From positions 1-48,878 of the forward strand of contig JAGWAC010000002.1 of assembly GCA_018302125.1 (NCBI GenBank): a stretch of DNA of 48,878 bases, written 5' to 3'. The position numbers and the translations under genes are program-made. This DNA comes from Candidatus Woesearchaeota archaeon. Its GTDB lineage: Archaea; Nanobdellota; Nanobdellia; SCGC-AAA011-G17; JACPIM01. Below are positions 1 to 48,878 of the stretch, piece by piece. Each line of letters starts with the position of its first letter. Position 1 is the first letter of the stretch. The notes beneath the pieces are model-generated. The model worked only from the letters and a program-made list of their open reading frames with translations, searched no databases and was not told the origin of the DNA.

Positions 1-57
1 GACTTTTAGAAGAGTTTAAAAATAAACTTTTTTAAGAGCAATATAGGAGTAAAGAAT

Positions 58-228
58 ATGAGATTTGAGAATAGAGACGGTCCTAGAAGGGAAGGCGGAT
101 TTCAAAGGGAAATGCATGAAATAACATGCGCAGACTGCGGACAAAAAGCAACTGTACCTTTCAAGCCACACCCAGACAAGCCGGCTTATTGCAGAGAGTG
201 TTATAACTCTAAACACAAGAAACAATAA
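58..228 (+). CDS. Small zinc-binding protein (CxxC...CxxC), 56 aa
   Basis: Own translation MRFENRDGPRREGGFQREMHEITCADCGQKATVPFKPHPDKPAYCRECYNSKHKKQ; two CxxC motifs; absent from the ORF track. Confidence 0.85.
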   Translation: MRFENRDGPRREGGFQREMHEITCADCGQKATVPFKPHPDKPAYCRECYNSKHKKQ

Positions 229-276
229 ATTTGAATTCTTGAGTAAAAAATTGAGGAAAATTTCTTTTTTGTTTTT

Positions 277-852
277 TTATTTTTTTCTTTTAGCTAATTT
301 AATGTTCTTTGAATGATTAAGGTTTAATGATACCAGGAAAGCTATAAAGGACAAAGCAGCCATTGTTAAAAATAAAGTTTTAAAACCATAAGCAGCTGCT
401 AAATAACCTCCTGACAAAGCTGAAATTGAGCTTATCATATAACCTACAGCTTCCCAGTCGCCCCATTCTGAAACATATTTTCCTTTGTCCAGATTTTTAG
501 AATATAATCCATCATAAACTGGAGATAAAATTGCTATTGCTATTCCAAATAAAACTTCTATAAAATAAAGATGAAATGGTTTTGATACAAAAATATAAAG
601 AAAAAAAGCTATTGCATTTAGCAAATAACCAAAAGATAAAAAATATTCTTGGTGCTTGACATTATCCTCAAATCTTGAAATTAATAATACAAGTATTCCT
701 GAAACAAAAGTAAAGATTGCTATTGCATAACTCGCTTCTAATATCCCCCCACCTATTTTTTCAACAAAAATAGCATAAATCGGGCTTAGCATGCTAAAAG
801 CAAATGTTGAGAAACAATAAGTAGCCAGAAGCACCTTCAGCTCTTTTTTCAT
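277..852 (-). CDS. Half-size MFS-like multi-pass membrane protein
   Basis: 191 aa with about 6 hydrophobic segments; MFS-like N-terminal half. Confidence 0.55.
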   Translation of the reverse strand: MKKELKVLLATYCFSTFAFSMLSPIYAIFVEKIGGGILEASYAIAIFTFVSGILVLLISRFEDNVKHQEYFLSFGYLLNAIAFFLYIFVSKPFHLYFIEVLFGIAIAILSPVYDGLYSKNLDKGKYVSEWGDWEAVGYMISSISALSGGYLAAAYGFKTLFLTMAALSFIAFLVSLNLNHSKNIKLAKRKK

Positions 853-884
853 AATATATTCTTATTTTAGTGAATATATAAAGA

Positions 885-1214
885 TTATTTTTTTAATTTA
901 AGAAGTTCTAGTTCCTGTTCTGTTAAATCTTCTAGCCTCTTATTTTTTTCTTCTTTAGAAATTAAAACATTTCCTTTAAAGTCTATTTTTATATCAACTG
1001 CATCATATTTTCCGTTGTTATCAGTATCTAAAAGATTATAAGAAGAAACTTGGGTTATTACTGGATTCCCATTCGGGTCTTTAAGCACTGTTTTAATTCT
1101 TGTGGTTCTTCTGGTTTCAAGAAAATTGTATGCTTTTATTATAGAAACTCCTACACAATACAAACCAACTGCTAATGTCAAAGCACTGAAAATATATTCT
1201 GATCTTCTGTTCAT
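885..1214 (-). CDS. Hypothetical membrane-anchored protein
   Basis: N-terminal TM; LLDTDNNGKYDAVDIKID segment; follows sufC on the same strand. Confidence 0.55.
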   Translation of the reverse strand: MNRRSEYIFSALTLAVGLYCVGVSIIKAYNFLETRRTTRIKTVLKDPNGNPVITQVSSYNLLDTDNNGKYDAVDIKIDFKGNVLISKEEKNKRLEDLTEQELELLKLKK

Positions 1215-1216
1215 TT

Positions 1217-1960
1217 TTATGCTTGCAATAATTTTTCATAACCCTTATTTTCAAGCTCTATTGCAAGGTCATGAGAACCTGATTTTTTAATCTGACCATC
1301 TACAAATACATGCACTTGATCTGGTTTTATATATTGTAGAATTCTATTATAATGAGTGATTAAAAGAATACCCATATTAAGATTATTTTTTATATGATTA
1401 ATACCATCTGCAATTACCTTTAATGAATCTATGTCTGTACCTGAATCTGTTTCATCTAAAATTGCAAATTTGGGCTCTAAAACTGCCAATTGCAATATCT
1501 CTGCTTTTTTCTTTTCTCCTCCTGAAAATCCTTCATTCAAATATCTTCTTGAAAAAGAATCATCCATTTTTAACAAAGCCATTTTTTCTTTTAATAATTT
1601 GTAAAAATCAATAACTGGAATATTTATGTTTTTTAATGTATTATATGCTGTTCTTAAAAAATTAGACAATGTAACACCAGAAATTTCAGCAGGATACTGG
1701 AATGACAAAAACAATCCTTTTTTTGCCCGATCTTCTGGCTTTGCTTCGGTTATATCTTCATTATTTAAAAAAATTTTTCCTTTAGTAATTGTATATTTTG
1801 GAGAACCCATTAATACATTTGCCATTGAACTTTTGCCTGAACCGTTTGGACCCATCAATGCAACTACTTCGCCTCTTTTAATTTTTAGATTAACTCCTTT
1901 AAGCAACTCTTTGTCTTCTAATGAGACATGCAGATCCTGAATTGTTAATTCTTCTGACAT
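1217..1960 (-). CDS. sufC: Fe-S assembly ATPase SufC
   Basis: Walker A GPNGSGKSS, signature FSGGEKKKAE, Walker B FAILDETDSGTD; SUF operon context. Confidence 0.96.
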   Translation of the reverse strand: MSEELTIQDLHVSLEDKELLKGVNLKIKRGEVVALMGPNGSGKSSMANVLMGSPKYTITKGKIFLNNEDITEAKPEDRAKKGLFLSFQYPAEISGVTLSNFLRTAYNTLKNINIPVIDFYKLLKEKMALLKMDDSFSRRYLNEGFSGGEKKKAEILQLAVLEPKFAILDETDSGTDIDSLKVIADGINHIKNNLNMGILLITHYNRILQYIKPDQVHVFVDGQIKKSGSHDLAIELENKGYEKLLQA

Positions 1961-1995
1961 TTAACCTTTTTAAGAAAAAGTTTAATCAAAAAGTT
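1961..1995 (+). repeat. Dispersed hairpin element copy
   Basis: TTAACCTTTTTAAGAAAAAGTTTAATCAAAAAGTT between sufU and sufC. Confidence 0.75.
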
Positions 1996-2431
1996 ACATA
2001 TACACTTTTTTGTCAACTTTTTCTACAATCCCCCCTTCATAAATTTTTACTGCTGTTCTTACAGTTTCCAAGCAAAGCAAAGCACATTTTACACGCACTG
2101 GACTTATTGAAATGCTTAACAAATCAAAAACATGCTCTTTTGATATATTTTTAATATTTTCTATTGGCTTTCCTTTTAATTCTGACAATAACATTGAGGC
2201 AGCAGCCATACTAATTGCGCAGCCTTTTCCATGGAATTTTATATCTTTAATGATATTATTTTCTACTTTAATTTCAATAGTTGTTTCATCTCCACACAAG
2301 GGATTAAATTCCCTATGCTGAACATCAAACTTTTCCAATTTCCCAAAATTTCTTGGATGTGTATAGTGATCAATGATATTTTCCCTGTAAATACCTTCTC
2401 CGGCATAATTTCTGTCTATAATTTCTGTCAT
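1994..2431 (-). CDS. sufU: SufU/IscU-like Fe-S scaffold
   Basis: HYTHPRNFG, NPLCGDE, GKGCAISMAAASML, CALL motifs. Confidence 0.93.
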   Translation of the reverse strand: MTEIIDRNYAGEGIYRENIIDHYTHPRNFGKLEKFDVQHREFNPLCGDETTIEIKVENNIIKDIKFHGKGCAISMAAASMLLSELKGKPIENIKNISKEHVFDLLSISISPVRVKCALLCLETVRTAVKIYEGGIVEKVDKKVYM

Positions 2432-3663
2432 TTTTTGAAAGTTCTCCTTACTTTATCTAATGCTAAAATAAATTTATCAATTTCTTCTTTAGTATTATAA
2501 AAAGACAAACTAACTCTGCAAACTGCTGGTTCTTTTAAAACTTCCCTTACCAAAGGCATTGCACACATATGTCCAGCTCTTATTGCAATTCCTTCTGAAT
2601 CTAAAATAGAGGCTACATCATGTGGATGTAAATCTGAAATATTAAAAGATATTAAGGAAGATCTGTTTTTAGAGCCATATATTTTTACATCTTTTTGCTC
2701 TGATAATTTTTTGTATAGATAATTTGTCAAATATTTTTCATATTCTTCTATTCTTTCAGGACCAATTTCATTTAAGTAATCTATAGCAGAACCTAAAGCA
2801 ACAGCTTCTGCAATTTGGGGTGTACCTGCTTCAAATTTCCAGGGCAACTGATTGAAATTTGTATATTCAAAAGTAACTTCTCTGATCATATCGCCGCCAT
2901 ATAAAAACGGAGCCATATTCTTAAGCAAGTGTTTTTTTCCATATAAAACTCCGATTCCTGTCGGACCATATATTTTATGACCTGAAAATGCCAAAAAATC
3001 AACATCCAAATCTTTTACATCTATTTTCATGTGGGGAACAGATTGTGCGGCATCAACTATTAATAAAGAATTATTTTCATGCACTATTTTTGCAATTTCT
3101 TTTACAGGATTAATTGTGCCAAGAACATTTGAAATATGAACTAAAGAAACTATTTTTGTTTTTTTATTTAATAATTGCTTTAAATGATCTAAATCTAAAT
3201 TGCCTTCTTTATCTATTTTTACAAAATTTAATTTGAAATTTTTTGATTTAGCCAATTGCTGCCATGGAACAAAATTAGAATGATGCTCCATTTGTGAAAC
3301 TATAATTTCATCGTTTTCCTTTAGATTATTAAATAAAGAGTAAGCCAATAAATTCAAAGATTCAGTAGTATTTTTAGTAAATATAACTTCTTCAAATTCA
3401 GCATTAATAAAATCAGAGACTTTTTTATGAGCTTCTTCGTATAATAAAGTAGATTCTTCTGCTAATTTATGAATGCCTCTATGTATATTTGCATTGTGGG
3501 TTTCAAAAAATTTATTTAATGTTTCAATTACTATTTTTGGTTTTTGTGTTGTGGCTGAATTGTCAAAATAAATTAATGGTTTGTTATTTACTGTTCTTGC
3601 AAGTATTGGGAAGTCTTTTCTTATTTTTTCTACATTAAATTGTTTTGTTAATGAAATTTCCAT
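2428..3663 (-). CDS. sufS: Cysteine desulfurase SufS
   Basis: YFDNSATTQKP, SGHKIYGPTGIGVLYG, RAGHMCAMP; group II cysteine desulfurase features. Confidence 0.95.
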   Translation of the reverse strand: MEISLTKQFNVEKIRKDFPILARTVNNKPLIYFDNSATTQKPKIVIETLNKFFETHNANIHRGIHKLAEESTLLYEEAHKKVSDFINAEFEEVIFTKNTTESLNLLAYSLFNNLKENDEIIVSQMEHHSNFVPWQQLAKSKNFKLNFVKIDKEGNLDLDHLKQLLNKKTKIVSLVHISNVLGTINPVKEIAKIVHENNSLLIVDAAQSVPHMKIDVKDLDVDFLAFSGHKIYGPTGIGVLYGKKHLLKNMAPFLYGGDMIREVTFEYTNFNQLPWKFEAGTPQIAEAVALGSAIDYLNEIGPERIEEYEKYLTNYLYKKLSEQKDVKIYGSKNRSSLISFNISDLHPHDVASILDSEGIAIRAGHMCAMPLVREVLKEPAVCRVSLSFYNTKEEIDKFILALDKVRRTFKK

Positions 3664-3664
3664 T

Positions 3665-4843
3665 TTACAATTTTAATGAGATTGCTTTTCTCAAGTCCTT
3701 TCTTACTTCTTTTAATTTGATTTTTCTAATTATAGGATCAAAAAAACCTTTTATCATTAATTTAGAAGCTTTGTCTTCTGGAATTCCTCTTGATTTTAAA
3801 TAAAATAATTTTTCTTTATCTAACTTAGAAACTGTTGTACCATGCGAACATTTAACATCATTGTTGTCAATTTCTAAACTTGGTATTGGATCAATTTCAG
3901 CTTCCTGGCTTAATAATAAAGCATCTTGCTTCTGATAGCCATTTGAGCCTGAAGCATTTTCAGCTATTTTTACAAGGCCATTAATAATAACTTTGGATTT
4001 GTTATCTAGAGCTCCCCTTACAACCATATCAGATTTTGTATGCTTTGAATTATGGAAAATTGAAGATGATAAATCAAACTGCTGATTCTTATTTGTGAAA
4101 AATAAATTAAAAACATTTGTACTGGCTCCTTCTTTTTCCAATTTTGTAATTGTCTCTGACTTAGTTAATTTACCACCTAAATCAAAATTAATCCAGTTAA
4201 TATTAGCATTTTGATGAACCAAAGCTCTTTTTGTTGAAAATGTAATTGTGTTTTGAGACAAATTCTGGAAAGAACCATAATTTAAATTAGAATTATTATT
4301 TACAATAATTTCTGTTATTTTTGTTTTGTAAGATTTTTCATTATTATCTGAGACTTCTTCTTCAAAAATTGTTAAAGAGCTGTTTTCATCTACAATTATT
4401 AGATTATGTTGGAATTCAAAGTTATCATTTATGTCTTTTAATTTTATGGGTTTTTTAATTACAGTATTTTTAGGAACGTAAATAAAAAGACCTTTATTCC
4501 ATAATAATAAATTTAAGGCCTCAAATTTTCCTAAAACTGGAAAGCATGTTAAAAAATGTTTTTTTACTAATTCTTCATGTTTAAACAAGGCATCAGATAA
4601 ATTTTCAATTACTATTGTATTGTCTTTGGGAAGATCAATTAATTTTTTTTCAGGAATCTTTATTTCAGAAAAATTAATATCAGAAGAATTAATATTGATT
4701 GTTATTCCATATCTAAATTCTGGAAATGGCATTGAATTAAAAATTTCAAGAGCATTTAATCTTTTTTCTTTCATCCAATGAAGCTCTTCATATTCCTGAA
4801 TATCTTTAACCAATTCTTTTTCTGTAAATTTTAAATTAGACAT
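3665..4843 (-). CDS. sufD: Fe-S assembly protein SufD
   Basis: SufBD C-terminal motif DVKCSHGTTVSKLDKEKLFYLKSRGIPEDKA. Confidence 0.93.
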   Translation of the reverse strand: MSNLKFTEKELVKDIQEYEELHWMKEKRLNALEIFNSMPFPEFRYGITININSSDINFSEIKIPEKKLIDLPKDNTIVIENLSDALFKHEELVKKHFLTCFPVLGKFEALNLLLWNKGLFIYVPKNTVIKKPIKLKDINDNFEFQHNLIIVDENSSLTIFEEEVSDNNEKSYKTKITEIIVNNNSNLNYGSFQNLSQNTITFSTKRALVHQNANINWINFDLGGKLTKSETITKLEKEGASTNVFNLFFTNKNQQFDLSSSIFHNSKHTKSDMVVRGALDNKSKVIINGLVKIAENASGSNGYQKQDALLLSQEAEIDPIPSLEIDNNDVKCSHGTTVSKLDKEKLFYLKSRGIPEDKASKLMIKGFFDPIIRKIKLKEVRKDLRKAISLKL

Positions 4844-4844
4844 T

Positions 4845-6251
4845 TTAACCTAATGATTTATCCATCTCCAATTCTATTAATCTGTTTAACTCAACAGCAT
4901 ACTCTAAAGGCAATGCTTTTACAACAGGCTCAATAAAACCAGCAACTATCATTTTCATTGCCTGTTCTTCTGACAAGCCCCTTGATCTTAAATAGAAAAT
5001 TTGCTCATCACTTATTTTGCCAACTGTTGCTTCATGAGCAATATCTGTTTCTTTGTTTCCTATTTCCATATAAGGAAATGTATTTGATTTAGATTTTTCA
5101 TCTATTAACAAGGCATCACACTGGACAGCTGCTTTTGTATTTGTTGCATTTTTAGAAACTTTTAACAAACCTCTATATGATGTAATTCCGCCATCTTTGG
5201 CAATGCTCTTTGATCTTGTTATTGATGTTGTTTCAGGAGCCAAATGATAAATTTTTGTACCAGTATCTTGATTTTGATCTTTACCTGCAAAAGCGATGCC
5301 CAAGAAATCTGATCTTGCTTTTCTTCCAACTAAAACAGAACAAGGATAAAGCATAGTTATTTTCGAACCCATATTTCCGTTTAGCCAATTAATTGTACCT
5401 TCTTCATCTACAATTGCTCTTTTTGTGTTTAAATTATAAGTATTTTTTGACCAATTTTCTACACTTATATAAGATGCTTTTGCTTTTTTCTTTACATGTA
5501 TTTCAACACAACCAGCATGCAAGGAACTTGTCACATATTGCGGGGCACTACAGCCCTCGAAATATTGCATCTCAGCCCCCTCATCAACTATTATTAAAGT
5601 GTGTTCAAACTGACCCATTTTTTCAGCATTCATTCTGAAATAAGCTTGCAATGGAACTTCAACTTTTACACCTTTAGGAATATAAATAAAAGTCCCGCCT
5701 GACCAGACTGCTGCATGAAGAGCTGAGAATTTATGCAAAGCAACTGAAACACATTTTGTCATAAAATGTTCTTTAAACAATTCAGGATATTCTTTAATTG
5801 CTATATCACAATCTGTAAAAATAACTCCTTTTGCTTCCAAGTCTTTTTTTAGATTATGGTAAACTGCCTGAGATTCATATTGAAGACCAACTCCACCAAG
5901 CACATTTCTTTCTGCTTCTGGAATTCCTAATCTTTCAAAAGTTTTTCTAATGTCTTCAGGAAGATCTTCCCATTTAGTAGCATTTTCTTTTGCATCCGGG
6001 ATAGCAAAGAATTTTATTTTATTAAAATCATTAATTAATTGCTTTATATCCGGCCCCCAATTTGGAATCGGCATTGAATTGTAAATTTTTAAAGCTTTTA
6101 ATCTGAACTGCCTCATCCATTCTGGTTCTTTTTTATAATCTGAAATTTTATGAATAACTTCCTCTGTCAAACCTTCTGGAGCAACATACTTAAAACGATC
6201 TTCATTTTTGTGATCAAACATTTCTCTTGATAATTCTTGCTGCATTTTCAT
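4845..6251 (-). CDS. sufB: Fe-S assembly protein SufB
   Basis: WMRQFRLKALKIYNSMPIPNWGPD and TDIAHEATVGKISDEQIFYLRSRGLSEEQA. Confidence 0.96.
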   Translation of the reverse strand: MKMQQELSREMFDHKNEDRFKYVAPEGLTEEVIHKISDYKKEPEWMRQFRLKALKIYNSMPIPNWGPDIKQLINDFNKIKFFAIPDAKENATKWEDLPEDIRKTFERLGIPEAERNVLGGVGLQYESQAVYHNLKKDLEAKGVIFTDCDIAIKEYPELFKEHFMTKCVSVALHKFSALHAAVWSGGTFIYIPKGVKVEVPLQAYFRMNAEKMGQFEHTLIIVDEGAEMQYFEGCSAPQYVTSSLHAGCVEIHVKKKAKASYISVENWSKNTYNLNTKRAIVDEEGTINWLNGNMGSKITMLYPCSVLVGRKARSDFLGIAFAGKDQNQDTGTKIYHLAPETTSITRSKSIAKDGGITSYRGLLKVSKNATNTKAAVQCDALLIDEKSKSNTFPYMEIGNKETDIAHEATVGKISDEQIFYLRSRGLSEEQAMKMIVAGFIEPVVKALPLEYAVELNRLIELEMDKSLG

Positions 6252-7405
6252 TTTTGCACCTCAATTAATTTTGGTTTTAAATTATTCACAATTTTATTTA
6301 ACATCTTAGAAACATGGTCAATTTCTTCTTCTGTATTATATTTGGATAAAGTAAATCTTAATGTGCCTCTTGCATATTCTTCAGGAACTTTTAATGCTTT
6401 TATAACGTGACTTATCCCTATTTTATTTGAAGAACAAGCTGAACCAGATGAAACATAAATACCAAAATCATTTAAATGCAAAATTAAAGTTTCAGATTCT
6501 GTTCCTTTAATTGAAACATTAACATTATTTGGCAATCTTAATGTTTGGTGACCATTTAATTTTACATCAAGTATTTGCAAGATATTTTTAATTAATTTGT
6601 CTCTTAAATTTGTTAAATTTTTTATTGTTTGCTCTTTATTTTCCTGTGACAATTCAAATGCTTTTGCAAAACCTATAATTGCTTGTAAATTTTCTGTGCC
6701 TGATCTTAAATTAAATTCCTGCTCTCCACCATGAATTAAAGGTTCTATTTTTGTTCCTTTTTTAATGTATAACAAGCCAGCTCCTTTAGGGCCATGCATT
6801 TTGCTTGAATTTAATGTTAATAAAGAAACATTTAGTTTTTTTACATCTAAGTCTAACGAATAAGCCTGGCATGCATCTGTATGGAAAATAATATTATTTT
6901 CTTGAGCTATTTTTCCTATTTCAGCAATATTTTGTATTGTGCCAATTTCATTATTAGCATAAATTACAGAAATTAAAATTGTGTCTTTGGTAATTGCTGA
7001 CTTTAATTTTTCAATATCTATCAACCCCTCCTTATCAACATCAAGATAAGTAACTTTAAATCCATTTTTTTCCAGATATTTACAAGTATTTAATATAGAA
7101 TCATGATCTATTTTAGTTGTAATAATATGATTTCCTTTTGATTTATTTGCAAAAGCTATTCCTTTAACTGCCAAATTATTACTTTCTGTTCCGCCTGAAG
7201 TAAAAACTATCTCTTGGGAAGAAGCATTTAACAAATTAGCAATTCTTGATCTGCAATTTTCAAGAATTTTTTTTGCTTCGCTACCTAAATCATGAAAACT
7301 GCTTGGATTATAAAATAAGTCTTCATATTGCTGCATCTCTTTTTTGACAAAAATGTCTGTCTGAGTTGCAGCTGCATTGTCCAGATAAATCTTCTTTTGG
7401 TTCAT
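6248..7405 (-). CDS. iscS: IscS/NifS-type cysteine desulfurase
   Basis: KIYLDNAAATQTD, SSKMHGPKGAGLLYI, SSGSACSS; start chosen at MNQKK (ORF track opens at 7423). Confidence 0.92.
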   Translation of the reverse strand: MNQKKIYLDNAAATQTDIFVKKEMQQYEDLFYNPSSFHDLGSEAKKILENCRSRIANLLNASSQEIVFTSGGTESNNLAVKGIAFANKSKGNHIITTKIDHDSILNTCKYLEKNGFKVTYLDVDKEGLIDIEKLKSAITKDTILISVIYANNEIGTIQNIAEIGKIAQENNIIFHTDACQAYSLDLDVKKLNVSLLTLNSSKMHGPKGAGLLYIKKGTKIEPLIHGGEQEFNLRSGTENLQAIIGFAKAFELSQENKEQTIKNLTNLRDKLIKNILQILDVKLNGHQTLRLPNNVNVSIKGTESETLILHLNDFGIYVSSGSACSSNKIGISHVIKALKVPEEYARGTLRFTLSKYNTEEEIDHVSKMLNKIVNNLKPKLIEVQK

Positions 7406-7769
7406 TTTTGAAACATATATCACAACTTTCAGGCAAATCGTTTCTTGAAAGACAAAACTTACAGATCACTTTGCTTTCCAAAGCCTTACCCAATAAGTGC
7501 TGCATTTCCTGAAACAACAATTTACCATTTTGCGAAATTAGCTGAGCTGATTTTTTTATTTCTTCTTTTGTTTTTTCATCAAATTGAACTTCATTTGCCC
7601 TTTTTTCCTTAATATATTGTGAAACTGCAGCTTCTGTAACTCCTATTATTTTAGCTATTGTTTTTTGGTCTAGACCAAGTTTTTTCATTTCAAGTGTTAA
7701 TTCTTTTCTTAAGGCAGGAATTATATACCAAACCTGTATCTCTTGGGGATGCAATAATTTCTTAACCAT
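7323..7769 (-). CDS. HTH regulator with Cys motif; likely SUF operon regulator
   Basis: HTH LDQKTIAKIIGVTEAAVSQYIKEKR; CKFCLSRNDLPESCDIC; first gene of the SUF cluster. Confidence 0.8.
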   Translation of the reverse strand: MVKKLLHPQEIQVWYIIPALRKELTLEMKKLGLDQKTIAKIIGVTEAAVSQYIKEKRANEVQFDEKTKEEIKKSAQLISQNGKLLFQEMQHLLGKALESKVICKFCLSRNDLPESCDICFKNEPKEDLSGQCSCNSDRHFCQKRDAAI

Positions 7770-7876
7770 AGTTAATTTTTAGTTGAAATCGATTTAAAAA
7801 GTTATCTATAATCGAGAATTAATGTTTATTACTAATAAATAACTATATAAAAGAGTTAATTTTTTTCTTGAAACTA

Positions 7877-8017
7877 ATGAAATGCAGTTTATGTAATGAG
7901 AAAATTGAGACTGGGATTCTAGAAAAAATAAAAGGAACTTATGTAAAAAATAAATTGGTTTGTTCTAATTGCCAGAAAAAATTTAAAGATAAATTAACTG
8001 AACAAATAAGAACCTAG
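7877..8017 (+). CDS. Small zinc-ribbon protein, 46 aa
   Basis: Own translation MKCSLCNEKIETGILEKIKGTYVKNKLVCSNCQKKFKDKLTEQIRT; two CxxC. Confidence 0.75.
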   Translation: MKCSLCNEKIETGILEKIKGTYVKNKLVCSNCQKKFKDKLTEQIRT

Positions 8018-8056
8018 TGTTCTTATCAATTCCTTTTTGCCTCTGTAAATCAATAA

Positions 8057-8130
8057 GCCCTCATAACTCAGTTTGGGAGAGTACCGTCCTCGTAAGACGG
8101 AAGCCCTGGGTTCGAATCCCAGTGGGGGCT
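8057..8130 (+). tRNA. tRNA-Thr (CGT), intronless
   Basis: Acceptor GCCCTCA/TGGGGGC, anticodon stem CCGTC/GACGG with loop CTCGTAA, T arm CTGGG-TTCGAAT-CCCAG. Confidence 0.95.
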
Positions 8131-8226
8131 GTTTTTTTAGGTGTTATATACTACTAGCACTAAAACACAAAATTTTAAATATTCCAGCTAATAAATAATT
8201 TTATTAATAATATAGTTTATTTTACG

Positions 8227-8391
8227 AACAAAAAAGATCATTTTGATTTCTTTAATGAAGTAAAAAATAATCCTAAAATTCAAACTTGGAACGCAGTTAG
8301 TAAATTAATTAATACAAGTCGCTCTATAAATGATAAATATAGAAATGGTAATTTGTGTATTCCTGAAAAGAAGTTTTTACTTCTACTTTAA
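8227..8391 (+). pseudogene. Remnant of an HTH-containing protein
   Basis: Open frame with no ATG: HFDFFNEVKNNPKIQTWNAVSKLINTSRSINDKYRNGNLCIPEKKFLLLL, HTH-like. Confidence 0.35.
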
Positions 8392-8488
8392 TTTATTGAA
8401 ATAGATAAATAAGAATATTTTGTAAAATTAATTTCTCTAAAAAATATAATTAGAAAGGGTTAAAATTCTATTTATCTTTAATTTAAGT

Positions 8489-8728
8489 ATGGTCAAGAAA
8501 GGGTATAAAATATTATGCAAGAAATGCAAGAAATATTATGTTCCTGAAAAGACAAAAATGTCTGCTTTAGGATATTGCAAAGAATGCAGATTTATACCTG
8601 GAAAATGCAAGTACATTACTGAAATAGGATATCCTTGTTCTAATGATGCTGAATTTTTTGGCTATTGTGTGGGGCATTTTTTGAAAGTGCCAATTAAATC
8701 CTTGACTGAAAAAATTAAGAAACTATAA
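8489..8728 (+). CDS. Small zinc-finger protein
   Basis: Cys/His pairs CKKCKKYY, CKECRFIPGKC, CSNDAEFFGYCVGH. Confidence 0.75.
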   Translation: MVKKGYKILCKKCKKYYVPEKTKMSALGYCKECRFIPGKCKYITEIGYPCSNDAEFFGYCVGHFLKVPIKSLTEKIKKL

Positions 8729-8785
8729 AACTATAAGAAAATTTATAAACAAAATCATTAGCTTTTTTCTTTATCCTGTTTTGAA

Positions 8786-8945
8786 GCGGGGGTGCCGGAG
8801 CGGTCAAATAGCTTTTCCTTGAGAAAGAAAACCTAGGAAAAGAAAGACCAAACGGGCAGGTTCGCAAGATGCTAAACTTAAGATCGCTTAGGATTAGAAA
8901 TCCTGTGGCTTAGTGCCTACCAAGGTTCAAACCCTTGCCCCCGCA
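8786..8945 (+). tRNA. Type II tRNA, probably tRNA-Leu, with D-loop and anticodon-arm insertions
   Basis: Acceptor GCGGGGG/CCCCCGC with A73; long variable arm; T arm CAAGG-TTCAAAC-CCTTG; D-loop insertion 8808-8851 has a BHB-like fold; a second insertion of about 30 nt sits in the anticodon arm. Confidence 0.85.
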
Positions 8946-8991
8946 ATATTTCAATAAACTTAAAAGGAATTAATTTCTGAATTTCTTTTAT

Positions 8992-9103
8992 GCCCCGGTA
9001 GCTTAGTCAGTTATAGCGCCACCTTGGTATAAACTTTTAAAGAAAGTTTAATCAAAAATAAACAAAAAGGTGGAGGTCGAGAGTGCAATTCTCTCCCGAG
9101 GCT
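8992..9103 (+). tRNA. tRNA-Thr (GGT) with 38-nt intron at 37/38 (9030-9067)
   Basis: Anticodon stem CCACC/GGTGG, spliced loop TTGGTAA; T arm GAGAG-TGCAATT-CTCTC; acceptor GCCCCGG/CCGAGGC. Confidence 0.92.
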
Positions 9104-9261
9104 TTCTAAATATTTTAAAGAACCCACCATAAATACTTAATCAAATAATACAAAAACAAAATTATGAAAATAAAAAATAATATTTTTGCTATCAAATCTG
9201 CTGTTCCAGCAATAAATCTGAATCCTGATAAAGCTGCAACTATTGCAACTACTAAAAAAAT

Positions 9262-9765
9262 TTATTCGGAACGTTCTAATTCTTTTCTTATTTTATCAAA
9301 AAGTTCTTTGGTCCTTTTCTTGAGTACCTGAAATTCTAATTCTGCAAGTGTTGTTTTTGTGCCATACTGCATTTTTTCCCTAATATCAAGGATTTTATTG
9401 CTGTGATCCATGTTAACTTCTTTATCAAAAATTTCTTTAAGATCCGATTCTGTTAAATCTTCAATTTCTCCTTTTTTAATTAAATCTTCAACAATTGCAA
9501 ATGTGCAAGATTGATTTCTTGATTCGTAACCTTTTTGTGCAAGAATTGCAAGCAATCCTTGATATAGCGTATAAAATGCTGCACTTGCTGACCAATCACT
9601 AAAACCAATATCATAAAAGCTTGCGATGGCTTCAAAATTGTGAATTGCTTTTGTTAAATATTCTTTTGAAAGTTCTTGATTTGGCTTTATTTTTCTAAGT
9701 CCTTGATGTCTTTCTCCTCCACGTTTTCCCTCATCAAAACATTTCGTGAGCTTATCTGTAGGCAT
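9262..9765 (-). CDS. HEPN-domain protein
   Basis: HEPN-like AIHNFEAIASFYDIGFSDWSASAAFYTLYQGLLAILAQKGYE; overlaps the nucleotidyltransferase gene. Confidence 0.75.
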   Translation of the reverse strand: MPTDKLTKCFDEGKRGGERHQGLRKIKPNQELSKEYLTKAIHNFEAIASFYDIGFSDWSASAAFYTLYQGLLAILAQKGYESRNQSCTFAIVEDLIKKGEIEDLTESDLKEIFDKEVNMDHSNKILDIREKMQYGTKTTLAELEFQVLKKRTKELFDKIRKELERSE

Positions 9766-10339
9766 TCTTAATCACCCTAACAAGCACATCTATTCCCCAT
9801 AAGACAACACCATTTCTTAAAGCGCCCACTATAACAGGATCGTTTATTTTAATATTTTGAAGTAAATCAATATTTGTTTGTATAATATCCTGAATTTTTA
9901 TTGGGGTGATATCTTGTACTTTCATCAGTATTTTTTTGTACTGATCAAAAGTATTTTTTTCTAGAACAAACAAGACATCGAGATCACTTGGTTTTTGTTT
10001 AGAAGTGATGTAAGAACCAAAAATAACACATGCTTTTGACACAGACTTTAAAATTTGAAGATCTTCAGCCCGGAGTCTCTCTCTGCCTTCCAGAGTGTCT
10101 GAAAATGCCAATTCAAGCCATCTGGTTGTGTTTTCATTCTCAAAATTCAACTTGTAAGACCTAATATTAGCAATTTCCTTAACAACAAGAATACTTTCTT
10201 TTTCAAACTTCTTCAAAATCTTATAAGCACCATTTGGGGCAACACCCACAATTTTAGCGATATCATTAATAGAATAATCTTTATTCACGCTCACTGCCAA
10301 CAGACGTAAGACCTTTTTTTGATTTTTAGTCAAGACCAT
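9752..10339 (-). CDS. wHTH-nucleotidyltransferase (MNT) protein
   Basis: N-terminal wHTH; NTase motif IFGSYITSKQKPSDLDVLFV. Confidence 0.85.
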   Translation of the reverse strand: MVLTKNQKKVLRLLAVSVNKDYSINDIAKIVGVAPNGAYKILKKFEKESILVVKEIANIRSYKLNFENENTTRWLELAFSDTLEGRERLRAEDLQILKSVSKACVIFGSYITSKQKPSDLDVLFVLEKNTFDQYKKILMKVQDITPIKIQDIIQTNIDLLQNIKINDPVIVGALRNGVVLWGIDVLVRVIKNAYR

Positions 10340-10350
10340 TCATACACCTT

Positions 10351-10370
10351 AAGTGTATATTTATACACTT
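10351..10370. promoter_or_regulatory. Perfect palindrome upstream of the MNT/HEPN operon
   Basis: AAGTGTATA-TT-TATACACTT, 12 bp from the MNT start codon. Confidence 0.6.
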
Positions 10371-10531
10371 CTAGTATATAAATCTTTCTAATAACACAGA
10401 TTTATGTATATCAAGCTGGACTGCACCACTATTTCTTAAGACATAAATCTTATTTAGAATGTAGATTTTCTAATATCAAGGAGGGCGGCTTTTAAAAAAA
10501 TATTTAAACTGAATAACTAGCTGGAAAGAGC

Positions 10532-11002
10532 ATGAATTTAAAAGAAGATTATGAAAAAATAATAAAGGATCACAAATTACCTAGTTATGAATATTTGAAC
10601 AAGGAATTTGAATTAATGTATGTTACAAAATTAGAAGAAATAAAATTTCCCTTAAGATTTATCAGAAGAAGAATGAATGACAAGATTGCCTGGTTCTGTA
10701 ACATACTTCAAAATATAATCCAACCAAATCCAGGATCTATAATTGGATTAGAAGAAAGCAAATTTTTTTCAAATGAAGACAAAGAAAAAATGATATGTTT
10801 ATTGAGAGAGTTAATGTATATTGAGAGAGAATCTCTGCTTTTAGATATAGAATATGATAACAAAAAGGATGTTGAATATATTAATAATGTGTTTAACAAA
10901 TGGGATAAAATAAAGGAAGATATTAGCCATTTCTCCGAAATTTTGAAAAATGGCTGGAAAACTGATATTAAAAAAGAAAGCAAAGAACATTATTTTGGCT
11001 AA
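10532..11002 (+). CDS. Hypothetical protein
   Basis: 156 aa ORF, no recognised domain. Confidence 0.6.
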   Translation: MNLKEDYEKIIKDHKLPSYEYLNKEFELMYVTKLEEIKFPLRFIRRRMNDKIAWFCNILQNIIQPNPGSIIGLEESKFFSNEDKEKMICLLRELMYIERESLLLDIEYDNKKDVEYINNVFNKWDKIKEDISHFSEILKNGWKTDIKKESKEHYFG

Positions 11003-11074
11003 ACCCTTTTAGAAAAAGAGTTTACGGAAAACTTCTACAAAACTTATTTAAATATAAGATTAATAATTAAATAG

Positions 11075-11758
11075 ATGAATAAAAGAGGACAGATTTATCT
11101 TATTGTTTCTTTGTTAGTTGGTCTTGTTATACTTGCTTTAACAAGCCAGCCAAACACCATAAATGTTATTCCTTCAGATGATGATTTTAGATTAGTTTCA
11201 CAAAATTATAATCAAGAAAGCGCTAAATTTTTAAGTTCTTTAATTGAAAATGGCGAAACAGATACTGACGAAGTAAAAAATAAATTTACAGAATTTAGTA
11301 TTATATTTACACAATATTCAAAGAGCCAAAATCCCACTTTTGGTTTGGTCTATTTTTTAAATTATGGAAATAGATTATATGTTGGAAATTTTCTGGATAA
11401 ATCAATAACTATAAATCCCACAATTCCTGGATGTTATAACTATATACAAGCAGTCATAAAATATGGATCACAAGGAAATATCAGGGACAATCTTCCTTTA
11501 GTAGATATTAATGAAAAACAATGTAACCAATTAATACCTGTAAATATATTTGAAGATAATACTTTGGAGATGAGAATAGGTGAAGAAGATTTTGTTTATG
11601 AAATTAATATTATTCCTGGGCAGCCAGAAGTAATGGTTATAAGCAGAGAAACTCAAGGCGAGGACAGAAAAGTTTTTGTAGAGAAACAATTTATAAAAGG
11701 TAAAAGAGATAAGAAAGATAGAAACCAAGGCAGAGATAACGATGATGATGAAGATTGA
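11075..11758 (+). CDS. Pilin-like/secreted protein
   Basis: N-terminus MNKRGQIYLIVSLLVGLVILAL resembles class III signal; in pilin cluster. Confidence 0.6.
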   Translation: MNKRGQIYLIVSLLVGLVILALTSQPNTINVIPSDDDFRLVSQNYNQESAKFLSSLIENGETDTDEVKNKFTEFSIIFTQYSKSQNPTFGLVYFLNYGNRLYVGNFLDKSITINPTIPGCYNYIQAVIKYGSQGNIRDNLPLVDINEKQCNQLIPVNIFEDNTLEMRIGEEDFVYEINIIPGQPEVMVISRETQGEDRKVFVEKQFIKGKRDKKDRNQGRDNDDDED

Positions 11759-12222
11759 AAATGGGTGAAAAGATTAAAATAAATAAAAAAGCACAAGGTG
11801 AATTTGTTGCTTATGTTCTTCTTATTGGGATGGCTGTAGGATTAGCGGTATTAGTTGGAAGATGGAGCATTAGTCAATCCCAGAGAGCCACTGAAAATTT
11901 TGTAACTCAAAGTGAAATAGATCAAACTTGCAGCCAAATAACTATTAGTGGTTTTGTTGACTGTGATGCTGGTTCAAATAAAATAAAAATTTCTAACAGA
12001 GGATATTTGAATGTAAATAAATTAAGAGCTCAAGGAAGTGAATGTACTGGAAGTGGAACAGATGAAGATATACCAGTTGAAATAAAACCAGGGAAAACAA
12101 GAGATGAACCAATAACAATTAGTGATAGTTGTAGATATGGTTTAATTTTACCTATGGTTAAAATAAAAGATCAAGATGTTGGTTGTAGTGAGAAAAGAAT
12201 TCAAATAGAATTAAAATGTTAA
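11755..12222 (+). CDS. Archaeal type IV pilin-like protein
   Basis: NKKAQGEFVAYVLLIGMAVGLAVLVGRW. Confidence 0.75.
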   Translation: MKMGEKIKINKKAQGEFVAYVLLIGMAVGLAVLVGRWSISQSQRATENFVTQSEIDQTCSQITISGFVDCDAGSNKIKISNRGYLNVNKLRAQGSECTGSGTDEDIPVEIKPGKTRDEPITISDSCRYGLILPMVKIKDQDVGCSEKRIQIELKC

Positions 12223-12683
12223 GGAAAAAAAAGGGATTTTTTGGAAAGAAAGGAATTTCTCCTTTAATTGCTTCTGTATTATTAATAGGGTTTGTTGTTG
12301 CTGTTGGTTCAATTGTAATATTTTGGGGAAGGGGATTTATCAAAGAAAAAGCTGCAAAAGAAGGAGCATTATCGCAAAAACAACTAGAATGTGAAAATGT
12401 AATCTGGGAAATAAAAGATGTACAAAGAACAGGAAGAATAATAAAAATAGAAAATAAAGGCAATAAACAAATAGATGGTTTTATAATGAGAGTTGTGGAA
12501 GGCGGAACAGGTGCTGAGAAAGTTAATCAGAAAGTTGATGCATTAAAACAAGACACTATTTCATATTCATTTAGTTTGGGACAAAATGCTAAAATTGATG
12601 TTATTCCAGCTTTAAGACCTGATGGAGCGGGAGCCCCTTTTGTGCCGTGTTCTGGAAAAAATAAAGTGGTAATAGTTGAATAA
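12216..12683 (+). CDS. Archaeal type IV pilin-like protein
   Basis: GKKGISPLIASVLLIGFVVAVGSIVIFWG. Confidence 0.8.
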   Translation: MLRKKKGFFGKKGISPLIASVLLIGFVVAVGSIVIFWGRGFIKEKAAKEGALSQKQLECENVIWEIKDVQRTGRIIKIENKGNKQIDGFIMRVVEGGTGAEKVNQKVDALKQDTISYSFSLGQNAKIDVIPALRPDGAGAPFVPCSGKNKVVIVE

Positions 12684-12773
12684 AATATTTTTAGAAAAAC
12701 AAAAAGTATATATATAAAAAGAGATAAAATTAAAATATTATAATTATATAAAAAAAGAAAAAGAGGGAAGAGT

Positions 12774-13313
12774 ATGAGGTTTTTAAATAAAAAAGGTATT
12801 TCTCCATTAATAGCTACTGTTTTATTAATAGGATTTACAGTTGCACTTGCAGGTATTGTAATAACATGGGGCAGCAATTTTGTTAAAAATATTACTTCAG
12901 GAACTGAAGAAAGAACTGAAAGCACTTTAGCATGTGCAGGAGATTTAAATTTTGAGATTACAAGATATACTTGTGGAGATTATACGAATTTAGTTAAAAG
13001 CACAGTCACTATAGATAATAAAGGAAACACAGCATTAGAAAAAGTGGCAATCAGGTTCTTTAATAATCAAGATGAACTATTAAATCCAACAAATGAGATT
13101 TCAAAAAAAATTGTTGGGCCTGTTGGGGCATTTGAAATCAAAACATTTAATCTTCTTGCAGATAATGAAGACAATATGCTAGAATCTATGCCTGATGGAA
13201 CTGTTAAGATTGAGGCTATAGCGACAATAAGTGTGAATGGGCAAGAAGTTACTTGTGGAGATGCAGGAAGGAAGAAAGAACAATATCCAGCATGCATTAA
13301 GAATGTGAATTAA
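12774..13313 (+). CDS. Archaeal type IV pilin-like protein
   Basis: NKKGISPLIATVLLIGFTVALAGIVITWG. Confidence 0.85.
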   Translation: MRFLNKKGISPLIATVLLIGFTVALAGIVITWGSNFVKNITSGTEERTESTLACAGDLNFEITRYTCGDYTNLVKSTVTIDNKGNTALEKVAIRFFNNQDELLNPTNEISKKIVGPVGAFEIKTFNLLADNEDNMLESMPDGTVKIEAIATISVNGQEVTCGDAGRKKEQYPACIKNVN

Positions 13314-13322
13314 TTTTTTATT

Positions 13323-13805
13323 TTGAATATGAAAATTAAAAATGGAATTAAAATAAATAAGAAAGGTATTACTCCGTTAATAGCTACTGTTTTATTAATA
13401 GGATTTACAGTTGCACTTGCAGGTATTGTAATAACATGGGGTGGGGGGTTTGTAGAAAGAATTCAATCAGGAACTGATGAAAGAACTGCACAAACTCTTG
13501 CATGTATAAGTGATTTAAGATTGGAAATAGAAAAAGTAACATGCCCAGATACAATATCAATAGAAAACAAAGGAAATTTGAGAATAGAAAGAAGTTTGTT
13601 AAGATTTTTTAATTCTGATGGGGAGTTTATTGGAGATAACTCTGTTGATGGAATAGATAAATATGAGCTTAGGACTTTTGTTTTAAATCCTGCTATTCCT
13701 AGCGGCACAACTAAAGTTCAGATAATAGCAACATTAATTGTAGAAGGACAAGAAGTAACGTGCGGTGATTCTTCAAAAGAAAAGACTTTTTCTCCTGCAT
13801 GTTAG
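13323..13805 (+). CDS. Archaeal type IV pilin-like protein
   Basis: NKKGITPLIATVLLIGFTVALAGIVITWG; paralog of the previous gene. Confidence 0.85.
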   Translation: MNMKIKNGIKINKKGITPLIATVLLIGFTVALAGIVITWGGGFVERIQSGTDERTAQTLACISDLRLEIEKVTCPDTISIENKGNLRIERSLLRFFNSDGEFIGDNSVDGIDKYELRTFVLNPAIPSGTTKVQIIATLIVEGQEVTCGDSSKEKTFSPAC

Positions 13806-13827
13806 ATTTTTTTAATGTTTATAAAAA

Positions 13828-14403
13828 ATGAAAAGGGGACAAGTGTGGATATCAGCTGTTTTGTATATTGCTTTGGGCACAGTAGCTATTACAATAGTTC
13901 TTAGTGCTGGTGTGCCTGTAATTAATAAAATAAAAGACAAGAATACAATAATCCAGACAAGAGACATTATGCTTAGTTTAGATAATATAATAAGAGAAGT
14001 AAGAGATGAAGGCACAGGTTCAAGAAGAGTAATAAGCCCTTTCACAATTAAAGGGGGGAGCATGTTTATTAAAGATAATGAAAATAAAATTGTTTGGGAA
14101 ATGAAAACTAATGTAGTATTTGTAGAGCCTTGTGGAAAAGACAGAGCAACATGTGAAAGAGAAGAACTGATAATTAAAGAGGGTCCTGTTGAAATGTATG
14201 AAACTACAACTATTGTTGAGAATGAATATATAATGCAATTAGAATTAGATTTCAAGGATGTTGCTTTCTTAGATCTTATGTCTGATATTGGCAAAAATGC
14301 ACCATTATTAGGAAAATATAATCTAAAGATAGAGAATAAAGGAGTAAACAGCGAGAGACAACCAGCAACAAATCTGCCAGATATATTAATTACATTAACT
14401 TAA
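13828..14403 (+). CDS. Pilin-like protein
   Basis: MKRGQVWISAVLYIALGTVAITIVLSAGVPVINKIKD. Confidence 0.7.
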   Translation: MKRGQVWISAVLYIALGTVAITIVLSAGVPVINKIKDKNTIIQTRDIMLSLDNIIREVRDEGTGSRRVISPFTIKGGSMFIKDNENKIVWEMKTNVVFVEPCGKDRATCEREELIIKEGPVEMYETTTIVENEYIMQLELDFKDVAFLDLMSDIGKNAPLLGKYNLKIENKGVNSERQPATNLPDILITLT

Positions 14404-14404
14404 A

Positions 14405-14566
14405 TACACTTTCAATTTAAACATAGCTCTTTTTCAATAAATGTTTCAACAGCACACATCAAATCTTTAGTATTTTTAGAGAGTGTAACATTTTTTGCTG
14501 AAACTCATGTTGATACACCTACCCAATTCATCCATGTTCTAAAGAACATGGTTTTCTTGGGCACGA
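14405..14566 (-). pseudogene. Possible decayed IS200/IS605 (TnpB) end
   Basis: Frame with one internal stop: VVPKKTMFFRTWMNWVGVST*VSAKNVTLSKNTKDLMCAVETFIEKELCLN*; palindrome CCATGTTCT-TT-AGAACATGG. Confidence 0.25.
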
Positions 14567-15673
14567 CTAATAAATTATTTTCGTTATTTCATCAGGAATA
14601 TCATAAACTTGAGTGGTAATGCAATTATAAAAACCAGGTTTAGACTTGGACGAAAATTTACAATAGTCTATAAAAGCAAAATCTTTTTCTGAGAAATAAA
14701 CTATATATGGACCTACTGCTATTCTAGTTCCATTTTCATAAATATAATTACCATATTTGTCAATTCTTCCTTTAACTCCATAATAACTATTTTCTAAGTA
14801 TTTTTGATAATCTGGTATCTTACCTAATTTAATATAATTGTCTGGCATATGATCATGAGGGCCGTCATACCAATTATTTTGCAAGACATTTTCTCCCTTT
14901 ACACCAACTAAAATCTTTCTATTATTTTCTGTATCTGTATAGAATACAAATTTCGTTCTTTTTCCCATTATTAAATCTGGATAATAGCTATAATTTTCAA
15001 AATGTTCTGGAACAAAATCATCTTCATTTAAAATCAAGTATAAATGCGGAAGTATTTTATTATAAATTAAAAATAGTTTTATGCCTGAGTCATCAAAAAC
15101 CGGGCCTACAAATATTTCACTTTCATCTAATTTAGCTTTTTTAGGGGTGTTATAACCAACATCAAATAAATTAAAAATAACTTTTTTTCCCTCGAAAGTA
15201 ACAAGGTATTTAAAATCATTTATTTTTTTTACATAAACTCCATCTTTTTCTGTAAACTGCTTCCCGCCACCAACTCTATCTTTTGGATCATACTTAAATA
15301 AATCCTTTAAATCGCTTGGATCTTCCCGGTCTTTTCCATATCCAAAGCCAAGAATTCCCTCATCCCTTTTATCTACTGCAAGATTCATGCTTCCCCCTAT
15401 AATCCTGCCTTTGTATGGAAAAATAAAATAAAAATAATTCTCAGTAGGATATATTGTAACTTCTTCTTCTAAATTAGTAAAAATATATCTAAAAACTTGT
15501 ATTGGATCGCTTAAATTTATTTCTGTTTTGTATAACCCTTCAATAAAATCTTGATTTAAGATTATGGAATTTTTATTCACTTTTTCTTGGTTTGATCTTG
15601 TAAATAATAGAATTAAAATCAAAATAAATAATACTAGGGATAAATATTTCCACATTATTCTATTAACATCCAT
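14567..15673 (-). CDS. Hypothetical protein with N-terminal TM anchor
   Basis: 368 aa, TM at residues 9-25. Confidence 0.7.
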   Translation of the reverse strand: MDVNRIMWKYLSLVLFILILILLFTRSNQEKVNKNSIILNQDFIEGLYKTEINLSDPIQVFRYIFTNLEEEVTIYPTENYFYFIFPYKGRIIGGSMNLAVDKRDEGILGFGYGKDREDPSDLKDLFKYDPKDRVGGGKQFTEKDGVYVKKINDFKYLVTFEGKKVIFNLFDVGYNTPKKAKLDESEIFVGPVFDDSGIKLFLIYNKILPHLYLILNEDDFVPEHFENYSYYPDLIMGKRTKFVFYTDTENNRKILVGVKGENVLQNNWYDGPHDHMPDNYIKLGKIPDYQKYLENSYYGVKGRIDKYGNYIYENGTRIAVGPYIVYFSEKDFAFIDYCKFSSKSKPGFYNCITTQVYDIPDEITKIIY

Positions 15674-15684
15674 TTTGATTAATT

Positions 15685-17010
15685 CTATGGTTCTATTGGT
15701 ATTGGTGGAGGAGGTATCTTAGGAGGTTCGGGAGGTTTAGGAGGTTTCCAGAGAGATGACGAAAATATACCATATGGGTCTACTGTATCAGAATGTATCC
15801 AGTCTGGAGGTATTATTGTTCCAGAAAAAGTAATTAGGCTAGTTGGTTCAAGCCTAAGTAAACCTTCACCATATGATATTTCTGAAGAATGTTTCCAGCG
15901 TGGAGCTGGTATCTTTCTAAGAGGAGGCAAACGGCCAGTTGGTTCAAATAAACTTTTGTCACTTCTTTCTGAAGAATGTATCCAGCCTGGAGGTACCCAA
16001 TTACTTGGCTGAGCATAAGAATTTTCTACTCCATTATGTCTCCAGTCTGGAGGTACCCAGTAAGTTGCAGGAAGATAACCGTTTACTTCATTATGTTTCC
16101 AACCTAATGGGGCTTGTTGAGATGGGCGTAAATCACCTTGAATTACTATTATGTGTCTGCTTTCTCTTACTTCTCTACTTGTTTTCTGCCTTATGTTTTC
16201 CAGAATTTGTGTATTTAAATTAGTTAATTCATTCTTCTTTTTTTCTGCATTTTGCCCTACCTCTTGCATTAATTCAAGTTCTTTTTTCACTTTATTCAGC
16301 TCTTCAGTTTTTAGATTTAGATTCTTTGTTTTCTGGTTAAGTGAATTTTTTAAAGAGATTTCAGAAGATTTTATTTGTTCTATTTCCCCACTGACTTTTT
16401 TTATTTTATCATTATTTTGATAAATGAAACTTGTGCTGCATCTATTTATGAAAGAAATCTTTTTACAAATTGTCTGCTTAGTTGGGGTGTTTGTGCTTTG
16501 TAAATTACTTAAACTTGCTGTTTTTTCTGATAACTGCCTGCTTATTGAAGAAATATCTGTATTTAATTTTGAAATTTCTGAATTTAATGGAATAACTTGT
16601 GCTTGCAAATTACTTATTCTGGTATTTAATGGTGGTAAAATATATGAATTTATCTCTTTGTTTACTGAATCAACTTCATTTAGCGCCAATTGTGTATTTG
16701 AAAGCTGGCTATTTAGCTGCTCTGTGCTGAAAGAAGGCAATTGAAGAAGCAGCAATCCTCTAATTTCCTGCGAGTTTAGATTAAATCCGCAGTTTCTTCG
16801 CACTATTTCTGGAAGAACCTCCAAATTACCTTGATAGGTTCTAGCTAAAATCTCGCAAACATCTTTATTTCCACCTGCAGCACCAATCATGGCTGTAGTT
16901 GTCTCTTGCACTACTTTTCCTGTAAATAAATTTTGACTTAAATTAGCCAATAAAATTAGAGAACTAATAAATATTAAACCTAAAACAACAACTATTTTTT
17001 CTATCTTCAT
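15685..17010 (-). CDS. TM-anchored coiled-coil protein with PPxWxH repeats and Pro-rich tail
   Basis: Signal/TM, long coiled coil, five WxH[NS] repeats, terminal PPKPPEPPKIPPPPIPIEP. Confidence 0.75.
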   Translation of the reverse strand: MKIEKIVVVLGLIFISSLILLANLSQNLFTGKVVQETTTAMIGAAGGNKDVCEILARTYQGNLEVLPEIVRRNCGFNLNSQEIRGLLLLQLPSFSTEQLNSQLSNTQLALNEVDSVNKEINSYILPPLNTRISNLQAQVIPLNSEISKLNTDISSISRQLSEKTASLSNLQSTNTPTKQTICKKISFINRCSTSFIYQNNDKIKKVSGEIEQIKSSEISLKNSLNQKTKNLNLKTEELNKVKKELELMQEVGQNAEKKKNELTNLNTQILENIRQKTSREVRESRHIIVIQGDLRPSQQAPLGWKHNEVNGYLPATYWVPPDWRHNGVENSYAQPSNWVPPGWIHSSERSDKSLFEPTGRLPPLRKIPAPRWKHSSEISYGEGLLRLEPTSLITFSGTIIPPDWIHSDTVDPYGIFSSSLWKPPKPPEPPKIPPPPIPIEP

Positions 17011-17148
17011 CTAAACTTCCTTTTATATAAAATTTGACTCTTTAATAATATTAAAATTATATGGTTATAATTATTTTCACTAACTTTAAAGTAGTTATTA
17101 ATTTTGAAATGCTTTAAATATAAGAAAAAGTTAATTCTAAAAGAGAAT

Positions 17149-20100
17149 ATGTTTAATTTTACAAAAAATAAAGAGGAGCAACAACAGGAGTTTAAACCTT
17201 TATTCTACATAAATCCAAGACCGCAAGTTGCTGATATTCCTGAAATAAAAGAAAAGGAAAAGATTGATGTAAAATATGTTCTTATTGAGCCTTATGTTTA
17301 TGCACATATTTCATGGGACAAAGAAAATAATGAATTAGTTTACAATATTGAAGAACCTGCCTTAGATGAAAAAGAGGCTGGAATTTTAAACCTTCTTGAG
17401 AACAGCATTAATGAATTAATTAATATAAGTTTTATCGGAATGAAAAGCAATGACATAGTTATAGAATATCTGGAAAAAAACCTAAGAGTGCTTTTGAGCG
17501 AACTAAAAATAAAGATAACAAAAGAATCTTTCTTGAAATTAATGTATTATATCTACAGGGATTTTGTTGGATTGAATGAAGTTGAGCCTTTGTTGAGAGA
17601 CTATTACATAGAAGATATTGAATGCAACGGGGTTAATACACCAATATACATAGTACACAGAAAATACAGGAATATAAGAACAAATGTCATTTTCAGAGAT
17701 ATAAGAAGATTGACAAGCTTTGTTGAGAAAGTTGCGCAAAAATGCGGAAAATATATTTCTTATGCTTCACCTTTATTAGATGCTTCTTTGCCTGATGGAA
17801 GTGTTGATTATGAAGAACCAATAATTTACAAAGAAAATGGAATTGTAAAGATCTCAGAAATAGGTAAATTTATTGACAAATTTTATAATAATAAAGAATC
17901 AAATAAACCAATTTTAGTTGAAAATATAGAAGTTCCTGCATTTGACAATAAAGAATTAAAAATAAATTGGAGAAAAGTAGATTATGTTTATAGACATAAA
18001 AATAACGAAGACTTATATGAAATAAATTTAGAATATGGGAGAAAAGTTAAACTAACAAGACATCATAGTATTTTTGTTCTGACAAAGGATGGTGTTAAGG
18101 CAGAAAAAACAGAAAACATAAAAGAAAATGATTTTGTTGCTGTTCCTTTAATTATTCCTGAGAATGATGTGATAAAAAAGCAATCTTATTTCGATGAATT
18201 AGAAAAAGAAATTTCTTATGGCTATAAAGCTAATTTTTTTACAAAAGAAACCTATCCAAATGAGATAGCAAGTATTCCTGTTTCTATGTTTAATCCTCTA
18301 AATCAATGCAATGATAATTTTAGAAATAAAAGAATGAATAGAGATCGAATAAAAAAGATAATGGAAAAAATAAAATTGAAAATTGACAATAATCATCCAG
18401 CTTTTTTACATGAATGGACTAAAAAAGGATTTTTTTATGCTGATAAACCAACAAATAAATTTTATGAATTAGTAAAAGAATTTGATGTCATAAATAAAAT
18501 TGCAGAATCTGATCTTGGATTTTTTAAAATAAATTCCATTAAAAGAGTTAAATCTACTTCTGAATTTGTTTATGATTTAAGTGTAAAAGATCATGAAAAT
18601 TTTATCTCGGGAACTGGGGGAATTTGTTGCCATAATTCGAGAATTAATGCAACCTATACACAAGATGTTTCTGCAAGGGGGCCATCATTCACTGTGAGGA
18701 AATTTACTACGGAACCGTGGTCGCCAGTTAAGCTTATGCAATTTAAAACAGTTTCTCCAGAGATGCTAGCTTATTTATGGCTAGCAATTGAGCATGAATC
18801 AAATATCATGGTTATTGGAGGTACTGGTAGTGGAAAATGTGTAACTGGAGACACCCCTATATATCTTGCAAATGGGCAAAAAGAGGATATAAAAAATATT
18901 GTAGAAGAAAAATTTGCAAACGGGAAAGTTAAAACTAATGAAGGATGGGAATATGTTGATTGTGATGGAACAGAAATTCTTTCCATGGACCAGCGTACTT
19001 TGAAAATTATAAAAAGTAAAGTAGATAAATTCTGGAGGCATCAAGCTCCAAAAAATCTTGTTAAAATAAAAACGAGAAGCGGGAGGGAGATAACAACTAC
19101 GCCAGAACATCCTTTTTTTACAATAAATAACGATGAAATACAAAAGATTAGAGCAGATAAAATTAAAATAGATGAAAGGATTGCAGTCCCAAAAAAAATC
19201 AATATAGAAAATTCTTTTAAGGAAATTAATTTAATTAACTATCTCAAAAAAAGAAATGATATATATGTTGCAAATGCTTTTGATTCTATTAAGGAAGCCC
19301 TGGAAATAATAAAAAATAAGGAGAAAAAAACAGAGACCCAAATAGCGAAAGAAATTAATGTAAAATCTAAAACTTTAGGATGTTGGAAAAATGAAAATGC
19401 TATACCAATTAACAAATATTTTGTTTTAATGGTGAGGGCTAATTTAAATCCGGGAGAAGAATTAATTTTAAAAGGAAAAACTTCATCTTTAACTTTAAAA
19501 GTTTCAAAAACCTTTCAAGAAATGTATAAATTTGCAGCCTATGTTATAGCTGATGGTCATTTAACAAAAAATAATATTCAGTTCAATAATTCAAATAAAA
19601 AATTAAGAGATGAATTTAGTAGAATTGGAGAAAAAATATTTAAATTAGCTTCTTTTGAAGAATTTCCAAAAAATAGAACTCCGAAAATAGTATTTTATAA
19701 TAATGTTGCATCAGCGATTTTACATGAGGCTTTCCAAATACCTTACGGAAATAAAGCAAGAAAAGTAAAAATCCCAGATACTCTTTTTTATCAGAAAAAT
19801 GAAATTATTGCTGAATTTATTCAAGCGATTGCAGATTGCGAATCTAATGTTGAAAAGAGCCAAATAGAAATATGTACAACAAGCCAAAAATTGGCAGAAG
19901 GACTTAGTTATTTATTGCTAAGAATGAATATAAAATTTAGTTTAATAACAAGAAAAACTCATTTCAGAATTTATATAAGCGGACTTGATAATTTGAAAAG
20001 ATATCAAGAAAAAATTAATTTTTTACATCCAGAAAAAGCAATTGATTTAAATAAAAGCATAAATAGGGAAATGCGCAAATCAATATCTAATGTTGATTTA

Positions 20101-22524
20101 ATTCCTAATATTTCTAATTTAATGAAAAACTCACGAATTGAACTTGGTTTATCTCAGAAAGAATTAACGAACAATATGAATATATCCAGAAGAATGATTG
20201 GTTTTATTGAAACGGATTTTAGATTACCTTCAGCCAATACTTTTAAATTATTTAGTAATTATATCGAACAAACAGAATTAAATAATGAATTAAAGCAAAA
20301 AATTAATTCTATTGCTAACTCAGATATTTTATGGGATGAAGTCATTGACATACAAGAACTAAATAATCATAATGAAAAATATGTTTATGATTTAAGTGTA
20401 AAAGACCACCACAATTTTTTAGCTGGGAATATTCCGATTGTAACTCATAATACTTCATTATTAAACTCGATTGCTTTTTTTATACCACCAGCTTCAAGAA
20501 TAGTTACACTGGAGGACACTAGGGAATTAAATTTGCTTCATGAAAACTGGCTACCAAATGTAACTAGATCTGGTGTTGGTGCAAGTAATTTAATTGGTAC
20601 AAAAGAAGGAGACATTTCATTATTTGATTTATTAAAAGAAAGTTTTAGGCAGAGACCTGATTATGTAATTGTTGGAGAAATAAGAGGCAAAGAAGCTTAT
20701 GTTTTATTCCAGGGTATGTCATCTGTAAGAGGAAATGAAGAGATTTTTATATTAAAGGACAATAAACCTTTAAGGATAAAAATAAAAGATTTGGAAAAAT
20801 TAGATGTAAATAGATTAAAAGCAATTTCTTATGATACTGTAAATAAAAAAGTCGAGGTCCTTCCAATAAAAGCATTTGTCAGGCATCCTATGAGAAACAA
20901 GTTATATAAAATTAGAACAAAATTTGGAAGAGAAATAACTGTTACTCCTGATCATTCTTTATTTACTTTATTTAATGATAAAATTGTTGATATAACAACA
21001 GAAGATCTTAAGATTGGAAGCAAAATTATTATACCAAGCACTATTCCTTGTGGTTATAATAATATTGAATATATTGATTTGTTTGAATATTTGCCGGAAA
21101 TAAGAATTTTTGCACCAGAATATGTTAAAGAAGCATCAAATAAAATAGGTTATTATCAGGCAAGCGCCTTATGCAACTGCAGAAGCATTACTGATTATTA
21201 TCCGAATTTCAAAAGAAGCAAGCCTTCTGCAATTAAAGCTGGAAAATTTCTGGATCTAATGAAAGAAGCAAACATCAATTTTGATGTTAATAAACTTGAA
21301 TTCAGATATGACAAGAAGAGCAAATCATTTAAAGGAAATCTAAGAATAACTGATGAATTCCTAAGATTATTGGGATATTATATTTCTGAAGGATCATTAG
21401 ATCAAGATGGCAAAATCCAGATTTACAATAAAGATGAGAGAGTTTTAGATGATATGAAAAAATGCATAGAAAATATTACTGGGATAAAACCAGAGGAAAG
21501 AATAACCGAAGGATATGGCAGTTGTCTAGAATTATCCTTTTCCCATAAAGTATTATTTGAATTTATAAAAAGATACTGTAAAACAAAAACTGAAAAAAGA
21601 ATACCTGATTTTATTTTTGGGCTTGATAAAAGAAGAATTGGGGAATTTTTGTCAGCTTTATATTGTGGAGATGGAACAATTGACCAAAATTATTTTGGAT
21701 ATTATACTGTATCTAAAAATTTAGCAAATGATGTTGCTCAATTGCTCTTAGTATATGGAATTATTACAAGAATAGGAAAAAGAAACAGAGAAGGCAGAAA
21801 AACAACTGATTATGAATTATTATTTTATAATTCTTATAAAAAAGAGGAATTCTTAAAATATATAAAGCCGATTGGAAAAGAAATTAATTTAAAGACTTTT
21901 AAAAAAACAGATTTTAGATTATTTGGGGATTTATATTGCGATGAAATAAAAAGCATCGATATATTAAATTTAGACAAACCAGAATATGTTTATGACATTT
22001 CTGTTCCTGGAAATCAAAATTTCATAGGTGGATTTGGCAGCGTTTTATTACATAATTCAGGACATCCTTCTTTCGGAACAATGCATGCGGAGGATGTTGA
22101 AACTTTAGTCAGGAGATTAGAAACGCCACCAATTGAATTAAGTCCTTCTTTAGTTGAAAGCCTGGATATTGTATGCATAATAGGGTCAGCCAAAGTAAAT
22201 AACAAAGAAGTAAGAAGGGTAAAAAAAGTTGTAGAAATTGTGAAAATAAGAGAAGGCCCTGAAGGTATAGAAACAAATTCTCCTTTTGTGTGGGATCCTA
22301 GAAATGACAATTTTTATTTTAAAGAGGAAAGCAAGGTATTTGAGAAAATAATGTTGCACAAAGGGATAAGCAAAGAAAAATTATTCAGGGAATTTATTTT
22401 GCGAACAAAACTTCTTGTTGCTTTATACAAGAATAATATAATTGGATTCAAAGAAGTTAATGATTTAATAAATGCCTATTATAAAACACCGGAAGCAGTA
22501 TTAAAAAAATTCAATATTTCTTAA
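17149..22524 (+). CDS. Type II/IV secretion (pilus/archaellum-type) ATPase with three inteins
   Basis: Extein motifs LPDGSRINATY, GGTGSGKT, EIRGKEAYVLFQGMSSGHPSFGTMHA; start taken at MFNFTK (ORF opens at 17104). Confidence 0.93.
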   Translation: MFNFTKNKEEQQQEFKPLFYINPRPQVADIPEIKEKEKIDVKYVLIEPYVYAHISWDKENNELVYNIEEPALDEKEAGILNLLENSINELINISFIGMKSNDIVIEYLEKNLRVLLSELKIKITKESFLKLMYYIYRDFVGLNEVEPLLRDYYIEDIECNGVNTPIYIVHRKYRNIRTNVIFRDIRRLTSFVEKVAQKCGKYISYASPLLDASLPDGSVDYEEPIIYKENGIVKISEIGKFIDKFYNNKESNKPILVENIEVPAFDNKELKINWRKVDYVYRHKNNEDLYEINLEYGRKVKLTRHHSIFVLTKDGVKAEKTENIKENDFVAVPLIIPENDVIKKQSYFDELEKEISYGYKANFFTKETYPNEIASIPVSMFNPLNQCNDNFRNKRMNRDRIKKIMEKIKLKIDNNHPAFLHEWTKKGFFYADKPTNKFYELVKEFDVINKIAESDLGFFKINSIKRVKSTSEFVYDLSVKDHENFISGTGGICCHNSRINATYTQDVSARGPSFTVRKFTTEPWSPVKLMQFKTVSPEMLAYLWLAIEHESNIMVIGGTGSGKCVTGDTPIYLANGQKEDIKNIVEEKFANGKVKTNEGWEYVDCDGTEILSMDQRTLKIIKSKVDKFWRHQAPKNLVKIKTRSGREITTTPEHPFFTINNDEIQKIRADKIKIDERIAVPKKINIENSFKEINLINYLKKRNDIYVANAFDSIKEALEIIKNKEKKTETQIAKEINVKSKTLGCWKNENAIPINKYFVLMVRANLNPGEELILKGKTSSLTLKVSKTFQEMYKFAAYVIADGHLTKNNIQFNNSNKKLRDEFSRIGEKIFKLASFEEFPKNRTPKIVFYNNVASAILHEAFQIPYGNKARKVKIPDTLFYQKNEIIAEFIQAIADCESNVEKSQIEICTTSQKLAEGLSYLLLRMNIKFSLITRKTHFRIYISGLDNLKRYQEKINFLHPEKAIDLNKSINREMRKSISNVDLIPNISNLMKNSRIELGLSQKELTNNMNISRRMIGFIETDFRLPSANTFKLFSNYIEQTELNNELKQKINSIANSDILWDEVIDIQELNNHNEKYVYDLSVKDHHNFLAGNIPIVTHNTSLLNSIAFFIPPASRIVTLEDTRELNLLHENWLPNVTRSGVGASNLIGTKEGDISLFDLLKESFRQRPDYVIVGEIRGKEAYVLFQGMSSVRGNEEIFILKDNKPLRIKIKDLEKLDVNRLKAISYDTVNKKVEVLPIKAFVRHPMRNKLYKIRTKFGREITVTPDHSLFTLFNDKIVDITTEDLKIGSKIIIPSTIPCGYNNIEYIDLFEYLPEIRIFAPEYVKEASNKIGYYQASALCNCRSITDYYPNFKRSKPSAIKAGKFLDLMKEANINFDVNKLEFRYDKKSKSFKGNLRITDEFLRLLGYYISEGSLDQDGKIQIYNKDERVLDDMKKCIENITGIKPEERITEGYGSCLELSFSHKVLFEFIKRYCKTKTEKRIPDFIFGLDKRRIGEFLSALYCGDGTIDQNYFGYYTVSKNLANDVAQLLLVYGIITRIGKRNREGRKTTDYELLFYNSYKKEEFLKYIKPIGKEINLKTFKKTDFRLFGDLYCDEIKSIDILNLDKPEYVYDISVPGNQNFIGGFGSVLLHNSGHPSFGTMHAEDVETLVRRLETPPIELSPSLVESLDIVCIIGSAKVNNKEVRRVKKVVEIVKIREGPEGIETNSPFVWDPRNDNFYFKEESKVFEKIMLHKGISKEKLFREFILRTKLLVALYKNNIIGFKEVNDLINAYYKTPEAVLKKFNIS
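17800..18636 (+). mobile_element. Intein 1 in secretion ATPase (279 aa)
   Basis: Ser1 SVDYEEPII, block B GRKVKLTRHHSIF, C-terminal FVYDLSVKDHENF...CCHN then Ser+1; exteins rejoin as LPDG-SRINA; no clear LAGLIDADG motif. Confidence 0.92.
18838..20451 (+). mobile_element. Intein 2 in the Walker A motif of the secretion ATPase (538 aa, LAGLIDADG-type)
   Basis: CVTGDTPIY; TTTPEHPFF; AYVIADGHL and IQAIADCES; YVYDLSVKDHHNF...VTHN then T; exteins rejoin as GGTGSGK-T. Confidence 0.95.
20722..22056 (+). mobile_element. Intein 3 in secretion ATPase (445 aa, LAGLIDADG-type)
   Basis: SVRGNEEIF; TVTPDHSLF; LLGYYISEGSL and LSALYCGDGTI; YVYDISVPGNQNF...LLHN then S; exteins rejoin as FQGMS-SGHPS. Confidence 0.94.
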
Positions 22525-22525
22525 A

Positions 22526-23803
22526 ATGGAACAAGTAATTGACAAGAAGGAATTGTTTGAATTGAAAAAACAACTTGATATTTATAAAGATTACAAGGAG
22601 AAAGGACTAAAGAAACTTGAAATCTTAAAAAGAGCAAATGATACTGAGAGTTTAAAAAAATTCTTAGTGGGAAGAACAGAAGAAGAATGGAAAAAATATT
22701 ATGATGATTTCATATTAAAATTAGAAGAAAAAATAAAAACAGAAGAATCACAGAATTCAATCCAGATAACTAATGAGGCTATTTTTTTTCTTGATAAAAA
22801 AACCAAAGAAAAATTTATCCAAGATACAAATACAGAGAACTATGTTTTAAGAAGAATAAAGAAAAAAATAAATAAGAAAGAAGAGATTAAAGAAGAGATA
22901 GCATACACAGTTTACAAACCAACAGCTTTTGGAACAACAGCAAATTTATTTGTTGAGAATTTAACTTTATATTTAACAAAACAACATCCAAAATTGTTTA
23001 ATGATTTATCTCTTTTACTAAGGCTTGGGGATATAAAGATGCTTTCAAAAACTTATATAAGCATTGCATTATTCTCAAGCATTCTTGCTGGGATTGGTTC
23101 GTTTTTGTTATTTTTATTATATGTAGCTGCATCTGGAGGGAACATCCTTCTTGGATTAATAAAAGCAGTCCCAATCAGTTTTTTAGTTCTTTTAATTACT
23201 CCAGCATTATTTTATTTTTATCCATATACAACAATAGGAAACAGAAAAAAAGCAATTAAAAATGACCTTCCTTTTGTCATTATCCATATGGCTGCTATTG
23301 CCGGAAGCGGAGCATTACCAGCATCTATTTTTAATTTAATTTTAAATTCTGGAGAATATAAGGGCTTAGAGGGAGAGATAAGAAAAATTGTAAATTATGT
23401 TAACTTATTTGGATATGATTTAAGCACTGCTTTAAAAGCAGTTTCTTTAACAACACCTTCTCCTGAATTTAAAGATTTATTGACAGGTATAATTGCAACA
23501 ACAGAGGGTGGTGGAGACCTAAGGGCATACTTGAGCGGGAAAGCTGTAGATGCTTTAAGCACATATAGGCTAGAAAGGAAAAAATATGTTGAGAGTTTGG
23601 CAACTTATTCAGACATGTATACTGGTATTTTAATAGCAGCCCCTTTATTATTTATGACAACTTTAGCAATAATTAATGTAATAGGCGGGAGCATCGGAGG
23701 TTTATCAGTAAAAACAATTTCTATTGCAGGAACTTATCTGATAATTCCTTTTTTGAATATTATCTTTTTAGTATTTTTGAGTATTATACAACCTGAGACA
23801 TAA
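22526..23803 (+). CDS. Pilus/type II secretion F-like membrane protein (TadC/ArlJ-like)
   Basis: Directly follows the ATPase; MAAIAGSGALPASIFNLI and repeated TM segments. Confidence 0.85.
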   Translation: MEQVIDKKELFELKKQLDIYKDYKEKGLKKLEILKRANDTESLKKFLVGRTEEEWKKYYDDFILKLEEKIKTEESQNSIQITNEAIFFLDKKTKEKFIQDTNTENYVLRRIKKKINKKEEIKEEIAYTVYKPTAFGTTANLFVENLTLYLTKQHPKLFNDLSLLLRLGDIKMLSKTYISIALFSSILAGIGSFLLFLLYVAASGGNILLGLIKAVPISFLVLLITPALFYFYPYTTIGNRKKAIKNDLPFVIIHMAAIAGSGALPASIFNLILNSGEYKGLEGEIRKIVNYVNLFGYDLSTALKAVSLTTPSPEFKDLLTGIIATTEGGGDLRAYLSGKAVDALSTYRLERKKYVESLATYSDMYTGILIAAPLLFMTTLAIINVIGGSIGGLSVKTISIAGTYLIIPFLNIIFLVFLSIIQPET

Positions 23804-23804
23804 A

Positions 23805-24659
23805 ATGGAACTAAAATTTAAAAAAATATACATTGTTTGGATTGTATTGGCTGTTTTAATAATAATATTTGATATTTATGCTTATTATAAAATAGAAATT
23901 TTAAAGAGATTTGTATGGGCTATTTTGGTTTTAGCAATTAATATTGCCTGGGCTCATTTTTGGATAGATTTTTTTCAAGAAGGAAAAAGACAAAAAGAAA
24001 TTGAATTAAAATTCTTAGAATTTATAAGAAATTTAGTTGAAAATGTAAAATCAGGAACTTCTATTCCAAAAGGAATTTTACAAGTAGCTGACAAAGACTA
24101 TGGCGCACTAAGCCAGTACATTAAAAAATTAGCTTATCAAATTGAATGGGGGATTCCTATGCACAATGCCCTGCTTATTTTTTCAGAAGACACTGACAAT
24201 CCAGTTATTAAAAGATCAATTGCTATTATGATAGAAGCAGACCAATCAGGCGGAAATATTGCTGATATCTTACAGAGCGTTTCAAGTTCAGTTATAAACA
24301 TAAAAAAAATGAAAGAAGAAAGGAAAAGCAGCGTTTCATCACAAATTGTCCAAGGTTATATTGTTTTTGTTATTTTTATTATTGTTATGCTGGTATTGCA
24401 AATTATGTTATTTCCAAAATTAGGCGGAATAACCTCTGAATTATCAAGCAGCGCAAACGTACTTGGAATTAAAAGCGGAAGTCAGGATAAAGTAAATTTA
24501 GACGCAATATTTTTTGCATTAATTTTAATTCAAGGATTTTTTGACGGCTTGGTAATTGGAAAATTTTCAGAAGGGAGTATTAAGCATGGAATTATACACT
24601 CTTTGATATTGATGACAATGAGTGCTTTGATAATTACAACTGTAAAAGGCGGCATCTAA
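23805..24659 (+). CDS. Second pilus/type II secretion F-like membrane protein
   Basis: LVENVKSGTSIPKGILQVADKDYGALS; EADQSGGNIADILQSVS. Confidence 0.85.
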   Translation: MELKFKKIYIVWIVLAVLIIIFDIYAYYKIEILKRFVWAILVLAINIAWAHFWIDFFQEGKRQKEIELKFLEFIRNLVENVKSGTSIPKGILQVADKDYGALSQYIKKLAYQIEWGIPMHNALLIFSEDTDNPVIKRSIAIMIEADQSGGNIADILQSVSSSVINIKKMKEERKSSVSSQIVQGYIVFVIFIIVMLVLQIMLFPKLGGITSELSSSANVLGIKSGSQDKVNLDAIFFALILIQGFFDGLVIGKFSEGSIKHGIIHSLILMTMSALIITTVKGGI

Positions 24660-24687
24660 ACCTTTTTCCAAAAAGTTTAATCAAAAA
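24657..24687 (+). repeat. Dispersed hairpin element copy
   Basis: TAAACCTTTTTCCAAAAAGTTTAATCAAAAA starting at a stop codon. Confidence 0.8.
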
Positions 24688-24710
24688 GATCTTAGAAAAA
24701 ATAATAAAAA

Positions 24711-25583
24711 ATGGTGTTGCAAAAAAAATTATGGAAAAAAGGAGGAATACATGTAGACTGGGCAATAAGCATGGGTTTATTCTTGGTTTATGTAATATTA
24801 TTATTTATTATTTTAAAGCCTGGATCTTATGCAATACACAAGCCCGAGAGCTTATTTACAATTATTGAAAATACCTTTAATAACAACACACAAATTAGCA
24901 TTAGGGAAGTGCTATTTAGTGCAGGGGCTTGTCATGATGATGATGTGATCAAATTAGAAGAAAATAAAAGAAATTATCGATTTAGTGAAATTAAAATTTT
25001 CAAAAGCGGAACTTTTACAGTTTTAGCAAATGATAGAGGCCAGAATGAAGTAGGAATAAGTTTTGGTGGAAGTGATATAACTATAAATTGCGGGAATGCG
25101 GATGATAAATATGAGAAATGGTCAACAAATCCCAATGGTAAACCAAGATTGTTTTTAGCTACTGCCTATCCAAAAGATCTTAGAAATTATGAAGATGTTG
25201 ATTATTCACCTCAATTTATAGCAAGTTGTTCTGTAAAAGATCCAAACAAAAAACCAACATGTGATTTAACAACAAAATTAGGTACAATTACAGAATATAC
25301 TGGTTATTATCAAGAATATTTAGAAAAAATAGCTGATAAGGCAAATAATTTTGAACAACTAAAAAAAGACTGGGGATTTCCGGAAAATAGTTATTTTAGG
25401 ATTAATATTAAAAGAACATATCCTAATCCAGATGATGATACAAATCCAAACATAGAGATATTTGACAGATTAAATCCTGAAGCGCCTGAGGGCGTGAATG
25501 TTTTCATAAAAGAATTTGATGCTGTTTTATTAAACAAACATAATGAAAGAGAAAAAATAAAAATAAATATATTAGCATGGTAA
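24711..25583 (+). CDS. Pilin-like secreted protein
   Basis: KKGGIHVDWAISMGLFLVYVILLFIIL N-terminus; pilus operon. Confidence 0.6.
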   Translation: MVLQKKLWKKGGIHVDWAISMGLFLVYVILLFIILKPGSYAIHKPESLFTIIENTFNNNTQISIREVLFSAGACHDDDVIKLEENKRNYRFSEIKIFKSGTFTVLANDRGQNEVGISFGGSDITINCGNADDKYEKWSTNPNGKPRLFLATAYPKDLRNYEDVDYSPQFIASCSVKDPNKKPTCDLTTKLGTITEYTGYYQEYLEKIADKANNFEQLKKDWGFPENSYFRINIKRTYPNPDDDTNPNIEIFDRLNPEAPEGVNVFIKEFDAVLLNKHNEREKIKINILAW

Positions 25584-26038
25584 TTAATAAAAAAGGATTT
25601 ATAAGAACTATTGAGGCTGTTATTGCTATTGTCATATTACTTGGATTAGTACTAACTATTTTTGGAGATAAACCACAAGAAATTAAAAAAAGACCTGAAG
25701 TTGTTGAGAGTTCTTTAAATTATATTACAAATGAAATTTTATATAATAAAGAATTTAGAAATTGTTTTTTAAGCGCTAGTGTTGGTAATAATGGTGGATT
25801 ATGCTCATCTAAACTAAGTGGAACTTGCTGGGGAGATCCGACTAAAATTAAAGAATTTATTAATTTGGCAACACCACCAGGGTATGAAAATCATTGTGAA
25901 GTCTGCAAAACTACAAGAAGCTGTTCTAAAGTAATTGCTCCTGAAGACAAATCAGTTTATCCAAAATCTGTTTTTCTTTACCTTTCTAAAGAAGATGAAG
26001 CAAGAATTGTAAGAATTTATTTATTTGAGAAAGCTTAA
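25577..26038 (+). CDS. Pilin-like protein
   Basis: NKKGFIRTIEAVIAIVILLGLVLTIFG. Confidence 0.65.
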   Translation: MVINKKGFIRTIEAVIAIVILLGLVLTIFGDKPQEIKKRPEVVESSLNYITNEILYNKEFRNCFLSASVGNNGGLCSSKLSGTCWGDPTKIKEFINLATPPGYENHCEVCKTTRSCSKVIAPEDKSVYPKSVFLYLSKEDEARIVRIYLFEKA

Positions 26039-26739
26039 AGAATTGAATACAGCATATAAATTCCCAAGAATATCAAAAACAAACCAATTACCAATCTCAT
26101 TAAACCTTTGTATTCTTTTCTCCATCTTTCTAATTTTTTTGAAGAAGTGCCAAAATAAGTTATAGTTATTATCACAAATAAAGGCAGTATAAAAATTAAA
26201 TTATACAACAGCAATAAAGGCAGCGCCCTAGCATATTCGCCCTGGGCAATCAAAGCCAATATGGCCAAATAAGGAGCTCCTGTGCAAGGAAGTTCAACAA
26301 GAACTACAAAGACACCAAGCAAGCCTATGAACAAGATACCAAGAGAAAAATGTTTTTTTTGAATTTTCTTTATATAATTTATATAAACATCAATTCTTTT
26401 GGATGCTCCAGGAAGTATCTGCAAAGAAAACCATTTTCCATAAAAGAAATAATCTTTTATTTCTATTATTCCAGCCAATATTGCTATAGTGGCAGCAAAG
26501 ATATAAAACAGCCTAGATATTTCAAAAGATACAGTTATTTTTAGTATTCCCAACCCCAACAGAAGATAAGCAACATAAACAATAAATGTGTAAAATAATC
26601 CTGAGATTAACATGTGAACTGGTTTTTTGTACATTTTTAGCATAAATGCACAAAGAAAAATTAAAACTCCGAAAACACATGGATTAACACTATCAGCCAA
26701 TGCAGCTGCTACCAAAAGTCCTAAAGTTAAATCTACCAT
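26035..26739 (-). CDS. CcdA/DsbD-like transmembrane thiol transporter
   Basis: ADSVNPCVFGVLIF and VELPCTGAPYLAIL paired TM cysteines. Confidence 0.88.
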   Translation of the reverse strand: MVDLTLGLLVAAALADSVNPCVFGVLIFLCAFMLKMYKKPVHMLISGLFYTFIVYVAYLLLGLGILKITVSFEISRLFYIFAATIAILAGIIEIKDYFFYGKWFSLQILPGASKRIDVYINYIKKIQKKHFSLGILFIGLLGVFVVLVELPCTGAPYLAILALIAQGEYARALPLLLLYNLIFILPLFVIITITYFGTSSKKLERWRKEYKGLMRLVIGLFLIFLGIYMLYSIL

Positions 26740-27585
26740 TTATATCTCTTTAATTAAAGTTAAATCGCAACCAGACATCTGCCCCAGTTTTTCTGCACTT
26801 GCAAAACCAACATATCTGGAGATTTCTTTTCCGTCTTTTTCAAGTATCCAAGTCGGTGTTCTTTCAATGTTCATTTTTAAACATCTTTCTGTTTGCGGAT
26901 TCTCACCTTGTGGATGACATTCTATTTCGACTACATATTTAAATGAATCTCCAAACATTTCCCTTTGCTTAGCACAACTGCCACACCTGAATGAACCATA
27001 CATTAGCAGATTTTTATCTGTGAGGCATTTTGCAAACTCAGTATAATCCTTATTTTCCTTTTGAAAATATATATTAAATAAAATGAATGGTAGTATGAAA
27101 ATAACAATTATGTGAACTAAATTTTTCTTTAACTCTTTTTCAAATTCTTTTTTATTTGGTTTTTTTGCATTGCTTATCATAAAATAAGACATACCTAAAA
27201 CTAGAAAAATAATAATATGGAGAAAAGTACATAAAGGACATATAGTTTTTAAAATAATTTCAGCAGCTATCATATAAAATACAAAAAGAGCGCCAAGAAC
27301 TGACCAGACAAATATAAACCTAAAATATAGATCTGGTTTTTTATTTGATTTAAGAGCAAAAACAAACAGGAATAAAAACCACAAAGCACCAAGAAGAGCT
27401 ACTGGAACATTGAATAATTCTGAATAAATGCTTGTATTTACAATTGAACAGCTTGTAAAAGTGTTAAAATCACAAAAACTTCCCTGCTGAGATCCTTCGT
27501 AATGATTTTTTACAAGATACAAGGAAGTAATAAAACCAAGTACAGACAAAAATAAAACAATTTTAATGAAAGTATTTTTTCTCAT
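26740..27585 (-). CDS. VKOR-thioredoxin fusion
   Basis: VKOR-like TM domain with CxxC (TICPLC); C-terminal YGSFRCGSCAKQREMFG. Confidence 0.88.
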   Translation of the reverse strand: MRKNTFIKIVLFLSVLGFITSLYLVKNHYEGSQQGSFCDFNTFTSCSIVNTSIYSELFNVPVALLGALWFLFLFVFALKSNKKPDLYFRFIFVWSVLGALFVFYMIAAEIILKTICPLCTFLHIIIFLVLGMSYFMISNAKKPNKKEFEKELKKNLVHIIVIFILPFILFNIYFQKENKDYTEFAKCLTDKNLLMYGSFRCGSCAKQREMFGDSFKYVVEIECHPQGENPQTERCLKMNIERTPTWILEKDGKEISRYVGFASAEKLGQMSGCDLTLIKEI

Positions 27586-27992
27586 TTAAACCAATCTTTT
27601 AATTTCTTAGGCAAGCTGTATAAAATTAATAAAGCTAACGGAGCCATAAAATTTGCACTTCGCTCAATAAAATCCCAAATAGGCTCTCCGGAAATTGGCC
27701 TTATCAAAGCTGTAATAAAAGCCCAAAAAACTGCCCAGCCTAAAACTATTCTTAATGGCTTAAATAATACAAAAACAGCTACTAATACATCTGCAATTCC
27801 TATTAATGGAAGCAATGTCTGCGCAGTTGGTTCTGAAATTCCTACTGCAAGAAAATATTTGATCCAAGCCTGCTTACCCAGCAAGGCAAAAACACCATGA
27901 CCAAGAAAAGTACCAAATACACCAAGACGCAAAACCCACTCTAAATTTTTATTAATTTTAACAGACTCTTTTTTAACAATCTTCTTTTTCAT
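27582..27992 (-). CDS. DoxX-like membrane protein
   Basis: LGVFGTFLGHGVFALLGKQAW, DVLVAVFVLFKP; start taken at MKKKIV. Confidence 0.65.
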   Translation of the reverse strand: MKKKIVKKESVKINKNLEWVLRLGVFGTFLGHGVFALLGKQAWIKYFLAVGISEPTAQTLLPLIGIADVLVAVFVLFKPLRIVLGWAVFWAFITALIRPISGEPIWDFIERSANFMAPLALLILYSLPKKLKDWFK

Positions 27993-28078
27993 AGGACACC
28001 TCTTCTTAAGCAAGAGGGGAGTTTATTATTTTATAAAAGTTTTGATTTAATATGATTGACTAAATTTAGAAAAAAACA

Positions 28079-28498
28079 TCAAATATCAAGTATTACTCTT
28101 GCAGAATATTTTTCTTTTAATTTTTTAATTTCAAATTTATGGAATGTTATAGCTTTTACATCAACTTTTTGCTCGTGCTCTTCTCTTAATTTTTCGCCTT
28201 TTAACAAAGCTTTTAATTTATAGAGTTTTTCTTCTTTTTTTATATCTACTTTTATTTTTGAAAATAACAATAATTCCGCATCTTTAAAATAAATTAATTC
28301 CCCCAAGAAATCAAACAACAAATATTCTATGTTTTTGTTTTCAAGAGATATTTCTTTTTTTAATTTGGGTTTAATTTGGGCCAAATTAACCATTGATTCT
28401 TCTGTTGCCAAAGCAGAATTTTCAAACAATTCATTTAAAGAATTACCATAAGCTTCAAACATTATATCAGCTGTATGATCTAAATATTTGTATTTCAT
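28079..28498 (-). CDS. Archease
   Basis: YLDHTADIMFEAYG, LLFDFLGELIYFKD, VKAITFHKFEI; near rtcB. Confidence 0.93.
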   Translation of the reverse strand: MKYKYLDHTADIMFEAYGNSLNELFENSALATEESMVNLAQIKPKLKKEISLENKNIEYLLFDFLGELIYFKDAELLLFSKIKVDIKKEEKLYKLKALLKGEKLREEHEQKVDVKAITFHKFEIKKLKEKYSARVILDI

Positions 28499-28502
28499 GA
28501 AA

Positions 28503-29375
28503 CTATAAAGCACTTAACTGCTTTAATATCTTTTCCTTAATTTTATTTACATTTTCTCCTATAAACACTAACTCTGTTTTATCTGCTTTAAATTCTTCTA
28601 ATGAGTATTTTTGAGCTACGAAATTGAATAAATAAAATTTCTTATCTAAATTAATAAACCCTTTTGCTCTATAAATTTCTTTAGATAAATTTCTTATAAA
28701 TTCTTCAAATTTCTCTTTATCAAATATTTTATTAGATTTAAAAGAAAAGAATTCTATATTTTTTGTGTGTTCGTGATTTATTTCTTTTTTAATGTCTCTT
28801 TTAGAATAAATACCAAATAAAATATGATTATCCACACTTGCGAATTTTGTTTTTACTATATTTGCCCGATTATTTAAATTTTTTATTTCCTTTTCTAATT
28901 TATTTAATTCTTTGTTATTAATTAAATCTACTTTGTTTAAGATTATTATATCTGCCATTTCTACTTGAATTTTTCCTGTTTTTCCTAAAGGAAATTTAAA
29001 AAAAGCATCAGAATCTACTAATGCAATTATAGAATCAAGTTTTAAATCTGGAAGTTCATTTTCTATATCAAAAATCAAAGTATCTGGCTCTGCTAAGCCA
29101 GTTGTTTCTACTACAATTATATCTGGTTTGTATTTTTTTATAATTTCTTTTGTTGCTAATTCAAATTCCCCTGTCAAAGAACAACAAACACAGCCACCTG
29201 CTAATTCAACTATGTTTATATTTTTTCCTTTTATTATTTTACTATCTATGTCTATTTCACCAAATTCATTCATGATTACTGCTATTTTTTTATCTGCCTT
29301 ATTTAGAATATTTTTTAATAAAGTGGTTTTACCTGCTCCTAAATATCCAGTTATTATTGAGATTGGGGTTCTCAT
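28503..29375 (-). CDS. CobW/COG0523-family GTPase
   Basis: GYLGAGKTTLLKN, GGCVCCSLTGEF, ETTGLAEPD, NKVDL. Confidence 0.92.
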   Translation of the reverse strand: MRTPISIITGYLGAGKTTLLKNILNKADKKIAVIMNEFGEIDIDSKIIKGKNINIVELAGGCVCCSLTGEFELATKEIIKKYKPDIIVVETTGLAEPDTLIFDIENELPDLKLDSIIALVDSDAFFKFPLGKTGKIQVEMADIIILNKVDLINNKELNKLEKEIKNLNNRANIVKTKFASVDNHILFGIYSKRDIKKEINHEHTKNIEFFSFKSNKIFDKEKFEEFIRNLSKEIYRAKGFINLDKKFYLFNFVAQKYSLEEFKADKTELVFIGENVNKIKEKILKQLSAL

Positions 29376-29376
29376 A

Positions 29377-29405
29377 TAAATTTTTAAGAAAAGTTTAATC
29401 AAAAA
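29377..29405 (+). repeat. Dispersed hairpin element copy
   Basis: TAAATTTTTAAGAAAAGTTTAATCAAAAA. Confidence 0.75.
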
Positions 29406-29450
29406 CCTTTTGGTTTTGAGATTAAGTTTGGATTTCTTTTACTACTCCAG

Positions 29451-29690
29451 CTACAATTTTAACTTTTTTAACTTCTTCTGATTTTGCAAAAAATCTTCTA
29501 TTTTTATATCTAAGCACTTTTTTCCTTGAAAAGTATAAGGCACAGCCACCTTGCTAAAAAAATAATCGCCACCTGAACTTTTAAAATGAGCTCCTTCTCG
29601 TGTATCTTCTAATTGAAACAACTTTCCCCGATATAGATATATTCCAGGATCCATATAAATAAAATATTTTTTAATTATTATCCCTTGCAA
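29451..29690 (-). CDS. Hypothetical small protein
   Basis: 79 aa ORF between cobW-like gene and rtcB. Confidence 0.5.
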   Translation of the reverse strand: MQGIIIKKYFIYMDPGIYLYRGKLFQLEDTREGAHFKSSGGDYFFSKVAVPYTFQGKKCLDIKIEDFLQNQKKLKKLKL

Positions 29691-32683
29691 TTTCCTATTG
29701 GCAAAAAACGAACTACTGGTTTTGATATGCCTGCTAAATGAGTTGACTTAATTACTTCATTAATATCTTTATAGCTTTCTCCAGTCTCTTCAGCAGCTCC
29801 TCTTAAAGAAGTAGACCTAATGTAAATTCCTTTTTCCTTCCAGAGATCATCTAAATATTTTTTAATATCTTTTCCAAAAATTCTGGCAGCCTTATTTCTA
29901 GACATTGTACGTCCTGATCCATGTGCTGTTGAACAAAATGTATTTTTTGAATCCTCAGTTCCAGCTAATAAATAACTACCTGTTGACATTGAGCCTCCGA
30001 TTATTATCGGAGATCCATCTTCTCTGTATTTTTTAGGAATTTCTTTTCTTCCAGGATAATAGGCTGCAGTTGCTCCTTTCCTATGAATTAAAAGTTTTTT
30101 ATTTTTTCCATCTATTTTATGTTCTTCTAAAGAGGCTCTGTTATGGGCAATATCAAATACTTGTTTCATTCCCAAACTTTCTGCATCTTTTTTAAAAATC
30201 TCGCTGAAAACTTCTCTTATTCTATGAGCAATAGTTTGCCTGTTTGCAAAACTAAAATTAACTGCACAAGCCATAGCTCTCCAATAATCTTGACCTTCTG
30301 GAGAATTAAATGGCGCACAGGCTAATTCTCGATCTAATATTTTTATATTATACTTTCTATCCATTACATCTAAGAAAACTCTTAAATAATCCGTGGCAAT
30401 TTGATGTCCCTCCCCCCTAGAACCAGTGTGAAACATTATAACAATTTGCTCTGGAAAGATTCCCCATTTTTTTGCTAATTTTTTATCAAAAATGTTTTCT
30501 TCTTTTACTCTTTGAATTTCTAAATAATGATTTCCTGAACCTAAAGTTCCAATTTGATTATATCCGCGATCAATTGCTTTTTTTGAAATCTTTGAAACAT
30601 CAGCCCAATCAGCTTTTCCATTTAATTCAGTTACTTCTAAATCTTCTTCCCAACCATATCCTTCTTTAACTGCCCAATGTGCTCCACCTTCAAGAACTTT
30701 TAAAAACTCTTGTTTGTCTATTTTTACAAAGCCCTCTCCACCAACTCCAGCTGGAACTCTTTTAAATAGAGTATCAACTATATTTTTAAGATGAGGTTTA
30801 AATTGATCATAAGTTAAATTAGTTAATAATAGTCTCATACCACAGTTAGATATAATAAAATTATTAGCAATAAAATTGTGATCCTTATGATTTATAGTAA
30901 AATCATAAACTTCTGTACTATCTTCAACTTCTTTAATTGACTCAATTTCATCCCAAACATAATCTCCACCATTTTTTAATCCGTATTTCAATATAAATTC
31001 ATTAAATGACAAGAAGAAATTCTTAGAAATACGTGTTTCTATATTTTTACAATTATTATATAGTCTCGATTTAATTAAACTAGAACTAACATTATTATCT
31101 TCAGCATATCTTAATATTTGTGCTTGTACTAATCCATTATTTTTTAATTGGAAGGAGTTTTCAACGATAGTATCTATTTTATTTAGAATTGCTTTTTTAA
31201 ACTTGAGATATTGTAAAGATAATAAAGAAAGACGTTTTTTATCTTCGCAATATTCAAAACCAATTTTACCCCATAAATTTATCAAATTATCCGTTGTCGA
31301 AGATAATTTTAAGATGATTTTGATAGTTTCTTCTCCAAATTTATTTATTACTCCTTTTTGCTTGTAGATCTTAGTACAATCTATATTAAATTCTTTAAGT
31401 AAATCTTTTATTTCTTGAAGAAACTCTTTTAAACTATTTTCTAAGGCTAAAATCTTATTTTGACTGAAACTAGGCTCTTTAAAACGATATTTTTCGTTTT
31501 TCGCCTGTATTGGAGAACTCATTTCTGCTCCGAATAATCCCGATAAATAAAGCCTTTTTATCCATAAAGGACTTTCTTTGATCCATTTGGGAAGAAAAAT
31601 TGGATTTCGCGATTTATTTTTTTTAGGTACTCCCAAAGCGTGAAGCAACACAGCTAAAGATTGACTAGTGATTGATAATTGTGTCGACTCTCCACAAATT
31701 ATTCTCTTGTTACCACCGATCTCTTTAACTGTACTCGAATAACTTTTTGTTTTAATATGTGAAGCTTTGAATCCTAATTTTTTTAAATCATCAATTATTT
31801 GAAGTAAATTTTCTTTTTTACCAATTGCTCTAATCGCCCATTGGTTTCTATTTCTTTTTCTATTATAGGAATAACCTAACCAACCGTCTCCACTAAGAAA
31901 ACCTATAAGTTTCGTCAAAATTGGTAATTTTTCAGAATTTAAAGTTAAAGGAAGTAATTTTCTTTCTTTTAATATATTCACAATTTTTTTATGATCTGGA
32001 GAGATTTTTTTTATATTATCTTCATCTAAAATAACTTTATCGTTAACCGCTTCATAAGGTACACCATCAAAAGGGTATACTGCTAGAAAATGTTTTTTTA
32101 AAATTAAATCTTTAACTTTTATCATTCCTTCATTTGTATAAAATGGATGATCCGTTGTTGCGACTATTTTATAATCACTTTTGGTTTTTATTTCAAAAAT
32201 CTTTGATCCTATTTCTTTTTTTAAAAACAGTATTGGTTTTGTTGATATCTCTTTTTGAGCTTCAAAATAAATTGATTTTGTATTGATATGCTTGTTATTT
32301 AGAAAATCTTTAATAAGTACAGTATAACCGTATTCTCCAATTATCTTAGAATCTCCATTGATGCAGTTGACATCAAAACCAATACCGCCAGGACTAATTA
32401 CTCCTTCATTTTCTACATCAAATGCAGCTACACCACCAATTGGAAAACCGTAACCCCAGTGACCATCAGGCATACAATAAGCTGGATTTACTATACCAGG
32501 AAGAGTTGCTACATTAGATATCTGGTCAAAAACACCAGAATCCATTTCTTTAATTAATTTTTCAGATGCAATAATTCTTGCTGGAACTCGCATTCCTTTT
32601 TTAAAAGAAGATGGCAATTCCCAAACAACATCTGAAATTTTCTTAATTTCTTTTGGCGGACCTAATCTTGTTTCTTCTTCCAA
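29678..32683 (-). CDS. rtcB: tRNA-splicing ligase RtcB with intein
   Basis: Exteins GFDVN-CGMRLLLTN, GTLGSGNHYLEIQ, MFHTGSRGEGHQ, SMSTGSYLL, HGSGRTMSR. Confidence 0.96.
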   Translation of the reverse strand: MEEETRLGPPKEIKKISDVVWELPSSFKKGMRVPARIIASEKLIKEMDSGVFDQISNVATLPGIVNPAYCMPDGHWGYGFPIGGVAAFDVENEGVISPGGIGFDVNCINGDSKIIGEYGYTVLIKDFLNNKHINTKSIYFEAQKEISTKPILFLKKEIGSKIFEIKTKSDYKIVATTDHPFYTNEGMIKVKDLILKKHFLAVYPFDGVPYEAVNDKVILDEDNIKKISPDHKKIVNILKERKLLPLTLNSEKLPILTKLIGFLSGDGWLGYSYNRKRNRNQWAIRAIGKKENLLQIIDDLKKLGFKASHIKTKSYSSTVKEIGGNKRIICGESTQLSITSQSLAVLLHALGVPKKNKSRNPIFLPKWIKESPLWIKRLYLSGLFGAEMSSPIQAKNEKYRFKEPSFSQNKILALENSLKEFLQEIKDLLKEFNIDCTKIYKQKGVINKFGEETIKIILKLSSTTDNLINLWGKIGFEYCEDKKRLSLLSLQYLKFKKAILNKIDTIVENSFQLKNNGLVQAQILRYAEDNNVSSSLIKSRLYNNCKNIETRISKNFFLSFNEFILKYGLKNGGDYVWDEIESIKEVEDSTEVYDFTINHKDHNFIANNFIISNCGMRLLLTNLTYDQFKPHLKNIVDTLFKRVPAGVGGEGFVKIDKQEFLKVLEGGAHWAVKEGYGWEEDLEVTELNGKADWADVSKISKKAIDRGYNQIGTLGSGNHYLEIQRVKEENIFDKKLAKKWGIFPEQIVIMFHTGSRGEGHQIATDYLRVFLDVMDRKYNIKILDRELACAPFNSPEGQDYWRAMACAVNFSFANRQTIAHRIREVFSEIFKKDAESLGMKQVFDIAHNRASLEEHKIDGKNKKLLIHRKGATAAYYPGRKEIPKKYREDGSPIIIGGSMSTGSYLLAGTEDSKNTFCSTAHGSGRTMSRNKAARIFGKDIKKYLDDLWKEKGIYIRSTSLRGAAEETGESYKDINEVIKSTHLAGISKPVVRFLPIGNCKG
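30845..32365 (-). mobile_element. RtcB intein (507 aa, LAGLIDADG-type)
   Basis: CINGDSKIIGEYG; VATTDHPFY; LIGFLSGDGWL; YLSGLFGAEMSS; VYDFTINHKDHNFIANNFIISN then Cys+1. Confidence 0.95.
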
Positions 32684-32698
32684 TTTAACCTCCTTCTG

Positions 32699-33097
32699 TT
32701 AAAAATTACTTATTGTGATCCTTTTTATTTCTTTTGCCTTATCCAAATCAGGATCATCTGATATTATTTCATGGATCCCCTTGATAAGTGCTGTGGCAAT
32801 ATGAATAGCATCTCTTGGATTTAAATTATAATTTTCAACTAACTCTTGAGCTTTTTTTATTATATCAAAATTTACGTCTAAAAACTTCAGATTTGGCAAA
32901 AATAAGAATCTTTTTCCTTCTTTTCTTGCAAAGTCATAATCTGATGTTGCTTTTTTTATTGACCAGACAAATTCATCCCAAGTAATAATAGAAGTAAAAG
33001 CCTGAATCTTATTATCAGCTAATTTATTTAAAATTTCTTTTGCTTTGCCCCCTTCTAATACAGCAGTTACAAATACATTTGTATCTAAATAAATCAT
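32699..33097 (-). CDS. vapC: PIN-domain VapC-like toxin
   Basis: MIYLDTNVFV, TWDEFVW, NPRDAIHIATAL, SDDPDLD. Confidence 0.9.
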   Translation of the reverse strand: MIYLDTNVFVTAVLEGGKAKEILNKLADNKIQAFTSIITWDEFVWSIKKATSDYDFARKEGKRFLFLPNLKFLDVNFDIIKKAQELVENYNLNPRDAIHIATALIKGIHEIISDDPDLDKAKEIKRITISNF

Positions 33098-33375
33098 CTT
33101 TTTCCTTTAAATGAATTTTTAAATCTCTCTTCATATTGTTCTTCAATCAATTCTTTTATTTGTTTTGAAGTTACTTTTCTTTTCTTTATATTTTCTGGGA
33201 GTGTGCAGAATTCTTCAATAATTTCCCTGTGTTCTTTTGGAGTTTCAATAATTATTTGCTGATCTTCAACTAAAAAAACAACATCTGTTCCTGTTTTTAG
33301 ATTAAATTGTTCTCTTATATCCTTTGGCAAAACTATTTGTCCTTTAGGACCTATTTTTCTTTTAATTTTTATCAT
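33094..33375 (-). CDS. vapB: AbrB-type VapB-like antitoxin
   Basis: RKIGPKGQIVLPKDIREQFNLKTGTDV; overlaps vapC. Confidence 0.9.
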   Translation of the reverse strand: MIKIKRKIGPKGQIVLPKDIREQFNLKTGTDVVFLVEDQQIIIETPKEHREIIEEFCTLPENIKKRKVTSKQIKELIEEQYEERFKNSFKGKR

Positions 33376-33524
33376 AGAATATATAAGTTGGAATTACTAT
33401 ATAAACTTTTTCCTACTAATAATTCTAACTTATTGATAAACAAAGCTTTTGAATTATAAAAAACTGAGAATAGAAATGCTTAAAAATTAAGTTATTTGTA
33501 TAAGTTTAATAAAGAGGGATTTTA

Positions 33525-34154
33525 ATGTTTAAACTAATATCAGATTATCTTCAAAGTTTTTTTTCTCAGTTATTTGGCTCAAAAAAAAAGATTAAACTGG
33601 GATTTTATGGGGCTCCGAATGTAGGCAAGAGTACCCTATGCAACAGAATTTGCAAGGACTGGGTTGGGGAAGAATTAAGTACTGTTTCTAAAATACCTCA
33701 CGAAACAAGAAGTGTTATTATAAAAGAAAGTGTTATTATAAAACATAAAGGAAAGGAATTGAATTTTAATGTTGTTGATACACCTGGTATAGCTACTAAA
33801 ATTGATTATGAAGATTTTTTAAAATTCATGAATAAAGGAGAAGCAAAAACAAGAGCAAAAGAAGCTACAAAGGGTGTTATTGAGAGTATTAAATGGTTAG
33901 ACAATATGGATGGCGTTGTAGTTGTATTAGATTCTACTTTAAATCCTTATTCACAAGTAAACATTACTGTTATAGGGAATTTAGCGGCAAGAAATATTCC
34001 AGTTATGATTGCAGCAAATAAAGTTGATATGAAAAAAGCTAGTGTGAAAAAAGTTGAAGCTGCTTTTCCACAATATAAAGTGGTAGGAATCTCAGCTGAA
34101 AAGGGAACTAATATGGAGGAATTTTATGGTTCTTTATTTAAACTGTTTAAATAA
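33525..34154 (+). CDS. Era-like GTPase
   Basis: GAPNVGKSTLC, VVDTPGIATK, ANKVDM. Confidence 0.9.
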   Translation: MFKLISDYLQSFFSQLFGSKKKIKLGFYGAPNVGKSTLCNRICKDWVGEELSTVSKIPHETRSVIIKESVIIKHKGKELNFNVVDTPGIATKIDYEDFLKFMNKGEAKTRAKEATKGVIESIKWLDNMDGVVVVLDSTLNPYSQVNITVIGNLAARNIPVMIAANKVDMKKASVKKVEAAFPQYKVVGISAEKGTNMEEFYGSLFKLFK

Positions 34155-34201
34155 AACTTTTTAGAAAAAATGTTTATCAAAAAAAACAATTAAAAAATAA
34201 A

Positions 34202-34597
34202 ATGTTAACATTACAATTTGTGCCGTACAGCGAAATGGAGGCTTTGAATACTGAAGAGAGAATAAAAAAATTATTAGGCATTGTTAAAAGCAAAAGCATA
34301 GTGATGATGCAAGGAAGATTAAAACCTGCTGAAGAATCCAGATTAATTCAGGAAACAATGGAACAAATAGACAAAGATTTCAAAGGTATAGAAATATGTA
34401 CAATTTATCCAGAAGACAGAGAAATGGAAGCTGTAAGAAAAATTAAAAAAGAATTTTTCAGATTTGTTTTAGGAAATAGGGATGGAATGACTATTGTTGG
34501 GCCTTCTTCTATAATTAAAGAGATTAAAAGAGATCCAAATAAGATACAACTATATACAGTTAATAGAGAGTCTAAGAAATCTAAAAAAAGAAGGTAA
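34202..34597 (+). CDS. DUF2073-like protein
   Basis: Conserved neighbour of archaeal Era-like GTPase; KSKSIVMMQGRLKPAEESRLIQETM. Confidence 0.75.
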   Translation: MLTLQFVPYSEMEALNTEERIKKLLGIVKSKSIVMMQGRLKPAEESRLIQETMEQIDKDFKGIEICTIYPEDREMEAVRKIKKEFFRFVLGNRDGMTIVGPSSIIKEIKRDPNKIQLYTVNRESKKSKKRR

Positions 34598-34624
34598 ACT
34601 TTTGAGAAAAGTTTAATCAAAATT
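34595..34624 (+). repeat. Dispersed hairpin element copy
   Basis: TAAACTTTTGAGAAAAGTTTAATCAAAATT starting at a stop codon. Confidence 0.85.
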
Positions 34625-34668
34625 AGAAATAATTATAAAAGTAAGAATTACTTAATTAAACGATAAAA

Positions 34669-35082
34669 ATGCACCAATGCGTAAAATGCAATACTTTTTA
34701 TGAAGATGGTTCTGCTACTTTATTGAAGGGCTGTGAAAAATGCGGCGGGAAATTCTTCTTTTTTATTAATAAAAAAGCCATAGAAAAGGCAAAACAGATT
34801 ACTCAAGATTTAACTATTGAACAGAAAAAAGAAATTGAAGAAGATGTATTAGAGATTTTAGGTGAAAGAGACGATGACTTACCTGTTGTTCTAGATTTGG
34901 AAACTATTAATATCTTAGAACCTGGAAAATATGAATTAGATTTAGTTGATATATTTAAAGGCAAACCCTTAATTTATAGATTAGAAGAAGGAAAATATAT
35001 AATTGATATCGCCAGCTCTTTTTTAGCCAAAAATTTTGATGAAAAAGATTTAGACAAGAAGAAAGACGAAGATAAAGAATAA
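34669..35082 (+). CDS. Zn-ribbon protein (DUF2072-like)
   Basis: MHQCVKCNTFYEDGSATLLKGCEKCGGKFFF. Confidence 0.8.
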   Translation: MHQCVKCNTFYEDGSATLLKGCEKCGGKFFFFINKKAIEKAKQITQDLTIEQKKEIEEDVLEILGERDDDLPVVLDLETINILEPGKYELDLVDIFKGKPLIYRLEEGKYIIDIASSFLAKNFDEKDLDKKKDEDKE

Positions 35083-35083
35083 A

Positions 35084-35111
35084 AAACTTTTTAGAAAAGT
35101 TTTATCAAAAA
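35084..35111 (+). repeat. Dispersed hairpin element copy
   Basis: AAACTTTTTAGAAAAGTTTTATCAAAAA just after a stop codon. Confidence 0.75.
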
Positions 35112-35192
35112 TATGAAATCTTTTCGGAGAATTCAAAAAAATCACGAAAATTTAGCACAAGAAATATAAATAGAATTAAATTCTATAGATTT

Positions 35193-35267
35193 ATGAAAAG
35201 AAAATTAAATCTTTATGATTACTTGTTTTATTTATCATTATTAATTATATTTATATGGCTTATTTAG
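35193..35267 (+). CDS. Possible 24-aa single-TM peptide
   Basis: Own translation MKRKLNLYDYLFYLSLLIIFIWLI. Confidence 0.25.
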   Translation: MKRKLNLYDYLFYLSLLIIFIWLI

Positions 35268-35326
35268 GTTCATTGGGATTTTTTAAATAAAAAAGTTTAA
35301 ATAATAGTTATACTAATGTATTACTT

Positions 35327-35587
35327 ATGGTAAGAATAAATGTGAAAGTTGGTCCTAAAGGCCAGATAGTAATTCCAAAGGTAGTTAGAGAAGAATATAA
35401 TATTTCTCCAGGAGATAAAATAGTTATAAAAGAAAATGATCAAAAAATTATAATAGAAAAACCAACTGACCCAATTTTAGAACTAGAAAGAATCTCTAAA
35501 GAAATAAAATTCAGGGAAAAAATTGATGTACACAGCATTGAAGAGGGGTATGGAGAAAGGTGGAAGAAAAGAAAACATACTATTTAG
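35327..35587 (+). CDS. vapB: AbrB-type VapB-like antitoxin
   Basis: VKVGPKGQIVIPKVVREEYNISPGDKIV. Confidence 0.9.
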   Translation: MVRINVKVGPKGQIVIPKVVREEYNISPGDKIVIKENDQKIIIEKPTDPILELERISKEIKFREKIDVHSIEEGYGERWKKRKHTI

Positions 35588-35982
35588 ATGCCAATGTTTT
35601 TATTTATGCCATCTTAAATGACCTTGAATTAGGAAATAAATGCCGAGAGATATTAAGACAAGCTCATTTAGGAAAATTCAAATGTATTACTTCCTGCCTA
35701 ACTTTTGATGAAATTTTGTGGAATGTACGGAAGATTAGACCTAAAGAATTCAACAATATATGTTCAAATATTTTAAATCTTAATATAAAATTTGTTGAAG
35801 TAAATAAAATTATCCTACATAAAATGACTGAAATCCTAAAAAAATACGATTTAAAACCAAGGGACACATTACATTTAGCCACAATGTATGTCAACAATTG
35901 CAAAGAAATAATTAGTGAAGATGATGATTTTGATGTTGTAGAAGAAATAAAAAGAACTGATATTATGGATTTTAGAATGTAA
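35560..35982 (+). CDS. vapC: PIN-domain VapC-like toxin
   Basis: YYLDANVFIYAIL, TFDEILW, KPRDTLHLATMY, SEDDDFD. Confidence 0.9.
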   Translation: MEEKKTYYLDANVFIYAILNDLELGNKCREILRQAHLGKFKCITSCLTFDEILWNVRKIRPKEFNNICSNILNLNIKFVEVNKIILHKMTEILKKYDLKPRDTLHLATMYVNNCKEIISEDDDFDVVEEIKRTDIMDFRM

Positions 35983-36005
35983 TTTATTTATTAAAAAATA
36001 TTTAC

Positions 36006-37844
36006 TTATGAAAAAAAGTCTTTTATTTTGTTTAAATAATCTAAAGTTATTTCAAAATTATAATCTGCTGGAAAGCATTTTTTATAACTCTGTAGATTGT
36101 ATCTTTCATCTAAAAAGACAATAACTCCTTTATCGTTTTCTGATCTAATACATCTGCCTGAGTTTTGAATAGCTTTTATTATTGCTGGATAAATATAACC
36201 ATAATCCCAACCTTTTGAAAATCTCTTATCATAGTAATTAATTAATTCCTTAGTTTCTAAATCTGGTTTTGCTAATGGTAATCCGACTACTATAACACAT
36301 TTAATAGCACCAATTAGATCTATACCTTCAGAATAACTTCCTGATGAGGCAGCTAATAATACTGAACCTTGTTCTTTATTTGCCTTGAATTTTTCCAAAA
36401 TTTCCTGTTTTTCTTGCTTAGTTAATGATGGATATTCTAAAAAAGTTGTTTTTTCACATTTTCTAGAAAAAAATTCATTTATTTTGTCCCTTAAATCATA
36501 AGATGGGAAGAATATTAAGGAGTTTCCTGGAATTGAATTTGTTATTTGAGAGCAAGTTTCTGCTATATTATTATACATATCATCTGATCTTTTTGTAAAC
36601 TTTGTTGTTGTTTTTGGAACTATTAAGCATAATCTGTTTTCTTTAGGAAATGGGTTTTTGTATTCTGCTGAAACTGTTTTTATTTTGTTTAAGTTTAATA
36701 AATCAATATACATATTTTGCGGATTTAGAGTGCCTGACATTAAAATTGTTGAATAAGGATTTAGAGTTGAAAATATTAAAGATGGATCAAGGCATTTATA
36801 GACTATACTATAATAGGGTTTTCCTGACCTGAAGAAATTCCTTGCTAAAATCCTTACAAAACCATAATCAGGACCTTTCCATGAATCTAAGAAATTAGCA
36901 ACTGATCTCAAGGCAGATCTTTGTTTCTTTTCTAGAACTATTTCAGACTCAGCTTCAAATCTTAAGATTAAGTTTTCTTCAAACAAAAAATCATTTTTAT
37001 TAATTAGTTTCTCGTTTTCATTTATATTTAAGGAATAAGAAAGCAAGTTTAACTTGTTTTTTACTTTATTTAATTCGTCTTCTAGATTTAAATTAAATTC
37101 TTGAGATTCTTTAGTTGCTTTATCTATTGTTGTTTTTGATAATGAAGAAGAGAGTAAATCACGACATTTTCCTATTAAATTATGCGCTTCATCAAATATT
37201 ATTATACAATTATCTATACTTTTGTTTATTCTTTTAAATAATGTTTCTCTTATTGATGGACTTAAGACATGAAAATAATCTGCTATAATTACTTTTGATT
37301 GTTTTGCATTTTCACATGCTATCTCAAAAGGGCATAAAATGTGATGCTCGGAAGTTTTTATTATTTCTTCTACGTGTTTTACTTCATTTAAATCATTTAA
37401 GCAGAGTTCTTTTTTTACTGGGTCTTTGAAATTCAAATAATAGTTACAGGCATCATTTTTTACTAGGCTGGTGCAGAAATCTGAAAACTCTGTTGATGAC
37501 AATTCATTTGCATTTTTCTGAAGACACATCCATTTTTTCCCAATAAAATCTGTTGCTTTGAAATCTGTGCTGTATTTTTTCCTTATTAATTTTAAAGTGT
37601 CTATGGCTATTTTATGCTGAGAGTGCATTGGAGTTACAAATATTACTGTTTTATTATTTTTTAGAGCGAATGTCAAAGAAGCAGATAATGCTGCTGCAGT
37701 TTTTCCACACCCTGTTGGGGCATGAACAATTAAATTTTCCTTGTTAGAAATTACACTTAACATTTGCAGAACTAAAGTTTTCTGAATATCCCTTATATTT
37801 TCATGAGGAAATAAAATTTCTTGCTGATTAATTTGCATTTTCAT
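36006..37844 (-). CDS. XPD/Rad3/DinG-like helicase
   Basis: HAPTGCGKTAA, IIFDEAHNLI, QNSGRCIRSENDKGVIVFLDERY; spaced cysteines consistent with an Fe-S cluster. Confidence 0.9.
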   Translation of the reverse strand: MKMQINQQEILFPHENIRDIQKTLVLQMLSVISNKENLIVHAPTGCGKTAAALSASLTFALKNNKTVIFVTPMHSQHKIAIDTLKLIRKKYSTDFKATDFIGKKWMCLQKNANELSSTEFSDFCTSLVKNDACNYYLNFKDPVKKELCLNDLNEVKHVEEIIKTSEHHILCPFEIACENAKQSKVIIADYFHVLSPSIRETLFKRINKSIDNCIIIFDEAHNLIGKCRDLLSSSLSKTTIDKATKESQEFNLNLEDELNKVKNKLNLLSYSLNINENEKLINKNDFLFEENLILRFEAESEIVLEKKQRSALRSVANFLDSWKGPDYGFVRILARNFFRSGKPYYSIVYKCLDPSLIFSTLNPYSTILMSGTLNPQNMYIDLLNLNKIKTVSAEYKNPFPKENRLCLIVPKTTTKFTKRSDDMYNNIAETCSQITNSIPGNSLIFFPSYDLRDKINEFFSRKCEKTTFLEYPSLTKQEKQEILEKFKANKEQGSVLLAASSGSYSEGIDLIGAIKCVIVVGLPLAKPDLETKELINYYDKRFSKGWDYGYIYPAIIKAIQNSGRCIRSENDKGVIVFLDERYNLQSYKKCFPADYNFEITLDYLNKIKDFFS

Positions 37845-37994
37845 TTTCTTATAAGAAGAGGTTTATATAAGTTAGTTTAATTACGAATTAGTAATTACTT
37901 TACAGTATTACCATTATATAGTGTACAATAGAAATATTTAAATATAATTTGAAATGAATAAAGAAAAGATTATTTTTAATTTGGGGGTACTAAA

Positions 37995-39056
37995 ATGGTT
38001 AAATTTAATGATTCTGATTATACAAGGAGAGATTTATTAAGAAGTGTTCTATTAAGAAGTGTTCTAGGATTAGGTACTGTTGCTGTGACAGGCAGTTTGG
38101 TAAATCTTTTAGGTGGTTGTGCAAGTGATCCTATTGCTGATTCTAGATTTGGAGAATATTCTGCAAAAACTTTAGTTAGTACCACCAAACATGACAGATC
38201 ATCTGAACAAAGTTATGTTAGAGGGTTAAGAAAAAAATTATTAAGATCTGGTGAAGATGGATTATCCTTTGTTTTATACAAATTAGAAATTAAAGATAAT
38301 GATAAATCCCAAGTTGTTAGTCCGGAAAAAGCAGCCCAAATTTTAGAAGCTAGCATCTTAAGAGGAGAAGATGTTTCTGGAAGAAAATTAAGTTCTTATC
38401 CTAATTTAGAAGAAAGTTTGGAAGCAGTATCGACAACAGAGACTTTTTTTAAAGCTACTCAAGGATGGATTGAGTTAAAACCAACTACTGGAACAGCTGC
38501 CCCAGTTAAAAAACTTGAAATGAAAGAAGAAGGTCTTGGCAAAAATGTAAGTTATGAAACAAGAGCTCCTATTGCTGTTATTGATGTAGAACATGACAGA
38601 ATTGTAGGTCTTTACAATGTAATGGATTTAATTAGATTTTCAAAAGTCACAACATTAAAAGTTGATGATCTTGATAATTTAATAAATGAAGATTTGTATG
38701 GCAATAATGAAAGATTAAGAGAGAGTGTTAAACAAGTTTTGAGACAAGGATTAAGAAAAGATGAAACAAATGAAAAAATGAAAGAAGCTGGCGGAACTTT
38801 AGCTTATTTATTCGATTCAGACAGAGAAGAAAAAGTAGTGGCTGATAATGTAAGAATGTTTAATGGTGGAGAAATAGACCCCCATCAATTAATAGATCTT
38901 TTCAAAGACAAAGAAGATATAAGAATGTCATGGTTGGCATTTGATCCTGAAACTTTGGAACCTGTTTTTCCTGGAAAATTTGAAAGAAGCTATGCATTAA
39001 AATTAACAACTGACAAAACAGGAAAAGTTGTTGCAGAAGTAATAAAAAAGAATTGA
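37995..39056 (+). CDS. Putative Tat-exported lipoprotein
   Basis: TRRDLLRS followed by hydrophobic stretch and lipobox-like LLGGC. Confidence 0.65.
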   Translation: MVKFNDSDYTRRDLLRSVLLRSVLGLGTVAVTGSLVNLLGGCASDPIADSRFGEYSAKTLVSTTKHDRSSEQSYVRGLRKKLLRSGEDGLSFVLYKLEIKDNDKSQVVSPEKAAQILEASILRGEDVSGRKLSSYPNLEESLEAVSTTETFFKATQGWIELKPTTGTAAPVKKLEMKEEGLGKNVSYETRAPIAVIDVEHDRIVGLYNVMDLIRFSKVTTLKVDDLDNLINEDLYGNNERLRESVKQVLRQGLRKDETNEKMKEAGGTLAYLFDSDREEKVVADNVRMFNGGEIDPHQLIDLFKDKEDIRMSWLAFDPETLEPVFPGKFERSYALKLTTDKTGKVVAEVIKKN

Positions 39057-39132
39057 TGAAGAAGACTTTAATTTTTTTAATTTTATTTTAATTAATTTTA
39101 TATAGTCAAAATTTCTATATTTTTATATTCCT

Positions 39133-39279
39133 GGGGGCGTAGTATAATGGCATAAACTTTTGAGTTTAATCAAAAGTAGACATTAAAGAATAGGTGGCTC
39201 CAGACTTTTGGAAGATACCACCGGATCCAGGAAAACTATTTTTAAAATAGTTTTGGAAATTCGAATCCTGGCGTCCCCA
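39133..39279 (+). tRNA. tRNA-Trp (CCA) with three insertions (39152-39186, 39204-39216, 39232-39259)
   Basis: Acceptor GGGGGCG/CGTCCCC with A73; anticodon stem GGTGG/CCACC, spliced loop CTCCAGA; T arm CCAGG-TTCGAAT-CCTGG after removing a 28-nt insertion. Confidence 0.9.
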
Positions 39280-39280
39280 G

Positions 39281-39338
39281 TAAACTTTTAGGAAAAGTTT
39301 AATCAAAAATTAGGATTTTAGGAAAAGTTTAATCAAAA
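39281..39338 (+). repeat. Two tandem copies of the dispersed hairpin element
   Basis: TAAACTTTTAGGAAAAGTTTAATCAAAAAT then TAGGATTTTAGGAAAAGTTTAATCAAAA, right after tRNA-Trp. Confidence 0.85.
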
Positions 39339-39477
39339 TCTAAATTCTAGTACAATATTTCTTAAAAAGAAGAAAAGCCAAATTTATCCGAAATATTTAT
39401 ATAGTAGTGTTATTATCACTACAGAGTTATATTTAATAACTACTATATAATAATATCATTACTTGGAGGGTGTGAAA

Positions 39478-39876
39478 ATGGATTATGAAATAAAAAAAAG
39501 TTCTGAAAATTATTTAGAAAGAAGTTCTGGCTTATACAATAAAGTGGTTGCAGGAGTATCTGGTTTAGCTTTATTGGTTTCTGGTTGTATTGATACTGTA
39601 AATGGCGTAAGAATAAGAGCAGAAGAAAAAACAAAATTTAAAGTTGAAATTGTTGATCCTTTTGCTGAAAAAGAAAAGAAAAAAGAAGATGATACAAATT
39701 ACTTGCTAATTGGGGGTATAATTTTAGGAGCTGGCGCTGTTGGAACTGGAGTTTACTTTTTAGGTGAAGATCAAGGATGGTGGGGTGGTAAAGATAGAAG
39801 ATCACCAGATTTAGATTTAGAAACTGACCCTGGTTCTGGCGAGGGAGAAAATGGCGGAGGTCCTGGGGGACAATGA
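39478..39876 (+). CDS. Membrane/lipoprotein-like protein with Gly-rich tail
   Basis: LALLVSGC lipobox-like; second TM; GGAGG 13 bp upstream of ATG; ORF opens at 39463. Confidence 0.6.
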   Translation: MDYEIKKSSENYLERSSGLYNKVVAGVSGLALLVSGCIDTVNGVRIRAEEKTKFKVEIVDPFAEKEKKKEDDTNYLLIGGIILGAGAVGTGVYFLGEDQGWWGGKDRRSPDLDLETDPGSGEGENGGGPGGQ

Positions 39877-41753
39877 AAAAATTATTTTCTTTAATTTTAT
39901 GCTTATTTTTAATTGCTAGTTTTGTTGATGCTACAAGATTTGTAAATTATAATTTAAGAGAGGGGAAAATTGATATTAATGGAAATTTTATAGCAACTGA
40001 TATTCCAGTTAATAATGTTAATGTTGTTGGTTATGTGTGCTTAGATGAAGGATGCAAGACTTTAGGGAAAAAGATTTTTATAAAACAAGTCAGAGAGGAT
40101 GGAGATCTTACATTGGGAGATGGAATTTTAAATTCTGGATTAAATTCAGAAATACAATTATTTTATCCTTCCCAATTATTGAGCAATTTTGGATATGCAG
40201 TATATTATTATAAGAATGGATTTATTCCTTGGGAAGCAAACCCAAACTGGTTTGGAACTACTGAAAATGATCCCCAGGGGCCATTTAATGTTTATTTAAC
40301 AAAAAAAGATTTTTGTACAAGCAAAATAACTGAATTTAATATACAAAACAGCGAGAGAGTAAATACACCTGTTGTATTTAATGTAAAGGCAGATGTTGAC
40401 AGCAAAACAAAGGCAGCAATAAGCCATGCTGGGCCTTTGGGAGCTGTTCCTGAAGAATTAAAAGAACATTATTCTATAAAGACTTTAGTTACTTTAGATA
40501 TTATAAATGAAGACGGAATTAATGTTTATTCTGATGAACAACAAGTTTTAATCGGATTTGGAAATGAGGAAAATATAAAATTCGAGTTTATTCCAGGAGA
40601 TTCTGGAAACTATAATGTATTATTAGGAACAAGAGTTACTGATGAAAAATGCTCATTATCACAGAATGATTTTGTTGAAAAAGAAATTACTATATTAGAG
40701 AAAAATCCTCTTGAAATGTGCTATACTGATATAGGCAATTTAGAATTAAGCAGCTTTAATGTGAGAGCAGGCCACAATCTCTTAATCAAATTAGACAAAG
40801 TAAGCAATTTTCAGGAAGATATTCAGAATGAAGTAATTATCCCTGTTAAGAGCTTGATTAATGCTGAATTGTTAAATGAATTTGGAGAAACAGTTTATAC
40901 AGAATTATTCAAATTAGAAGCAAATACAAACAGCAAAGATGTTGAGAAATTTGCTTTATCATTTACTGTTCCTGAATTTATTGAGCAGGGAAACTATGAA
41001 TTAAGATTAACTGGAGAATCAGATGATGAAAGATGTTCTTTGGAAAATAAAAAAGATGTAATAACTGAGAGAATATTTGTTGAAAAAAGAAGCATATTTG
41101 GAAATGCCCCACAAATAATTTCTAAACCAATAAGAACAGCTGCATTAGACAGCAATTATATATATGATGTTGAGGCTGTAGATGCTGACAATGATGTATT
41201 AAAATACAAATTACTATCTGGTCCTGAAGGCATGATAATTGATCAAAATACAGGATTGATAACATGGCATGTTGATGTTGAGAAATTTAAGGTGGGAGAG
41301 AGACACTTTGTCTTGTTAATTGTTGGTGACGGCTTGTTTTTAGATGCACAATTTTTCTTTATAACAATTAATGGGGATGTTATTGAGAAGAAAGAGAAGA
41401 GAGAACATGATTTTAGAGTAAGGGGCATGGATTTGGAGTTTAGTGATACTGAAAATGGAATTGTTGGATTTTTGTCCCTAAAAAATGACGGTGATTTTAA
41501 AGAAAATAATGTGAATATTTATGCTGATATTTATGAGTTAGGATTACATGAAGTATTGATAAGCAACATTAATTTAGGGACTAGAGACAGCATATGGGTC
41601 CCTATTGACATGCAAGTTCCTTCAAGTACAAAAGAAAGAGAATACCTTGTAAATGTAATTATTGAAAACAGCAAATATAGGGAAGAACATAAATTTATCG
41701 TATTTATTGAAAATAAAAATAAAGACCTTGTAAGAGTAATCACGCGAGCGTAG
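39873..41753 (+). CDS. Secreted protein with Ig/cadherin-like repeats
   Basis: Signal peptide MKKLFSLILCLFLIASFVDA; DADNDVLKYKLLSGPEGMIIDQNTGLITW. Confidence 0.75.
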   Translation: MKKLFSLILCLFLIASFVDATRFVNYNLREGKIDINGNFIATDIPVNNVNVVGYVCLDEGCKTLGKKIFIKQVREDGDLTLGDGILNSGLNSEIQLFYPSQLLSNFGYAVYYYKNGFIPWEANPNWFGTTENDPQGPFNVYLTKKDFCTSKITEFNIQNSERVNTPVVFNVKADVDSKTKAAISHAGPLGAVPEELKEHYSIKTLVTLDIINEDGINVYSDEQQVLIGFGNEENIKFEFIPGDSGNYNVLLGTRVTDEKCSLSQNDFVEKEITILEKNPLEMCYTDIGNLELSSFNVRAGHNLLIKLDKVSNFQEDIQNEVIIPVKSLINAELLNEFGETVYTELFKLEANTNSKDVEKFALSFTVPEFIEQGNYELRLTGESDDERCSLENKKDVITERIFVEKRSIFGNAPQIISKPIRTAALDSNYIYDVEAVDADNDVLKYKLLSGPEGMIIDQNTGLITWHVDVEKFKVGERHFVLLIVGDGLFLDAQFFFITINGDVIEKKEKREHDFRVRGMDLEFSDTENGIVGFLSLKNDGDFKENNVNIYADIYELGLHEVLISNINLGTRDSIWVPIDMQVPSSTKEREYLVNVIIENSKYREEHKFIVFIENKNKDLVRVITRA

Positions 41754-41830
41754 TTATAACCGAAAGGTTTAAATATATGTTATAACTCACAAATGCTAAC
41801 AAATTATAATATTATATGGGGGAAAACAAA

Positions 41831-43108
41831 ATGAAGAAATTTGGTGTTATGATTGCACTTTTATTTGGCTTGTTATTTTCAAGCATAACTGTAAATGCGG
41901 CAGTTTCTAATGATTATTTTATTGAAAGAGTAGATATTGAAGGTACTTTTTCATTTCCAAACGACTATTTCAGAACAGTAACTGTTGAAAGAGGAGAGGC
42001 TGTACCAATAGATGTTTGGGTTAAAGCTTTGAATAATGTTGACAATGTTAGGGTTGAAGTTAGCTTAAAGGGATATGAAAGAGGAACAATAAGTTACACT
42101 TCAGATATATTTGAATTAGATGCAAATGTTGTTAAGAAAGTTCCCCTTGTCTTAAATTTACCAGAAGATTTAGATGCTTCTGAAACTTACACTTTAACTG
42201 TTGAAGTTTCTGACAAACATAACAGTTTTGCACAAGAACATTTCATAAGAATTAAAGAAAAAAGACATTTACTAAATGTGCTAGATGTTATATTTAGGCC
42301 AAGTTCAGATGTTGAAGCTGGAAGATTCCTAAGAACTGTTGTAAGGGTTGAAAACTTGGGAGCTAAAACTGAGGAAGACATTAGGGTAAGTGTAAGCATT
42401 CCTGAACTAGGAGTTTCAACAAGAGATTTCATAGATGAACTAGTTCCTGAAAATGATGAAAATGATGATGAGGAAAATTCATTATCAACAAATGAATTAG
42501 TATTACAAATTCCTAGAGATGCAAAAGAAGGAGATTATGAAGTAAGAGTGGATGTTGAATTTAACAGAGGAAGCGATATTACAACTGTTAAAAGATTTGT
42601 GCATGTTTCAGGTGAAGATGTAACATCAGATGCAACACAAACAATCATAAGCTTAGATTCAACAAGCAAGAGCCTATTCCAAGGAGAAGAAGAAATTTAC
42701 AGATTAACATTTGCAAATTTAGGAGATAAAAGAAATTTATACAATGTTGAAGTTTTAGGAACAGAAACATGGGGCGGCGTGGTTGTTGAACCTGGTTTCT
42801 TAAGTGTTGGACCAAGTGAATCTGGAGACTTGTTAGTTAAAGTAACTCCAAAAGAAGATGCAGCTTTAGGATCGAAAGTATTCACAGCAAGAGTAATGGC
42901 TGACAATAAATTAGTTAAAGAAATTAACTTAAATGCCAATGTTAGCGAAAGAACATCATTTACAGGACTTAGAAAGACCTTAGAAGTTCTATTTGCAGTA
43001 TTAGTTATAGTATTGGTAGTGTTGGCTTTAATAATTGCCTTCAGAAAAGTTAGAGGAAGAGAAGAAGGCCCAGGTGTTGAGACTAACTCTGAACAAACTT
43101 ACTACTAA
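41831..43108 (+). CDS. Surface protein with C-terminal TM anchor
   Basis: Signal MKKFGVMIALLFGLLFSSITVNA; beta-rich repeats; C-terminal VLFAVLVIVLVVLALIIAFRKVRGR. Confidence 0.75.
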   Translation: MKKFGVMIALLFGLLFSSITVNAAVSNDYFIERVDIEGTFSFPNDYFRTVTVERGEAVPIDVWVKALNNVDNVRVEVSLKGYERGTISYTSDIFELDANVVKKVPLVLNLPEDLDASETYTLTVEVSDKHNSFAQEHFIRIKEKRHLLNVLDVIFRPSSDVEAGRFLRTVVRVENLGAKTEEDIRVSVSIPELGVSTRDFIDELVPENDENDDEENSLSTNELVLQIPRDAKEGDYEVRVDVEFNRGSDITTVKRFVHVSGEDVTSDATQTIISLDSTSKSLFQGEEEIYRLTFANLGDKRNLYNVEVLGTETWGGVVVEPGFLSVGPSESGDLLVKVTPKEDAALGSKVFTARVMADNKLVKEINLNANVSERTSFTGLRKTLEVLFAVLVIVLVVLALIIAFRKVRGREEGPGVETNSEQTYY

Positions 43109-43202
43109 AAGCTTTAGCAAAAAAAATTAATCTTTTTTTCTATTTTATTTTTTATTTTCCAATTAATAAAAATTTATAAATAATTAGTTCTATATTATTT
43201 TA

Positions 43203-43502
43203 ATGGCATTAACTTCAGAGTATATTTTGACAAGAGTCATGAGAGAACTACTTAAATTCGGCTTAAAATATGAAGACAAGTTGGAACGTGATGTTTCTAG
43301 AAAAAGTATAATGAAGCCTGCAAAAACAAGATTGTTGGGGCTTGTTCAAGATTCTGAAGAAGTTGCAAGAATAACTTCTGTTTCTAGAAAAAGATTGGAA
43401 ATTATGGTTTTTAACAAAAGAGAAATTGATAACATAACTAGTGTTGCTGAGCAAATAAAAGATAGATTAGGTGTTGATTACAAAATTTTAAAGGTATATT
43501 AA
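43203..43502 (+). CDS. Hypothetical protein
   Basis: 99 aa ORF with its own AT-rich upstream region. Confidence 0.6.
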   Translation: MALTSEYILTRVMRELLKFGLKYEDKLERDVSRKSIMKPAKTRLLGLVQDSEEVARITSVSRKRLEIMVFNKREIDNITSVAEQIKDRLGVDYKILKVY

Positions 43503-43708
43503 TTTCTTCTGCTAAACTTTAATAACTCTATTAAAACTGAGATTAATATAATAGCTATAAGCACTATTGTAATAATTGAAAATGTTAAAGAAAGCTGGTT
43601 TGTATCTTTTACTGATGACCCTGTTATAGTTAAATCTGTTGTAATGCTTAACATTGCAAAAACAACAGCCAAAATTAATGTAACTGTAATTACCTCTTTA
43701 TTTTCCAT
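43499..43708 (-). CDS. Small two-TM membrane protein
   Basis: 69 aa with two hydrophobic segments. Confidence 0.55.
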   Translation of the reverse strand: MENKEVITVTLILAVVFAMLSITTDLTITGSSVKDTNQLSLTFSIITIVLIAIILISVLIELLKFSRRN

Positions 43709-43742
43709 AAAAATATTATAAGTAGTTTATATAAATAGTTTG

Positions 43743-46700
43743 CTATAGTTTTAAAGAAGTTATTTTTGAGATGCCGTTTTTCTGCATTGAAACTCCGTAA
43801 ATCTGGTCTGCCTCACAAATTACAGAATCATTATGGGAAACCAACACATACTGGGCTCTTTTTGAGTATTGAGCAATTAATTTAGACAATAATAACGAAT
43901 TTGACTTATCTAAAGCAGCATCAATTTCATCCATTAAATAGAAACTGGCAGGCCTTACTTCTTGTATAGCAAAAATAAAGGCTAAAGCAGTCAGTGTTTT
44001 CTCACCACCACTTAAGCTCTTAATATCGAGATACTTGTTTCCAAGAAGCTTTACTTTTATATCCATTCCTGCATTAAGCGGGTTTTCTTTGTCTTCCAAG
44101 TCAAGATGGGCTTCACCTTTTTCAGTCAGACTCAAGAATATTTTTCTGAAATTCTCGTCTATTCCCTTGAAAGTCTTCATAAAAATAGACTGTTTTTTGC
44201 CTTCAATTTCATACATTAATTTTAGAATATCTTCTTTTTCCCTTGAGATCACATCTGCCTTTTCCAATAGATTTTTGTATTCCTTTTCTATAGTTTCATA
44301 AACTTCCAAAGCCCTCAAATTTACATTGCCTATTCCTTTAATTTCTCTTTCAAATTCAGATATTTCTGATTTTAATTGATCTAGGATTACTGCTCTTCTA
44401 ATTTTAGCATCTGAAAATTGCTCAAATTCTTTTTGTAAGGCCTCGAATTCAGCAACAATTTTAGCTCTTTTAATTGACAATTCATTCATCCTGTTTTCAA
44501 TTTCTTTTTGCTTAAATTGTTCATTTGAAATAAGAGATTCTTGTTTTTGAATATCTTCATTCAAGTGATTTCTTTTTGCAAACATTGATTTAAATTCTGA
44601 GAAAAATTGTTTTTCCTGGGATTCTTTTTCCTTAAGGAGTCTTGAATTTGAATCTATTAAGCTCTTTAATTTTGATAATTCTTCAGTAAACTGAATTATT
44701 TCCTTTTCATGATCTCTAATGATTTTGTCTATTTTCTCTTTTTCAGGGATATAAATTGTGTTTACCTGATTTAGGATATTTTTTAATTCTGTTTCATTTT
44801 TAGCCATTTGAATTCTTATTTCTGCCTTGCTTTCCTCTAATTTTTTCAGATTATTTATAATTTCAGGATTTCTTGATGATCTTTCCTTTAATTTTTCTTT
44901 CTTTTCTTTCAGGAATTCTAATTCTTTGGTTATTGAAGATATGGAATTATCTAGATTTTTTAATTCATTAAGAACTTGCTTTAAATCTGAATTTAATTTT
45001 TCCTTATTTTCCCTTATTTTTGATATGTCTGATATTTGATATGTTCTTTCAAACTTAATTATTTCTGCCTCAAATTCTGCTTTCTTATCTTTTAATTTAA
45101 TTATCTGTTCTTCAATCCAGCATTTTCTATCTTCAAGTGATTTTATACTTTCTTTTAAATTAATTGATTCTTTTTCAAATTTATTTATTTCATCATCAAA
45201 GTGTTTTTCTTTAAATGCACCTAATTTTTTAGCTCTGTAACCACCAACAATAACTCCTGACTGATCAAACAAATCCCCTTCTAAAGTAACCATTCTTGCT
45301 CTTCCAACACCTATTTTTCTTGCTGTATCAACATCATCAATAATTAAAGTATCACCAAAAACAAAAGAAAATACATTTTTTAATTCAGAAGGATAAGATA
45401 TTAAATCTAAAGCCAGCCCGTTTACTCCTTTTGAAGAAACCAATCTTCTTACATCATCTTTTATTAGTCTGGAATGAATTTTGTTTAATGGCAAAAAAGT
45501 AGCTACTCCTAATTTATTTTCCTTTAAAACCTCAATGCATTTTGTGGCTATTTCATCATCTTTAACAACAAGACTATTAATTCTTTGGCCTGCTGCCACT
45601 TCCAATGCAAGAGAATATCTTGAATCTGTTTTTCCCAAATCAGCTACTGTTCCATAAACCCCCCTTAATTTTAAAGAAAGAATTTTTTGTATGGATAAGT
45701 TTCCTGTTAGATATTCTTTTATTGTAATATTTCGAGCTTTTAATTTGATTAATTCTTCATTTGTTGTTATTAACTTGCTTCTTAAAGAAAATAATTGTGA
45801 GGAAATAACTGCATTTTCACCAACTTTTTGGTTTAGTTCTTTTGTAATATCCTTGAACTTTTCCCTTAAATCCTTTATTTCCTTTTTACCATCTGATAAA
45901 ATTATATTTGATAATGAATGCAACTGGGAATCTGCCCTTTCTTTTTCCAAATTTTTTAATCCCTTTTCTTCTTTTACTTTTAACAATCTATTTTGCTTTT
46001 CTTCCAATTCTTTTTCTATTTTCTCAATTGAATTATCTTCTGCTATATCATGTGCTTTCTTGAATTTTTCAATATCTTCTTTTATAGAATTTTCTTTTTT
46101 TATTAACAATAAACTCTTTTCTTCTAATGTTTTTTTTTCTTTGTGCAGGGAATCTATTTTTTGATTTAATTCAGAATTATTTTGCTTTAATTGAAATATT
46201 CTCTCTTTTACCTTTTTGATCTCAATTTCGTAATTATCAAGTCTTGTTTTATCTTTTACCAAAGAAGTCTTTAATTCTTCAATTTCTTTTTGTATTTTGA
46301 TTTGTTCTTTTTCGCCTCTTTCTTCTATCTGTGAGTTTAGCTGATTTATTTCTTCTTTTCTGCTTTTTATAGAGTTTTTTATTTCCCCTATTTTTATATT
46401 TATTTTATTAATATCATTTTGATAAGAATTAATTTTATTCTCAACTTCCAATTTTTTTTCTTCTTTATCTTTTATTTCAAAGTTTAACAATGTGGCTTTA
46501 TTATTTTTCAGATTTTCCTCCAGCTCCTTGAATTTTAAAGCCTGATCCCGATCTTTTTTTAATTCTCTTAAATGAACTTCTCTTTCTTTCAAAATTATAT
46601 TTGCATCATTTAATTTCTGATCTACTTTTCCCAGTTCCTGTAAAGTTTTTTCTTTTCTTTCTTCGTAAACTAAAATGCCTGCAACTTCCTCAATTATTTT

Positions 46701-47174
46701 TCTTCTTTCTTCTGGTTTCATTTCAGCCATTGCAATTATGTCACCCTGGCTGACTATATTATGCGAAACTGAAATTTTTGAAACTTTAATTAATTCCAAT
46801 ACTTGCTGTCTTGTTCTTTTCTCATCATTTATTTTGTAAATGCTTTGTCCGTTTTGCCTTACAAATCTTGATATTTTTACTTCATCAGAATCTATCGGGA
46901 ATTCTCTTTTCTCATTGTCAAAGAAAATACTAACTTCTGCTTCTTTCATTGGGGAACCTGTTTTTCCACCATTAAAAATTAAATTAGCTGATTTTTCAGC
47001 TCTTATTGATTTTGCAGATAATTCGCCGAGAACAAACAACATACTGTCAATTACATTACTTTTCCCTGAACCATTGCTTCCAATAACGCAATTAAAAGAA
47101 TTACCAAACTCCAACTCTGTAGGGCTGGCAAATGATTTAAAACCCTTTAATCTAAGCTTCTTAACTATTGTCAT
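43743..47174 (-). CDS. smc: Chromosome segregation protein SMC
   Basis: GSNGSGKSNVIDS, long coiled coil with hinge, KSLSGGEKTLTALAFIFAI, FYLMDEIDAALD. Confidence 0.97.
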   Translation of the reverse strand: MTIVKKLRLKGFKSFASPTELEFGNSFNCVIGSNGSGKSNVIDSMLFVLGELSAKSIRAEKSANLIFNGGKTGSPMKEAEVSIFFDNEKREFPIDSDEVKISRFVRQNGQSIYKINDEKRTRQQVLELIKVSKISVSHNIVSQGDIIAMAEMKPEERRKIIEEVAGILVYEERKEKTLQELGKVDQKLNDANIILKEREVHLRELKKDRDQALKFKELEENLKNNKATLLNFEIKDKEEKKLEVENKINSYQNDINKINIKIGEIKNSIKSRKEEINQLNSQIEERGEKEQIKIQKEIEELKTSLVKDKTRLDNYEIEIKKVKERIFQLKQNNSELNQKIDSLHKEKKTLEEKSLLLIKKENSIKEDIEKFKKAHDIAEDNSIEKIEKELEEKQNRLLKVKEEKGLKNLEKERADSQLHSLSNIILSDGKKEIKDLREKFKDITKELNQKVGENAVISSQLFSLRSKLITTNEELIKLKARNITIKEYLTGNLSIQKILSLKLRGVYGTVADLGKTDSRYSLALEVAAGQRINSLVVKDDEIATKCIEVLKENKLGVATFLPLNKIHSRLIKDDVRRLVSSKGVNGLALDLISYPSELKNVFSFVFGDTLIIDDVDTARKIGVGRARMVTLEGDLFDQSGVIVGGYRAKKLGAFKEKHFDDEINKFEKESINLKESIKSLEDRKCWIEEQIIKLKDKKAEFEAEIIKFERTYQISDISKIRENKEKLNSDLKQVLNELKNLDNSISSITKELEFLKEKKEKLKERSSRNPEIINNLKKLEESKAEIRIQMAKNETELKNILNQVNTIYIPEKEKIDKIIRDHEKEIIQFTEELSKLKSLIDSNSRLLKEKESQEKQFFSEFKSMFAKRNHLNEDIQKQESLISNEQFKQKEIENRMNELSIKRAKIVAEFEALQKEFEQFSDAKIRRAVILDQLKSEISEFEREIKGIGNVNLRALEVYETIEKEYKNLLEKADVISREKEDILKLMYEIEGKKQSIFMKTFKGIDENFRKIFLSLTEKGEAHLDLEDKENPLNAGMDIKVKLLGNKYLDIKSLSGGEKTLTALAFIFAIQEVRPASFYLMDEIDAALDKSNSLLLSKLIAQYSKRAQYVLVSHNDSVICEADQIYGVSMQKNGISKITSLKL

Positions 47175-47216
47175 TTACAAGAAATTCAGTAAATTTTATT
47201 TATAAGTTTTGCCTTC

Positions 47217-47910
47217 TTAGAATTCTTTTAGAGATTTCTGTTTTTTTTGCTCATCCAAGACTTTAAATGTAGACCACGATCTTCTTATAAATTCAGGATA
47301 TTTGTCAAAATTTTCCTTTAAGAATTTCTGACATACTGGATTGCTAGAATAACCAGAACCAATTGATTCTTTTGTTATTTTTTCAATTTCTTCCACTTCT
47401 TTTTCTCTTTCGCATTTTGCTATTATACTAGCTGCAGCTACAGGCATATGTTTTTCGGCGCGATGTTCAATTACTAATTGAGTAGTTTCTAATAATTCTG
47501 GATCAAGAAGTTTCTTTAAATAATTAGTATAGGCGTTTATATTCGGACTAGGGCAATCAATAATCATTTTATGGGGTTTTAACTGATTAATTATTTCAGC
47601 TTGTTTTTTTGCTTCAAGCCAATTAAGATTAAAACCATTGTCATCTGAAACTGCTTCGTCTATTTCTTTTGGCTTAACTTGTATTATTTTAATTTCAACT
47701 GCTAACTTTTCTATTTCTTTTGACAACTCTTTTCTTTTTTTATGTGTTAATAATTTAGAATCTTTTACTCCAATTTCTTTTAATTTAGGAACATCTTCTT
47801 CATTAAACATAGCCCCAACTAGGAACAAAGAACCGACGCAAGGACCTTTCGGGGAATTTTTAAAAAATTTCTCTCCCGCTTTCATCGATTCCTAGTATTT
47901 TCTGCCCCAT
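47217..47910 (-). CDS. rnhB: RNase HII, interrupted by a candidate 25-nt BHB intron (47848-47872)
   Basis: Spliced N-terminus MGQKILGIDESGR-GPCVGSLFLVGAMF; later MIIDCPSPN and ASIIAKCEREKE; spliced length 669 nt = 222 aa. Confidence 0.85.
47848..47872 (-). other. Candidate BHB-type mRNA intron in rnhB
   Basis: CGGG/CCCG 4-bp central helix, 3-nt bulges AGA and AAA, inner A/T helix; canonical cuts remove 25 nt and rejoin the frame. Confidence 0.75.
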
Positions 47911-48160
47911 TTGCGTTAATCTCCACCAATCTTCATATTTTTCTATTAGGCCTTCTTTTTCATAAGTCTTAAATCTTTTGCTTACCATTTTTCCACTTAA
48001 ATTTAATTCTCTTCCAATTTTTGCTAAATTTTTTAGTTCAATTAGTTTTAAAATATTCTCCCTTTCTATTCTTAGAATTTCTTCCTTTTTGCTTTTCAAT
48101 ATCCAAAAAGTTTTTCCATTACCGTTTTGATTTTTTATATAATCAGTTTTATTTTCTGAT
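47870..48160 (-). CDS. wHTH domain in frame with RT remnant, overlapping the rnhB start
   Basis: ILRIERENILKLIELKNLAKIGRELNLSGKMVSKRFKTYEKEGLIEKYEDWWRLTQMGQKIL. Confidence 0.55.
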
Positions 48161-48706
48161 TTATGATTATTTAAAATTCTTTTTATTAACCAGATAATCT
48201 TTTCATCTTTAATTCTTCTCTTTATTAATTTTAATAAAATTTCATGATCTACTTCATCAAAATAATGTTTTAGGTCAGCCTTTAAAATACAACCTTTAAT
48301 AGTTTGTTCGCCCCCCCCCCACAATCTTTCTTTTGAAGAGATCGAATCTCTCTATGGCTTTTAAAGTTCCTTTAGTTTTTTTGTTCGCAAATGAATCATA
48401 AATAAATAATCTTTCAAAGATAGGACCAATTATATTGATTAATACATGATGAACTATTCTATCCCTAAAATGCGATTTGCTTATTTTTCTAATTTTAGGA
48501 TCTCTTAAAATAAAAGTCTTTAATGGTCTTGGTTTGTAAGAATACAACAATAATTCTGTCTGCAGTTCCAATAGATTTTCTTCCAGATTTTCTTCAAAAT
48601 CTATAACATATTTTTTTAAAGTTTTATGTTTTCTTGCTTTTTCAAAAGCATATTCAATATTTTCAAAAGAACAAAGATAAGGCCATAAATTGTTGTAGGT
48701 TTTCAT
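48160..48706 (-). pseudogene. DGR-type reverse transcriptase fragment, frameshifted at G10 and truncated
   Basis: HFRDRIVHHVLINIIGPIFERLFIYDSFANKKTKGTLKAIERF in one frame, CILKADLKHYFDEVDHEILLKLI in another; no YxDD motif. Confidence 0.8.
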
Positions 48707-48729
48707 TTTAAATGTCCCGACATTATTAA

Positions 48730-48818
48730 GGCTATTCTGAAAAACTGAGCATTGTTGTCAAGGTTGTTGTTGCCATTAAGACCATTGTTGCAATTGTTAC
48801 CAACAACAAGCAAACGCC
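48730..48818 (-). repeat. Candidate DGR template repeat (TR)
   Basis: Minus strand reads RLLVVGNNCNNGLNGNNNLDNNAQFFRIA with dense AAC/AAT codons, immediately upstream of the RT. Confidence 0.75.
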
Positions 48819-48878
48819 CGCAATAGTATCTCTCTTACTTTCATTATCACTGCTGATTCATATTTTCTACTTTCTACT

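Follow-up and report, generated by a model that had tools for sequence, protein, structure and literature searches.

The locus raises the question of how an RNase HII gene (rnhB) that is broken within its active-site motif might still encode an enzyme. The window that we analysed is an entire contig of 48,878 nt, and belongs to an archaeal genome of 829 kb that is 97% complete. On the minus strand, rnhB starts with ATGGGGCAGAAAATACTAGGAATCGATGAAAGCGGGAG (47910-47873), continues with AGAAATTTTTTAAAAATTCCCCGAA (47872-47848), and then resumes as AGGTCCTTGC, so that the 25-nt insertion claimed in a first-pass annotation of this DNA is present exactly as described. Left unspliced, the frame that reads GIDESGR runs into a stop directly after REIF, as had also been stated there, while the program-called ORF starts at 47885 in another frame and is devoid of the GIDES residues, the catalytic Asp included. 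With the 25 nt removed in silico, the complete catalytic motif is restored within an RNase HII of 222 aa, whose match to TIGR00729 rises to 160.2 bits (profile positions 1-205) from the 141.7 bits (from position 9) of the unspliced ORF, and which aligns over its full length with solved RNase HII chains (for example, 1uax). We regard it as almost certain that the 25 nt are an archaeal bulge-helix-bulge (BHB) pre-mRNA intron in rnhB, though splicing itself is inferred, there being no RNA or enzyme data for these organisms, which are known from metagenome-assembled genomes. The same reading had been offered by the first-pass annotation, and it is now strongly supported by recurrence at the same codon, covariation of the pairing, the restored protein, and the presence of a splicing endonuclease and RtcB. 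This would mean that gene finders misannotate such proteins by placing the start after the catalytic Asp.

As for the structure, the window copy meets the BHB criterion of two 3-nt bulges on either side of a 4-bp helix, and by the endonuclease rule each such bulge is cut after its second base (PMC2738675). Much of the fold drawn in the first-pass annotation holds, namely the CGGG/CCCG helix, the AGA and AAA bulges, and an inner helix, which here reads GAA/UUC, but it needs qualifying in two respects. First, the strict hBHBh' criterion is not met, as no continuous outer exon helix adjoins the second bulge and at most one exon-exon pair adjoins helix H; the motif is therefore classed as relaxed (H-B-h'). 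Second, the single-sequence fold of the window copy is by itself not significant (z = -0.75), and so the proof rests on comparison between copies. Moreover, a search of Rfam 15 gave no match at the intron site at E<=1. The features are listed in Table 1.

Table 1. Features of the rnhB locus, and related features of the same genome, with the grounds for each assignment
Feature	Position	Strand	Basis or remark
rnhB exon 1, 38 nt	47873..47910	-	MGQKILGIDESG + AG (first two letters of Arg codon); match of the spliced protein to TIGR00729 starts at position 1
rnhB intron, 25 nt, BHB type	47848..47872	-	AGAAATTTTTTAAAAATTCCCCGAA; in-frame TAA on readthrough; same-codon introns at 46 loci
rnhB exon 2	47217..47847	-	Third letter of Arg codon, then GPCVGSLFLVGAM... 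to stop; ORF call and TIGR00729
Central helix H, 5' strand CGGG (exon)	47875..47878	-	Pairs with 47850-47853; covariation
Central helix H, 3' strand CCCG (intron)	47850..47853	-	Covariation
Bulge 1 AG^A, predicted 5' cut after second base	47872..47874	-	Geometry and canonical endonuclease rule (PMC2738675)
Bulge 2 AA^A, predicted 3' cut after second base	47847..47849	-	Geometry and canonical endonuclease rule (PMC2738675)
Intron hairpin with inner helix h' (GAA/UUC and A/U helix)	47854..47871	-	Helix 2 covaries, 36 sequences
Exon-exon helix (predicted), exon 1 side	47883..47893	-	Fold; not contiguous with H
Exon-exon helix (predicted), exon 2 side	47828..47838	-	Fold; pairs with 47883-47893
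RtcB RNA ligase	29678..32683 (window)	-	Interrupted by intein
cbf5 intron, 22 nt	L187 6999-7020 (G000:C6)	-	GHSGTL/DPGVTG, between letters 1 and 2 of catalytic Asp codon
P-loop gene intron, 20 nt	L180 8957-8976	-	GGRD/FHNF

Comparison with other archaea was carried out at several depths. An RNase HII family search of 60 relatives returned several genes that begin only at profile position 8-9 or contain stops, and reading these revealed ten further insertions of 21-32 nt exactly at the GIDEAG[R]GP codon, with most of the other relatives having a plain, uninterrupted GIDEAGRGP. A covariance model built from 11 sequences was run on 103 genomes of the order, and gave full-length matches (61-74 nt) in 21 of them, intronless genes matching the same model over 42 nt; ten more loci came from a covariance search of other orders of the class, and seven from a phylum sample searched with a 36-sequence model. 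Further loci emerged when 84,980 named genomes were scanned with a DNA pattern, and these are labelled Woesearchaeota, Aenigmatarchaeota (two), Nanohalarchaeota, two unclassified archaea, Bathyarchaeota, and Thermoproteota. Taken together, the profile and pattern searches place an insertion of 19-41 nt in this Arg codon at 46 loci, 38 of them in genomes of the window's phylum and the other eight being named loci from the pattern scan. Excluded from this count are weak profile matches at 58-75 nt in six genomes (G091, G068, G071, G023, G059, and G005), which represent ribosomal protein L11 (KASAAPPLGPALGPL) or arose by chance, and about 20 DNA-pattern matches in bacterial and some archaeal records, whose translation shows that they are not rnhB. 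In the Thermoproteota case, mis-binning is unlikely, as ribosomal-protein genes, cmk, and cbf5 are neighbours on the same contig, an arrangement known from Crenarchaeota. The adjacent cbf5 ORF of this record (L134:1825-2586) also begins only at MTGVLP, and this gene probably carries a cbf5 intron too, near the rnhB intron. All inspected insertions bring an in-frame stop or a frameshift and, at 19-41 nt, fall into all three length classes modulo 3; they are short, lack a homing endonuclease ORF, and in every inspected case the predicted cuts give back the protein.

This recurrence bears directly on whether the 25 nt could be an assembly or sequencing error, or the mark of a decaying pseudogene. 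Such a reading might draw on the broken reverse-transcriptase-like gene just upstream, and on a relative (G025) in which an intact intronless copy is accompanied by a decayed one with the intron. Nevertheless, dozens of assemblies made by different laboratories have the same-site insertion independently of one another, so that the relatives rule out assembly error, and the pairing covaries (see below). Furthermore, the rnhB coding sequence is otherwise intact, and a genome-wide search found RNase HII in single copy and no RNase HI in the 97% complete genome, making this its sole RNase H gene; the state that would have refuted an intron, an intact second RNase H together with decay at this locus, is thus not what the genome holds. 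We find error or decay hardly credible.

The pairing is conserved among copies. Across 36 aligned copies, 97.2% of the cells of helix H and the intron helix are paired (96.5% for H and 97.9% for h'), with 106 double changes observed against 28.8 in shuffles, and a covariation score of 0.914 against 0.182 +/- 0.028. Sliding the structure by 1-3 columns lowers this score to <=0.172. While the 36-copy alignment is biased towards the structure, having been fitted to it, a MAFFT alignment of 11 copies made earlier carries the same signal (0.682 against 0.218 +/- 0.052), and the free minimum-energy fold includes the H core in 31 of the 36 copies. In nearly all copies the Arg codon is split AG/R, with the exceptions of CG/A in G073 and, by hand reading, a cut moved by one base in G026 and G099. 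Alternatively, ribosomes might pass the insert during translation, either by programmed +1 frameshifting (e.g., at UUU UAA) or by bypassing. In fact, a +1 shift at TTT TAA would connect both frames in the window copy, and RNA structure can accompany frameshift motifs. Readthrough, however, would add about eight residues to the GRG active-site loop, and a protein read in this way reaches 124.4 bits, compared with 140.1 bits when spliced. The other copies, with lengths of 3n, 3n+1, and 3n+2 and differing stops, have no common slippery site. Bypassing, moreover, does not need the conserved pairing, which is the exact bulge geometry of the endonuclease. Recoding of this kind is, in our judgement, very improbable.

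Beyond the core motif, the two exons are complementary between the GIDE and PVIG codons, and this complementarity extends further in genes with the intron than in those without it (7.5 bp versus 5.6 bp; Mann-Whitney p = 0.0009, uncorrected for kinship). When seven independent tree pairs are considered, 4.8 are for the longer helix and none against it, with a median p of 0.06, and so the difference is suggestive only.

With the BHB intron as the preferred reading, removal from the transcript would proceed as follows. The end of exon 1 (CGGG) is predicted to pair with CCCG near the 3' end of the intron, the intron itself would fold into a hairpin, and a 3-nt bulge would be left at each splice site. 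Both bulges would then be cut after their second base by the tRNA-splicing endonuclease, and the exons joined by RtcB, whereby the Arg codon in the catalytic GRG motif would become whole; cutting and joining alike are inferred. Since translation of an unspliced message would stop after a few codons, splicing is required for active RNase HII. The genome meets the host criterion, encoding both a splicing endonuclease and an RtcB ligase, the latter being the likely exon ligase for rnhB. Only one splicing endonuclease gene was found, of 195 aa, with the catalytic subunit of Nanoarchaeum equitans as its nearest PDB entry; relaxed motifs are thought to require heteromeric or loop-bearing endonucleases, which counts against the intron reading. 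Many tRNA genes in the genome have introns. Within the window, Rfam reported only a tRNA-Thr at 8057-8130 as tRNA, and an intron-bearing tRNA candidate at 8992-9103 (+), missed by the default tRNA search, was seen with ARAGORN when introns were allowed. As a separate observation, the intein of RtcB is about 500 aa long with a weak LAGLIDADG match, and so this RNA-splicing ligase itself needs protein splicing.

The introns also differ from chance in their stops. In the reading frame, 26 of 28 introns contain a stop, as against 15 and 13 in the other two frames, and shuffled interiors give 15.3 +/- 2.6 (p = 0.0002); all nine introns of length 3n carry one. The excess is perhaps inflated by shared descent. 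Here, it could be argued that the intron is mainly regulatory, with inefficient or conditional splicing and a retained intron that shuts off RNase HII. The enrichment of stops in the reading frame would fit, as would the position near the start codon and within an active-site codon, and negative regulation has been raised for cbf5 by Yokobori et al. (PMC2738675). Yet early stops may merely prevent toxic or frameshifted products, and scar-free absence is frequent in close relatives, by which the intron is dispensable. We consider a mainly regulatory role unlikely, without dismissing it.

Mapped onto an 86-row RNase HII tree, intron presence needs 19 changes, versus 29 when shuffled, at least ten of the 19 being on well-supported branches. 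Many sister genes are intronless without a scar, as exemplified by G077 with the intron and G041 without. In G025 (loci L071/L111 and L049), an intact intronless rnhB coexists with a decayed intron-bearing copy that has an internal deletion, suggesting gene replacement or mixed binning. The rnhB intron may be ancient, or may have arisen more than once at this site, and would have been precisely lost many times; a single ancient gain with many losses and repeated gain at one site are both possible.

The same genome would appear to use this device in cbf5 and one more gene. We scanned the whole genome for BHB motifs whose removal restores a reading frame, and rnhB and cbf5 were among the best candidates. 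A loose BHB scan of the genome gave more than 1000 candidates, mostly gene ends beside gene starts, and of the 21 from a like scan of the window all except the rnhB one are chance; a candidate overlapping Elp3 (L152:17243) is antisense to a real gene. After inspection of the genome-wide candidates, only rnhB and two other convincing cases were left, these being cbf5 and a conserved P-loop gene. The cbf5 intron of this DPANN genome is shared by about 12 genomes of the order (G002, G030, G063, G083, G084, G039, G057, G062, G028, G076, G078, and G091). The P-loop gene is also interrupted at its GGRD/FHNF site in G017 and G028 (L264 and L253); its product, which by its motifs resembles cyclic 2,3-diphosphoglycerate synthetase, has only a marginal CobW match in profile libraries. 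The position of the cbf5 intron is exactly that described for Crenarchaeota (PMC2738675). The rnhB intron is not its homologue, residing in another gene of a genome that has a separate cbf5 intron.

Among known systems, the closest is the cbf5 pre-mRNA intron of Crenarchaeota, a BHB intron of 16-44 nt for which splicing has been shown by cDNA (Watanabe 2002; Yokobori 2009, PMC2738675), a proof that rnhB does not have. Both introns are short, have a relaxed motif, split a catalytic-site codon, and show lineage-specific losses, and for both splicing by endonuclease and RtcB is presumed. Unlike in cbf5, the rnhB intron lies in the Arg codon of the GRG motif, and it is far wider spread (DPANN phyla, Bathyarchaeota, and Thermoproteota). 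Archaeal tRNA introns share the BHB recognition and the enzymes, and have similar A/U-rich hairpins in the host genome, but the rnhB intron sits in a coding mRNA, pairs with protein-constrained codons, and is enriched in in-frame stops. Selection for in-frame stops exists in eukaryotic short introns, where premature stops, as in rnhB, would flag retained introns, though the splicing machinery is different and a benefit of early stops in archaea is untested. In Haloferax HVO_1309, BHB cleavage takes place in the 5' UTR (PMC7714728); here too the splicing endonuclease acts on an mRNA, but in 5'-UTR processing and not on an intron inside a coding sequence.

A 2020 study states that cbf5 is the only archaeal protein-coding gene with an intron (PMC7714728), and in the open-licence literature searched we found no archaeal protein-gene intron other than that of cbf5, in rnhB or elsewhere, which agrees with the earlier suggestion that rnhB is a new intron-bearing mRNA; a report that we have not seen is possible. 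The intron is of a known kind; what appears to be new is the gene that holds it, its distribution over several phyla, the excess of in-frame stops, and the several introns per genome. A second intron family that is spread much more widely and lies in a DNA maintenance gene of the essential type, together with a third one in this genome, would make archaeal pre-mRNA splicing a recurrent part of gene structure. Repeated gains, or exact losses, at a single codon allow the origin and disappearance of BHB introns to be studied, and the excess of in-frame stops and the exon helix at codon level open selection on archaeal introns to direct tests. Only tentatively, and with doubt outweighing belief, do we put forward that BHB pre-mRNA introns are a general and dynamic archaeal class rather than a peculiarity of cbf5, residing in ultra-conserved active-site codons of several genes per genome, with a selected early stop (no protein unless spliced) and an exon-exon helix built from synonymous codons, thereby tying RNase HII and Cbf5 expression to tRNA-splicing capacity.

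Two further observations concern the ends of the rnhB frames. The broken reverse-transcriptase-like gene upstream (window 47860-48324 and 48296-48706, minus strand), which was called by eye and has no reverse transcriptase match in Pfam, leads without a change of frame to a winged-helix stretch (a match to HTH_45 that stays below cut-off) and then into rnhB exon 1; it may be a fused N-terminus or the remnant of an insertion beside rnhB. Reverse transcription is one route proposed for intron loss. At the other end, the RNase HII frames in L033 and L040 (G002 and G005) are 691-703 aa long with a profile match that ends at about position 161, and are possibly C-terminal fusions.
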